Part shown: positions 1 to 48,260 of the stretch, one piece after another
Layout of the letters: every line of letters begins with the position of its first letter
Position numbering within the stretch: the first letter of the stretch is position 1
Assembly: GCA_021201315.1 (NCBI GenBank)
Contig: JAJQFG010000037.1
Coordinates: 1-48,260, forward strand
Direction: 5' to 3'
DNA length: 48,260 nt
From: Erysipelotrichaceae bacterium
Lineage (GTDB): Bacteria > Bacillota_I > Bacilli_A > Erysipelotrichales > Coprobacillaceae
The notes under the pieces: generated by a model
The model's database searches: none
The model's input: the letters and a program-made list of their open reading frames with translations, nothing else
Told to the model about the DNA's origin: nothing
Program-made: the position numbers and the translations under genes

Positions 1-51
1 ATCACAGCGGCGAAGATAGTCCTTACGGGCAAAAATAGCAGGCCGCCAGTT
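1..51 (+). rRNA. rrf: 5S ribosomal RNA, 3' end (partial)
   Basis: The first ~50 bases read like the second half of a firmicute 5S rRNA. They contain a CAGCGGCGAAGATAGT stretch, a short CC-TTAC-GGG hairpin and an AATAGCAGGCCGCCAG tail that would close helix I with the missing 5' end. A strong terminator follows at once. The gene runs off the left edge, so an rRNA operon probably lies immediately upstream. The exact 3' end is uncertain by a few bases. Confidence 0.8.
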
Positions 52-56
52 CTCTG

Positions 57-81
57 GATACCCCTTTGGGTATCTTTTTTT
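57..81 (+). terminator. Intrinsic terminator of the rRNA operon
   Basis: A perfect 7-bp stem, GATACCC / GGGTATC, with loop CTTT is followed by seven T. It lies directly after the 5S rRNA end and separates the rRNA operon from the ribosomal protein operon. Confidence 0.9.
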
Positions 82-85
82 ATTT

Positions 86-496
86 ATGTTTAGTTCTTTA
101 ATATGTTCAGTTATTTTAAATAGTGATGATTAATTCAACTTATTATTTTAATTATCTGAACATATTAATTTTGCAATCTTAACAGAATTAATTTAGGTCT
201 ATTGATTATTTTAAATCAATTTAATTTATAAACATTTATTTAGCAAATTAATTCTAAAACGAAATATTAAGATTTGATCAAAACAATAAAAATGAGAGTG
301 AAATATCATAAATAATAATTAGATATAAACAATTCAATAAATATATTATGTTCAAGTGCACATAATTGTATTTTTTAAAAATAGTATTTTTAATATTAAT
401 AACTTATTTATGAGTAATAAAATTTTTAAATTTAATTTATTTGTTTTTAGTTGATTATATGCTATAAAAATAAATTAAAAAAAATTAAATTTAATA
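86..496. other. AT-rich intergenic region, no gene seen
   Basis: About 410 bases, nearly all A and T, with no open frame that looks coding. The one clear structure is a perfect 13-bp inverted repeat (98-110 and 156-168, TTAATATGTTCAG and its complement) 45 bases apart. Shorter AT-only dyads lie near 430-490. The AT-richness just upstream of a strong promoter could favour transcription, but I see no defined element. Confidence 0.6.
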
Positions 497-525
497 TTGA
501 TTATTCATAATAAATGGTGTATTAT
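497..525 (+). promoter_or_regulatory. Promoter of the S10 ribosomal protein operon
   Basis: TTGATT (497-502), a 17-bp spacer and TATTAT (520-525) form a sigma-A type promoter. The start point would fall near 531-533, giving a leader of about 125 nt before rpsJ. No other good promoter is seen between the 5S terminator and rpsJ. Confidence 0.75.
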
Positions 526-530
526 ACGTA

Positions 531-656
531 TGTTGCTAACGCGTAGAAGTGCGAGGTTGCTGAAACACTGATAGCCGTTGTCATGAGCGGAAGAGTTGCT
601 TTTGGGGAATTCGTATGGAGCGGCAAGAGATGATAGCAATAAAGGAGGAATAAATC
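531..656 (+). promoter_or_regulatory. Structured 5' leader of the S10 operon
   Basis: This segment is far more GC-rich than the sequence upstream. It is closed by a perfect pairing of TTGCTA (533-538) with TAGCAA (634-639), which ends directly before the AAAGGAGG ribosome binding site (641-648). Conserved-looking blocks such as GTGCGAGGTTGCTG and GGAGCGGCAAGAGATGATAG resemble leaders upstream of rpsJ in other Firmicutes. In bacteria the S10 operon is commonly autoregulated through L4 (rplD, encoded here). Autoregulation in this case is inferred. Confidence 0.65.
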
Positions 657-965
657 ATGGCAAACAATAAAATTAGAATTAGATTGAAATCATTTGATCA
701 CAAAATCTTAGATGCTTCTGCAGAAAAGATTGTTGCAGCTGCAAAAAAATCAGGGGCTCAGGTTGTTGGTCCAGTACCATTACCAACCGAAAAAGAAGTT
801 TATACTATTTTAAGAGCGGTGCATAAGTATAAAGATTCACGTGAACAATTTGAAATCAGAACACACAAACGTCTAATTGATATTGTAAATCCAACACCAG
901 AAACAGTTGATATTTTAACTCGTTTAGAATTACCAAGTGGTGTGGATATTGAAATTAAATTATAG
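657..965 (+). CDS. rpsJ: 30S ribosomal protein S10
   Basis: A 102-residue protein beginning [16 protein letters not shown], the classic S10 start, and of full family length. S10 sits in the 30S head and also acts as NusE, the NusB partner in antitermination of rRNA transcription. The ATG lies 8 bases after an AAAGGAGG ribosome binding site, at the end of the structured leader. It is first gene of the S10-spc-alpha superoperon, and rplC follows after 19 bases. Confidence 0.98.
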
Positions 966-984
966 AAAGGTAAAGGTGTAACTC

Positions 985-1662
985 ATGAAAGGAATCTTAG
1001 GTCGTAAGATCGGAATGACTCAAGTTTTCACTACTGATGGCACATTAATTCCTGTTACTGTTGTTGAAGCAACACCAAATGTTGTTTTACAAAAGAAAAC
1101 AGTTGCTAATGATGGTTATGATGCTATTCAAGTAGGATTTGAAGACAAAAGAGAAAAATTAGCAACAAAAGCTGAAAAGGGTCACGTTGCAAAAGCTGAA
1201 ACAGCTCCTAAGCGCTTCATTAAAGAATTTCGTTATGATGAAATGATGAGTTATGAAGTTGGTCAAGAAATAACTGTTGATAGCTTTGTAGCTGGTGAAG
1301 TCGTAGATGTGACAGGTACTAGTAAAGGTAAAGGATATCAAGGTGTTATTAAAAGACATAATCAACATATTGGTCCAAAAGGTCATGGATCTGGAGCACA
1401 TAGAATTGTTGGTTCAATGGGACCAATTGCTCCAAACAGAATTGCTCCTGGTAAGAAAATGCCTGGACATATGGGAAATGTAACAAGAACTGTACAAAAT
1501 TTAGAAGTTGTTGCAGTTGACAAGGAAAACAATGTTTTATTAATCAAAGGATCTGTTCCAGGTCCTAAAAAGGGATTAGTAATTGTTAAATCTGCTGTAA
1601 AAGCAAACGGTAAAGTAAATCCTGCTGCAGATTTGATCAGTTATGAAACTAATGAAGAATAA
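985..1662 (+). CDS. rplC: 50S ribosomal protein L3
   Basis: A 225-residue L3 starting [16 protein letters not shown]3 binds near the 3' end of 23S rRNA and is one of the first proteins in 50S assembly. The central segment with [15 protein letters not shown] and the glycine/histidine-rich loop that reaches the peptidyl transferase centre are present. It is slightly longer than the usual ~210 residues because of a short acidic tail. Its ribosome binding site (AAAGGTG, 972-978) is weaker than those of its neighbours. Confidence 0.98.
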
Positions 1663-1690
1663 TAATGAAGCGAAAGGAGGAACACTATTT

Positions 1691-2314
1691 ATGAAAGTTG
1701 CAGTATATAACCAAGAAGGAACACAAATAAAAGATACGGAATTAAATGATGCAGTGTTCGGCATCGAACCAAATAATCAAGCAATCTTTGATATGGTCTT
1801 ACTACAAAGAGCTTCATGGAGAAGAGGTACACACTCTGTTAAAAATCGTAGTGCGGTTAGAGGTGGAGGAAAAAAACCTTGGAGACAAAAAGGAACAGGT
1901 AGAGCTAGACAAGGAACTATTCGCGCACCACAATGGCGTGGAGGTGGAGTAGTATTTGGCCCTAATACAAACCGTAATTATAAATTAAAAATGAACCGTA
2001 AGGTAAGACGCTTAGCTTTAAAATCTGCTTTAAGTCAAAAAGTTATTGATGAAGAATTAACTGTTTTAGATAAATTAACAGTAGATGCTCCAAAAACTAA
2101 GACAATGATTAAGGTTTTAGAAAATTTAGAAGCTAATAGAAAGACATTAATTGTTATGGATTCAGTAGATGAAAATGTTGCTTTATCAGCAAGAAATATT
2201 CCTGGTGTTAAGGTTATTGATTCTAAGGGATTAAATGTTTATGATATTTTAGATAGTAATAAGTTAGTGATGACTGAAGAAGCTATTCAAGCTGTTGAGG
2301 AGGTATTGGCATAA
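1691..2314 (+). CDS. rplD: 50S ribosomal protein L4
   Basis: A 207-residue L4. I place the start at the ATG at 1691 ([10 protein letters not shown]), because AAAGGAGG lies just upstream; an in-frame start at 1643 would overlap rplC and add a non-homologous leader. The extended loop around [16 protein letters not shown], which lines the exit tunnel, is intact. In many bacteria L4 also represses its own operon by binding the S10 leader. The stop codon overlaps the rplW start by one base, suggesting translational coupling. Confidence 0.97.
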
Positions 2315-2607
2315 TGGCACATATAACTGATGTATTAAAGAAACCAGTACTTACTGAAAAATCTTTAAAATTACAACAAGAACAAAATAAATATACTTTT
2401 GATGTTGATGTTCATTCTAACAAAATTGAAATTAAACAAGCTGTTGAAGCAATGTTTGATGTTAAGGTTGAAAAAGTCAACACTATGAATATCAAGCCAA
2501 AGAAAAGAAGATTTGGTAGATACGAAGGTAAAACAAACGCTAGAAAAAAAGCTATCGTTAAATTAAAAGAGGGTTATTCAATCGATTTATTCGGTGATGA
2601 AGAATAA
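2314..2607 (+). CDS. rplW: 50S ribosomal protein L23
   Basis: A 97-residue L23 ([17 protein letters not shown]), full family length. L23 sits at the polypeptide exit and docks trigger factor and SRP. Its ATG overlaps the rplD stop (TAATG), and its ribosome binding site lies within the rplD coding end. A 56-base gap containing a small hairpin separates it from rplB, the widest gap in this part of the operon. Confidence 0.97.
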
Positions 2608-2620
2608 ACTTTCAAATTAT

Positions 2621-2639
2621 TGGAATGATCTCCATTCCA
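2621..2639 (+). other. Hairpin in the rplW-rplB gap
   Basis: A perfect 7-bp stem, TGGAATG / CATTCCA, with a 5-base loop lies between rplW and rplB. No T-run follows, so it is not an intrinsic terminator. It could be an RNA processing or stability element. Its function is unknown. Confidence 0.5.
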
Positions 2640-2663
2640 GAAAATAAATAAGGAGGAAATAAG

Positions 2664-3497
2664 ATGCCTATTAAAGCATATAAGCCTACGACAAATGGAC
2701 GTCGTAATATGACTTCTTTGACTTATGAAGAAATTACTACTAATAAGCCAGAGAAATCGTTGACTGTTCGTTTGAATAAAAAAGGTGGACGTAATAATCA
2801 AGGTGTTATCACTACACGTCATCATGGTGGTGGACACAAACGTTTATATCGTATTATCGATTTCAAACGTGATAAAGATGACATTGAAGGTAGAGTAGCT
2901 ACAATTGAATATGATCCTAATAGATCAGCAAATATTGCTTTAATCAATTATGTTGATGGAGAAAAAAGATATATCTTAGCTCCTAAGGGATTAGAAGTTG
3001 GTATGAAAGTGTTCTCTGGTGAAAATGCTGATATTATTGTTGGTAACTGCTTACCTATGGGAAACATGCCTGAAGGTACTGTTATTCATAATATTGAAAT
3101 GCATCCTGGTAAGGGTGGCCAAATTGCAAGAGCTGCAGGTGTTTCTGCTCAAATACTTGGTAAGGAAGGTAAATATGTTACAGTTCGTTTAGCAAGTGGA
3201 GAAGTAAGAAGATTCTTAGCAGTATGTCGTGCAACTATTGGTGTAGTTGGTAATGAAGATTATGGATTAGTTAATTATGGAAAAGCTGGTCGTAATAGAT
3301 GGAGAGGTATTCGTCCAACAGTTCGTGGTTCTGTTATGAACCCTAATGATCACCCTCATGGTGGTGGTGAAGGTAGAACTTCAATTGGTCGTAAAGCTCC
3401 AATGACTCCATGGGGTAAGAAAGCTCTTGGTGTTAAGACTAGAAAACATAAAAAAGCAAGCAATAAGATGATTATTCGTCGTCGTAATGGAAAGTAG
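2664..3497 (+). CDS. rplB: 50S ribosomal protein L2
   Basis: A 277-residue L2 of normal length, beginning [17 protein letters not shown]2 binds 23S rRNA next to the peptidyl transferase centre and supports subunit association. The highly conserved C-terminal block [17 protein letters not shown], with the histidine tied to peptidyl transferase function, is present. A strong AAGGAGG precedes the ATG. rpsS follows after 17 bases. Confidence 0.98.
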
Positions 3498-3514
3498 AAG
3501 GAGGGTTTTAGAAT

Positions 3515-3793
3515 ATGGCAAGAAGTATTAAAAAAGGCCCATTCGTGGATGAGCATTTAATGAAGAAGGTTCAAGCTTTAAATGCAGCTAACAAAAAAGA
3601 AGTCATTAAGACATGGTCAAGACGTTCTACAATCTTCCCTGATTTCATTGAACATACATTCGCTGTGTATAATGGAAGAGAACATATTCCAGTATATGTT
3701 ACTGAAGATATGGTTGGTCATAAATTAGGAGAATTCGCTCCTACAAGAACTTATCATGGTCATGATGCTGATGACAAGAAGTCAGGTAAGTAG
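3515..3793 (+). CDS. rpsS: 30S ribosomal protein S19
   Basis: A 92-residue S19 ([18 protein letters not shown]), full length. S19 forms a complex with S13 in the 30S head and contacts the A-site finger of the large subunit. The conserved HVPVYV-like strand ([18 protein letters not shown]) is clear. It lies in the standard rplB-rpsS-rplV order, with AGGAGGG upstream. Confidence 0.98.
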
Positions 3794-3810
3794 AAAGAGA
3801 GGAAAACAAC

Positions 3811-4143
3811 ATGGAAGCAAGAGCAGTCGCTAAAATGATTCGCGTTTCACCTCAAAAAGCAAGATTAGTAGTAGACTTGGTAAGAGGAAAGGACGTTAAA
3901 GAAGCACTTGGAATTCTCGAATATGTGAATAAAAGTGCAACTCCTGCAATCATTAAAGTCGTTAAATCTGCTGCACAAAACGCTGTGTTCAACGAAGGTG
4001 CAGATGAAGAAAAATTATACATTAAAGAAATCTATGTAGACGAAGGTCCTACATTAAAGAGATTCCGTGCTAGAGCTAAAGGAAGCGGAACTCAAATTTT
4101 GAAGAGAACAAGCCACATCACTTGTGTGGTTGCAGAAAGATAG
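3811..4143 (+). CDS. rplV: 50S ribosomal protein L22
   Basis: A 110-residue L22 ([18 protein letters not shown]). L22 contacts all 23S domains, and its beta-hairpin lines the exit tunnel where macrolides bind. The hairpin region ([19 protein letters not shown]) matches the wild-type consensus, with no visible deletion. It precedes rpsC by 11 bases. Confidence 0.98.
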
Positions 4144-4154
4144 GAGGGCAAAGT

Positions 4155-4826
4155 ATGGGTCAAAAAGTAAGTCCAGTTGGATTACGTATTGGTATTACTC
4201 GTGATTGGAATTCAAGATGGTATGCCAATGATAATGACTTTGCTTCATTATTACATGAAGATATTAAGATTCGTGAATTCTTATATGCAAAGTTAAAAAG
4301 CGATGAAGAGTTAAAAACTGCTAATATCGCTAATATTGAAATAGAAAGAACTAAAAACAAAGTTACTATTTTTATTCATACTTCTCGACCAGGTGTAATC
4401 ATTGGAAAAGAAGGAAAGAAAGTTGATGACTTAAGAAAAGAAATCACTAAAATGGTAAAAGCTGATAAAGTATTTATCAATATTGTAGAGATCAAGAATC
4501 CTGATTTAAATGCACAATTAGTAGCAAATAAGATTGCTGAACAATTAGAAAATCGTGCTTCATTTAGAATTGTGCAAAAGAGAGCTATTCAATCAACTAT
4601 GCGTGCTGGTGCTAAGGGTATTAAGACATGTGTATCAGGTCGTTTGGGTGGTGCTGAAATGGCCAGAAAAGAAGGATATAGCGAAGGTAATGTTCCTTTA
4701 CATACACTTAGAGCAGACATTGATTATGCAGTAGCTGAAGCTCATACAACATATGGTAAATTGGGAGTCAAAGTTTGGATTTGTAGAGGAGAAGTTCTTC
4801 CTACAAAGAAGAAAGGAGATAAGTAA
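4155..4826 (+). CDS. rpsC: 30S ribosomal protein S3
   Basis: A 223-residue S3. The start is set at the ATG at 4155 ([13 protein letters not shown]), preceded by TAGGAGGG; an upstream in-frame start at 4122 lies inside rplV. The KH domain with its GxxG signature ([17 protein letters not shown]) and the C-terminal S3 domain (RRAGA-like block [17 protein letters not shown]) are intact. S3 helps form the mRNA entry channel and helicase site. rplP begins 2 bases after the stop. Confidence 0.98.
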
Positions 4827-4828
4827 TC

Positions 4829-5239
4829 ATGTTAATGCCTAAAAGAACAAAATATAGAAGACCTCATAGAGTTAAATATGAAGGCAAAGCTACAAGAGGG
4901 ACAAAAGTTTCTTTTGGTGAATATGGATTAGTTGCTCAAGAAGGTGCTTGGATTACATCTAGACAAATAGAAGCTGCTCGTGTTGCTATGAATCGTTATA
5001 TGAAACGTGGTGGACAAGTTTGGATTAGAATTTTCCCACATTTAGCAAAGACTAAAAAGCCTCTAGAAGTTCGTATGGGTTCTGGTAAAGGTTCTCCTGA
5101 AGAATGGGTAGCAGTTGTTAAAGAAGGCCGTGTTATGTTTGAAGTTGCTGGTGTAGAAGAAGAAGTTGCAAGAGAAGCTTTAAGACTTGCATCTCATAAA
5201 TTACCAATCAAATGTAAGATTATTGGAAGAGGTGAGTAA
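4829..5239 (+). CDS. rplP: 50S ribosomal protein L16
   Basis: A 136-residue L16 beginning [19 protein letters not shown], the expected N-terminus and length. L16 organises the A-site region and the base of the central protuberance of the 50S subunit. The ribosome binding site AAAGGAG lies in the rpsC tail, so the two genes are probably translationally coupled. Confidence 0.98.
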
Positions 5240-5241
5240 TT

Positions 5242-5436
5242 GTGACAGCTCAAGAAATTAGAGAATTAGAAACTTCAGAATTACTTGAAAAAGTAGAAGA
5301 ATATAAGAAAGAATTATTTAGCTTGAGATTCCAGCAAGCTACAGGGCAATTAGAAAACACTGCACGCATTCGTACAGTTAGAAAAAATATTGCCCGTATT
5401 AAAACAATTATTAAAGAAAGAGAATTAAACGGATAG
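5242..5436 (+). CDS. rpmC: 50S ribosomal protein L29 (GTG start)
   Basis: A 64-residue L29 ([16 protein letters not shown] after the start) made of two helices, usual for the family. L29 sits near the exit tunnel next to L23. The start codon is GTG, the only clear non-ATG start in this operon, 2 bases after the rplP stop. The binding site GAGGTGAG overlaps the rplP end, so translation is probably coupled. Confidence 0.96.
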
Positions 5437-5449
5437 GAAGGAGATAAAT

Positions 5450-5710
5450 ATGGATAGAAATAGTCGTAAAGTTTATACTGGAACAGTTGTTTCCACAAAA
5501 ATGGATAAAACTATTACTGTTTTAGTAGAATCTGATGTTAAACATAAATTATACGGAAAACGTGTAAAATCTTCTAAAAAGTTTAAGGCTCATGATGAAG
5601 AAAATATTGCTAGAAATGGTGATGTTGTTAAGATTATGGCGACACGTCCATTATCAGCAACTAAACGTTTCCGTTTAGTAGAAATTGTTAAAAAGGCTGA
5701 TATAGTTTAA
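5450..5710 (+). CDS. rpsQ: 30S ribosomal protein S17
   Basis: An 86-residue S17 ([21 protein letters not shown]) with an OB fold. It is a primary 16S rRNA binder needed early in 30S assembly. The conserved [20 protein letters not shown] segment is present. It is preceded by AAGGAGAT and follows rpmC by 13 bases. Confidence 0.98.
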
Positions 5711-5738
5711 TTTTAAAATCTGAAAGGAGGTCACTTCA

Positions 5739-6107
5739 ATGATCCAAAATGAAACCAGATTAAAAGTTGCTGACAATACAGGAGCAAAAGAAGTACTAGT
5801 TATTAGAAACCTTGGTGGTTCAAATAGAAAAACAAGTAGTATCGGTGATATTGTTGTTGTTACAGTGAAACAAGCCACTCCAGGTGGTACAGTTAAAAAA
5901 GGTGATGTCGTAAAAGCAGTTATCGTTAGAACAAAATATGGTGTTCGTCGTGATAACGGTTCTTATATTAAATTCGATGATAACGCTTGTGTCTTAATTA
6001 GAGATGACAATTCGCCTAGAGGAACACGTATCTTTGGACCAGTAGCTAGAGAGTTAAGAGATGCAGATTTCATGAAAATCGTATCATTAGCTCCTGAGGT
6101 ATTATAG
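5739..6107 (+). CDS. rplN: 50S ribosomal protein L14
   Basis: A 122-residue L14 ([19 protein letters not shown]), a perfect family length. L14 forms part of the intersubunit bridge with 16S rRNA and is a binding site of the silencing factor RsfS. AAAGGAGG lies upstream of the ATG. It opens the spc-type part of the superoperon; no internal promoter is evident. Confidence 0.98.
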
Positions 6108-6121
6108 GAGGAGACGAGAAA

Positions 6122-6448
6122 ATGAAATTACGTGTTGGTGATACAGTAATTGTTATTGCTGGTAAAGATAAAGGTAGAACAGGAGAAATTGTTCAAATCT
6201 TAAGAAAAGAAAATAGAGTCATTGTTGAGGGTATCAACATGGTAACTAAACATATTAAACCTTCACAAATGGATCCTGATGGTGGTATTATTCAAAGAGA
6301 AGCACCATTAGCTATTTCTAATGTTGCTTATTATGATTCTAAAGCAAAGGTTCCAGTAAAAATTGGATATGCTTTTGATGAAGAAGGAAAGAAATACCGC
6401 ATTAATAAAAAAACTGGTCAAGCAATTGACAAGAAGAAAAAGAAGTAA
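6122..6448 (+). CDS. rplX: 50S ribosomal protein L24
   Basis: A 108-residue L24 with the N-terminal KOW motif (GDTVIVIAGKDKGRTGEI) and a lysine-rich tail. L24 is one of the two initiators of 50S assembly and binds the 5' part of 23S rRNA. The start is preceded by TAGGAGGAG. It is of normal length and standard position between rplN and rplE. Confidence 0.98.
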   Translation: MKLRVGDTVIVIAGKDKGRTGEIVQILRKENRVIVEGINMVTKHIKPSQMDPDGGIIQREAPLAISNVAYYDSKAKVPVKIGYAFDEEGKKYRINKKTGQAIDKKKKK

Positions 6449-6466
6449 TTGGAAGGAGGTTAAATA

Positions 6467-7006
6467 ATGAACCGACTAAAAGAACGTTATACAAATGAAA
6501 TTCAAAAATCATTAATGGATAAATTTAATTATAGTTCTGTAATGCAAGTTCCTGTTGTAGAAAAAGTAGTTATCAATATTGGTGTTGGTGATGCAGTTAA
6601 TAATTCGAAATTATTAGATGAAGCTGTTGAAGAATTAACATTAATTTCAGGACAAAAACCTGTCATTACAAAAGCTAAGAAATCAATTGCAGGATTTAAA
6701 TTACGTGAAGGTATGGCTATTGGATGTAAAGTTACTTTACGTGGTGAAAGAATGTATGATTTCATGGATAAGTTATTTAATATTTCTTTACCACGTGTAA
6801 GAGATTTTAGAGGTGTACCAAAGAATTCGTTTGATGGTAGAGGAAATTATACATTAGGTGTAAAGGAACAATTAATTTTCCCTGAAATCAATTTTGATAA
6901 AGTAAATAAATTAAGAGGAATGGATATCGTATTCGTAACTACTGCTAAAAGTGATGAAGAAGGAAAAGAACTTTTAACAGAATTAGGAATGCCATTCCAT
7001 AAATAA
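6467..7006 (+). CDS. rplE: 50S ribosomal protein L5
   Basis: A 179-residue L5 ([16 protein letters not shown]) of normal length. It binds 5S rRNA together with L18 and forms part of the central protuberance, contacting the P-site tRNA. The conserved block [13 protein letters not shown]-like ([19 protein letters not shown]) is present. A strong GGAAGGAGG ribosome binding site precedes it. Confidence 0.98.
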
Positions 7007-7021
7007 GGAGGACTTTAATTA

Positions 7022-7207
7022 ATGGCTAAAACATCAATGAAAGTTAAAGCAAGCCGTCCTCAAAAGTACAAAGTTCGTGAATATACTAGATGCGAACGTT
7101 GTGGACGTCCACATGCTGTTATGAGCAAGTTTAAATTATGCCGTATTTGCTTCAGAGAATTAGCTTATAAAGGTGAAATTCCTGGAGTTAAAAAATCAAG
7201 CTGGTAA
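7022..7207 (+). CDS. rpsN: 30S ribosomal protein S14, zinc type
   Basis: A 61-residue S14 of the short, zinc-binding (C+) form. Cysteines at 24, 27, 40 and 43 (RCERCG ... CRICF) form the zinc ribbon. S14 sits in the 30S head near S3 and S10. Many Firmicutes also carry a longer zinc-free paralogue for zinc starvation; none is seen here. It lies in the usual rplE-rpsN-rpsH order. Confidence 0.98.
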
Positions 7208-7233
7208 AATCCATAAGGAAGGAGGACAGTGTA

Positions 7234-7626
7234 ATGGTAACAGATCCAATTGCAGATATGTTAACGAGAATTCGTAATGCGAATCAACAACGTCATGAAG
7301 AAGTTGCTATTCCACATTCAAAATTAAAAGTTGAATTAGCTGAAATTTTGAAAAACGAAGGATTTATTAAAGATTATAGAATTGAAGGCGAAGGCGTTAT
7401 TAAAAACATCGTCATCACATTGAAATACAAGGGAAATGAAAGAGTCATTTCTGGATTAAAAAGAGTCTCTAAACCTGGGCTTCGTCAATATGCTAAAGTA
7501 GATGAAATCCCTAAGGTATTAAATGGTTTAGGAATCGTTATTTTATCTACTTCTCAAGGATTAATGACTGATAAAGAAGCAAGAGCTAAACATATCGGTG
7601 GAGAAGTATTAGCATACGTTTGGTAA
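7234..7626 (+). CDS. rpsH: 30S ribosomal protein S8
   Basis: A 130-residue S8 ([18 protein letters not shown]) of exact family length. It binds 16S helix 21 and is a primary assembly protein. In E. coli S8 represses the spc operon by binding near the rplE start; whether that occurs here cannot be judged. The ribosome binding site GAAGGAGG lies upstream. Confidence 0.98.
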
Positions 7627-7653
7627 AAAATTAAGAAAGCGGAGGTGTTACTG

Positions 7654-8199
7654 ATGTCTCGTGTCGGTAATAAGATTATCATTGTACCTGAAGGTGTTAA
7701 AGTTGATATTGCAGATGACAATACTGTTACAGTTACAGGTACAAAAGGGACTTTGGTTAGACAATTTTCACCATTGATCAATATAGATTTAAATGGTAAT
7801 GAAATAAAAGTAAGCAGAACTAGCGAACAAAAGTCAGTAAAACAATTACATGGTACAACTCGTGCATTGTTAGCTAATATGATCGAGGGTGTACTTAATG
7901 GTTATGAAAAAACATTGGAAATTGTTGGTATTGGTTATCGTGCTCAAATGAAAGGCAATAAATTAGTCTTAAACGTTGGATATTCTCATCAAGTTGAAAT
8001 TGAAGCTGAAGAAGGCGTAAAAATTGAAACACCTAATCAAACAACAATTAAAGTTTCTGGTATTTCTAAAGAGCGTGTTGGTGAAATTGCAGCAAGAATT
8101 AGAGCTGTTAAGAAACCTGAACCATACAAAGGTAAAGGTATTAAATACACTAACGAAAGAATTATTAGAAAAGAAGGTAAAACTGCTGGTAAGAAGTAG
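7654..8199 (+). CDS. rplF: 50S ribosomal protein L6
   Basis: A 181-residue L6. The start is the ATG at 7654 (MSRVGNKIIIVPEGVK), 7 bases after GGAGGTG; a GTG at 7645 in the same frame lies in the binding site itself. Two repeated L6 alpha/beta domains are present, with the conserved C-terminal KKPEPYKGKGIKY. L6 lies near the factor-binding stalk. Confidence 0.97.
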   Translation: MSRVGNKIIIVPEGVKVDIADDNTVTVTGTKGTLVRQFSPLINIDLNGNEIKVSRTSEQKSVKQLHGTTRALLANMIEGVLNGYEKTLEIVGIGYRAQMKGNKLVLNVGYSHQVEIEAEEGVKIETPNQTTIKVSGISKERVGEIAARIRAVKKPEPYKGKGIKYTNERIIRKEGKTAGKK

Positions 8200-8227
8200 T
8201 TAAAAAATAAGGAAGGAGCTATTAATC

Positions 8228-8584
8228 ATGGCTAAAACTATGTCAAGAAACGATTTACGTCAGAAACGTCATGCTAGAGTTCGCTTGAAGGTTAGTGGTA
8301 CAAGTGAACGTCCACGTTTAAATGTATTCCGTTCAAGCTCTCATATCCATGCTCAAATTATTGATGATACTAAAGGTACTACATTAGTATCTTGCTCATC
8401 AGTTGATATGAAACTTGCTAACGGTGGAAATGTTGAAGCTGCTAAACAAGTTGGTGAAGAACTTGCAAAGAGAGCTATTGCAAAAAATATTGAAAATGTT
8501 GTTTTTGATCGTGGTGGATATATCTATCATGGTCGTGTAAAAGCACTAGCAGAAGCTGCTAGAGAAGCTGGATTAAAATTCTAA
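8228..8584 (+). CDS. rplR: 50S ribosomal protein L18
   Basis: A 118-residue L18 ([19 protein letters not shown]) that carries 5S rRNA into the large subunit with L5. The C-terminal block [20 protein letters not shown] is diagnostic. AAGGAAGGAG lies upstream. rpsE follows after 13 bases. Confidence 0.98.
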
Positions 8585-8597
8585 TGGAGGTTAAGTA

Positions 8598-9161
8598 ATG
8601 GATCAACGTAAACCAAGAGAAAATAATGGGCCTAGAAGAAATTCTCGTAGAAAAGGTCAAAGAAGAAATAGACCAAGAGTTGAAAAAGAATTTGAAGAAC
8701 GTGTGGTTACCATTAATCGTGTTACTAAGGTTGTAAAGGGTGGACGTAAAATGCGTTTTGCAGCTTTGGTTGTTGTTGGTGATAAAAAAGGACGTGTTGG
8801 ATTCGGAACTGGTAAAGCTAATGAAGTACCTGATGCTATTAGAAAAGCATCTGATGCTGCTAAGAAAAACATTATAAATGTACCAATTCTTCATGGAACA
8901 ATTCCTCATGATGTAAATGGTATTTATGGATCAGGTCATGTTTATTTAAAACCTGCTAGTGAAGGTACTGGAATTATAGCTGGTGGTCCAGTTCGTGCTG
9001 TTGTTGAATTAGCTGGATATACTGATATCTTATCAAAATCATTAGGTTCTAGAACTAAGATCAACATGGTTCGTGCTACAATGGAAGGATTAAAATCTCT
9101 TAAAACTGCTCAACAAGTAGCTGAATTAAGAGATAAAACAGTTGAAGAAATTTACGGATAG
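8598..9161 (+). CDS. rpsE: 30S ribosomal protein S5
   Basis: A 187-residue S5, slightly long because of a basic N-terminal extension rich in Arg and Asn (residues ~1-30). The double-stranded RNA binding fold ([20 protein letters not shown]) and the C-terminal domain are intact. S5 takes part in decoding accuracy and the mRNA entry site. The usual spectinomycin loop near residues 40-50 looks unaltered. Confidence 0.98.
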
Positions 9162-9174
9162 GAGGGCGTAAGAA

Positions 9175-9363
9175 ATGGCAGACAATAAAGTTATCATTAC
9201 GCTAACTAAAAGCCCTATTGGTGCAAAAAAGAATCAAAAGGCTACTCTTAAAGCGTTAGGTTTAACAAAGATGAATAAATCTGTTGAAAAAATCAACAAT
9301 GAAAGTATTCAGGGTATGATTAATACTGTTGCTCATTTAGTAACAGTTGAAGAAGTGAAATAG
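9175..9363 (+). CDS. rpmD: 50S ribosomal protein L30
   Basis: A 62-residue L30 ([23 protein letters not shown]). It is a small 23S-binding protein found in most but not all bacteria. Family length is about 60. It lies between rpsE and rplO with ATAGGAGGG upstream, as in other Firmicutes. Confidence 0.97.
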
Positions 9364-9374
9364 GAGGTGTAAAC

Positions 9375-9815
9375 ATGAAGCTACATGATTTACAATACAC
9401 AGAAGGTGCACGTAAAGCTAGAAAGCGTGTAGGTCGTGGAACTGGTTCTGGTCATGGTAAGACATCTGGTAGAGGACAGAAGGGTCAAAACTCAAGATCT
9501 GGTGGAGGTAAGAAACCAGGATTTGAAGGTGGACAAACTCCATTGTTCATGCGTTTGCCAAAACGTGGTTTCACAAATGTTAATAGAATTGAATATGCAA
9601 TCGTTAATATTGAAGACTTAAATAGATTTGAAGCAGGTAGTGTTGTAGATTTAGCTGCATTAAAAGAATGTGGTTTAATCAAAAAAGAATTAGATGGCTT
9701 GAAAGTTTTAGGAAATGGCGAATTAAACGTTGCATTGACTGTAAAAGCTAAAAAATTCTCTAAATCAGCTGTTGCTGCTATAGAAGCTGCAGGTGGAACA
9801 ACTGAGGTGATTTAA
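9375..9815 (+). CDS. rplO: 50S ribosomal protein L15
   Basis: A 146-residue L15 ([20 protein letters not shown]). The N-terminal half has the glycine/arginine-rich extension ([19 protein letters not shown]) that penetrates 23S rRNA. The C-terminal half is the globular L15/L18e domain. The stop lies one base before the secY start, so secY is very likely translated by coupling. Confidence 0.98.
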
Positions 9816-9816
9816 G

Positions 9817-11118
9817 ATGTTAGACTTTTTTAGAACTGTTTTTAAAAAAGGGGAGCTACGTCAAAGAATCGTTTTTACATTAGGTATGCTATTTGTATTC
9901 CGTTTAGGAGCTGCTGTAACTGTTCCTGGCATTGATGCAAGTGTGATTAGTTCAAGTACTTCTGGAAGTGGAATATTAGGTATTATAAGCATGCTTGGTG
10001 GTGGTATGTTAGAACAATTTTCATTGTTTTCATTAGGTGTTTCGCCTTATATTACTGCCTCAATTATCATTGAATTATTATCAATGGATGTTATTCCTAT
10101 CTTGACGCAATGGCAAAAAGAAGGAAATACAGGAAAGAAGAAAAAAGATAAAGTTACACGTTATGTAACATTAGTGTTAGCTATTATTCAAGGTACATCA
10201 TTAACATATGCCTTCGATAAAGGCTATGGTATATTAGAATCATCATCTTGGATGAATTATGCTTATGTTGTATTAATAATGGTAGCAGGTAGTATGTTGG
10301 CAATGTGGATTGGTGATCAAATTACTGAAAAAGGTGTTGGTAATGGTACATCACTGTTGATTTTTACAGGTATTGTTTCAAACTTACCACAAAATTTTAT
10401 TAGTACATTTAATACATTAGTATCATTTGATGAAGGAACAACAACTATGATATTAGGTATATTATGGTTTGTCTTATTTGTTGTAGTATATCTTGCTATT
10501 GTTATCTTTGTTGTTTTTAATGAAGGTGCTACACGTAAGATTCCAATTATATATGCTTCTAGTTCAAATACTGTTATGCGTACAAGAGAACAAACTCATA
10601 TGCCTATTAAAATTAATAGTTCTGGAGTTCTTCCTGTTATTTTTGCAGCATCAGTACTTGCTGCACCTAGAACTATTATAAGTTTTATGGAATCAAATGA
10701 TATTACAGAATTTATTGATACAATTTTGAATTATCAAGAACCAGTTGGATTTTGCTTATATATTATTATGATTATTTTATTTGCATTTTTCTATTCTAAT
10801 TTACAAATTGATGCCGAGAAAATCTCTGATGATTTAAAAAAGAATGGTGGCTCAATTCCGGGTGTTAGAACTGGTAAGGATACTCAAAATTATATTAGTC
10901 GAGTTTTAAATCGTGTTACTGTTTGTGGTGCTTTATTCCTTGTGATTATAGCTGCAATTCCTATTATTACTCCTGTTATTTGGGAGTTAACAGAGGATGC
11001 TTCTGTATCATTAGGTGGTACTGGTTTGATTATCATTACAGGTGTTGCGTTGGAAACAACGAAACAGATTAAGACATTGGTTACTCGTAAAGAGTATCAT
11101 GGCTATATTAGAAAATAG
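9817..11118 (+). CDS. secY: Preprotein translocase subunit SecY
   Basis: A 433-residue SecY with about ten hydrophobic segments, the central channel of the Sec translocon in the cytoplasmic membrane. Diagnostic blocks include FSLFSLGVSPYITASIII near the plug/TM2 region and IPGVRTGKDTQNYISRVLNR in the cytosolic loop before TM9. The length is normal. It occupies its standard place after rplO and before adk. Translation is probably coupled to rplO through the one-base gap. Confidence 0.98.
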   Translation: MLDFFRTVFKKGELRQRIVFTLGMLFVFRLGAAVTVPGIDASVISSSTSGSGILGIISMLGGGMLEQFSLFSLGVSPYITASIIIELLSMDVIPILTQWQKEGNTGKKKKDKVTRYVTLVLAIIQGTSLTYAFDKGYGILESSSWMNYAYVVLIMVAGSMLAMWIGDQITEKGVGNGTSLLIFTGIVSNLPQNFISTFNTLVSFDEGTTTMILGILWFVLFVVVYLAIVIFVVFNEGATRKIPIIYASSSNTVMRTREQTHMPIKINSSGVLPVIFAASVLAAPRTIISFMESNDITEFIDTILNYQEPVGFCLYIIMIILFAFFYSNLQIDAEKISDDLKKNGGSIPGVRTGKDTQNYISRVLNRVTVCGALFLVIIAAIPIITPVIWELTEDASVSLGGTGLIIITGVALETTKQIKTLVTRKEYHGYIRK

Positions 11119-11138
11119 TAAGCAGGGGAGTGTTAATT

Positions 11139-11786
11139 ATGAATATTATTTTAATGGGGCCTCCTGGAGCTGGTAAGGGGACTCAAGCTGCAAGATTAGT
11201 TGAAAAGTATGGCTTGGTACAAATATCAACTGGAGACTTATTTAGAAAAGCTTTACGTGAGCAAACACCTTTAGGTGTTACTGCTCAAGGATTTATGCAG
11301 AAGGGACTTCTTGTACCAGATGAAGTTACTATTCAAATGGTTAAGGAATATATAAGTGATAATACTTTTGAAAATGGATTTATTTTAGATGGATTTCCTA
11401 GATCTATTCAACAAGCTGATGAGCTAGTGAATATGGCTGAAGAATTAAATTTTAAAATTGATGCAGTTATTAATTTAGATATTCCAACCAATAAACTTAT
11501 TGCTAGATTATCTGGCAGAAGAACATGCAAACAATGTGGTTCAACATTCCATATTGTTTATAATCCACCTAAAACAGAAGGTGTTTGTGATAACTGTGGC
11601 GGTGAATTATATCAAAGAGAAGATGAAAGTGAAGAAGCTGTTCAAGTTAGATTAAATACGTATGATGAGCAAACAAAACCTTTGATTGATTATTATACAG
11701 AGAAAGGACAACTTATTAATGTTGATGGTGACCAATCTATGGAAGACGTCTTCAAAGACATTGAAAAATGCTTGGAGGATAATTAA
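11139..11786 (+). CDS. adk: Adenylate kinase
   Basis: A 215-residue adenylate kinase, interconverting ATP + AMP and 2 ADP. The start is the ATG at 11139 ([17 protein letters not shown]); AGGGGAG ends 8 bases upstream, and a GTG at 11130 falls inside that site. The P-loop GPPGAGKG and the NMP-binding domain with DGFPR are present. It has the long LID form with a Cys4 zinc site (CKQC ... CDNC), typical of Gram-positive enzymes. The stop overlaps the map start (TAATG). Confidence 0.98.
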
Positions 11787-12535
11787 TGATTGTCACTAAA
11801 AATCAACGAGAAATTGAACTTATGAGAGAAGCAGGAAGAGTTGTTGGACTTGTTCATGTTAAACTCAGAGAATTTATACAACCTGGTGTTACTACAAAAG
11901 AAATTAGTGATTATTGTGACAAGATTATTCGCAATCAAGGTTGTACCCCTTCATTTCTAAATCTCTATGATTTTCCAGAAGCTGTATGTACATCAATTAA
12001 TGAAGAGGTAGTACATGGTATTCCTGGTAATAGAGTATTAAAAGATGGAGATATTATTTCAGTTGATGTTGGTGCTTGTTTTAAGGGTTATCATGGTGAT
12101 AGTGCCTGGACTTATGCAGTTGGAAATATAAGTGAAGAGGCACAAAAACTAATGAAAATAACTGAAGAAGCATTGTATGCAGGTTTAGCAATGGTTAAAC
12201 CAGGCAATCGTTTATCCGATATTTCTCATGCTGTTCAGGTCTATCTTGAAGATCATGGCTGTTCTACTCCTCGTGATTATACTGGTCATGGGATTGGACA
12301 AGAAGTTCATGAAGATCCCACCATTCCAAATTATGGACCAGCTGGTAAGGGACCACGTTTAAAAGCAGGAATGGCCTTAGCTATAGAACCCATGGCTCAT
12401 TTAGGTGGTTGTGAAACAGAAACATTAAACGATGGCTGGACTGTAGTTACTAAAGATAGAAGTTTAGCAGCACATTATGAGCATACTATAGTAATTACTC
12501 ATGATGGATATGAGATTATGACAAAACAAGATTAA
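11786..12535 (+). CDS. map: Methionine aminopeptidase, type I
   Basis: A 249-residue type I methionine aminopeptidase that removes the initiator Met from new proteins. All five metal ligands of the pita-bread fold are visible: D94, D105, H168, E201 and E232. H77 is the active-site histidine. There is no N-terminal zinc finger extension, consistent with type Ia. The ATG overlaps the adk stop, so the pair is translationally coupled. Confidence 0.98.
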
Positions 12536-12553
12536 AAGGGGAGTTTTGAATCA

Positions 12554-12775
12554 ATGGCAAAAAAAGATGACGTTATAGAGGTAGAAGCAACTGTTCTTGA
12601 AACATTACCTAATGCTATGTTCAATGTACAGTTGGAAAATGGTGCAGTTATATTGGCTCACGTTTCTGGTAAAATCCGTATGAATTACATTCGCATTTTA
12701 CCGGGTGATAGGGTAACTGTTGAAATTTCACCATATGATTTAACACGTGGGCGCATTACATTTAGACATAAGTAG
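12554..12775 (+). CDS. infA: Translation initiation factor IF-1
   Basis: A 73-residue IF-1, a single S1/OB-fold domain ([20 protein letters not shown]). It blocks the A site during initiation. Family length is 72 residues. It follows map by 18 bases and precedes rpmJ, the standard firmicute order. Confidence 0.98.
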
Positions 12776-12803
12776 TTAATACCCATAAGGAGGTAAAAAG
12801 AAG

Positions 12804-12917
12804 ATGAAAGTAAGACCATCTGTAAAACCAATTTGTGATAAATGCAGAGTTATTAAACGTAAGGGTCGCGTTATGATTATTTGCGAAAACCCAAAACATA
12901 AACAAAGACAAGGTTAA
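12804..12917 (+). CDS. rpmJ: 50S ribosomal protein L36
   Basis: A 37-residue L36 beginning [14 protein letters not shown], a very short gene that simple length cut-offs miss. The zinc ligands Cys11, Cys14, Cys27 and His32 (C-x2-C-x12-C-x4-H) are all present, so it is the zinc-binding C+ form. ATAAGGAGG precedes the ATG. It lies 28 bases after infA and 18 bases before rpsM, its usual place. Confidence 0.98.
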
Positions 12918-12935
12918 TAGGAGGATTATTAAAAC

Positions 12936-13301
12936 ATGGCTCGTATAGCAGGTGTTGATATCCCGCGTGATAAGCGTGTGGTAGTTTCTTTAACTTATAT
13001 CTATGGTATCGGTAATTCTACAGCTAAGAAAATTTGTGAAGCTACTGGTATTAGTGAAGATACAAGAGTTAAGAATTTAACTGAAGAAGAAGAAGGAAAA
13101 CTTCGTAGAGAAGTTGAAAATTATAAAGTCGAAGGAGATCTTCGTAGAGAAGTTGCATTAAACATTAAACGTTTAATGGAAATTGGATGCTATAGAGGTA
13201 TCCGTCATCGTAAAGGTTTACCAGTTCGTGGTCAAAGAACAAAGACTAATGCACATACTCGTAAGGGTAAGGCTCGTCCAATAGCTGGTAAGAAGAAATA
13301 G
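12936..13301 (+). CDS. rpsM: 30S ribosomal protein S13
   Basis: A 121-residue S13 ([26 protein letters not shown]) with the helix-two-turn-helix domain and the basic tail that reaches the P-site tRNA. S13 forms intersubunit bridges with L5. Length and position (rpmJ-rpsM-rpsK-rpoA) are standard for the alpha operon. Confidence 0.98.
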
Positions 13302-13314
13302 GAGGTTGAACTAA

Positions 13315-13710
13315 ATGGCAAAGAAAAGAACAGTAACTCGTGGTAAAAGACGTGTTAAAAAGAATATAGCAAAAGGTGTTGCACATGTACATTCAACTTT
13401 CAATAACACAATTGTTACAATTTCTGATGAATTTGGTAATGTTATTTCTTGGTCAAGTGCAGGTGCTTTAGGTTTCAAAGGATCTAGAAAGTCTACTCCA
13501 TATGCAGCTCAGATGGCTGCTGAAGCTGCTGCAAAAGCATCTATGGATCATGGAATGAAGACAGTTGATGCATGTGTTAAAGGTCCTGGGCCAGGACGTG
13601 AAGCTGCTGTGAGAGCATTACAAGCTGCTGGATTAGAAGTTACTTCAATTAATGATGTAACACCAATCCCTCATAATGGTTGTCGTCCACCAAAACGTCC
13701 TCGTGGATAA
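13315..13710 (+). CDS. rpsK: 30S ribosomal protein S11
   Basis: A 131-residue S11, part of the platform near the E site. The conserved [10 protein letters not shown] strand and the C-terminal block [18 protein letters not shown], which contacts 16S rRNA, are intact. It has an AGGAGG ribosome binding site and lies 13 bases after rpsM. Confidence 0.98.
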
Positions 13711-13750
13711 TGAATTTATAAGTAGTTATTTCTAAGTGAGGAGGGAAATA

Positions 13751-14695
13751 ATGCAAAAATTTGAGAAGGCTAATTTTCAAATCGAAGAAATGGATGAAAA
13801 CTCAAACTATGCGAAGTTTATTGTTGAACCTTTAGAAAGAGGTTTTGGAACTACATTAGGTAATTCACTTCGCAGAGTCTTATTGTCATCTATTCCTGGA
13901 TGTGCAGTTTATGCAGTGAAAGTTCAAGGAGCTATTCATGAATTTTCTGCTGTTGATGGTGTTGTGGAAGATGTCACTGCTATTATTCTACAAATTAAAA
14001 AGTTAGTGTTTGAAATTGATAGCGATGATGATGTTACAATGATTATTGATGTTAAGGGTCCTGCTGTTGTAACAGGAGCAGATATTCAATGTCCTTCTGA
14101 TGTGACAATGATATCTAATGATCTTGTAATTGCGCATGTTGCTGAAGGAGCACATTTCTATATGGAAATGTATGCACATAAGGATAGAGGATATGTTAGT
14201 GCAGATCAAAATAAAAAATTAATTAATACAATTGGTGTTATTACAACAGATTCTATCTTTTCACCAGTTGTCAATGTTGCTTACGCAGTTGAACCTACAC
14301 GTGTAGGTCAAAGTGCTAAATATGATCAATTGACATTGGAAATTACAACAGATGGCTCTATTCCACCACATGAAGCTTTATCAATTGCTGCTAAGATATT
14401 AGTAGAACATTTAAATATGTTTGTGGAATTATCTAATATGGCTCTTAATATGGAAGTCATGAGTGAAACAGAAGAAGATACAAGTAATAAAGTATTAGAT
14501 ATGACAATCGAAGAATTAGATTTATCTGTACGTTCATATAATTGCTTAAAGAGAGCTGGTATACAAACAGTTCAAGAACTTGCTTCTAAGAGCGAAGACG
14601 ACATGATTAAAGTTAGAAACTTAGGTAAGAAGTCATTAAAAGAAGTTAAAGAGAAATTAATTGAATTAGGATTAGGTTTCAGACCTGTAGACTAA
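13751..14695 (+). CDS. rpoA: RNA polymerase alpha subunit
   Basis: A 314-residue alpha subunit. The start is the ATG at 13751 (MQKFEKANF), just after GAGGAGGG; an in-frame ATG at 13736 lies upstream of that site. The N-terminal dimerisation domain has the [18 protein letters not shown] block. The C-terminal domain (residues ~245-314, [17 protein letters not shown]) contacts UP elements and activators. Full length. Confidence 0.98.
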
Positions 14696-14717
14696 TGATT
14701 GGAAGGAGCACTCATTT

Positions 14718-15080
14718 ATGGCAAAGAATAGAAAATTAGGGCGTGTATCATCTCACCGAAAAGCCATGTTACGTAATCTAGCAACTGATGTTATTATGTA
14801 TGGAGAAATTCAAACAACAGTTACTAGAGCTAAAGAAGTACGTAGTGTTGTTGAAGACTTGATTAGTTTAGGTAAACGCGGTGATTTACACGCTAGAAGA
14901 CAAGCTGCTGCTATATTACAAGATGTAGTTGATCCAGAAACTGGTAAAACAGCAGTTCAAAAATTATTTGATGATGTAGCACCTAAATATGCAGATAAGA
15001 ACGGTGGTTATACACGTGTCTTAAAGACATATAATCGTAAAGGTGATAATGCCCCAATGGCAGTTATTACATTATTATAA
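14718..15080 (+). CDS. rplQ: 50S ribosomal protein L17
   Basis: A 120-residue L17 ([22 protein letters not shown]). It lies at the base of the large subunit near the exit tunnel. This is the last gene of the S10-spc-alpha superoperon; a strong terminator follows 6 bases after the stop. Confidence 0.98.
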
Positions 15081-15086
15081 GAATGA

Positions 15087-15111
15087 GACGATGAATTTCA
15101 TCGTCTTTTTT
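15087..15111 (+). terminator. Terminator of the S10-spc-alpha superoperon
   Basis: A perfect 8-bp stem, GACGATGA / TCATCGTC, with loop ATT is followed by six T. It sits just after rplQ and cuts the ribosomal operon off from the downstream regulator gene. Confidence 0.92.
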
Positions 15112-15133
15112 GTAAAATATAAACGAGGTGATA

Positions 15134-15979
15134 ATGTTGCTTATACATAAAATTGAAAACACTCACTTTTCTTCAAGTGAAAGTGCGATTATAGATTATA
15201 TTTTAAAAAAAGGTGTAAAAATTAAAAATATGACTACAACAGAAATAGCAGCTGAAACTTATACATCAGCTTCACTTTTAATAAGAGTAGCAAAAAAATT
15301 AGGATATAGTGGTTGGAATGAATTTAAAGAAGCATATTTGGATGAACTACAATATTTATATGCAAATAATCAAGTAGATGCTTGTATTCCTTTTGTTGTG
15401 TCAGATGATATGATGAAGATAGTACAAAATATTTCGAGTCTGGAAAAAGAAACTATAGATGATACTGTTTCATTGTTAAAACATGACGATTTATCGTTAG
15501 CCTTAAAATATCTTAGAAATGCTGATGAAATAGATATATACGTGTCACAACAATATGCCCCTTTAACTCATATATTTAAAGAAAACATGATGCTTATTAA
15601 CCATTATGTCAATATCTATGATCTTAGTAGTGATTCATATATTCATGCAACTATGAGTTCTAATAAAAAATGTGCCATCATTATTTCATATGCTGGCAAA
15701 AGAAAAACTATGTCTAATATTTGTTTAAAACTAAAAGAAAAACAAACTCCTATTATTGCTATAACATCAATAGCTGAAAATGATTTATCAACTTTATCAG
15801 ATGTTACACTACTTGTTTCATCACGAGAATTGATTCATGCCAAAATTGGTAATTTTGCGACAGTACAATCAATTAAGTATATTTTAGATGTTTTATATGC
15901 TAATATTTTTGCAATGAATTATACTGATAATCTAGATTATCGTATGAATATTGGTAAAGAAGTAGAATATATGTATTAG
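15134..15979 (+). CDS. MurR/RpiR-family transcriptional regulator
   Basis: A ~281-residue regulator with two domains. Residues 1-~75 form an RpiR-type helix-turn-helix (MTTTEIAAETYTSASLLIRV, then the YSGWNEFK motif). Residues ~120-260 form a SIS domain that normally binds a phosphosugar. The start is uncertain: ATG 15134 (MLLIHKIENTHF) matches the family, but TTG 15137 is better spaced from CGAGGTGA. It stands alone between two terminators, in the gap where ribosomal and ecf genes are usually adjacent. The controlled sugar pathway cannot be told from here. Confidence 0.85.
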   Translation: MLLIHKIENTHFSSSESAIIDYILKKGVKIKNMTTTEIAAETYTSASLLIRVAKKLGYSGWNEFKEAYLDELQYLYANNQVDACIPFVVSDDMMKIVQNISSLEKETIDDTVSLLKHDDLSLALKYLRNADEIDIYVSQQYAPLTHIFKENMMLINHYVNIYDLSSDSYIHATMSSNKKCAIIISYAGKRKTMSNICLKLKEKQTPIIAITSIAENDLSTLSDVTLLVSSRELIHAKIGNFATVQSIKYILDVLYANIFAMNYTDNLDYRMNIGKEVEYMY

Positions 15980-16003
15980 GATCAATTTTAAATTGATCCT
16001 TTT
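15979..16003 (+). terminator. Terminator after the RpiR-type gene
   Basis: A perfect 9-bp stem, GGATCAATT / AATTGATCC, with loop TTA is followed by CTTTT. Its first base is the last base of the TAG stop codon. It isolates the regulator from the ecf operon. Confidence 0.85.
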
Positions 16004-16031
16004 ATGTAATATATAAATTTTAAAACATTGA

Positions 16032-16060
16032 TTGACAAATAATATGAAGATAAGTACAAT
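16032..16060 (+). promoter_or_regulatory. Promoter of the ecfA1-ecfA2-ecfT-truA operon
   Basis: TTGACA (16032-16037), a 17-bp spacer and TACAAT (16055-16060) form a near-consensus sigma-A promoter. It lies 21 bases upstream of ecfA1 and directly after the RpiR terminator. Confidence 0.88.
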
Positions 16061-16081
16061 GGGTTACATTGGAGGTGCAAA

Positions 16082-16912
16082 ATGGATAATATTATTGAAG
16101 TTAAAAATTTGACTTTTTGTTACGAAGAAGATGTCAAGACAATTGACAATATATCTTTTTCTATAAAAAGAGGTAGTTATACTACTATTTTAGGCCATAA
16201 TGGTAGTGGCAAAAGTACCATTGCAAAATTACTAATGGGACTATTAGAAAAAAATAGTGGGGATATATATATTGATGGTATAGAATTAACAGAGGAGAAT
16301 CTTGCTAAAGTAAGGAATAAAATAGGTATTGTTTTTCAAAATCCTGATAATCAATTCATTGGTTCAACAGTAAGGGATGATATAGCATTTGGTTTAGAAA
16401 ATAATTGTGTAGATCCCTCATTAATGGATGATATTATTGAAGAATATGCTAAAAAAGTTGATATGTATGATTTTTTAGATCATGAGCCTACAAAGTTATC
16501 AGGTGGACAAAAACAGCGAGTAGCCATTGCTGGTATATTAGCAATGGCGCCATCTATTATTATTTTAGATGAGGCAACGAGTATGTTGGATCCTAAGGGT
16601 AGAATGGAAATAAATGCTTTAGTTCATCAGCTTAATAAAGATAAGAATATGACTATTCTATCAATAACGCACGATATAGAAGAAGCAACATTATCCGATT
16701 ATGTTTTACTTATGAGTGATGGGCATATTATTGATTCTGGAACACCTGATGAAATATTAAAAAAGCAAGATGAAATAGAAAACATTGCTTTAGATGTTCC
16801 ATTTGCATACAAAGTATCCTTGGGCTTACAGGCACAAGGAATCGATATTGATACATATATTAATAAAGAAAAGTTGGTGAATAAATTATGTCAATTACAT
16901 TCAAACAAGTAG
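16082..16912 (+). CDS. ecfA1: ECF transporter ATPase EcfA1
   Basis: A 276-residue ATPase of the shared energy-coupling factor module, which powers uptake of vitamins and metals through separate S components. It has Walker A GHNGSGKST (38-46), Q-loop Q87, signature LSGGQ (140-144), Walker B ending D164-E165 and H198. The DEATSMLD sequence after Walker B, in place of DEPT, is characteristic of EcfA1. The 3' end overlaps ecfA2 by 25 bases. Confidence 0.95.
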   Translation: MDNIIEVKNLTFCYEEDVKTIDNISFSIKRGSYTTILGHNGSGKSTIAKLLMGLLEKNSGDIYIDGIELTEENLAKVRNKIGIVFQNPDNQFIGSTVRDDIAFGLENNCVDPSLMDDIIEEYAKKVDMYDFLDHEPTKLSGGQKQRVAIAGILAMAPSIIILDEATSMLDPKGRMEINALVHQLNKDKNMTILSITHDIEEATLSDYVLLMSDGHIIDSGTPDEILKKQDEIENIALDVPFAYKVSLGLQAQGIDIDTYINKEKLVNKLCQLHSNK

Positions 16913-17739
16913 AACATACTTACTCTCAAGATACACCATTTTCATATCACGCATTGAAGGGAGTTAATTTAAATATTGAAACAGGGCATATGACTGCTTT
17001 AATAGGTCATACCGGTAGTGGAAAATCAACGCTTATTCAGCATATTAATGGCTTGCTACAACCAACTGCTGGTGAAGTAGATATTGAAGATGTTATCATT
17101 ACAGCAACTGATAAACCTAAAAGTTTAAAACCTTTAAGAAAAAAAGCTGGTTTAGTTTTTCAGTTTCCAGAATATCAATTATTTGAAGAAACAATTCTTA
17201 AAGATATTATATTTGGACCAAAGAATTTTGGTATGGATGAAGAGAAAACAATAGAAATTGCTAAAGAAACAATAAAGCTTGTTGGGTTGGATGAAAGTTA
17301 TTTAGATAAATCTCCTTTTGATCTATCAGGAGGACAAAAACGAAGAGTTGCTATTGCTGGCATTCTTGCTATGGATCCAGATATTTTGGTGCTTGATGAA
17401 CCAACTGCTGGCTTAGATCCTCAAGGTGCAAAAGAAATGATAGCTTTATTCAAAAAAATCAACGATCAAGGTAAAACGGTTATCTTGGTGTCTCATGATA
17501 TGAATCAAGTTTTACAATATTGTGATGATGTTGTTGTTATGAACAAAGGCAAGGTTGAAAGACATGTTAAAGTTGATGAATTATTTAAAGAAACAGACTA
17601 TTTAACATCACTTAGTATAGATTTACCTATTATTACATCATTTATATTGGAGCTAAACAAAAATGGTTTTCATATTGATCCTTCTATTAAGGATATTAAT
17701 GAACTTATTGAAGTGTTAGGAGGAGAAATTAATGGATAG
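16888..17739 (+). CDS. ecfA2: ECF transporter ATPase EcfA2
   Basis: A 283-residue second ATPase of the ECF module. It has Walker A GHTGSGKST (40-48), Q92, LSGGQ (146-150), Walker B D170-E171 in LDEPTAGLDPQG, and H203. It starts inside the ecfA1 end and overlaps ecfT by 8 bases, so the three subunits are probably made in a fixed ratio. No S component is encoded nearby, as expected for a group II (shared) module. Confidence 0.95.
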   Translation: MSITFKQVEHTYSQDTPFSYHALKGVNLNIETGHMTALIGHTGSGKSTLIQHINGLLQPTAGEVDIEDVIITATDKPKSLKPLRKKAGLVFQFPEYQLFEETILKDIIFGPKNFGMDEEKTIEIAKETIKLVGLDESYLDKSPFDLSGGQKRRVAIAGILAMDPDILVLDEPTAGLDPQGAKEMIALFKKINDQGKTVILVSHDMNQVLQYCDDVVVMNKGKVERHVKVDELFKETDYLTSLSIDLPIITSFILELNKNGFHIDPSIKDINELIEVLGGEING

Positions 17740-18532
17740 TATGATGTTTGGTAAATATATACCTATAAATAGTTATGTGCATAAACTTGATCCTCGTTTA
17801 AAAATAGGTGCTTTAATATTATTATTAGTAACAGTTTTCTTTGATGCAGGATTTATTGGATATGCTATTCTTTCAATTTTTGTTTTAATTATTTCAATAT
17901 TGGCAAAAATGAAAATATCACAAATCTTAAATGCAATGAAACCTATGTTATTTATGATGGCATTTTTAATGATTTTTAATCTATTATTTATTCAAAATGG
18001 AACAATTATTTTTTCAATAGGCTTTATTCATATTTATGATCAAGCAGTTGTTCAAACTATATATATATTTATACGTTTATTATTAATTATTATTATGACA
18101 TCTATTTTAACTGCTACAACTAAACCACTAGATTTAACATTAGGTATTGAATACTTATTAGCACCATTTAAAAAAATAGGTTTTCCTACGCATGAAGTTG
18201 CGATGATTATATCTATTGCTTTACGATTCATTCCAACACTTTTAGAAGAAACACAAAGAATTATGAAAGCTCAAGCTTCTAGAGGTGTAGATTATAGTGA
18301 AGGTACTACAAAAGAAAAAATCTTGTCCATTGTATCATTGATTATACCATTATTTATATCAGCTTTCCAAAGAGCAGAAGACTTAGCTAATGCAATGGAA
18401 AGTAGAAATTACAATCCAGAAGCACCACGTACTAGATATAAACAGCTTCATTGGCAATTATCTGATAGTATTTCATTAATTGCTACAGTTGGTGTTAGTG
18501 CGTGTATCATTGTGATGAGTTTTATATTATGA
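17732..18532 (+). CDS. ecfT: ECF transporter transmembrane subunit EcfT
   Basis: A 266-residue integral membrane protein with several hydrophobic segments (residues ~25-140 and near the C-terminus). The cytoplasmic coupling helices carry the two short motifs that contact the ATPases (QASRGVDY and MESRNY). It couples ATP hydrolysis by EcfA1-EcfA2 to the substrate-binding S component. Its TGA stop overlaps the truA ATG (ATGA). Confidence 0.95.
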   Translation: MDSMMFGKYIPINSYVHKLDPRLKIGALILLLVTVFFDAGFIGYAILSIFVLIISILAKMKISQILNAMKPMLFMMAFLMIFNLLFIQNGTIIFSIGFIHIYDQAVVQTIYIFIRLLLIIIMTSILTATTKPLDLTLGIEYLLAPFKKIGFPTHEVAMIISIALRFIPTLLEETQRIMKAQASRGVDYSEGTTKEKILSIVSLIIPLFISAFQRAEDLANAMESRNYNPEAPRTRYKQLHWQLSDSISLIATVGVSACIIVMSFIL

Positions 18533-19263
18533 GAGTTAAATGTATTGTAAGTTATGATGGCAGTCAATTTCATGGCTTTCAGATTCAAAAAAATCAAAGG
18601 ACTGTGCAAGGCGAAATTCAAAAAGCATTAAAAAAAATTAACGAAGAAGAAGTTATCATTCATGCTTCAGGAAGAACGGATGCTAAAGTTCATGCAATTC
18701 ATCAGGTATTTCATTTTGATACTAAAAAAAATTTACCTGCTAATCAATGGAAACGTGCTATCAATCATTTTATGCCTAATGATATTTATATTTTAGATGC
18801 TTGCTATGTAGATGAAAGCTTTCATTCACGTTATAGTGCTGTAAAAAAAGAATATCGTTACTTACTAAATATGAAAGAGTATAATCCATTTCAAACTGAT
18901 TATGTTTATCAATATGGTAGACAATTAGATATAGAATTAATGAGAGATGCTGCTCAAATATTTTTAGGTGAACATAATTTTGCATCATTTTGTACTTATG
19001 ATTTATATGGTAATACAATAAGAACATTATATTCTTTTGATATAGATGAGCAGGATGGTATTGTGACGTTTACTTTAGTAGGTAATGGTTTTAGAAGATA
19101 TATGGTAAGACATTTAGTAGGTGGTTTGATTCAAGTTGGAGCTAAGCGAACTGATAAAGCATTCTTAGTTGAGCTACTTGAAAGCTGTGGTGAAAAGAAA
19201 TGCTTATTTAAAGCTAAACCACAAGGTTTATATTTACAAGAGGTGTTTTATGAAGAAGATTAA
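18529..19263 (+). CDS. truA: tRNA pseudouridine synthase A
   Basis: A 244-residue TruA, which makes pseudouridine at positions 38-40 of the tRNA anticodon stem. The start is set at the ATG at 18529 (MRVKCIVSYDGSQFHGFQ), overlapping the ecfT stop. The catalytic aspartate is D51 in ASGRTDAKVHA. The ecfT-truA linkage is standard in Firmicutes. Its end overlaps the next gene by 14 bases. Confidence 0.96.
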   Translation: MRVKCIVSYDGSQFHGFQIQKNQRTVQGEIQKALKKINEEEVIIHASGRTDAKVHAIHQVFHFDTKKNLPANQWKRAINHFMPNDIYILDACYVDESFHSRYSAVKKEYRYLLNMKEYNPFQTDYVYQYGRQLDIELMRDAAQIFLGEHNFASFCTYDLYGNTIRTLYSFDIDEQDGIVTFTLVGNGFRRYMVRHLVGGLIQVGAKRTDKAFLVELLESCGEKKCLFKAKPQGLYLQEVFYEED

Positions 19264-20131
19264 TTATCATACACATACTTATCGTTGCGGTCATGCACAA
19301 GGTAGTGAAGAAGAAGTAGTTAAATCAGCAATAAACATGGGTATTGAAGAATTAGGCTTTAGTGAACATATTCCTTTACCTCATTATCGAAAACATTTGA
19401 TTTGTTCAATTCCTTTTATTAGAAGTTTTTCTAGTATCCCATCATTGGTTACATCAATTATTAAAAATGGACCAAATATGCGTATGGCATATAAAGATTT
19501 AGAAAATCATTTAGATATTTTAAGAACATTAGAAAATAAATATAAAGATGAAATAAAGATTTATAAAGGATTTGAAGCAGAGGGACTGCCTCAGTACTTT
19601 GATTATTATGAAAGTTTATTATATGAGCATAAAGTAGATTATTTGATATTGGGACATCATTTTCATAAACATTGTATTGAAAGTGATTACAATGGCAAGG
19701 ATAAGATGAGCAAAAAAGATATATATAATTATTGTAATGATATTGAAAAATCATTAGAAACACATTTATTTAGTTATGTAGCACATCCTGATTTATTTTT
19801 ATGCGGTTATAAAAATTTTGATCAAGATGCTAAGACAGTATCACAACGTATATGTTATAAGGCAAAAGAGTTAAGTATTCCTTTAGAACTCAATGCAGGA
19901 GGAATAAGAAGTAATAAAGCATATCCAAATGATCATTTTTGGAAAATTGCTTCGCAAACAGGCAATGATGTTATAGTGGGTTTAGATGTACACGATCCTG
20001 ATCATTTTAATAAGGATACATATCAGCGATTATTAGATTATGCTAACAAACATGATTTAAATCTTGTAGATCATTTTACTTTTCTACAAGGTGATTTTAA
20101 TAAATTTCAAGGAGAATATGATATAAGGTAA
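19250..20131 (+). CDS. PHP-domain phosphatase, HisJ-like
   Basis: A 293-residue PHP-domain metal-dependent hydrolase. The N-terminal INYHTHT motif (H7, H9), the FSEH block, HHFH and the late LDVHDPDHF motif match the trinuclear metal site of histidinol-phosphatases. The start is the ATG at 19250, overlapping truA and preceded by AAGAGGTG. No other histidine genes are near, so the substrate may be histidinol phosphate or another phosphoester. It is the last gene of the ecf-truA transcript, and no terminator separates it from the rplM promoter. Confidence 0.85.
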   Translation: MKKINYHTHTYRCGHAQGSEEEVVKSAINMGIEELGFSEHIPLPHYRKHLICSIPFIRSFSSIPSLVTSIIKNGPNMRMAYKDLENHLDILRTLENKYKDEIKIYKGFEAEGLPQYFDYYESLLYEHKVDYLILGHHFHKHCIESDYNGKDKMSKKDIYNYCNDIEKSLETHLFSYVAHPDLFLCGYKNFDQDAKTVSQRICYKAKELSIPLELNAGGIRSNKAYPNDHFWKIASQTGNDVIVGLDVHDPDHFNKDTYQRLLDYANKHDLNLVDHFTFLQGDFNKFQGEYDIR

Positions 20132-20142
20132 CAAAATTTATA

Positions 20143-20170
20143 TTGACAAAATGAAGGATATTGATATAAT
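20143..20170 (+). promoter_or_regulatory. Promoter of rplM-rpsI
   Basis: TTGACA (20143-20148), a 16-bp spacer and TATAAT (20165-20170), with an extended -10 TG at 20162-20163. This is an unusually strong promoter, in line with ribosomal protein output. Confidence 0.9.
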
Positions 20171-20176
20171 AATAAA

Positions 20177-20319
20177 TGCCTTATTATTGACTTGTTGCTT
20201 GTAAGCCAAGATGAATAGTTGAGACTGGATATCAATACTAACGTTTAGTAATCAATAGCTTATAATGAAACAAGTTACCTTAATACTGAAGCCCCGGTAA
20301 AACTTCAGGAGGAAAAAAG
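20177..20319 (+). promoter_or_regulatory. Structured leader of rplM-rpsI (L13 leader type)
   Basis: A ~143-nt untranslated leader. ACTTGTT (20190-20196) pairs perfectly with AACAAGT (20269-20275) to enclose an inner CTAA-CGT-TTAG hairpin. A second hairpin, CTGAAG (20286-20291) / CTTCAG (20303-20308), takes in the first two bases of the AGGAGG ribosome binding site (20307-20312). An L13-binding leader is known upstream of rplM in Firmicutes. This looks like one by position and layout, but I cannot confirm a consensus match. Confidence 0.65.
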
Positions 20320-20757
20320 ATGAGACAAACAACAATGGCTAAGGAAGCCACAATTGAACGTAAATGGTATGTTGTTGATGCTGAAGGTTTAGTTTTAGGT
20401 CGTTTAGCATCAGAAGTAGCTACTGTATTAAGAGGTAAAAATAAACCTACTTATACACCACATGTAGATACAGGTGATTATGTTATTATTATTAATGCTG
20501 ACAAGGTAGTTATGACTGGTAAAAAATTAGATACAGTTAAATACTATCATCATACTGGATGGTTAGGTGGTTTAAAAGTTAAAACTGCACGCCAATTTAA
20601 AGAAACTGATCCTACAGGATTTGTAGAAGCAGCTGTTAAAGGTATGTTACCTCATAACACATTAGGTAGACAACAAGGTATGAAATTGTTTGTTTATGCT
20701 GGTAGTGAACATCCACATGCAGCACAAAAACCAGTTGAGTTAAAGATTAAAGGATAG
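20320..20757 (+). CDS. rplM: 50S ribosomal protein L13
   Basis: A 145-residue L13. The ATG at 20320 ([23 protein letters not shown]) matches the Bacillus-type N-terminus; a second Met six residues later is possible. L13 is an early 50S assembly protein. The conserved [12 protein letters not shown] block is present. rpsI follows after 14 bases, and the pair forms one operon. Confidence 0.97.
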
Positions 20758-20771
20758 GAGGACGAGAGATA

Positions 20772-21164
20772 ATGGCAGACGTACAATACAGAGGAACAGG
20801 ACGTAGAAAATCTTCAGTAGCACGTGTTATTTTAACACCAGGTGAAGGTAAAATCCAAATCAATAAAAGAGATGCAAAAGAATATCTTAGAAGTGACGTT
20901 TTATTAATGCTCGTCAACCAACCATTTGATGTTACAGGAACAACTGGTAAATTTGATGTTAGTGTTAATGTTTATGGTGGTGGATTCTCAGGACAAGCTG
21001 GAGCAATCCGTCATGGTATTGCAAGAGCATTATGTGAAGCTGGAGAAGATTATAGACCAGCTTTAAAGGCAGCAGGTTTATTAACTCGTGATTCAAGAGT
21101 TAAAGAACGTAAGAAATATGGCTTGAAAGCTGCTCGTAAAGCCCCACAATTCTCTAAGAGATAA
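20772..21164 (+). CDS. rpsI: 30S ribosomal protein S9
   Basis: A 130-residue S9 with the N-terminal [14 protein letters not shown] block. It also has the basic C-terminal tail ending KAPQFSKR, whose last arginine contacts the P-site tRNA. Family length is exact. A terminator follows at once. Confidence 0.98.
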
Positions 21165-21192
21165 AAAAATTCCCATTATATGGGATTTTTTT
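21163..21192 (+). terminator. Terminator of rplM-rpsI
   Basis: The stem AAAAAAT-TCCCA / TGGGA-TTTTTTT with loop TTATA starts at the rpsI stop codon. The T-run of seven makes it a standard intrinsic terminator. The A-run on the other side might let it act on the opposite strand as well. Confidence 0.88.
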
Positions 21193-21208
21193 ATTTTGAT
21201 ATTTTTAA

Positions 21209-21230
21209 AAGGAAGGATAACTCCTTCCTT
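21209..21230 (-). terminator. Hairpin after the amt-PII gene
   Basis: A perfect 9-bp inverted repeat, AAGGAAGGA / TCCTTCCTT, with a 4-base loop lies just after the stop codon of the minus-strand gene. On that strand it is followed by a short T-rich stretch, so it probably works as its terminator. The T-run is weak. Confidence 0.6.
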
Positions 21231-21233
21231 GCT

Positions 21234-22922
21234 TTATTCTTCATAGCTTAATGCTTCTTGACCTTGGACTCCAGAAGAGATTCTAATAACATTTTCTACA
21301 TCATATACGAAAATCTTACCATCACCCATGTTTCCTGTATATAAAGCTTTTCTAGCAGCATCTACAACATCCTGTACAGGGATTGATGATACAACAATTT
21401 CGGCTTTAATTTTAGGACGTAATTCCATATCAACCTTAGCACCACGATAATATGTTGTTTGTCCTTTTTGAATACCACAACCAGACACTCGTGTAACTGT
21501 CATACCAGTAACGCCGATATTATCCATAGCTGATTTCAATTTATCTAAACAATCAGGTTTTGTAATAATAACAACTTTAGATAATTTATTTGTCATATCT
21601 TTATCAACTGGTTTTACCTCATTGAGGATAACTTTAGGAATATCATCTCTATCCATATAATCATAAGAATAAGCCTCAGCTTCCATATTAAATCCTGCAT
21701 ATGCACTATCCAAACCATGTTCTAATTTATCTAAGCCAACGATTTCTTCTTCAGCAGTTACTCTTAATCCAATTGTCATATCGATAAGTTTAAACGTAAT
21801 AAACATTGTAACTGCAGTCCATGCACCAATAGCAAGTAAACCAATACATTGTGTAATCAATAAATCAAAACCACCACCATAGAATAAACCTTGAGCAGTA
21901 GGCATTGTCTCAGTTCCACATGCAAATAATCCAACACAAATAGTACCTAACATACCATTACCAAAGTGAACTGCAACTGCACCAACTGGATCATCGATGT
22001 GTAACTTATAATCCAATAGCCAAACAAAGAAACAAACTGTAAAACCAGCTAAAATACCAATAATACAAGCTCCCATAACATTCACAGCATCACATCCTGC
22101 AGTAATTGCAACTAAACCTGCAAGTGATCCATTTAATGACATTGCAACGTCTGGCTTGCCATATTTTAGCCAAGTAAAAATCATGACTGTACAAGTAGCA
22201 AGTGCTGGTGCTACTGTAGTATTAGCAAATATTGTGGCTAATTGAACACCACTTGTTGCAGCTGCACCATTGAATCCATACCATCCAAACCATAAGATAA
22301 AGCAACCTAACGCACCAATTGTCAAGTTATGTCCAGGAATACCATTAGGCGTTCCATCCTTGTTGAACTTACCAATTCGAGGACCTAACATACTTGCACC
22401 AATCATTGCAGTTAAACCACCAACGAAATGAATACAAGCACTACCAGCAAAATCATGAAATCCCATGGCTGTTAACCATCCATTAGGACCCCATACCCAA
22501 TGAGCCTCAATTGGATATACAATTAAACTAATTACAAAACTATAAACACAATAAGATAAGAACTTTGTTCTTTCAGCCATAGCTCCTGATACAATTGTTG
22601 CAGTTGTGGCACAGAATACTAAGTTAAATACAAAACTAGACCAATCAGTCCCTGCAAAATTGAATAATGGGCTATTACTCCAGCCAAGCCAGCCAATAAT
22701 TCCCATACCTGTATCAGTACCACACAAAAATGAATAACCAAAAATTAAAAACGCTACTGTTCCTAAACAAAAATCCATCAAATTCTTCATAATGATATTT
22801 CCAGCATTCTTCGCTCTAGTAAAACCTGCTTCTACCATTGCGAAACCTGCTTGCATAAAGAATACCAAAGCAGCGCCAATCAAATACCAAATACTAAAAA
22901 TTTGTGTAATTGCTTCTTCCAT
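21234..22922 (-). CDS. Ammonium transporter fused to a PII signalling domain
   Basis: A 562-residue fusion. Residues 1-~405 are an Amt/MEP/Rh ammonium channel with about eleven membrane segments; the pore histidines are H165 (SACIHFVGG) and H319 (AVHFGNG). After a ~35-residue linker, residues ~445-562 form a complete PII (GlnK/GlnB) domain. That domain has the T-loop tyrosine Y492 in TTYYRGAK and the C-terminal GDGKIFVYDVENVIRI block. Normally GlnK is a separate protein that plugs AmtB when nitrogen is ample. Here the regulator is tethered, so gating by ATP/ADP and 2-oxoglutarate would act in cis (inference). It has its own strong promoter and no separate glnK beside it. Confidence 0.95.
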   Translation of the reverse strand: MEEAITQIFSIWYLIGAALVFFMQAGFAMVEAGFTRAKNAGNIIMKNLMDFCLGTVAFLIFGYSFLCGTDTGMGIIGWLGWSNSPLFNFAGTDWSSFVFNLVFCATTATIVSGAMAERTKFLSYCVYSFVISLIVYPIEAHWVWGPNGWLTAMGFHDFAGSACIHFVGGLTAMIGASMLGPRIGKFNKDGTPNGIPGHNLTIGALGCFILWFGWYGFNGAAATSGVQLATIFANTTVAPALATCTVMIFTWLKYGKPDVAMSLNGSLAGLVAITAGCDAVNVMGACIIGILAGFTVCFFVWLLDYKLHIDDPVGAVAVHFGNGMLGTICVGLFACGTETMPTAQGLFYGGGFDLLITQCIGLLAIGAWTAVTMFITFKLIDMTIGLRVTAEEEIVGLDKLEHGLDSAYAGFNMEAEAYSYDYMDRDDIPKVILNEVKPVDKDMTNKLSKVVIITKPDCLDKLKSAMDNIGVTGMTVTRVSGCGIQKGQTTYYRGAKVDMELRPKIKAEIVVSSIPVQDVVDAARKALYTGNMGDGKIFVYDVENVIRISSGVQGQEALSYEE

Positions 22923-22938
22923 AATAAATTTCCTCCTT

Positions 22939-22960
22939 TATACACACCCTAATGTGTATA
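22939..22960 (-). promoter_or_regulatory. Leader hairpin before amt-PII
   Basis: TATACAC / GTGTATA, a perfect 7-bp inverted repeat with an 8-base loop, lies between the start point and the ribosome binding site of the minus-strand gene. The stem ends about 2 bases from AAAGGAGG. It could affect translation or act as a protein-binding dyad. Confidence 0.5.
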
Positions 22961-22965
22961 GAAGC

Positions 22966-22994
22966 ATTATAAAGATAATTATTTTAACTGTCAA
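22966..22994 (-). promoter_or_regulatory. Promoter of amt-PII
   Basis: On the minus strand TTGACA (22989-22994), a 17-bp spacer and TATAAT (22966-22971) make a consensus sigma-A promoter, about 45 bases upstream of the start codon. Confidence 0.9.
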
Positions 22995-23026
22995 TAATAA
23001 ATTATCAAAATAATAATAAATTATCA
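22993..23026. repeat. 15-bp tandem direct repeat upstream of the amt-PII promoter
   Basis: AATAATAAATTATCA occurs twice without mismatch, at 22993-23007 and 23012-23026, with a 19-bp period close to two helical turns. The first copy touches the -35 box of the minus-strand promoter. The placement suits an activator or nitrogen regulator site, although the sequence is AT-rich. Confidence 0.6.
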
Positions 23027-23053
23027 TATAAAAGCGGTTACATTCAAAATATG

Positions 23054-23091
23054 AAAAAAAGTGGGATTATTGACTACTTAATTCTTCCCAC
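23054..23091 (-). terminator. Terminator overlapping the end of the ABC-F gene
   Basis: On the minus strand GTGGGA and TCCCAC pair around a 19-base loop and are followed by TTTTTTT. The 5' arm lies in the last codons of the gene, and the stop codon is in the loop. The stem is only 6 bp, so strength is uncertain. Confidence 0.55.
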
Positions 23092-24929
23092 ATTTCTAAT
23101 AATTCTTCTAATTGTTTATTTAATGTTTCAATTTCTAATGATATTTCATTGTATTTTTGATAATCATTCACAACTTCATCACTTATTAATAAATTATTAG
23201 CATCATTGATTTGATTTTCTAATTTAGAAATATCATTTTCGATTTTCTTGATTTTATTTTTATGTTTTCTTTGTATAGAAGCTTGCTCTTTTTTTTCAAG
23301 ATAAGATGTGTTTATTTCTTTTTTAGATGTATTGTTTTCTTTTCTTTCCATATAGGTTGTATAGTTACCAGTATATGTATAGGCATGATGACTTGTCATT
23401 TCAATAACTTTGGTTGCTAATTTATTGATAAAATAGCGATCATGACTGATAAATAATATTGTACCATTAAAACTTAACAAAGCATCTTCTAATACTTCTT
23501 TAGATTCAATATCTAAATGATTGGTAGGTTCATCTAATATAAGAAAATTACATTTAGATAATAATAACTTTAATAATACAACTCTACCTCTTTCGCCACC
23601 TGATAACATATCTATAGTTTTAAAAACATCATCACCCTTAAACTGAAAAGATGCACAAGCATTTCTGATTTCAGTATTAGTCATATCAGGATAAGCATCA
23701 CTGATTTCTTGAAAGATTGTCTTATAGTAAGATAATGATTCATGTTCTTGATCATAATAACCAATCATTACTTTACTTCCAATTTTTATTTTACCATTTG
23801 TAGGCATATAATCTTGTAAAATCATATGAAATAAGGTTGTTTTTCCAATACCGTTAGGACCTATTAAAGCTACTCTTTCTTGTTTCTTGATTTCAAAAGA
23901 TATATTTTCAAATAAAGGAACATCAAAAGCTATAGATAAATTTTTTATAGTTAAAACATCATAACCAGATTCGACTTCACTATTAAATTGAATACGTATA
24001 TTTTGTGGCAAACTATCAGGTTTATCAACTTTTTCCATGCGTTCTAATGCTTTTTCTTTACTTTCAGCTCTTTTGATTTGCTTTTCTCTATTATAAGATT
24101 TTAAACGGTCAATGCTTTCTTGCATACGTTTAATTTCTTTTTGATTATCATAGTAATGTTTTAGATCAACATCTCTATTGTGTTTTTTGATAAGTGCATA
24201 TTGATCATAAGAGCACTTATATAAGGTGGATTTTCCATTTTCAATTTCCATAATAGAATTTGATACTTGATCAATAAAATATCTATCATGGGATACAACA
24301 ATCATAGCACCTTTATAATTTTTTAAATAGTTTTCTAACCATTCAATAGAATTTACATCTAAATGATTTGTAGGTTCATCTAATAACAATAAATCAGGCT
24401 GCAATAACAACAACCTTCCTAAAGCTACTCTTGTTTTTTGACCACCAGATAAAATACCAATCTTATAATTCCACTCATCCTCACTAAATCCTAAACCTTT
24501 TAATACACCCTTTAATTGGCTCTCATAGCTATATCCATTAGCATTTTCAAACTCGTTAGACAATCTATCATATTCTCTCATAATTGACTCTAAATCGCTT
24601 TGAATGGCCATTTGCACTTCTAATTCACGCATACGTTTTTGTTTTTCTAGTAAAGGTTTAAAAACATCTAATAAAGCTTCATAAATAGTCATATCATAAT
24701 CAATCGTATTATGTTGTGATAAATAACCTATTGATACATCATTAGGCTTGTGAATCTCACCAGAATCATAACTCTCCTCATCACATAAGATTCTAAGAAG
24801 AGTTGATTTTCCAGCACCATTAACGCCAATAATCGCTAATTTATCATGATTTTCAATTTTAAAAGTTATATTGTCTAATAATAATTCCCCTTGAAATGAT
24901 TTACATAAAGAAGAACAAGCTAATATCAT
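23067..24929 (-). CDS. ABC-F family ATPase, ribosome-associated type
   Basis: A ~620-residue soluble protein with two ABC domains and no membrane segments. Domain one has GVNGAGKST, LSGGQKTR and LLDEPTNHLD; domain two has GPNGIGKTT, LSGGERGR and LILDEPTNHLD. A charged linker joins them, and a lysine/glutamate-rich coiled coil forms the last ~90 residues, as in YdiF/Uup-type members. ABC-F proteins act at the ribosomal E site, resolving stalls or giving antibiotic resistance; nothing here points to resistance. I start at 24929 (MILACSSL) because AGGTG lies properly upstream, whereas codons at 24935-24938 overlap it. Confidence 0.9.
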   Translation of the reverse strand: MILACSSLCKSFQGELLLDNITFKIENHDKLAIIGVNGAGKSTLLRILCDEESYDSGEIHKPNDVSIGYLSQHNTIDYDMTIYEALLDVFKPLLEKQKRMRELEVQMAIQSDLESIMREYDRLSNEFENANGYSYESQLKGVLKGLGFSEDEWNYKIGILSGGQKTRVALGRLLLLQPDLLLLDEPTNHLDVNSIEWLENYLKNYKGAMIVVSHDRYFIDQVSNSIMEIENGKSTLYKCSYDQYALIKKHNRDVDLKHYYDNQKEIKRMQESIDRLKSYNREKQIKRAESKEKALERMEKVDKPDSLPQNIRIQFNSEVESGYDVLTIKNLSIAFDVPLFENISFEIKKQERVALIGPNGIGKTTLFHMILQDYMPTNGKIKIGSKVMIGYYDQEHESLSYYKTIFQEISDAYPDMTNTEIRNACASFQFKGDDVFKTIDMLSGGERGRVVLLKLLLSKCNFLILDEPTNHLDIESKEVLEDALLSFNGTILFISHDRYFINKLATKVIEMTSHHAYTYTGNYTTYMERKENNTSKKEINTSYLEKKEQASIQRKHKNKIKKIENDISKLENQINDANNLLISDEVVNDYQKYNEISLEIETLNKQLEELLEMWEELSSQ

Positions 24930-24982
24930 ATACATCACCTAAGCTATTTTAACATAGGTTACAACTTTGAGAAAGAAAAACA

Positions 24983-25011
24983 TTGTTATTATTTGATATA
25001 AACGTTATAAT
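24983..25011 (+). promoter_or_regulatory. Promoter of murI
   Basis: TTGTTA (24983-24988), a 17-bp spacer and TATAAT (25006-25011) stand 24 bases upstream of the murI ATG. The ABC-F gene diverges from the same interval. Confidence 0.8.
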
Positions 25012-25035
25012 ATTTGAAGAATAGGTGGCGATATC

Positions 25036-25827
25036 ATGGATAAAAGACAATTGCCTGTAGGATTTATGGACTCAGGAGTAGGGGGGATTAGTGTATTAAA
25101 AAGCACAATAGAAATATTACCTCATGAAGATTTCCTTTATTATGGTGATTCATTACATGCTCCTTATGGAACTAAAAGTGTAGACGAAATTAAACAATTA
25201 ACATTTAATGTTGTAGAATACCTTTTGACAAAAGGTATCAAAGCTCTTGTGGTCGCTTGTAATACAGCTACTAGTGCAGCCATTAACGATTTAAGAAATC
25301 AATATCCAAATATGCCAATAGTCGGAATAGAACCTGCAATAAAACCTGCTGTTACTACAAATCAAGGAGGACGTATTATTGTTATGGCAACACCTATGAC
25401 AATTAAACAAGATAAATTTTGCCAATTATTAGAAAAGTATCAAAACGATGCTGATATTGTTCCTTTAGGATGTGATCATCTAATGGAATTTGTTGAAGAA
25501 GGTATCTTATCAGGAGAACCATTAAAAGCTTATTTTGATGAATATTTAAAGCCTTATATTACAAATAATACTGAAACTATTGTCCTAGGTTGTACACATT
25601 ATCCTTTCCTTTATCCATACTTAAAAAAATATCTCAACAATGATCATATACATATTATTGATGGCAGTTATGGAACTGCCATGGAATTAAAAAGAAGACT
25701 TGAGGCATCTGATTTATTAAATAGTGAACATCAAGGAAATATCATTATTGAAAACTCATTAGATTCCCAGAATATTATAGATTTAAGCTGGGAACTTCTT
25801 AAGAAACCAACCTATGAAAAGTGCTAA
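25036..25827 (+). CDS. murI: Glutamate racemase
   Basis: A 263-residue glutamate racemase that supplies D-glutamate for peptidoglycan. The active-site set is visible: D12 in MDSGVGG, C75 in ACNTATS, and C186 with H188 in LGCTHYP. The enzyme is cytoplasmic and cofactor-free. It is a single-gene unit with its own promoter and a terminator that wraps the stop codon. Nearby genes also deal with ammonium, glutamate precursors and 2-oxoglutarate. Confidence 0.96.
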   Translation: MDKRQLPVGFMDSGVGGISVLKSTIEILPHEDFLYYGDSLHAPYGTKSVDEIKQLTFNVVEYLLTKGIKALVVACNTATSAAINDLRNQYPNMPIVGIEPAIKPAVTTNQGGRIIVMATPMTIKQDKFCQLLEKYQNDADIVPLGCDHLMEFVEEGILSGEPLKAYFDEYLKPYITNNTETIVLGCTHYPFLYPYLKKYLNNDHIHIIDGSYGTAMELKRRLEASDLLNSEHQGNIIIENSLDSQNIIDLSWELLKKPTYEKC

Positions 25828-25837
25828 GCACTTTTTT
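25817..25837 (+). terminator. Terminator wrapping the murI stop codon
   Basis: AAAAGTGC and GCACTTTT form a perfect 8-bp stem whose 3-base loop is exactly the TAA stop codon (25825-25827). Two further T follow. The 5' arm encodes the last residues (EKC). Confidence 0.85.
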
Positions 25838-25847
25838 AAATTGTCTA

Positions 25848-25876
25848 TTGATTGTAGAAATATAATATTGTATAAT
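25848..25876 (+). promoter_or_regulatory. Promoter of the acn-icd-gntR operon
   Basis: TTGATT (25848-25853), a 17-bp spacer and TATAAT (25871-25876), with the start point expected near 25883. The -10 box and start point lie inside the palindrome at 25864-25889. Confidence 0.75.
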
Positions 25877-25889
25877 TGTATACAATATT
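25864..25889. promoter_or_regulatory. Operator palindrome, candidate GntR-family site
   Basis: A perfect 11-bp inverted repeat, AATATTGTATA / TATACAATATT, with a 4-base centre holds a smaller perfect palindrome, ATTGTATACAAT (25875-25886). TTGTATACAA-like dyads are typical of FCD-type GntR regulators, and such a regulator is the third gene of this operon. A bound protein would cover the -10 box and start point, so repression with autoregulation is the simplest reading (inference). Confidence 0.7.
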
Positions 25890-25910
25890 AAACGAAAGGA
25901 TGATATATGT

Positions 25911-27824
25911 ATGAATTTAGCTTATAAAGTTTTAAGTACACATTTAAAAGAGGGGAATCTTGTTCCAGGGGAACAAATATGTATACAAATTGATCAAACA
26001 TTAACTCAGGATTCAACAGGAACTATGGCATATTTACAATTAGAAGCAATGGATATTGATCATGTTCAAGTTGAAAAAGCAGTCGCTTATATTGATCATA
26101 ATATGTTACAAACTGGTTTTGAAAACATGGATGATCATGAATTTATTCGAAGTGTAGCAAAAAAACATGGTATTGTTTTTTCTCGACCAGGTAATGGTGT
26201 ATGCCACCAATTACAATTAGAAAATTTTTCTAAACCAGGAAAAACTTTGGTAGGTAGTGATTCACATACGCCAACATGTGGTGCGATGGGGATGATTGCT
26301 ATTGGTGCAGGTGGATTAGATGTGGCTGTGGCTATGGCCACAGGTAAGTATTATCTACAATGTCCTAGTGTTATTCAAGTCAATTTAACAGGGAAAAGAG
26401 CACCGTGGGTGAGTGCTAAAGATATTATTTTAAAGGTTTTACAGGAATTAAGTGTTAAAGGTGGTGTTAATAAAATTGTTGAATATACTGGTGAAGGTAT
26501 CAAAACATTATCTTTAACAGAACGTGCAACCATTTGTAATATGGGAGCAGAATTAGGCGCAACTACTTCTATTTTTCCTACCGATGAAAATACATTAGCT
26601 TATTTAACACAACAAGGTAGAGAAAATGATTATGAAGAATTAAAAGCAGATGAAGATGCTACTTATGATGAAAGATTAGATATTGATTTATCTTCGCTAG
26701 TTCCAATGGTTGCTAAACCTCATAGTCCTGATGCCGTTGTAGATGTTAAAGAATTAGAAGGAATGAAAATTAATCAGGTTGTGATTGGTTCATGTACAAA
26801 TTCATCTTTTGCAGATATGATGCATGCGGCACAAATATTGAAAGGGCAAAAAGTATCTGATCATGTATCATTAGTTATTGCTCCAGGATCTTCTAGTATT
26901 TTAGCTATGTTATCGCAAAATGGTGCATTAGCTGATATGATTCATGCAGGAGCAAGAATATTGGAATGTGGATGCGGTCCATGTATTGGTATGGGACAAG
27001 CACCATTATCTAAAGGAGTTTCACTTCGTACTATCAATCGTAACTTTAAAGGTAGATCTGGAACAAATGATGCCAATGTATATTTAGTATCACCAGAAGT
27101 TGCTGCTTTATCAGCTATCAAAGGTTATTTGTCTTGTGATTTTGATAAGGATTTGACATTAGATGATGTACCTAATACACCATTTATTAAAAATACCAAC
27201 TTCTTTATTGATCAATATGATCCAACAACACAAGTTTATATGGGACCAAATATTAAACCAGTACCGCGAGGAGAAAAGTTGGACACTATTAGTGGTAAAG
27301 TTGTCCTAAAAGTTGGTGATAATATTTCTACTGATCATATTGTTCCATCAGATTCGAAATTATTACCTTATCGTTCTAATGTCCCACATCTAGCAAAGTT
27401 TTCTTTCTCTAAAGTAGATAGTGAATTCTATAATCGTGCAATTGCTAATAATGGTGGATTCATTGTTGGTGGAGATAATTATGGCCAGGGATCATCTAGA
27501 GAACATGCTGCTTTAGTTCCTAATTACTTAAAAATTAAAGCTATATTTGCTATCTCATTTGCCCGTATTCATCGTTCAAATTTAATTAATAATGGTATCT
27601 TACCTTTAGTCATTAATCCAAATGATTATGACTTCTTTAATGACCAAGATGAATATGAATTATGTGATATTAAAAGTGCAGTCGAAAATGATATTCATGA
27701 TATTATTGTAAAAAATACAACAACTAATGAAACAATCACTGTTACATTACAACTTGCCCCAAGAGAAAAAGTTATGATCTTGGAAGGTGGTTTATTAAAT
27801 GCTATTAAAGGAGGAAAATTTTAA
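25911..27824 (+). CDS. Aconitate hydratase (short, ~640-residue type)
   Basis: A 637-residue aconitase that interconverts citrate and isocitrate. The 4Fe-4S ligands are C295 (GSCTNSS), C355 and C358 (CGCGPCIG). The GSDSHTPTCGAMG block and the C-terminal swivel domain with GGDNYGQGSSREHAALVP are present. It is shorter than the ~900-residue AcnA, matching the compact monomeric form seen in clostridia and related anaerobes. The stop overlaps the icd start by one base. With icd it would form an oxidative partial TCA branch towards 2-oxoglutarate; no citrate synthase lies in this window. Confidence 0.93.
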   Translation: MNLAYKVLSTHLKEGNLVPGEQICIQIDQTLTQDSTGTMAYLQLEAMDIDHVQVEKAVAYIDHNMLQTGFENMDDHEFIRSVAKKHGIVFSRPGNGVCHQLQLENFSKPGKTLVGSDSHTPTCGAMGMIAIGAGGLDVAVAMATGKYYLQCPSVIQVNLTGKRAPWVSAKDIILKVLQELSVKGGVNKIVEYTGEGIKTLSLTERATICNMGAELGATTSIFPTDENTLAYLTQQGRENDYEELKADEDATYDERLDIDLSSLVPMVAKPHSPDAVVDVKELEGMKINQVVIGSCTNSSFADMMHAAQILKGQKVSDHVSLVIAPGSSSILAMLSQNGALADMIHAGARILECGCGPCIGMGQAPLSKGVSLRTINRNFKGRSGTNDANVYLVSPEVAALSAIKGYLSCDFDKDLTLDDVPNTPFIKNTNFFIDQYDPTTQVYMGPNIKPVPRGEKLDTISGKVVLKVGDNISTDHIVPSDSKLLPYRSNVPHLAKFSFSKVDSEFYNRAIANNGGFIVGGDNYGQGSSREHAALVPNYLKIKAIFAISFARIHRSNLINNGILPLVINPNDYDFFNDQDEYELCDIKSAVENDIHDIIVKNTTTNETITVTLQLAPREKVMILEGGLLNAIKGGKF

Positions 27825-28816
27825 TGAAAGCTGTTTTAATACCAGGAGATGGTATTGGTCCGGAAATTGCTAAAAGTGTTGAAAATATTACCAAAGCAAT
27901 GCATTTAGATATTGAATGGATTACTTATCAGGCTGGAGCCGAATATGCAGCCAAAACTAAAGAAGTTTTTGAACCAGGATTGGTTGATGCTATTACTGAA
28001 TATAAATGGGCTCTAAAAGGTCCTACTGCAACACCTATTGGTACTGGTTTTAGAAGTGTTAATGTTGCCTTACGTCAAAAATTTGCTACTTATGCCAATG
28101 TTCGTCCAATTCGTTCATTTAAAGGCATAGATTCTAAATATGAAAATATTGATTTGGTTATGATTCGTGAAAATACAGAAGACTTATATAAAGGTATTGA
28201 ATATATGATCAATGATAATATGGCTAATGGTATAAAACTTATTACTAGAGAAGCTAGTGAAAAGATTTGTCGTTATGCTTTTGAATATGCCAAAAACAAT
28301 AAACGCCATAAAGTGACTTGTATTCATAAAGCAAATATTATGAAATTTACTGATGGACTATTTTTAGATTCTTTTAGAAATGTTTCTAAAGATTATCCTG
28401 ATATAGAAGCTCAGGAAGTAATTGTTGATAATATGTGTATGCAATTAGTCATTAGACCTGAAACTTTTGATGTTTTGGTAGCACCTAATTTGTATGGAGA
28501 TATTGTTTCAGATTTATGTGCTGGATTAGTTGGTGGATTAGGTTTTGCACCAAGTGGCAATATTGGTGATGATTATCGTATTTATGAAGCTGTTCATGGT
28601 AGTGCACCTGATATTGCAGGTAAAAATATAGCTAATCCTAGTGCTTTATTATTAGCCTTGGCATTGATGCTAGAGGATTTAGGTCAATTAGATAATGCAA
28701 ATCATTTAAGAGATGCTTTGTCTCAAGTTGTTGAAGAAGGTAAATATGTTACACCTGATATTGGTGGTACATCTTCTACAACTGAATTTACTCAAGCTAT
28801 TATTGAAAGATTATAG
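27824..28816 (+). CDS. icd: Isocitrate dehydrogenase (isocitrate/isopropylmalate dehydrogenase family)
   Basis: A 330-residue dehydrogenase starting MKAVLIPGDGIGPEIAK, converting isocitrate to 2-oxoglutarate. The substrate loop with GTGFRSVNVALRQ, the MIRENTEDLYKGIE block and the nucleotide region HGSAPDIAGKNIANP are intact. The compact size and this nucleotide motif suggest an NAD-linked enzyme. A homoisocitrate- or isopropylmalate-type activity is less likely because it is coupled to aconitase. Its ATG overlaps the acn stop. Confidence 0.9.
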   Translation: MKAVLIPGDGIGPEIAKSVENITKAMHLDIEWITYQAGAEYAAKTKEVFEPGLVDAITEYKWALKGPTATPIGTGFRSVNVALRQKFATYANVRPIRSFKGIDSKYENIDLVMIRENTEDLYKGIEYMINDNMANGIKLITREASEKICRYAFEYAKNNKRHKVTCIHKANIMKFTDGLFLDSFRNVSKDYPDIEAQEVIVDNMCMQLVIRPETFDVLVAPNLYGDIVSDLCAGLVGGLGFAPSGNIGDDYRIYEAVHGSAPDIAGKNIANPSALLLALALMLEDLGQLDNANHLRDALSQVVEEGKYVTPDIGGTSSTTEFTQAIIERL

Positions 28817-28825
28817 GTAAATATT

Positions 28826-29500
28826 ATGCCATCTCATAGTTTATTTGAACATACTACACATGGTTCATTAAGTAGTAAAATATTTGAGTTATTAAGAGAA
28901 AGAATTCTTAATGAAGAATATGAAAAAGGTCAAAAACTTAATGAATTAGCTTTAGCCAATGAACTAAAAATTAGTCGAACACCTATTCGTGAAGCTTTAA
29001 AACAATTAGAACTTGAAGGACTTGTTGAAAGTATTCCTAATAAAGGTGTTTATGTTAAAGGTTTTTCGCCTAGAGACATTGATGATATGTTTGAAGTTCG
29101 TATTGCTTTAGAAGGTCTTGCTATTCGTTTTGCCATAGAACGTATGGATGAAGAACATTTTGCTAAAATCAAAGAAGTATTCGAACTTATGGAATTTTAT
29201 TCTATGAAAAAAGATCAAGATAAAATAGATGATCTTAATATTCTCTTCCATGAATCAATTTACCAAGCAACTCAATCTCAATATTTTGAAAGTCTACTTA
29301 AAGATATTCATTTTTATGTTTCCATTACTAGTCGTCATTCTATATCTCAATATGATCGCAATTCATCTTCATTAGAAGAACATCGAGCTATTTTAAATGC
29401 CATTGAAGCACGCGATGCCTCGCTAGCTTATGATACCATGCAAAAACATATTAAAAAAACACAACTCTTAGTTCGTGCTTATTATGCTAACAAAAACTAG
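28826..29500 (+). CDS. GntR-family regulator, FCD (FadR-like) subfamily
   Basis: A 224-residue regulator. The N-terminal winged helix (residues ~14-80) contains ELKISRTPIREALKQLE and the LVESIPNKGVYVKG wing. The C-terminal all-helical FCD domain (~95-215) normally binds a carboxylic acid through histidines, here plausible in LFHESIY, SRHSI and EEHRAI. It follows icd by 9 bases with a weak ribosome binding site, so it is probably made at a low level. Citrate or a related acid is the natural ligand guess. Confidence 0.9.
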   Translation: MPSHSLFEHTTHGSLSSKIFELLRERILNEEYEKGQKLNELALANELKISRTPIREALKQLELEGLVESIPNKGVYVKGFSPRDIDDMFEVRIALEGLAIRFAIERMDEEHFAKIKEVFELMEFYSMKKDQDKIDDLNILFHESIYQATQSQYFESLLKDIHFYVSITSRHSISQYDRNSSSLEEHRAILNAIEARDASLAYDTMQKHIKKTQLLVRAYYANKN

Positions 29501-29518
29501 ATATTCTCTAGTTTTTTT
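29492..29518 (+). terminator. Terminator of acn-icd-gntR
   Basis: AAACTAGA / TCTAGTTT, an 8-bp stem with a 5-base loop, is followed by a T-run. The TAG stop codon of gntR lies within the 5' arm. Confidence 0.85.
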
Positions 29519-29546
29519 AGTATACTTATTTCAAGGATGTGAGCTT

Positions 29547-30671
29547 ATGGTACCTGTTACATTGAATCCAAAACATTTAAACATACAAGAAGACCAAGAT
29601 TATCGTTTGATTGTTATTAGTGATATTCATGGCCATTTAGATCGTTTTAAAGCGCTATTAAAAAAAGTAAAATATAAACATGATGATTATTTAATTATCT
29701 TAGGTGATTTTGTAGAAAAAGGTGATCAAGTTATTGATACAATTCACTATGTCCAAAAACTTGATCAAAATCCTCGTACATTTGTATTATTAGGTAACTG
29801 TGAATGGGCTTTATCAGCGATGCTTTCTTTACCGGAACTAGCAAGTCAAATACCTATTTATCTTAAACGTATCTCATCCAATGGTGCTATAAGAGATATT
29901 TATCATCGTTTACATTTGGATGAACATCCTGATACTTTATTAGGCAATCAAAAACAAATATATGATTATCTAAAAGACGAATTAACATATATTAATCAAT
30001 TACCAGCAACTTTAAAATTCAACCAATTTCTATTTGTTCATGCAGGTATAGAAAAACGAAAAGATTATCAAAATTCTTCATTATCTTCTTTATTAGAAAT
30101 GCAAAACTTTTATCATAAAGGTCATATTCTAGATGAAATTGTTGTTGTAGGTCATATACCTACTTCTAATTACAAATCTACTATTGATAATTCTATTATT
30201 TTAGATTTAGATAAGAAAATCATATGTATTGATGGTGGTACAGGTGTCAAATGTCTTTCACAACTTAATGCCCTTATTATTGAAAGTCATCATAATAACA
30301 TATCCTATCATCAAGAATATGTTCAACCATTACCTATTTATCAAATGACTCAAGATATTGTATCTCAACCTCAAGATATTCATAAAATATCCTATCCCTA
30401 CTTTGAAGTATCTATTATTCAAAAAGATTCTCAATTTAGCTTATGTTATCAACAAGAAACAAATCAAAAACTATGGATAAAAAATGAATTTCTATATATG
30501 AAAAATAATAAGATATATTGCTTAGATGATTATACTGATAACATGTTATCAATTCATAAAAATGAACTTGTAAAACTTATTGGTATTTATGATCAATATG
30601 CTTATGTGATATATAATAATCAAGTAGGGTGGATAAAATATCAATATTTAACTGTTAAGAAATCCTCCTAA
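29547..30671 (+). CDS. Calcineurin-like metallophosphoesterase
   Basis: A 374-residue protein. The start is set at the ATG at 29547 (MVPVTLNPK), with AAGGATG properly spaced; longer frames read back through the gntR terminator. Residues ~25-250 form a dinuclear-metal phosphoesterase fold: SDIHGH, GDFVEKGD, GNCEW and late histidines (FVHAG, VVGHIPT). The third motif reads GNCE rather than GNHE, as in YfcE-type phosphodiesterases. The final ~65 residues are rich in aromatic residues and beta-like, possibly an SH3-like domain. No membrane segment. The substrate is unknown. Confidence 0.82.
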   Translation: MVPVTLNPKHLNIQEDQDYRLIVISDIHGHLDRFKALLKKVKYKHDDYLIILGDFVEKGDQVIDTIHYVQKLDQNPRTFVLLGNCEWALSAMLSLPELASQIPIYLKRISSNGAIRDIYHRLHLDEHPDTLLGNQKQIYDYLKDELTYINQLPATLKFNQFLFVHAGIEKRKDYQNSSLSSLLEMQNFYHKGHILDEIVVVGHIPTSNYKSTIDNSIILDLDKKIICIDGGTGVKCLSQLNALIIESHHNNISYHQEYVQPLPIYQMTQDIVSQPQDIHKISYPYFEVSIIQKDSQFSLCYQQETNQKLWIKNEFLYMKNNKIYCLDDYTDNMLSIHKNELVKLIGIYDQYAYVIYNNQVGWIKYQYLTVKKSS

Positions 30672-30687
30672 TGTGAGGATTCTTTTT
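30661..30687 (+). terminator. Terminator after the metallophosphoesterase
   Basis: AATCCTC / GAGGATT, a 7-bp stem, with the TAA stop codon in the 7-base loop and a following CTTTTTT. It is the third terminator in this stretch that contains the stop codon of its own gene. Confidence 0.85.
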
Positions 30688-30771
30688 TATTTTCAATTTG
30701 TGAAAATATTCATATACTTTTATATATAAATTTAGTAAAATATAAGTAAATATATGAAAGGAGGAAAAACA

Positions 30772-32688
30772 ATGAATGATTTTCCTAATCTGTTTACACC
30801 TATAACAATAGGTAAAACAACTGTGAAAAACCGTATCTTTATGCCACCTTTATCTACCAATTTGGCTAATCATGGTTATGTAACAGATGATTTAATCCAA
30901 CATTATTCATCACGAGCCAAAGGTGGTGTGGGACTCATTATCACAGAAGTAACAACTGTTGAACCAGTATATACTTATTTACCTGGTGATATGTCCATTT
31001 GCGATGATAGTTATATTGAAGGTTGGCGAAAACTTGTAAGTGCAGTCCATCAATATGATACAAAAATACTATCACAATTATTTCATCCTGCATTTATGGC
31101 TTATCCGTTACCTGGAACACCACAATTGATTGCTCCGTCTAATGTAGGACCATATTATGCTAAAGAAGCGCCTAGAGAGGTAACTATTGAGGAATTGAAA
31201 GTTATTATCAAACAGTTTGGCGAAGCCGCTTATCGTTTTAAACAGGCAGGTGGTGATGGCGTGGAGATTCAAGCAGCGCATGCGCATGGATTATTGGGAG
31301 GCTTTTTAACACCATTATATAATAAACGTACAGATGAATATGGTGGCGATATCAATGGTCGTTTGAAATTAACTTTAGAAGTGATTGATGAAGTTAGAAA
31401 AGTGTGTGATGATGACTTTATCATTGACGTGAGAATTTCGGGTGATGAATATAGTGATGGTGGATTGACACTCAATGAAATGATTTATGTTTCTAAGCAA
31501 TTAGAGAAACATGGTGTTGATTTTATTCATGTTTCAGGTGGTAATACCATCAAACGTGGCAGTTCAATGCCAGCTCCTGGGACAAATCCAGCCCCACACA
31601 TGCATGCCAGTGAAGAAATTAAGAAATATGTTCATATACCAGTAGCTACAGTTGCAAGAATTAATGAACCATGGATTGCTGAAGAATTGATTGAAAACGG
31701 GAAATGTGATATTTGCATGATTGGTAGACCTAATCTTTGTGATAAGGATTTTGCAAATAAAGCAAAAATGGGACAAATTGAAGATATTAGACCATGTATT
31801 GGCTGTGGCAGATGTTTGACGGGTATTATGTTTGGCAAGCCAATTTCATGTACAGTGAATCCCTCAGTGCAATCCGATGAGATTGAAGAGGCTGATGTTA
31901 AGAAGAAGGTATTGGTTATTGGTGGTGGACCTGCTGGTATGGAAGTGGCTTATGATTGTTTTAGAAGAGGGCATGAAGTTGTTTTATGTGAGAAGTCTGG
32001 TAAACTTGGAGGACAGTTGAATATTGCAGCTGTACCTATTACAAAACAGGAAATTACGAAGGTTGTTAAGTATATGAGAAGACGTTTGGAAGTTTCAAAT
32101 GTTGATATTAGACTTAATACGGAAGTTACGGATGAAATGTTAGATAATGAATTTAAGGATTATGAAGTAGTAGGCACAATTGGTGCCATTCCTAAAGAAA
32201 TAGAAGCTTTTAAAGTCTTTAAACAAACTATGACAGCAGATGATATTTTATCAGGTAAAGCTTTTCCTGGTAGAAAAATTGTTATTATTGGTGGTGGATC
32301 TGTTGGATGCGAAACAGCTGATTATTTAGCTCCACTTATCAATGACTTATTCCCTAATAATCGTGATGTTACAATTATTGAACAAACACCAGGATTAATG
32401 AATGGTGAGGGTGGTGCCGCAAAGAGCCAATTAACGCTTCGTTTAATGCGTAAAGGCATAAAGATTGAAACCAATAGTCAAATCACATCTGTTGATGAAA
32501 ATACTATAACTTATATGAAAAAGGGACAAGAATATATCATTGACGATGCTGATACACTTGTTTTTGCTTGTGGATATGATCCAGTAAAAATGAATCATGA
32601 AAGAATTCATTATATTGGTGATAGTGATAAAGTTAGAAATTTAAAAGATGCCATAAGTTCAGCTTATGCATATGCACTAAAATTATAA
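30772..32688 (+). CDS. OYE-family NADH:flavin oxidoreductase with 4Fe-4S cluster (first of pair)
   Basis: A 638-residue multidomain reductase. Residues ~1-340 form an FMN-binding TIM barrel. An iron-sulphur site CIGCGRC ... C follows (~350-370), then FAD (VIGGGPAG) and NAD(P)H (IIGGGSVG) Rossmann domains. The architecture matches 2,4-dienoyl-CoA reductase and BaiCD/BaiH bile-acid enzymes. The barrel motif reads EIQAAHAHGLLGGFL, lacking the tyrosine of FadH, so the substrate probably differs. The cluster spacing C-x2-C-x2-C is one shorter than in FadH. I start at 30772 because the ATG at 30754 lies upstream of AAAGGAGG. Paired with the next gene, 10 bases on. Confidence 0.88.
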   Translation: MNDFPNLFTPITIGKTTVKNRIFMPPLSTNLANHGYVTDDLIQHYSSRAKGGVGLIITEVTTVEPVYTYLPGDMSICDDSYIEGWRKLVSAVHQYDTKILSQLFHPAFMAYPLPGTPQLIAPSNVGPYYAKEAPREVTIEELKVIIKQFGEAAYRFKQAGGDGVEIQAAHAHGLLGGFLTPLYNKRTDEYGGDINGRLKLTLEVIDEVRKVCDDDFIIDVRISGDEYSDGGLTLNEMIYVSKQLEKHGVDFIHVSGGNTIKRGSSMPAPGTNPAPHMHASEEIKKYVHIPVATVARINEPWIAEELIENGKCDICMIGRPNLCDKDFANKAKMGQIEDIRPCIGCGRCLTGIMFGKPISCTVNPSVQSDEIEEADVKKKVLVIGGGPAGMEVAYDCFRRGHEVVLCEKSGKLGGQLNIAAVPITKQEITKVVKYMRRRLEVSNVDIRLNTEVTDEMLDNEFKDYEVVGTIGAIPKEIEAFKVFKQTMTADDILSGKAFPGRKIVIIGGGSVGCETADYLAPLINDLFPNNRDVTIIEQTPGLMNGEGGAAKSQLTLRLMRKGIKIETNSQITSVDENTITYMKKGQEYIIDDADTLVFACGYDPVKMNHERIHYIGDSDKVRNLKDAISSAYAYALKL

Positions 32689-32698
32689 AGGAGAATTT

Positions 32699-34702
32699 AT
32701 GAGTAAATTATTAGAACCGATACAAGTCGGTAAAATGACATTAAAAAATAGAATCATGTTTCCACCTCTGACAACAGGTTATGAAGAAAGAGATGGATCA
32801 ATTGGCACACGTAGTTTAGGCTTTTATGAAAGATTAGCTAAAGGTGGTGTTGGCTATATTGTTATTGGAGATGTAGCACCCGTTCGTACTGCTTCTCCTA
32901 CCCCTAAATTATATGATGATAGTCAAATACCAACATTTAAGAAACTTGCTGATACCTTGCATCAATATGATGCCAAAGTAGCTTTACAAATTTTCCATCC
33001 TGAATATGACGTTCCTGGTGTTGGCAAAATGATTGTAGATGCTAATATAGCACGTGGGGCAGCTGCCAAAGCCAAAGCTTCAGGTAATGAAGAAGAAGCA
33101 ACAAAACAAACACAACTTGCTGAAACAATCACAAGAGATGCTTATGCAAAACTACATCATGATATGCAACACTTTGTATCAGAAGCCACTGTAGAACAAT
33201 TACAAGCTATTATTCAAAGTATTGGTGCTTGTGCTTCTAAAGCACAAGAAGCAGGTATTGATGCAATTGAAATCCATGGTGATAGAATTGTAGGATCACT
33301 TTGTTCTAAAATATTGAATCATAGAACTGATAATTACGGTGGCTCTTTTGAAAATAGAACACGATTTGCTTTAGAAGTTGTAAAAACTATAAGAGAGTCT
33401 GCACCAGAACTAGCTATTGAATATAAATTACCAATTATTACTGTTAATAGTGATGGAACACTTAGAGGAAAAGGTGGTCTACAAGAAGATGAAGCTATTG
33501 AATTTGCTAAACTATTAGAAGATGCTGGGGTTGATATGATTCAAGTAGCGCAAGCCAATCATACTGGCTCTATGGGTGATACCATTCCTCCAATGGGAGA
33601 TGTTCCTTATAATTGGACATTGCCAGTGGCTAAAAAGATTAAGGATGTTGTTTCTATTCCTATAGCTACTGTAGGAAGAGTTGTTACAGTTGAAGCAGGA
33701 GAGAAAATACTAGAAAATGGTGAAGCTGATATTATTGCATATGGACGTTCATTATGTACAGATCCTGATATTGCTTTAAAAATTGAAAAAGGAGAATGCA
33801 TTCGTGAATGTTTGAATTGTAATAAGGGATGTGTTGATGCTATTCAAAATCGTCGATATATTTCTTGTGTTTTAAATGCAGAAAATGGTGATGAAACAAC
33901 TATATTTATTAAACCATCTGATACTTCAAAGAAAGTTCTTATTATTGGTGGTGGTTTAGCAGGTTTAGAAGCTGCTAGAGTGGCAGCTATTCGTGGTCAT
34001 CAAGTGACTATTGTTGAAAAAGCAGATAAACTAGGTGGACAAATTCATTTAGCTGCAATACCTCCAAGAAAAAGTGAAATACTTAGATCTGTAGAATATT
34101 ATGAAAAAATCTTACCAACACTCAATGTAAATATTGAACTAAATAGTGAAGCTACAGTGGATTATATTAATAATTTTGATCAAGTGATTATAGCTATTGG
34201 GGCTCATAATATGGATGTACCATTTAAAGTAGAAAATAGTAATATTGTATCTTCATGGGATGTTTTAGCAGGTGCTCAAGTTAACGGAAAATGTGTTGTT
34301 TTAGGTGGAGGTCTTGTTGGTAGTGAAACCACAGAATTCCTTATCAATAAAGGCTATGAAACATCAATTGTAGAAATGTTAGATAAAGTCGCTATTGGTG
34401 AGTCATCAACTGTTTTGCCTTTGGTCATCAAAGATTTCAAAGAACACAACGTCACTCAATACGTCAATACCAAAGTCAATGAAATCAAAGACAATACTAT
34501 CTATGCAACCAATACAACTGATAATACAGAAATAACTATCAAAGCTGATACCATTATCAATGCCTTAGGATCAAAGAAAAACATCTATAATGAAACAGGA
34601 ATTACTGTACCATTAACATATGTAGGAGATTGCTCTGGTGATAAAACAGCTGATATTGCTTCAGCTATTCGTTCAGGCTACTATGCTGCTAATGCAATAT
34701 AA
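32699..34702 (+). CDS. OYE-family flavin/4Fe-4S reductase with HGDR motif (bilirubin reductase-like candidate)
   Basis: A 667-residue enzyme with the same order as its neighbour: FMN barrel, cluster C-x2-C-x3-C-x11-C (ECLNCNKGC ... SC), FAD domain (IIGGGLAGLEAA) and NAD(P) domain (VLGGGLVGSET). At the active-site strand it reads EIHGDRIVG (H193, G194, D195, R196), replacing the usual HGAHGYL. From memory, HGDR is the hallmark of the gut bilirubin reductase BilR; that link is inference. A helical insertion (~115-165) with many Ala, Lys and Glu is unusual for the family. The last ~350 residues would pass electrons from NADH to FMN. Confidence 0.85.
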   Translation: MSKLLEPIQVGKMTLKNRIMFPPLTTGYEERDGSIGTRSLGFYERLAKGGVGYIVIGDVAPVRTASPTPKLYDDSQIPTFKKLADTLHQYDAKVALQIFHPEYDVPGVGKMIVDANIARGAAAKAKASGNEEEATKQTQLAETITRDAYAKLHHDMQHFVSEATVEQLQAIIQSIGACASKAQEAGIDAIEIHGDRIVGSLCSKILNHRTDNYGGSFENRTRFALEVVKTIRESAPELAIEYKLPIITVNSDGTLRGKGGLQEDEAIEFAKLLEDAGVDMIQVAQANHTGSMGDTIPPMGDVPYNWTLPVAKKIKDVVSIPIATVGRVVTVEAGEKILENGEADIIAYGRSLCTDPDIALKIEKGECIRECLNCNKGCVDAIQNRRYISCVLNAENGDETTIFIKPSDTSKKVLIIGGGLAGLEAARVAAIRGHQVTIVEKADKLGGQIHLAAIPPRKSEILRSVEYYEKILPTLNVNIELNSEATVDYINNFDQVIIAIGAHNMDVPFKVENSNIVSSWDVLAGAQVNGKCVVLGGGLVGSETTEFLINKGYETSIVEMLDKVAIGESSTVLPLVIKDFKEHNVTQYVNTKVNEIKDNTIYATNTTDNTEITIKADTIINALGSKKNIYNETGITVPLTYVGDCSGDKTADIASAIRSGYYAANAI

Positions 34703-34704
34703 AA

Positions 34705-34730
34705 AAACCTAGATTTAATCTAGGTTTTCT
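34705..34730. terminator. Bidirectional terminator between the reductase and rrf2 genes
   Basis: AAACCTAGATT and AATCTAGGTTT form a nearly uninterrupted 11-bp palindrome, with A- and T-runs on both sides. It lies between two convergent genes and includes the stop codon of the minus-strand rrf2-type gene, so it should serve both strands. Confidence 0.85.
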
Positions 34731-35146
34731 TTTAGTTCATCTAACAATATTTGCAACGTTACTTGCTTCATATTTTCACTCATTGCTTTTATACTATCTT
34801 CCATATGAGGATATATTAACTCATAAAAGCTCTTTCCCACAGGACAATCACTACTTCCTTCATATATTTTAAAAACATCTTCCACATCACTACTTTCCAC
34901 TGCTTGATAAATATCCCATAATGTTATATCTTGTGCATCCTTAGCAAGTTTCACCCCACCATTTTTACCAGAAGTTGCGATTAATAATTCATTCTTTGAT
35001 AAATCAATAAAAATATTTCTTACAACAACAGCATTCACACCAATACTATCAGCTACAATACTACTGGTAATACGCATCTTATCAGAAAAAGCAGCAACAT
35101 AAAGTAAAGAATGAATCGCCATAGGAAATTTCTTGCTTGTACGCAT
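34715..35146 (-). CDS. Rrf2-family transcriptional regulator
   Basis: A 143-residue winged-helix regulator. The N-terminal helix-turn-helix runs over residues ~10-60 (MAIHSLLYVAAF, then SIGVNAVVVRNIFIDL), followed by the wing GKNGGVKLAK. It has a single cysteine in the SSDCPVGKSF block. It therefore lacks the three-cysteine iron-sulphur set of IscR/NsrR and resembles the YwnA-like branch. It is convergent with the reductase pair and divergent from the YkgJ-like gene, either of which could be its target. Confidence 0.88.
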   Translation of the reverse strand: MRTSKKFPMAIHSLLYVAAFSDKMRITSSIVADSIGVNAVVVRNIFIDLSKNELLIATSGKNGGVKLAKDAQDITLWDIYQAVESSDVEDVFKIYEGSSDCPVGKSFYELIYPHMEDSIKAMSENMKQVTLQILLDELKENLD

Positions 35147-35163
35147 ATAACCACCTCAAAAAA

Positions 35164-35192
35164 AGTATAACAGATTTTATCTTATCATTCAA
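35164..35192 (-). promoter_or_regulatory. Promoter of the rrf2-type gene
   Basis: On the minus strand TTGAAT (35187-35192), a 17-bp spacer and TATACT (35164-35169), about 18 bases from the start codon. It lies back to back with the plus-strand promoter at 35202-35230. Confidence 0.75.
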
Positions 35193-35201
35193 TTGTAACT
35201 C

Positions 35202-35230
35202 TTGACATGATATTTACCATAAAATATAAT
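35202..35230 (+). promoter_or_regulatory. Promoter of the YkgJ-like gene
   Basis: TTGACA (35202-35207), a 17-bp spacer and TATAAT (35225-35230), both full consensus. The start point would be near 35237, which excludes any translation start upstream of it. Confidence 0.88.
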
Positions 35231-35253
35231 GTAATTATTCAAATTACATTATA
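35225..35253. promoter_or_regulatory. 12-bp operator dyad over the YkgJ-like promoter
   Basis: TATAATGTAATT and AATTACATTATA are exact complements around a 5-base centre. The dyad begins at the -10 box and covers the expected start point, the classical position for a repressor. The divergent Rrf2-type protein is the nearest candidate (inference). Confidence 0.68.
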
Positions 35254-35266
35254 TGGGGTGATACAC

Positions 35267-35575
35267 TTGATAATTGATATTATAAAAGCATGGCTAAAAT
35301 GGCATAAAAATTGGGATGCATTATGCAATTGTTGTGGTAAATGTTGTTATTCTCGCTCCTTGGGAAAAGATGGAGAAGTCATTATTCATTATAATAGTCC
35401 TTGTGATTATTTAGATACCGAAACAAATAGATGTAGAGTTTACGAACAGCGTTTTCAAAAATGCCAATATTGTAAAAAAGTCAATCTCTTTAGAGTCTTA
35501 TTTAATCCTACTCTACCAAAAGACTGTACTTATCTTCAGACATTTAGATTATGGGAAGTAAGAAAGAAAAAATAA
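35267..35575 (+). CDS. YkgJ/YcgN-like cysteine-rich protein (TTG start)
   Basis: A 102-residue protein with a TTG start (MIIDIIKAWLKWHKNW), chosen because GGGGTGA lies 6 bases upstream and the transcript starts near 35237. Eight or more cysteines follow the pattern C20-x-CC-x2-CC ... C ... C-x11-C-x2-C (LCNCCGKCC, CDYLD, CRVYEQRFQKC). This matches the YkgJ-type putative zinc- or iron-chelating domain family, whose role is poorly known. It is expressed from a consensus promoter with a strong operator. Confidence 0.75.
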   Translation: MIIDIIKAWLKWHKNWDALCNCCGKCCYSRSLGKDGEVIIHYNSPCDYLDTETNRCRVYEQRFQKCQYCKKVNLFRVLFNPTLPKDCTYLQTFRLWEVRKKK

Positions 35576-35662
35576 TTTCTTTGTCCACTTACTTGACACA
35601 TCTTTTTTAATTATCATTGATAATATATAATTAATATAGATTTAAGAAAATGGAGAGGAAAA
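35576..35662 (+). repeat. 87-bp duplicated promoter block, copy 1
   Basis: This block upstream of the first lipoprotein gene matches 36661-36747 over 87 bases with about 5 mismatches and no gaps. It includes TTGACA (35593-35598), an AT-rich -10 region (TTGATAATATATAAT) and the GGAGAGG ribosome binding site. Around the -35 box, TGTC and GACA form an imperfect dyad. Confidence 0.85.
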
Positions 35663-36586
35663 ATGGAAAAGATTATTAAATTATTACTAATGGGATTATT
35701 ATGTATATCATTAGTAGGATGCTCTAGTGGTGATTCAAGTGAATCAAGTGATGTTGATGCGGACAGTAATACTAGTGAAATGACAACAAATAATGATAAC
35801 ACTGAAACAGACAATAGCGAAACTGCAACAACTAACAATGAAACAAGTAGTAAAACTTATAGTACTAGTGGGAAAGTTGTTACAACATTAAGTGGTAATG
35901 TCTTAATAGAACTTGAAGAGAATGATGTATCGGTTTTTGGTAGTGATGAATGGACACGTTCTCATATCAAAACAATCACTTTTTTAGACAGCCTTAGTTA
36001 TATGCCTTCAGACGCTTATGATTCATGGGATGTTTCTGAAAAAGATGATGGATCTGTTATGGCATGGATAGTAGAAATTGAAGATGATGAAGAAATGTAT
36101 GATTTATATATCGCTGGTGATGGTGGTGTCGATGCAAATGAAAAGAGTAGTGATATGTTTAGGTATTATACAAATCTAACATCTATTAACTTTAATGATT
36201 GTTTTTGTACATCAAATATTACTAGTATGAAAAATATGTTTGTAGATTGCAATATTTTGACAGGTCTTGATCTAAGGAGTTTTGATACTTCAAATGTTAC
36301 AAATATGAGTGATATGTTTTGGAAATGTAAATCTTTGACGAATCTAGATTTAACTAATTTTGATACTTCAAATGTGAAATATATGACTAGTATGTTTAAT
36401 AATTGTAAATCCTTAACAAGTCTTGATTTAAGCAGTTTTGATACATCTAATGTGAAAAATATGTCTTATATGTTTTGTAATTGTGAGTTATTAACAAATT
36501 TAGAAATTACCATTAATGCATCAAATCTAGAAGAATTTGATGGTATGTTTGAAGATTGTCCATTAGAATTGGAAGATTTTTATTGA
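35663..36586 (+). CDS. BspA-like (DUF285) surface lipoprotein, copy 1
   Basis: A 307-residue predicted lipoprotein. The signal peptide ends in the lipobox LVGC, with lipidated Cys20. A low-complexity Ser/Thr/Asp/Asn linker (~21-75) should reach out through the wall. A start domain with DSWDVSEKDDGSVMAW follows, and then about four 26-residue repeats of the type LTxLDLxxFDTSNVxxMxxMF (PF03382, DUF285). Such repeats occur in BspA-like adhesins that bind host proteins; the ligand here is unknown. A paralogue lies directly downstream. Confidence 0.88.
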   Translation: MEKIIKLLLMGLLCISLVGCSSGDSSESSDVDADSNTSEMTTNNDNTETDNSETATTNNETSSKTYSTSGKVVTTLSGNVLIELEENDVSVFGSDEWTRSHIKTITFLDSLSYMPSDAYDSWDVSEKDDGSVMAWIVEIEDDEEMYDLYIAGDGGVDANEKSSDMFRYYTNLTSINFNDCFCTSNITSMKNMFVDCNILTGLDLRSFDTSNVTNMSDMFWKCKSLTNLDLTNFDTSNVKYMTSMFNNCKSLTSLDLSSFDTSNVKNMSYMFCNCELLTNLEITINASNLEEFDGMFEDCPLELEDFY

Positions 36587-36619
36587 TAATATAATCAAGT
36601 ATTCAATTGTATATGATAA

Positions 36620-36658
36620 AATAGTGAGAATAAGTAATACGATTTCTCATTATTTTTT
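36620..36658 (+). terminator. Terminator after lipoprotein copy 1
   Basis: AATAGTGAGAA / TTCTCATTATT pair over 11 positions with one G-U wobble, around a 13-base loop, followed by a T-run. It separates the two lipoprotein genes into independent units. Confidence 0.75.
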
Positions 36659-36660
36659 AT

Positions 36661-36747
36661 TTTCTTTGTCCACTTACTTGACACATCTTCTTTATTTATC
36701 ATTGATAATATATAATTGATATAGATTTAAGAAAATGGAGATGTAAA
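36661..36747 (+). repeat. 87-bp duplicated promoter block, copy 2
   Basis: This is the second copy of the block at 35576-35662, ending at the start codon of the second lipoprotein gene. It has TTGACA at 36678-36683 and a GGAGATG ribosome binding site. The upstream block is far better conserved than the coding sequences behind it. Confidence 0.85.
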
Positions 36748-37710
36748 ATGGAAAAATTTATTAAATTATTATTAGTTGGATTACTAAGTATATCATTGAT
36801 TGGATGTTCAAGTGGTGATTCCAATGATACAGATGATAAAGGTATTAGTGATACAACTAGTGAGACAGAAACAAACAATGACGAAACTGATGTAAGTGAT
36901 AAAGAAACAAGCGAAGATGATGATGAAACAAGTATTGAAAATTTATTATGTCAAGATCTTGACGATGAAGAAAGTGCTTCGAGTCTTCAAAATTATGTTT
37001 TTGGAAATGAAGAATTGGAACGTGAGGATATTCAAACGATTACATTCTTAGATAGTCTAAGTGATATGCCTGCCGATATTGTTGATTCATGGGATGCTTC
37101 AGAAAATAAAGATGGATCTGTTATGGCATGGTTAATAGAAAATGGTGATTTGTATGATTTATATATTGGAGGAAATGGTGGCGTTAATGCAAATCCAGAT
37201 AGTCAATATTTGTTTTTCAATTTTACAAATGTAACATTTATTAATTTTAATAATTGTTTTAATACATCATATGTGACATCTATGAAATATATGTTTGCTA
37301 ATTGTACTAATTTAATAAGTTTAGATGTTAGTACTTTTGATACATCAAATGTTCAAGATATGGAAGGTATGTTTGTTAGTATGAAATCAATTACAACTTT
37401 AGATGTAAGCAATTTTAATACATCAAAAGTTAATAGCATGAAAAACATGTTTGGTACTATGTCATCATTAGTCAGTTTGGATTTAACTAGTTTTGATACT
37501 TCATATGTTTATTATATGAGTGGTATGTTTTCTGACAACAAAGCATTAACAAGTTTGAATTTGAGTAGTTTTAATACATCAAGAGTTGTTGATATGCGTT
37601 ATATGTTCTATGATTGTGAATCATTAACCGATCTTGATATCAGTAATTTTGATATATCAGATAATACCCAGACAACTGATATGTTTTATGATTGTCCAGC
37701 AAAACAATAA
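36748..37710 (+). CDS. BspA-like (DUF285) surface lipoprotein, copy 2
   Basis: A 320-residue paralogue of the preceding gene. The signal peptide ends in LIGC with Cys20, and an acidic Asp/Glu/Thr linker follows. The start domain carries DSWDASENKDGSVMAW. Five to six 26-residue DUF285 units follow (LDVSTFDTSNVQDMEGMF and similar). It has at least one more repeat than copy 1, and the linker has diverged strongly. The pair probably arose by tandem duplication and then diverged on the exposed face. Confidence 0.88.
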   Translation: MEKFIKLLLVGLLSISLIGCSSGDSNDTDDKGISDTTSETETNNDETDVSDKETSEDDDETSIENLLCQDLDDEESASSLQNYVFGNEELEREDIQTITFLDSLSDMPADIVDSWDASENKDGSVMAWLIENGDLYDLYIGGNGGVNANPDSQYLFFNFTNVTFINFNNCFNTSYVTSMKYMFANCTNLISLDVSTFDTSNVQDMEGMFVSMKSITTLDVSNFNTSKVNSMKNMFGTMSSLVSLDLTSFDTSYVYYMSGMFSDNKALTSLNLSSFNTSRVVDMRYMFYDCESLTDLDISNFDISDNTQTTDMFYDCPAKQ

Positions 37711-37718
37711 AGTTAAAG

Positions 37719-37752
37719 AAAAATCAATTAAGATTGTACTTAATTGATTTTT
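37719..37752. terminator. Bidirectional terminator between lipoprotein 2 and the aldo/keto reductase
   Basis: AAAAATCAATTAAG and CTTAATTGATTTTT form a perfect 14-bp stem with a 6-base loop. The flanking A- and T-runs let it act for both convergent genes. Confidence 0.85.
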
Positions 37753-37803
37753 ATATTGCATAAAAATTCTCCTTCTCAATGACAAATTATATTTTATATC
37801 ATT

Positions 37804-38601
37804 TCACCACCAGCCAAATAAACTACGTCCAACTTCAAGTCCTTTAATAGTTTGTATTTCTTCAGTTTCCAAATCAAAATCTAGAACTGAAATATTTTCT
37901 ATCATATGAAGTGGATTTGTAGTTTTAGGAATGACAATAATTCCTTGTTGAACTAAAAAACGTAAAGCAATTTGTGAAACAGTCTTGTGATGTTTTTTTG
38001 CAATACTTACTAATGTTGGATTATTCCAAATATTATTCTTGCCACAAGCTAAAGGTGACCAGCTTTCGTGCTTTGTACCAATCTGACACTCTAATTCACG
38101 CAATTTGTCTTGTTGACGAAACACATGAGTTTCCACCTGATTGATAGCAGGAATGACCTTGCAATGAACGACTAAATCCAAATACTTATCTTCCAAAAAG
38201 TTGGAAATACCAATGGCACGTAATTTACCCTTATTATAGAAATCCTCCATAGCTCTATAAATCTCATAGACATCACCTGTAGGCTCATGAATTAACAACA
38301 AGTCAATATAATCCATATCTATTCTTTTTAAAGAACTTTCAATGGAACGATATGTATCCTGATATCCACGACATCCCCAAAGCTTTGTTGTAATAAATAA
38401 CTCTTCTCTAGGTATGCTAGATTTTCGGCATGCTATACCAACTTCTTTCTCATTTCCATAACATTGTGCTGTATCAATAGAACGATATCCTGCATTTAAT
38501 GCATCAGTAACACACTTTTCTGTTATGCTTGCAGGTGTTTGGTATGTTCCGTATCCAATGATAGGCATTTTAACACCATTATTTAAAGTAACATACTCCA
38601 T
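37804..38601 (-). CDS. Aldo/keto reductase
   Basis: A 265-residue NADPH-dependent aldo/keto reductase with the full catalytic tetrad D43, Y48 (DTAQCYGNEKEVG), K73 (TTKLWG) and H105 (LLIHEP). The late VIPKTTNPLHMIEN block binds the cofactor. It resembles the YvgN/2,5-diketogluconate reductase group of broad carbonyl reductases. The start is 38601 (MEYVTLNNGVKMP), just after AAAGGAGG; the frame is open upstream but lacks a ribosome binding site. It is monocistronic. The substrate is unknown. Confidence 0.92.
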   Translation of the reverse strand: MEYVTLNNGVKMPIIGYGTYQTPASITEKCVTDALNAGYRSIDTAQCYGNEKEVGIACRKSSIPREELFITTKLWGCRGYQDTYRSIESSLKRIDMDYIDLLLIHEPTGDVYEIYRAMEDFYNKGKLRAIGISNFLEDKYLDLVVHCKVIPAINQVETHVFRQQDKLRELECQIGTKHESWSPLACGKNNIWNNPTLVSIAKKHHKTVSQIALRFLVQQGIIVIPKTTNPLHMIENISVLDFDLETEEIQTIKGLEVGRSLFGWW

Positions 38602-38729
38602 GTTTGATCCTCCTTTTCTGTTTGTAAAACTATTGTAAATCAAAACGCAATGATAGAGAAGTAATCAAAATGTTAAAATCGTTTTTAGAAAATCTAAAAG
38701 CAATAGTGCTTTATGTATAGGCGTGAACT

Positions 38730-38798
38730 TTATACTTTTATCGTTGTTATAAAGTTGATTGAAAGAATCAATGCCTGACCTCCAAATGAGCCAAACAT
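38730..38798 (-). CDS. Possible small hydrophobic peptide, 22 residues
   Basis: On the minus strand AAAGGAG (38807-38813) is followed 8 bases later by an ATG that encodes MFGSFGGQALILSINFITTI plus KV. The peptide is hydrophobic in its second half, somewhat like small holin-like type I toxins (ALxLxIxF pattern) but short of the usual basic tail. It could equally be a leader peptide for the aldo/keto reductase gene ~130 bases downstream, or chance. No clear promoter was found. Confidence 0.3.
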   Translation of the reverse strand: MFGSFGGQALILSINFITTIKV

Positions 38799-38974
38799 AG
38801 CCATATCTCCTTTCAAACTAGACTTTGAATTGTTCCAAAATCTTATTGCTATTATACAATAATACATATTGATCATTGTTATGATGTATGTTTTTTGACA
38901 TTTAAGAAGTATATGATGAATTTCTACAAAAAGTGTTTAAATGAAAAAACATTGATAAAACTAATGCTTTTATA

Positions 38975-39002
38975 AAATAAAAAGGTTACTCTTTTGAGTA
39001 AC
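38975..39002 (-). terminator. Minus-strand terminator downstream of tetR
   Basis: On the minus strand GTTACTC AAAA GAGTAAC forms a perfect 7-bp hairpin followed by CTTTTTATTTT. It lies ~190 bases after the tetR-type stop codon and probably ends that transcript. Confidence 0.75.
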
Positions 39003-39192
39003 ATTCTGGAAAATTGCTTATTATTCACGGATGAAAGAACAGGATTTCATATTATATTGATTTTATTTGTTTATAGTGATTTTAACTATTATCAATAGAT
39101 TTCAATTTATTGTTTTTGTTTATAAAATTGCCAAAATCAATTATTCCATCAGCAAGATAGCCAATTAAACTTTTAAGCAAATATCTACATAT

Positions 39193-39828
39193 TTAATTGT
39201 CAACTTTCATTCCTTGCAAGGCGGTAATTGTAAATTGATATATCGTATCACATAGTTGATCAACATCTTCTTTAGATTTTGGTGCAGCTTTCGCAAATAA
39301 TTCATCAGTTAATGCATCTGATAATAGAAAATATACCGTTTGTCCAACAATACAAGCGGTTATTCTCTCCACTTGTTGTGGTTGTTCAATATGAGTAATA
39401 TCTCTAACTAGATTTTCTAATAAACGTGTTCTAGATCCAATTGTTTTGTCTAAGATTTCACCACCAATTTTTGAGGGACAAGAAGATGCTTCAAATGTCA
39501 TCAACTTTCCAAAAGTCGTTCCTTTACCATCTTCTCCTAACAAACAAATTAAGGTATATCGTATAAATAAAAAGATTTTCTTTTCCGAAGAGGTTGTAGT
39601 ATCAGTAAGAATAGTTTCTGGAAAATCATGAAAAGCTTCTTTTGCTGCTTGTTGCATCACTGCCAGATAAAGTTGTTGTTTTGAACTAAAATGATAATTA
39701 ATGGATGCAACATTGACGTTTGCAGCCTCAGCAATCATTCTTATAGTTGTAGCTTGATAGCCATACATAGAAAATATTTCAGTAGCCTTTTCTAAAATCT
39801 CATTTTTAGTTGAATTTCCATTTACCAT
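39193..39828 (-). CDS. TetR-family regulator
   Basis: A 211-residue regulator. The N-terminal helix-turn-helix spans residues ~15-60 (TTIRMIAEAANVNVASINYHF), with the typical YHFSSKQQLY end. The C-terminal ~140 residues form a helical ligand and dimer domain like the CerR/DUF1956 branch. I start at 39828 (MVNGNSTKNEIL), 8 bases after GGAGG; the ATG at 39843 precedes that site. It lies just downstream of a large OYE-type reductase on the same strand but behind a terminator, and probably controls that gene through the dyads at 41920-41950. Confidence 0.88.
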   Translation of the reverse strand: MVNGNSTKNEILEKATEIFSMYGYQATTIRMIAEAANVNVASINYHFSSKQQLYLAVMQQAAKEAFHDFPETILTDTTTSSEKKIFLFIRYTLICLLGEDGKGTTFGKLMTFEASSCPSKIGGEILDKTIGSRTRLLENLVRDITHIEQPQQVERITACIVGQTVYFLLSDALTDELFAKAAPKSKEDVDQLCDTIYQFTITALQGMKVDN

Positions 39829-39847
39829 TCTGTCATCCTCCATAATT

Positions 39848-39863
39848 TTATAATATTATAACA
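39848..39863 (-). promoter_or_regulatory. Extended -10 promoter and palindrome of tetR
   Basis: On the minus strand TG-T-TATAAT (39855-39863) is an extended -10 box without a good -35. It overlaps the perfect 14-bp palindrome TTATAATATTATAA (39848-39861). The palindrome may be an autoregulatory site or just AT-rich sequence. Confidence 0.5.
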
Positions 39864-39885
39864 TCTACTTGAAAAACAATCCATG

Positions 39886-39919
39886 AAAAAAGTACTCGTT
39901 AATAAACTGAGTACTTTTT
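39886..39919 (-). terminator. Terminator after the third OYE-type reductase
   Basis: AAAAAGTACTC and GAGTACTTTTT form an 11-bp stem with an 11-base loop, with T-runs on either strand. It follows the stop codon of the minus-strand reductase and precedes the tetR promoter. Confidence 0.88.
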
Positions 39920-39923
39920 ATAA

Positions 39924-41885
39924 TTAAATATCACAGGCTTTAATATTTGCTTGATATATAGCATTTACAATTTTACCGACTTTACAAGCATCACCAATTA
40001 CTTCTAATTCTGCAACATTACCTGATAATTCTTTTGCTAATGAATTTTGTGAAGTATATCCCATTGCTAATATGATAGTATCAGCAGGAATAAACTTTTC
40101 TGCTTCATTTTTAGGTAACACTGTCACACCATCCTCTTGGAAAGAAGTGATACGTGTGCTAGTCATTAATTTCAACCCATTACGGAAATGAGTAGGGAAA
40201 ATTGAATCATTTGCTAACAACATTGCTTTGTCCATTGGATTCATATCCATACCAATGTCTTCTCTCATTTCAATTAGAGTAACACTGTCTGGATGATATT
40301 TTGTCATAATCAAATCAGCTGTTTCAATACCAACTTCACCTGCACCTGCAATAACAACATTATTTCCAATTTCTGACTTACCTTTAAGCACATCTTCTGC
40401 TTTAATCAATGTTGGTAAATCAATACCTGAAATTTGTGGCATAGCAGGTATAGCTCCAGTGGCAACAAATACTGCATCTGGTTTTAAATCAAGAATCATA
40501 TCTGCAGTTGCGTCACAATTCAATCTTACCTCAACATTTAATCGTTTTAATTGTTCATTTCCCCATTTAATATAACCTAAGAAAGTTTCTTTTGAAATAG
40601 GTAAAGAAGCCACATATAAATTGCCACCTAACTCACTATTCTTTTCTAATAATGTTACCTTATGCCCTCGCAATGCACTAACCCTTGCTGCTTCAATACC
40701 TGCAGGTCCTCCACCAACAACGACAACATTTTTACTTTCATCAGCACGATGTATTTGTGTTTCGTAGCGGCCAACTCCTGGATTAATAGCACAGCTTAGT
40801 TCATATGGCATAACTTCTCCACTATTGATACAGTTTCCACATTTAATACATGTACGAATAGCTTCCCAATCTCCATTTATAGCTTTTTTTGCTGTATCAG
40901 GATCAGCTAATGACTGTTTACCTAATCGAATGGCATCACATTGATCATTTAAAAATGCTTCATTCCAATGTGCAGGATCATATTCACCTGCACCACGAGT
41001 TGTAACAGGAATATTTAATATACTTTTGTAATAAGCAGTTTTATCAAACTGACCAATTGGTTGTCTACGATAACCTGCTGAACATTCAACTCGATGGAAA
41101 GTTTCATAAGTACCATCAGTCTGTAAATCGAAGTAAGTTAATCCAACAGATTCCAATGCTTTTACTAAGGCAGACGTATGTTCACGAACAATACCACCTT
41201 CTACCCAATCACAATCAGCACCACAATAACCGATGATAAAATCTGGACCACATGCTTGACGAATACCAGCAACGATTTCTATTGCTAGTTCCATACGTTT
41301 TTCTAATGTCCCACCATATTTGTCATCTCTATGATTATTATGTGGAGAAAAGAATTGCTCTAATAAGTATGCTGTTGCACCATGAACTTCTACACCATCA
41401 TAACCAATAGCTTGTGCACGACATGCAGCTGCAATAAACTTATCACGAATTTCTTCAATTTCCTCTATTGTTAAAACACGTGATTGAATCATCTCGCCAA
41501 CTTTTCCTAGATCAGCACAAGGAACACCTGAAGGTGATACAGGATTTGTACCAAACATGCCAGAGTGATGAATCTGGCAAATAATAGGTGTATCATACGC
41601 ATGAATAGCTTCAACCAATCTTCTATGACCTGGCATAAATACATCATCCCAAATTGCAATCTGTGGAGTAATCCAATGATGGTTCCCATCAACGGCACAT
41701 GCTTCTGTTGTGATAACGCCACAACCACCTTTTGCACGTGCAACATAATGGGCAATAGTACGATCACTAATTTCACCATTAACTGTTGCTGTTCTAGTCC
41801 ATAAAGGTGAATTCCAAATACGATTCTTAACATTAATTTTGCCTAACTTCAATGGTTTTGTTAAACCTGATACATCTCTTGTCAT
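39924..41885 (-). CDS. OYE-family NADH:flavin oxidoreductase with 4Fe-4S cluster (FadH/BaiCD type)
   Basis: A 653-residue enzyme with an FMN TIM barrel (~1-345), a cysteine cluster CIKCGNC ... C (~345-370), and FAD (VVGGGPAGIEAA) and NAD(P) (IAGAGEVGIET) domains. It keeps the catalytic-type strand EVHGATAYLLEQFFSP, including the tyrosine of the 2,4-dienoyl-CoA reductase and BaiCD group, unlike the other two reductases in this window. Likely substrates are alpha,beta-unsaturated acyl or steroid-like ketones. AGGAGGT lies upstream, and a consensus promoter with nested operators controls it. A separate acquisition from the pair at 30772-34702 is possible. Confidence 0.9.
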   Translation of the reverse strand: MTRDVSGLTKPLKLGKINVKNRIWNSPLWTRTATVNGEISDRTIAHYVARAKGGCGVITTEACAVDGNHHWITPQIAIWDDVFMPGHRRLVEAIHAYDTPIICQIHHSGMFGTNPVSPSGVPCADLGKVGEMIQSRVLTIEEIEEIRDKFIAAACRAQAIGYDGVEVHGATAYLLEQFFSPHNNHRDDKYGGTLEKRMELAIEIVAGIRQACGPDFIIGYCGADCDWVEGGIVREHTSALVKALESVGLTYFDLQTDGTYETFHRVECSAGYRRQPIGQFDKTAYYKSILNIPVTTRGAGEYDPAHWNEAFLNDQCDAIRLGKQSLADPDTAKKAINGDWEAIRTCIKCGNCINSGEVMPYELSCAINPGVGRYETQIHRADESKNVVVVGGGPAGIEAARVSALRGHKVTLLEKNSELGGNLYVASLPISKETFLGYIKWGNEQLKRLNVEVRLNCDATADMILDLKPDAVFVATGAIPAMPQISGIDLPTLIKAEDVLKGKSEIGNNVVIAGAGEVGIETADLIMTKYHPDSVTLIEMREDIGMDMNPMDKAMLLANDSIFPTHFRNGLKLMTSTRITSFQEDGVTVLPKNEAEKFIPADTIILAMGYTSQNSLAKELSGNVAELEVIGDACKVGKIVNAIYQANIKACDI

Positions 41886-41919
41886 AATAATTTACCTCCT
41901 AATTCATAATGTAAAAAAA

Positions 41920-41950
41920 GTTAAACATATGTTTTAAACAATTGTTTAAC
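41920..41950. promoter_or_regulatory. Nested operator dyads before the third reductase
   Basis: AAACATATGTTT (41923-41934) and TTAAACAATTGTTTAA (41934-41949) are perfect palindromes with centres 13 bp apart. Their outer arms, GTTAAACA (41920-41927) and TGTTTAAC (41943-41950), are also exact complements. The site covers the expected start point of the minus-strand promoter. The AAACA-WW-TGTTT form suits a TetR-type dimer, and a TetR gene lies next to the reductase. Confidence 0.75.
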
Positions 41951-41953
41951 TTC

Positions 41954-41981
41954 ATTATACAATCTTTTATCTTTTTGTCAA
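41954..41981 (-). promoter_or_regulatory. Promoter of the third reductase
   Basis: On the minus strand TTGACA (41976-41981), a 16-bp spacer and TATAAT (41954-41959), both full consensus. The start point falls near 41947, inside the operator cluster. Confidence 0.88.
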
Positions 41982-42102
41982 CTGGAAACATTAACACAAA
42001 TTGATCAAGGTGAAGGTATTTTATTACTTTATGATATGGAATCTATTCAACAAATGGCTGAAACAATTGTATTAGAAACAAATATTCAAATGAGAATGAT
42101 AG
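41982..42102 (+). pseudogene. Remnant of a LevR-type regulator (EIIA-Man-like domain)
   Basis: The open frame reads LETLTQIDQGEGILLLYDME and continues SIQQMAETIVLETNIQMRMI. This closely resembles the mannose-type EIIA domain of LevR/ManR sigma-54 activators (GKGVLLLVDMGSL pattern). It has no start codon, promoter or other domains, and it passes straight into transposase-like sequence. It is therefore a fragment of a lost regulator. Its left edge abuts the promoter of the divergent reductase. Confidence 0.6.
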
Positions 42103-42111
42103 AAATACCTA

Positions 42112-42371
42112 TATACAAAAAAATGATGCTACAAAACATACATTTTTCAGGAAGACGTGCACCAACAAAATACAAAAATGAATTTGGTGAACATTCTAGA
42201 GATAATGGCAGTGGTTATAGAGGACTGTATCGAACTAAAGATGGTACAATCATTAATTCAGATTTAAATGAATCAGCCAACATAGGTAGAAAAGCAATAC
42301 CAGATATGTTTACAATGAAGGATGCGCTATTACCTGATTTTAACAATATCAAGGTATACAAGCAACAGTAA
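42112..42371 (+). pseudogene. C-terminal remnant of an IS200/IS605 TnpB (OrfB)
   Basis: The frame carries FSGRRAPTKYK, then YRGLYRTKDGTIINSDLNES and ANIGRKAIPDMF. This matches the last RuvC motif of TnpB (D-x-N-x3-NI with the catalytic Asp) and its downstream tail. The first ~300 residues, including the other RuvC motifs, are missing. After the TAA at 42369 the same frame stays open with Lys/Gln-rich codons to a TGA near 42487, so the stop may itself be a late mutation. It is fused in frame to the LevR remnant. Confidence 0.72.
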
Positions 42372-42489
42372 GAATACTGTGAAAAAGAAAGTCGAGAAAA
42401 GCAGCTTAAAGTGCAATCAACAAAAGGTATCAGCAAAAGCAAACAAAGAAGAATAAATAAGAAAAAGCTAAAACAACAAAAAGTTGTTT

Positions 42490-42612
42490 GAAACGTAATC
42501 TAGAAATAAGATAGTGCTTTGTGAATAGCATTGAGCCGATGCTCTGAAGAGGAACTAGAAGCCACGCCCATGGGCGGAGCTAATAGCGACGACTTTGGAC
42601 GTGGTAATTCAC
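42490..42612 (+). mobile_element. Right end of an IS200/IS605-type element, possible omega RNA region
   Basis: This segment is much richer in G and C than its surroundings and lies just after the tnpB remnant, where omega RNA and the right end are normally found. CGCCCATGGGCG (42565-42576) is a perfect palindrome. CCACG (42562-42566) can pair with CGTGG (42600-42604), just before TAATTCAC (42605-42612), which resembles common right-end tips of this family. No left end or tnpA is seen, so the element is dead but may still make RNA. Confidence 0.6.
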
Positions 42613-42655
42613 TATACTGATTATCATACAAAAATCTGTCATAACTTTTTACATA

Positions 42656-42695
42656 AATGATTAAGTATTATGGTACTAAAATCATTATTTTTATA
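42656..42695 (+). terminator. Weak terminator-like dyad upstream of the lacI gene
   Basis: AATGATT (42656-42662) and AATCATT (42680-42686) pair around an inner AGTA / TACT match, and a T-rich run follows. The stem is AT-only, so it is a low-confidence call. The remaining 42613-42759 holds no gene and only AT-rich promoter-like sequence. Confidence 0.35.
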
Positions 42696-42759
42696 TATTT
42701 TTATCTTATTTAATGTATAATAATTTTATAATTATATATCATTATTAAGGAGAATTTAT

Positions 42760-43778
42760 ATGTCAATTACTGCTAAAGAACTAGCCAAAAAACTTAATTT
42801 ATCTGCAGCTGCAGTTTCTATGGCTTTAAATAACAAACCTGGTGTCAGCACAAAAACCAGACTTAAAGTAAGAGCAGCTGCTGAAAAATATGGATATGAT
42901 TTTTCTAAAATCAATGAAAAATCATATGAAAATGCAACAATACACTTTGTGATTTATAAAAAATACGGTAGTGTTATAACGATTGATAATCATTTCTTTA
43001 CAGAAGTGATGGAAGGAATATCTGCAAGCTGTAAAAAAATCAATTAAAATTTAAAATTGATTATATTTATTATGATGAAAATTCATCAAATATAGATTTA
43101 GAAGAAATGTTTTATACTGATTGTAGTGGAATTGTTTTATTAGGTACAGAAATGGAGCCAAGAGATGTTATACCTTTTCTTGCATTACCATATCCAGTTG
43201 TTTTACTAGATGCTTATTTTAATACAATTCCATGTAATTCAGTCCTAATTAATAATGAACAGGGAAGCTATTTAGCAGGAAGAGAACTTTTACGTTGTTG
43301 TCAAAAGGAACCTGGATATTTAAGATCAAATTTAAGGATTAGTAATTTTGTTCAGCGATCTAATGGGTTTTTTAACTCAGTCAGAGAAAGTGGTTATAAT
43401 ACATCAAAGTGTATTATACATGATTTAACTCCATCTATTGACGGTGCATATAATGATATGTTAGAAATACTAAAACGAGGTGATGATATTGCTCCTGGAT
43501 ATTTTGCAGATAATGATTTGTTGGCATTGGGAGCTTTAAAGGCATTTAAAGAAATGGGATATCGTATACCCGAAGATGTTTCTATTATTGGTTTTGATAA
43601 TCTCTCTATTAGTGAAGTTTCTGATCCTCCTCTTTCTACTATCCACGTTCCAAAGCAATATCTTGGAATAGAAGCAGTAAATAGGTTAATGTCCTTGATG
43701 AAAGATCCAAATCAAACACCTGTAAAAATTCAAGTACTAACTTATTTCTTAAAAAGAGATAGTTCAAAGGATTATTAA
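42760..43778 (+). pseudogene. LacI-family regulator split by a frameshift
   Basis: Two frames together make one LacI-type protein. 42760-43047 encodes the helix-turn-helix (SITAKELAKKLNLSAAAVSM) and the hinge, then stops after SCKKIN. The -1 frame resumes with KIDYIYYDENSS and runs to 43778, containing the sugar-binding domain (GYFADNDLLALGALKAF, VSIIGFDNLSISE). The break lies in a run of seven A at 43033-43039, where one more A would restore the protein. It may be a real mutation, a sequencing error, or slippage at the A-run. It lies immediately upstream of the PTS operon and is its obvious regulator. Confidence 0.85.
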
Positions 43779-43783
43779 GTAAA

Positions 43784-43806
43784 AATTAAGTTTAAATTGC
43801 TTAATT
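43784..43806. promoter_or_regulatory. Dyad between lacI and the PTS gene
   Basis: AATTAAG (43784-43790) and CTTAATT (43800-43806) are exact complements around a 9-base centre. The site could end lacI transcription or bind a regulator of the PTS operon. No consensus catabolite-repression (cre) site was found in 43779-43866. Confidence 0.4.
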
Positions 43807-43866
43807 CTGTATTTTAATTAACTTAATTTATTGATATTATTTATATCGAAAAGGAGAGATAAAAAT

Positions 43867-45759
43867 ATGTCTAAAAATTACAGTCAATTAGCCCAAGAAA
43901 TAGTAGAAAATGTGGGCGGTACAGAAAACGTTAAAAGTGTTATTCATTGTATGACAAGATTGCGCTTCACTTTGAAAGATGAATCTAAAGCAAATACGAA
44001 GCATCTTGAAAACATGAAGGGTGTCATCCAAGTTATTCAAAACGGAGGTCAATATCAGGTTGTCATAGGACAGCAAGTTGGTGATGTTTATGAAGAGGTT
44101 ATTAAAATTCCTGGAATTAATGCAGGAAATTCAAATGGTGAAGAAGTTGAAGAAAATTCTGGTTCTAATGAAAAAGGTATTAAAGGCTTAGCTTCAACGT
44201 TAGTTAATACCATTACTGGTATTTTTACACCAATTCTTGGTGTATTAGCTGCCTCAGGTATGATAAAAGGTATCCTTATTGTTTTGTCAACAATAGGAGT
44301 TTTATCATCAACGTCAGGTACTTATAGAATTTTATATGCTAGTAGTGATGCTATTTATACTTTCTTACCTATTTTCTTAGCTTATACATCTGCAAAACGA
44401 TTTGGAGCTAATCAATTTATTTCAGTAGCAATTGCTGGTGCTTTAGTTTATCCAGACTTAACTGCTGCTTATAGTGCAGGTGAATCACTTACATTCTTTG
44501 GAATACCGGTTGTTTTAATTAGTTACACATCTACAGTATTACCAATTATTATAGCCACTTATACACAATCAAAACTTGAAAAGTTTATGAAAAAGATTTT
44601 ACCAAGTGTTATCAGAGATCTTTTATATCCTGTATTCTCTATATTAATTATTGTACCTTTAGCTTATTTAATTATTGGTCCAGTAACAGATTGGTTAGGT
44701 AATTCATTAGCTTCTATTACTTCAACTGCAATTAATGTTGCACCAATTCCTGTCGGATTTATATTATGTTTTGTTTGGCCACTTGTTATTATGGCTGGTA
44801 TTCATTGGGGATTTATAGCAATTGCTATTAATACAATGGCTATTTCAGGAAGAGAACAAATGGTTTCATCAACAGGTCCTATCAATTTTGCACAGGCTGG
44901 AGCCACATTAGGTGTATTCTTAAAAACACGTAACAAAGAATTAAAAGAAATCTCTGGTCAAGCATTTATAGCAGCTATCTTAGCAGGTATTACTGAACCA
45001 GCAATGTATGGTGTAACTCTAAAATATAAAAAGCCATTTTATTTCGTTATGATATTTGGAGGTATTTCAGGTGCTATTATGGCCGCTAGTGGTGCAGGTG
45101 CAACAGCTTTTGCTAGTTTGTCTATCTTAACATGGGGAACTTATATGGGCCAAGGCTTTGTTGGATTTGTTATTGCTTGTTTAGTTGCATTCTTTGGACC
45201 ATTGATTTGTACATATCTATTTGGCTTTGATGATTCAATGTTAGAACCAGCAACTTCAAAAACAGATAATGACAACAACAATGCTATTGAAAACACATCA
45301 ATTGAAACTACATGTAATATATATACACCTATTCAAGGTAATGTTATTCCTTTAGATCAAGTTTCAGATAAAGCTTTTTCTCAAGGTGCAATGGGAGAAG
45401 GTATCGCAATTGTCCCAAGTGAAGGTAAAATAGTGGCTCCATTTGATGGTGAGTTACTAGTCCTATTCCCTACAAAACATGCTTTGGGATTAAAATCTAC
45501 AAGTGGTGTTGAAATTTTAATTCATGTTGGATTTGATACAGTTAATTTACAAGGAAAATATTTTAATGCTTTAGTTTCTCAAGGTGATAAAGTTAAGAAA
45601 GGCCAAACACTTATTGAATTTGATATTGAAAAAATACAAGAAGCTGGCTATAGCATTGAAACTCCTGTTGTTGTTACTTCAATGAGTCAATATGATACTC
45701 TTCAATTAACTGAAAAAAAGAATATTGAATTTAATGAAATTTTAATGAATCTAAAATAG
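43867..45759 (+). CDS. Beta-glucoside-type PTS permease, EIIBCA
   Basis: A 630-residue three-domain PTS permease of the Glc/Bgl family. Residues ~1-90 are EIIB with the phosphorylated Cys28 (VIHCMTRLRF). Residues ~115-460 are the membrane EIIC with about ten segments and the TEPAMYGV motif. Residues ~480-630 are EIIA with the ILIHVGFDTV histidine. It imports a sugar or glycoside and phosphorylates it on entry. I start at 43867 (MSKNYSQLAQEIV) after AAAGGAGAG. Followed closely by an esterase and a glycosidase, it defines a catabolic operon. Confidence 0.93.
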   Translation: MSKNYSQLAQEIVENVGGTENVKSVIHCMTRLRFTLKDESKANTKHLENMKGVIQVIQNGGQYQVVIGQQVGDVYEEVIKIPGINAGNSNGEEVEENSGSNEKGIKGLASTLVNTITGIFTPILGVLAASGMIKGILIVLSTIGVLSSTSGTYRILYASSDAIYTFLPIFLAYTSAKRFGANQFISVAIAGALVYPDLTAAYSAGESLTFFGIPVVLISYTSTVLPIIIATYTQSKLEKFMKKILPSVIRDLLYPVFSILIIVPLAYLIIGPVTDWLGNSLASITSTAINVAPIPVGFILCFVWPLVIMAGIHWGFIAIAINTMAISGREQMVSSTGPINFAQAGATLGVFLKTRNKELKEISGQAFIAAILAGITEPAMYGVTLKYKKPFYFVMIFGGISGAIMAASGAGATAFASLSILTWGTYMGQGFVGFVIACLVAFFGPLICTYLFGFDDSMLEPATSKTDNDNNNAIENTSIETTCNIYTPIQGNVIPLDQVSDKAFSQGAMGEGIAIVPSEGKIVAPFDGELLVLFPTKHALGLKSTSGVEILIHVGFDTVNLQGKYFNALVSQGDKVKKGQTLIEFDIEKIQEAGYSIETPVVVTSMSQYDTLQLTEKKNIEFNEILMNLK

Positions 45760-45773
45760 TAGGAGATGAACAT

Positions 45774-46784
45774 ATGATAATTAATGAAAAAACGACTTTT
45801 GGTGAACTAAGAAATTCAAATAGTTCTATTTCACAAATCATGCCCTTTATACAGCCTACTAGCAAGGGAAATATTGTAGAAGATACAATAGAACATTATT
45901 GTGATGAACAAGCTAAGGAAACTGCATTTGCCTTACAATTAATGAATGATTTACTAGAATCAAATAAAGCATTTAGTGATAAAGTTTATGATAATGATGC
46001 TATAAAACAATCTCCTGATAAGGAAGAAGTTCAAATATCTTATTTTGAAACTAATGCAAATGCTCCTCTTGCTATTATTGTACCAGGAGGAGGTTACCAT
46101 AAAGTTTGTACAATGTTAGAAGGTGTACCCATTGCTGGAAAATTATTAACTAATGGTTTCAACATTGCGTTACTACGCTATCGTACAAATCAAAAAGGTG
46201 TATTACCTAAACCACTTGAAGATTTTGCCTATGCTCTTAAACATTTACAAAACAAAGGAATTTCTATTAATAATTATATTGTTGTAGGATTCTCTGCTGG
46301 TGGACACTTAAGTGGTAGTTGGGCAATTGAAAAACTAGGGTATGGTAAATATAATTTACCTAAACCAAAGATGCTGATTCTAGGTTATCCTTTACTAGCT
46401 ACATGGATATATGATGAAAAATTAAAACATAGAGATCAATTAACAAATGATGAAATAATTTTGTGTGAAGATACTCTAAATAATATGTTAGGTGATTATA
46501 CTGAAGAAGAGATCAATTTATATAGTGTTGATAAACAAATTGATGAGAATTATCCACCACTTTATTTTATTCATAGCAAAAATGATGAGTTAGTTGATTA
46601 TCATGGAGCGATTGAAATGGACAAAAAATTAAATGAATTTCATGTGAAGCATCAATTTAGATTATTAGAAGATTGTGGACATGGATTTGCTCTTTCATTT
46701 CATCATCGTGAAACAGTTCAAGGATGGATGGATATAGCATTAGACTTTTATAAAAATATTGAACGATTGGAGAATTCAAAATGA
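45774..46784 (+). CDS. Alpha/beta-hydrolase, carbohydrate esterase-like
   Basis: A 336-residue cytoplasmic alpha/beta-hydrolase. The triad is S174 (GFSAGG), D271 (SKNDELVD) and H303 (CGHGF), with an oxyanion loop PGGGYH (104-109). This matches the acetyl-esterase / BD-FAE-like group that removes acyl groups from sugars. An N-terminal ~75-residue helical extension (TTFGELRNSNSSISQIM) is not part of the hydrolase fold and may be a small accessory domain. It lies 14 bases after the PTS gene and overlaps the next gene by 4 bases, so it very likely acts on the same imported substrate. Confidence 0.85.
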   Translation: MIINEKTTFGELRNSNSSISQIMPFIQPTSKGNIVEDTIEHYCDEQAKETAFALQLMNDLLESNKAFSDKVYDNDAIKQSPDKEEVQISYFETNANAPLAIIVPGGGYHKVCTMLEGVPIAGKLLTNGFNIALLRYRTNQKGVLPKPLEDFAYALKHLQNKGISINNYIVVGFSAGGHLSGSWAIEKLGYGKYNLPKPKMLILGYPLLATWIYDEKLKHRDQLTNDEIILCEDTLNNMLGDYTEEEINLYSVDKQIDENYPPLYFIHSKNDELVDYHGAIEMDKKLNEFHVKHQFRLLEDCGHGFALSFHHRETVQGWMDIALDFYKNIERLENSK

Positions 46785-48055
46785 CTAAATTAGTAGTAAA
46801 TGAGCAAAAAAATGGATTTGAACTCAATGGTAAACCCTTCTTTTATCTTGGAGATACTGTCTGGAGTGTTTTTACAAATGCTACCTTAGATGAATGGGCT
46901 TATTATTTAAAGATTAGAAAAAGTCAAGGTATCAATGTTTTACAAATTAATACTTTACCTCAGTGGGATAGATGTTTAAATGAAACAGGATTATATCCAT
47001 TTAAATGCATTGATGATCAAGTGTTTGATTTTAATCAATGGAATCAAGAATATTATGACCGTGCTAAATTAATGTGTAAAATGGCTGTTGAACAAGGTTT
47101 TCAGCTTGCATTAGTTGTATTATGGACAAATTATGTGCCAGGAACCTGGGGTAGTGCAATTTGTAAGGATAATATTATGCCATATAATGTTATCGATTCT
47201 TATGTAGCAAAAACTGTCAATCAATTTGAAGAATTTGACCCTATGTATATTGTAAGTGGTGATACTGGTTTTGATAGTGATGAATCTATTTCACATTACC
47301 AACAAGTATTAAACTCTTTAAATAAATATTCACCTGATTCACTAAAAGCATTTCATATTAAAAGAGGATATCATTATATACCTAAAGAATTTTTAAATGA
47401 TATTGATTTCTATATGTTCCAATCTGGACATAATAGAGATCAACAGAATCAAGCTTATTTATTAGCTGAAGAATTTATTAATCACTATCCAAAGAAACCA
47501 ATAATTAATGCTGAACCATGTTATGAACAAATGGGCTATAGCAGACAGCTTTATGGACGTTTTACTCAAGAAGATGTAAGAAAAGCAGCATGGACAAGCT
47601 TATTAGCAGGTGCAAGTGCTGGAATTACTTATGGTGCACATGGTATTTGGAATTGGGAAAAAAGCACTGAGAAAGTCAACAAAAACTTAGGTGAAGGATT
47701 TGATAGTTCAGATCCATGGTATAAAGCTATTTTGTATCCAGGCGCATGGGATTATGGTTTTATCAAATATTTATTAGAAGATTATCAAATAACATCCATT
47801 TCCTCTAAACAAGATATTTTAATAAATAATACTGATGAAATTAGAATTGGCAAAACAAATAATAATATATATTTAGTATATCTTCCTCATACTACTAAAA
47901 TTAAATTAAAACAAAAATTCAATAATCCAAATGTTAAAATATATGATTTACAAAATGGCAGAATAGCTAATGGTGAAATTATCTCTAATAATGAAGAAAC
48001 AATTATATCACAACATCCTTTCGAACAAGATGCATTAATATTAGTAAAAGAATAA
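46781..48055 (+). CDS. DUF4038 / GH140-like glycoside hydrolase, cytoplasmic
   Basis: A 424-residue TIM-barrel hydrolase of the DUF4038 (apiosidase-like, GH140) kind. The start GFELNGKPFFYLGDTVWSVF and the segment EWAYYLKIRKSQGINVLQ are typical. Candidate catalytic acids are D161 (VSGDTGF) and E245 (INAEPCYE). A C-terminal beta domain (~345-424) follows. There is no signal peptide, so it works inside the cell, unlike the exported plant-polymer enzymes of Bacteroides. It overlaps the esterase gene by 4 bases and ends the operon. A phosphorylated glycoside from the PTS is its likely substrate (inference). Confidence 0.82.
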   Translation: MTKLVVNEQKNGFELNGKPFFYLGDTVWSVFTNATLDEWAYYLKIRKSQGINVLQINTLPQWDRCLNETGLYPFKCIDDQVFDFNQWNQEYYDRAKLMCKMAVEQGFQLALVVLWTNYVPGTWGSAICKDNIMPYNVIDSYVAKTVNQFEEFDPMYIVSGDTGFDSDESISHYQQVLNSLNKYSPDSLKAFHIKRGYHYIPKEFLNDIDFYMFQSGHNRDQQNQAYLLAEEFINHYPKKPIINAEPCYEQMGYSRQLYGRFTQEDVRKAAWTSLLAGASAGITYGAHGIWNWEKSTEKVNKNLGEGFDSSDPWYKAILYPGAWDYGFIKYLLEDYQITSISSKQDILINNTDEIRIGKTNNNIYLVYLPHTTKIKLKQKFNNPNVKIYDLQNGRIANGEIISNNEETIISQHPFEQDALILVKE

Positions 48056-48121
48056 TATATTTAAAACTCCCTTACAAGATATTATTTGGTCAATGTCATT
48101 AAGTTAAGAACTAAAAACATT

Positions 48122-48158
48122 CCCCTTCTCACAAATGAGAAGGGGTCATTTTTTATTT
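48122..48158 (+). terminator. Terminator of the PTS-esterase-glycosidase operon
   Basis: CCCCTTCTCA and TGAGAAGGGG form a perfect 10-bp GC-containing stem with loop CAAA, followed by a T-run. It is the strongest terminator in the accessory half of the window. The remaining 102 bases to the right edge hold no recognisable gene. Confidence 0.92.
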
Positions 48159-48260
48159 AATTGTCCTTGAGAAGGAAGTATATTTTAATTTTTATAACAA
48201 TTATTAAATATGCTAGACCATCTGATTCACTTGTCAAAAATATAAAAGCACAATTTGCTT

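Follow-up and report, generated by a model that had tools for sequence, protein, structure and literature searches.

The operon analyzed in this study probably serves the uptake and intracellular breakdown of apiosyl beta-glucosides. These compounds would be imported by a phosphotransferase system (PTS), a GH140-type enzyme would free the apiose, and a GH1 enzyme would free glucose-6-phosphate. The operon lies in the window, the whole stretch of 48,260 nucleotides that was analyzed, which is the complete contig JAJQFG010000037.1 in the 2.99 Mb assembly of a gut-type Erysipelotrichaceae bacterium. It is composed of the genes for EIIBCA, an esterase, and a GH140-type protein, and is closed by a terminator (Table 1).

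Table 1. Features of the operon and its upstream regulator gene in the window.
Feature	Position	Strand	Basis
LacI-family regulator, frameshifted	42760..43778	+	LacI and Peripla_BP_3 domains; tblastn
Beta-glucoside-type PTS EIIBCA, 630 aa	43867..45759	+	TIGR01995
Alpha/beta-hydrolase esterase, 336 aa, cytoplasmic	45774..46784	+	PF20434/Abhydrolase_3
GH140-type (PF13204/DUF4038) protein, 424 aa, cytoplasmic	46781..48055	+	PF13204; predicted model; conserved residues
Rho-independent terminator	48122..48145	+	10-pair stem, 6 GC pairs, then T run

The coordinates and domains confirmed the three tightly coupled genes of the original prediction. The EIIBCA start codon (ATG, 43867) is preceded by a strong ribosome site, AAGGAGAG. 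The esterase gene starts 14 nt past the PTS stop codon, and the GH140-type start overlaps the esterase stop by 4 nt. The closing terminator of that prediction was also found, with a GC-rich stem and a T run. Terminator-like matches were not more frequent in the region than in shuffled sequence, so the call rests on position and stem strength. An Rfam search of the window gave no match. Directly upstream, a LacI-type gene that the original prediction had missed likely encodes the regulator of the operon, and LacI genes occupy the same position in most of the related loci. In the A7 tract at about 43034–43040, a one-base shift disrupts the gene, giving frames of 95 aa and 223 aa. With an intact LacI homologue from a related locus (L004) as tblastn query, the alignment carried on across both frames. 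The frameshift may be real decay, phase variation, or, since it is sited in a homopolymer, an assembly error.

EIIBCA scored 722.1 bits against TIGR01995, the curated beta-glucoside IIABC model with a cut-off of 614.7 bits. The domain order was B-C-A, with EIIB at residues 10–43, EIIC at 119–398, and EIIA at 484–608. The EIIB cysteine (VIHCMTRLRF) and the EIIA histidine (LIHVGFDTV) were both present, in agreement with the complete transporter first proposed. The results suggested that EIIBCA probably phosphorylates a beta-glucoside during transport. In a tree of 50 PTS proteins, the window PTS fell inside a 22-member clade in which every member is GH140-linked (support 100/99), and the paralogues branched outside it. 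Its identity to the PTS proteins of four GH140-bearing genomes was 49–54%, compared with at most 36% to paralogues within its own genome. The PTS gene lies directly upstream of the GH140 gene in three of these four genomes and about 10 kb off in the other (G012). The GH140-linked PTS proteins of Listeria and of a Lachnospiraceae locus (L124) were found on other branches of the tree. The PTS-GH140 pairing therefore has more than one origin, an argument for function and not for inheritance alone.

The GH140-type protein, encoded by the one PF13204 gene of the host genome, scored 275.8 bits against the PF13204 "Apiosidase" profile (cut-off 26.5 bits). No signal peptide was seen by eye in its sequence. 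All of its sequence relatives with solved structures were of GH140 type (8t9w, 3kzs/5msy, and 4qfu), and its identity to the solved apiosidases was 23–25%. The three-dimensional structure was modeled from 30 homologues with a mean pLDDT of 88.5. The model showed the barrel and C-terminal beta domain of 5msy and 8t9w. The best fold match was the GH140 apiosidase 8t9w (Z 39.2 over 403 residues), followed, all at Z about 36, by 5msy, which is BT_1012 (Z 35.8), 3kzs, and 4qfu; the next family in the comparison was GH164 (Z 27). Asp161 and Glu245 aligned with the GGD and GEP catalytic motifs of 8t9w and 3kzs, and both residues were invariant across 32 homologues with identity down to 40%. The enzyme is thus a probable beta-apiosidase. 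The new enzyme type that had been envisaged was not borne out: fold, catalytic Asp/Glu pair, and gene neighbors all indicate a GH140 beta-apiosidase.

BT_1012 of Bacteroides thetaiotaomicron (5msy/3kzs) takes part in the extracellular or periplasmic degradation of pectin RG-II. Together with the mangrove metagenome enzyme 8t9w, it shares with the window enzyme the PF13204 domain, the full-length fold, and the catalytic residues. The window enzyme differs from both in its low sequence identity, in being cytoplasmic, in its position behind a PTS, and in its putative phosphorylated substrate.

To investigate the gene neighborhood, about 85,000 genomes were scanned, which yielded 30 homologous GH140 loci. 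An EIIBC(A) gene was located directly upstream of GH140, on the same strand and within 500 bp, at 24 of the 30 loci, usually behind a LacI gene. The closest GH140 homologue (G258, 62%) had no PTS alongside. The coupling of PTS and GH140-like enzyme put forward in the original prediction is therefore real and conserved. At 11 loci the next gene after GH140 was a GH1 gene, and one of these GH1 proteins (L006) passed the curated 6-phospho-beta-glucosidase model with 664 bits (cut-off 639 bits). Because of these GH1 neighbors, what is imported is probably a beta-glucoside bearing phosphate on its glucose, as delivered by a bgl-type PTS. It is very likely that GH140 meets a phosphorylated glycoside in the cell, as had been supposed.

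It had further been proposed that the enzyme acts in place of a phospho-glucosidase. On this reading, the DUF4038 enzyme would itself be a phospho-glycosidase that holds the phosphorylated sugar in its −1 site and replaces GH1 or GH4. Neither GH1, GH4, nor another usual 6-phospho-glycosidase was found within the window operon, ten Lacrimispora-type loci likewise had no adjacent GH1, and GH140 in the clade stands mostly behind a PTS, all of which would suit such an enzyme. However, GH1 is adjacent in the 11 relatives, and the original claim that the usual 6-phospho-glycosidases are absent is true of the operon but not of the genome, where 16 GH1 genes were counted. At least two of them, on contigs C55 and C97, passed 6-phospho-beta-glucosidase cut-offs. 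Moreover, the isomerase and kinase linked to the system in relatives imply that the released sugar is still unphosphorylated. Replacement of GH1 or GH4 by the DUF4038 enzyme is thus quite unlikely, and GH140 as the sole phospho-glycosidase was set aside. Most likely, GH140 would work beside a phospho-glucosidase. Bgl-type operons of a PTS and a 6-phospho-beta-glucosidase share the TIGR01995 transporter with the window operon; in the relatives with GH1, GH140 stands between transporter and phospho-glucosidase, whereas the window operon lacks GH1 and carries an esterase.

PTS-GH140 is adjoined at 12 loci by genes for a fucose-isomerase-like protein, a transketolase in two halves, and a glycerol-kinase-type FGGY kinase. 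In the Lachnospiraceae locus L124, this cassette follows LacI-PTS-GH140 in a single operon. The order in Listeria monocytogenes is isomerase-tktA-tktB-kinase-PTS-GH140, also in a single operon (L166:2464–10245, NZ_CP030101.1), and the GH140 protein is 45% identical to that of the window. The genes of this operon are annotated as hypothetical protein, glycerol kinase, transketolases, or beta-glucosidase. Judged by gene content and order, it is apparently lmo1031–1036. This operon has been listed with no function assigned (PMC2996996), and the lmo1035–1036 mRNA is a target bound by the sRNA RliI (PMC8079631). From its gene content, lmo1031–1036 looks like an apioside utilization operon. The lmo1030–1036 region resembles the PTS-GH140 relatives in its isomerase, transketolases A and B, "glycerol kinase", beta-glucoside PTS, and GH140; compared with the window operon, it has the complete apiose cassette and no esterase.

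A growth-tested apiose cluster of E. coli contains the kinase AplK and the split transketolases AptA and AptB (PMC13001218). The D-apiose cluster of Pectobacterium and E. coli consists of apsI or two SDR genes, aplK, aptA, and aptB, according to Carter et al. (cited in PMC13001218). The E. coli SE15 copies were compared with the cassette proteins. The identity was 42–49% for AptA, 30–36% for AptB, and 36–39% for AplK, the last value not being discriminating for kinase identity, since true GlpK is at least as close to AplK. The kinases were instead compared by profile score. AplK and the kinases of Listeria and of another Lachnospiraceae locus (L013) are GlpK relatives scoring under the GlpK equivalog cut-off, with true GlpK above it; some cassette kinases were at or just over this cut-off. 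The isomerase was present in all 20 GH140-bearing genomes checked, with 54–100% identity, and an AptA-like half lay next to it in nearly all of them. In a 299-genome sample of the Lachnospiraceae family of L013, about 51 genomes had the isomerase, including five of the six GH140 carriers (Fisher p = 0.0006, or 0.003 minus the center genome, uncorrected for shared ancestry and genome size).

The two CH2OH groups of apulose are attached to the same carbinol carbon, as they are in glycerol, so a GlpK-type kinase would suit it. A transketolase step after apulose phosphorylation would leave dihydroxyacetone phosphate. On these sequence comparisons, the isomerase, split transketolase, and GlpK-like kinase appear to match the known D-apiose pathway. 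The likeness to the Pectobacterium and E. coli cluster lies in the GlpK-like kinase and the split transketolase, which stand beside the PTS-GH140 of the relatives. The E. coli cluster differs in encoding an ABC sugar transporter, presumably for free apiose, whereas in the window system an apioside would be imported by a PTS. The isomerase linked in the relatives, of the fucose-isomerase-like group, is a further difference from the E. coli cluster, and the host itself is without the cassette.

GH140 may instead free another pentose, such as arabinofuranose or xylose, with the cassette serving that pentose. PF13204 is broad and largely uncharacterized, an isomerase, a kinase, and a transketolase would fit an ordinary pentose too, and the cassette is missing from the host. 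However, the cassette kinase is GlpK-like and, in the same way as E. coli AplK, scored far under the xylulokinase cut-offs. The known apiose cluster has this same arrangement of a dedicated split transketolase next to a GlpK-like kinase, and the nearest structures include characterized apiosidases. Another pentose is therefore unlikely.

The route that we propose starts with beta-glucosides that carry a beta-D-apiosyl group on glucose. A 6-O-apiosyl group would block O6 of glucose; thus, 2-O-apiosyl substrates such as apiin are the most likely. EIIBCA would place phosphate on O6 of glucose during uptake. The esterase would strip an acyl group that blocks the apiose, for example on O5 of apiose, before the GH140 cut. 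GH140 would then hydrolyze the apiosyl bond, giving D-apiose that is free and unphosphorylated. The aglycone would be separated from glucose-6-phosphate by a GH1 6-phospho-beta-glucosidase, the gene for which lies elsewhere in the genome. Many relatives would go on to isomerize and phosphorylate the free apiose and to cleave it by transketolase. Since the relatives have a separate isomerase and kinase for the free sugar, the phosphate is most likely on glucose at the time of the cut and not on the released sugar; the separate cassette kinase argues against phosphate on apiose itself.

The esterase matched PF20434 (3e-14) and PF07859 (1.5e-10), and had the motifs of the BD-FAE/Abhydrolase_3 group: the nucleophile in GFSAGG, the Asp in NDELVD, and the His in GHGF. 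The nearest solved sequence was 4q3k (MGS-M1). The other PTS-GH140 loci yielded no such esterase; it is therefore an addition local to this operon and was not kept as a core part of the system. Unrelated alpha/beta-hydrolases lie upstream of GH140 in locus L025 and downstream in L027, which only hints at acylated substrates. The L027 cluster (L027:1–14575, an Erysipelotrichaceae contig) contains two PF13204-like proteins, PTS parts, GH43, an esterase with an Ig-like domain, an unassigned 868-aa protein, and two GH1 proteins.

The full D-apiose pathway (isomerase, AplK, and AptA/AptB) was not found in the host genome. No homologous isomerase was found in the host or in the 43 genomes of the host family that were examined. 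Neither a split transketolase nor a non-GlpK kinase was found in the host genome, where true GlpK alone represents this kinase type. Without the cassette, the host may use the glucose only, and the substrate in this particular host is less certain. Most simply, the host would remove apiose to gain access to glucose-6-phosphate, and the apiose is probably discarded.

The origin of the host copy was also investigated. The GH140 gene was absent from all three other genomes of the host genus, and the host protein was nested in a clade dominated by Lachnospiraceae, with G258 as sister. Other members of the host family have a more distant GH140 copy beside a different EIIC. The phylogenetic position suggested that the host GH140 was probably acquired by transfer. 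These two observations, the frameshifted LacI regulator, and the lack of an apiose cassette would also be expected of a transferred module that is decaying and has no working pathway. However, all three genes, for the transporter and the two enzymes, are intact and the catalytic residues invariant, the frameshift falls within a homopolymer and is possibly an assembly error, and glucose-6-phosphate alone would repay import. A decaying module is therefore very improbable.

Several other features were observed on the contig and in relatives. In two host-family relatives (L053:5800–15000 and L168:10845–19001), GH140 has as neighbors an EIIC encoded as a separate protein and an EIIB-like protein of 101 aa; an SDR and an aldo/keto reductase come next. 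The apiose clusters of E. coli reportedly also have two oxidoreductases in place of the isomerase. Just upstream of the operon, a small ORF (42036–42371) has a TnpB-like C-terminal look; neither Pfam nor a plasmid search confirmed a transposase-like reading. Three large OYE-type flavin/Fe-S oxidoreductases resembling bilirubin reductase or BaiCD are encoded at 30754–34702 and 39924–41885, and the protein at 39924–41885 scored under the curated cut-offs. An adjacent pair of genes at 35663–36586 and 36748–37710 encodes DUF285/PARCEL-repeat surface proteins.

Apiose often occurs in the flavonoid and phenolic glycosides of the diet, such as the apiin of parsley and celery. To our knowledge, there is no established route for apioside uptake by gut Bacillota. 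GH140, the bgl PTS, and the apiose pathway have all been described before; what appears to be new is their combination into an intracellular apioside route fed by a PTS. In the literature searched, which covered few subscription papers, nothing relevant was found that ties GH140/DUF4038 to a PTS or to apulose, or apiose to the Listeria PTS; the novelty originally suggested for PTS-coupled GH140 thus apparently stands. As a more tentative extension, it is possible, though we consider it doubtful, that the enzymes of the clade form a separate group of intracellular apiosidases, specialized on 6-phosphoglucosyl apiosides and needing a PTS-placed phosphate on the neighboring glucose. Apiose metabolism would then have its first entry route that depends on a PTS, lmo1031–1036 included. 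The PTS-GH140 pair provides a specific and testable uptake route for apiosyl glycosides. It predicts that GH140 enzymes would act inside cells and on phosphorylated substrates, and it offers a possible function for an orphan operon of Listeria.
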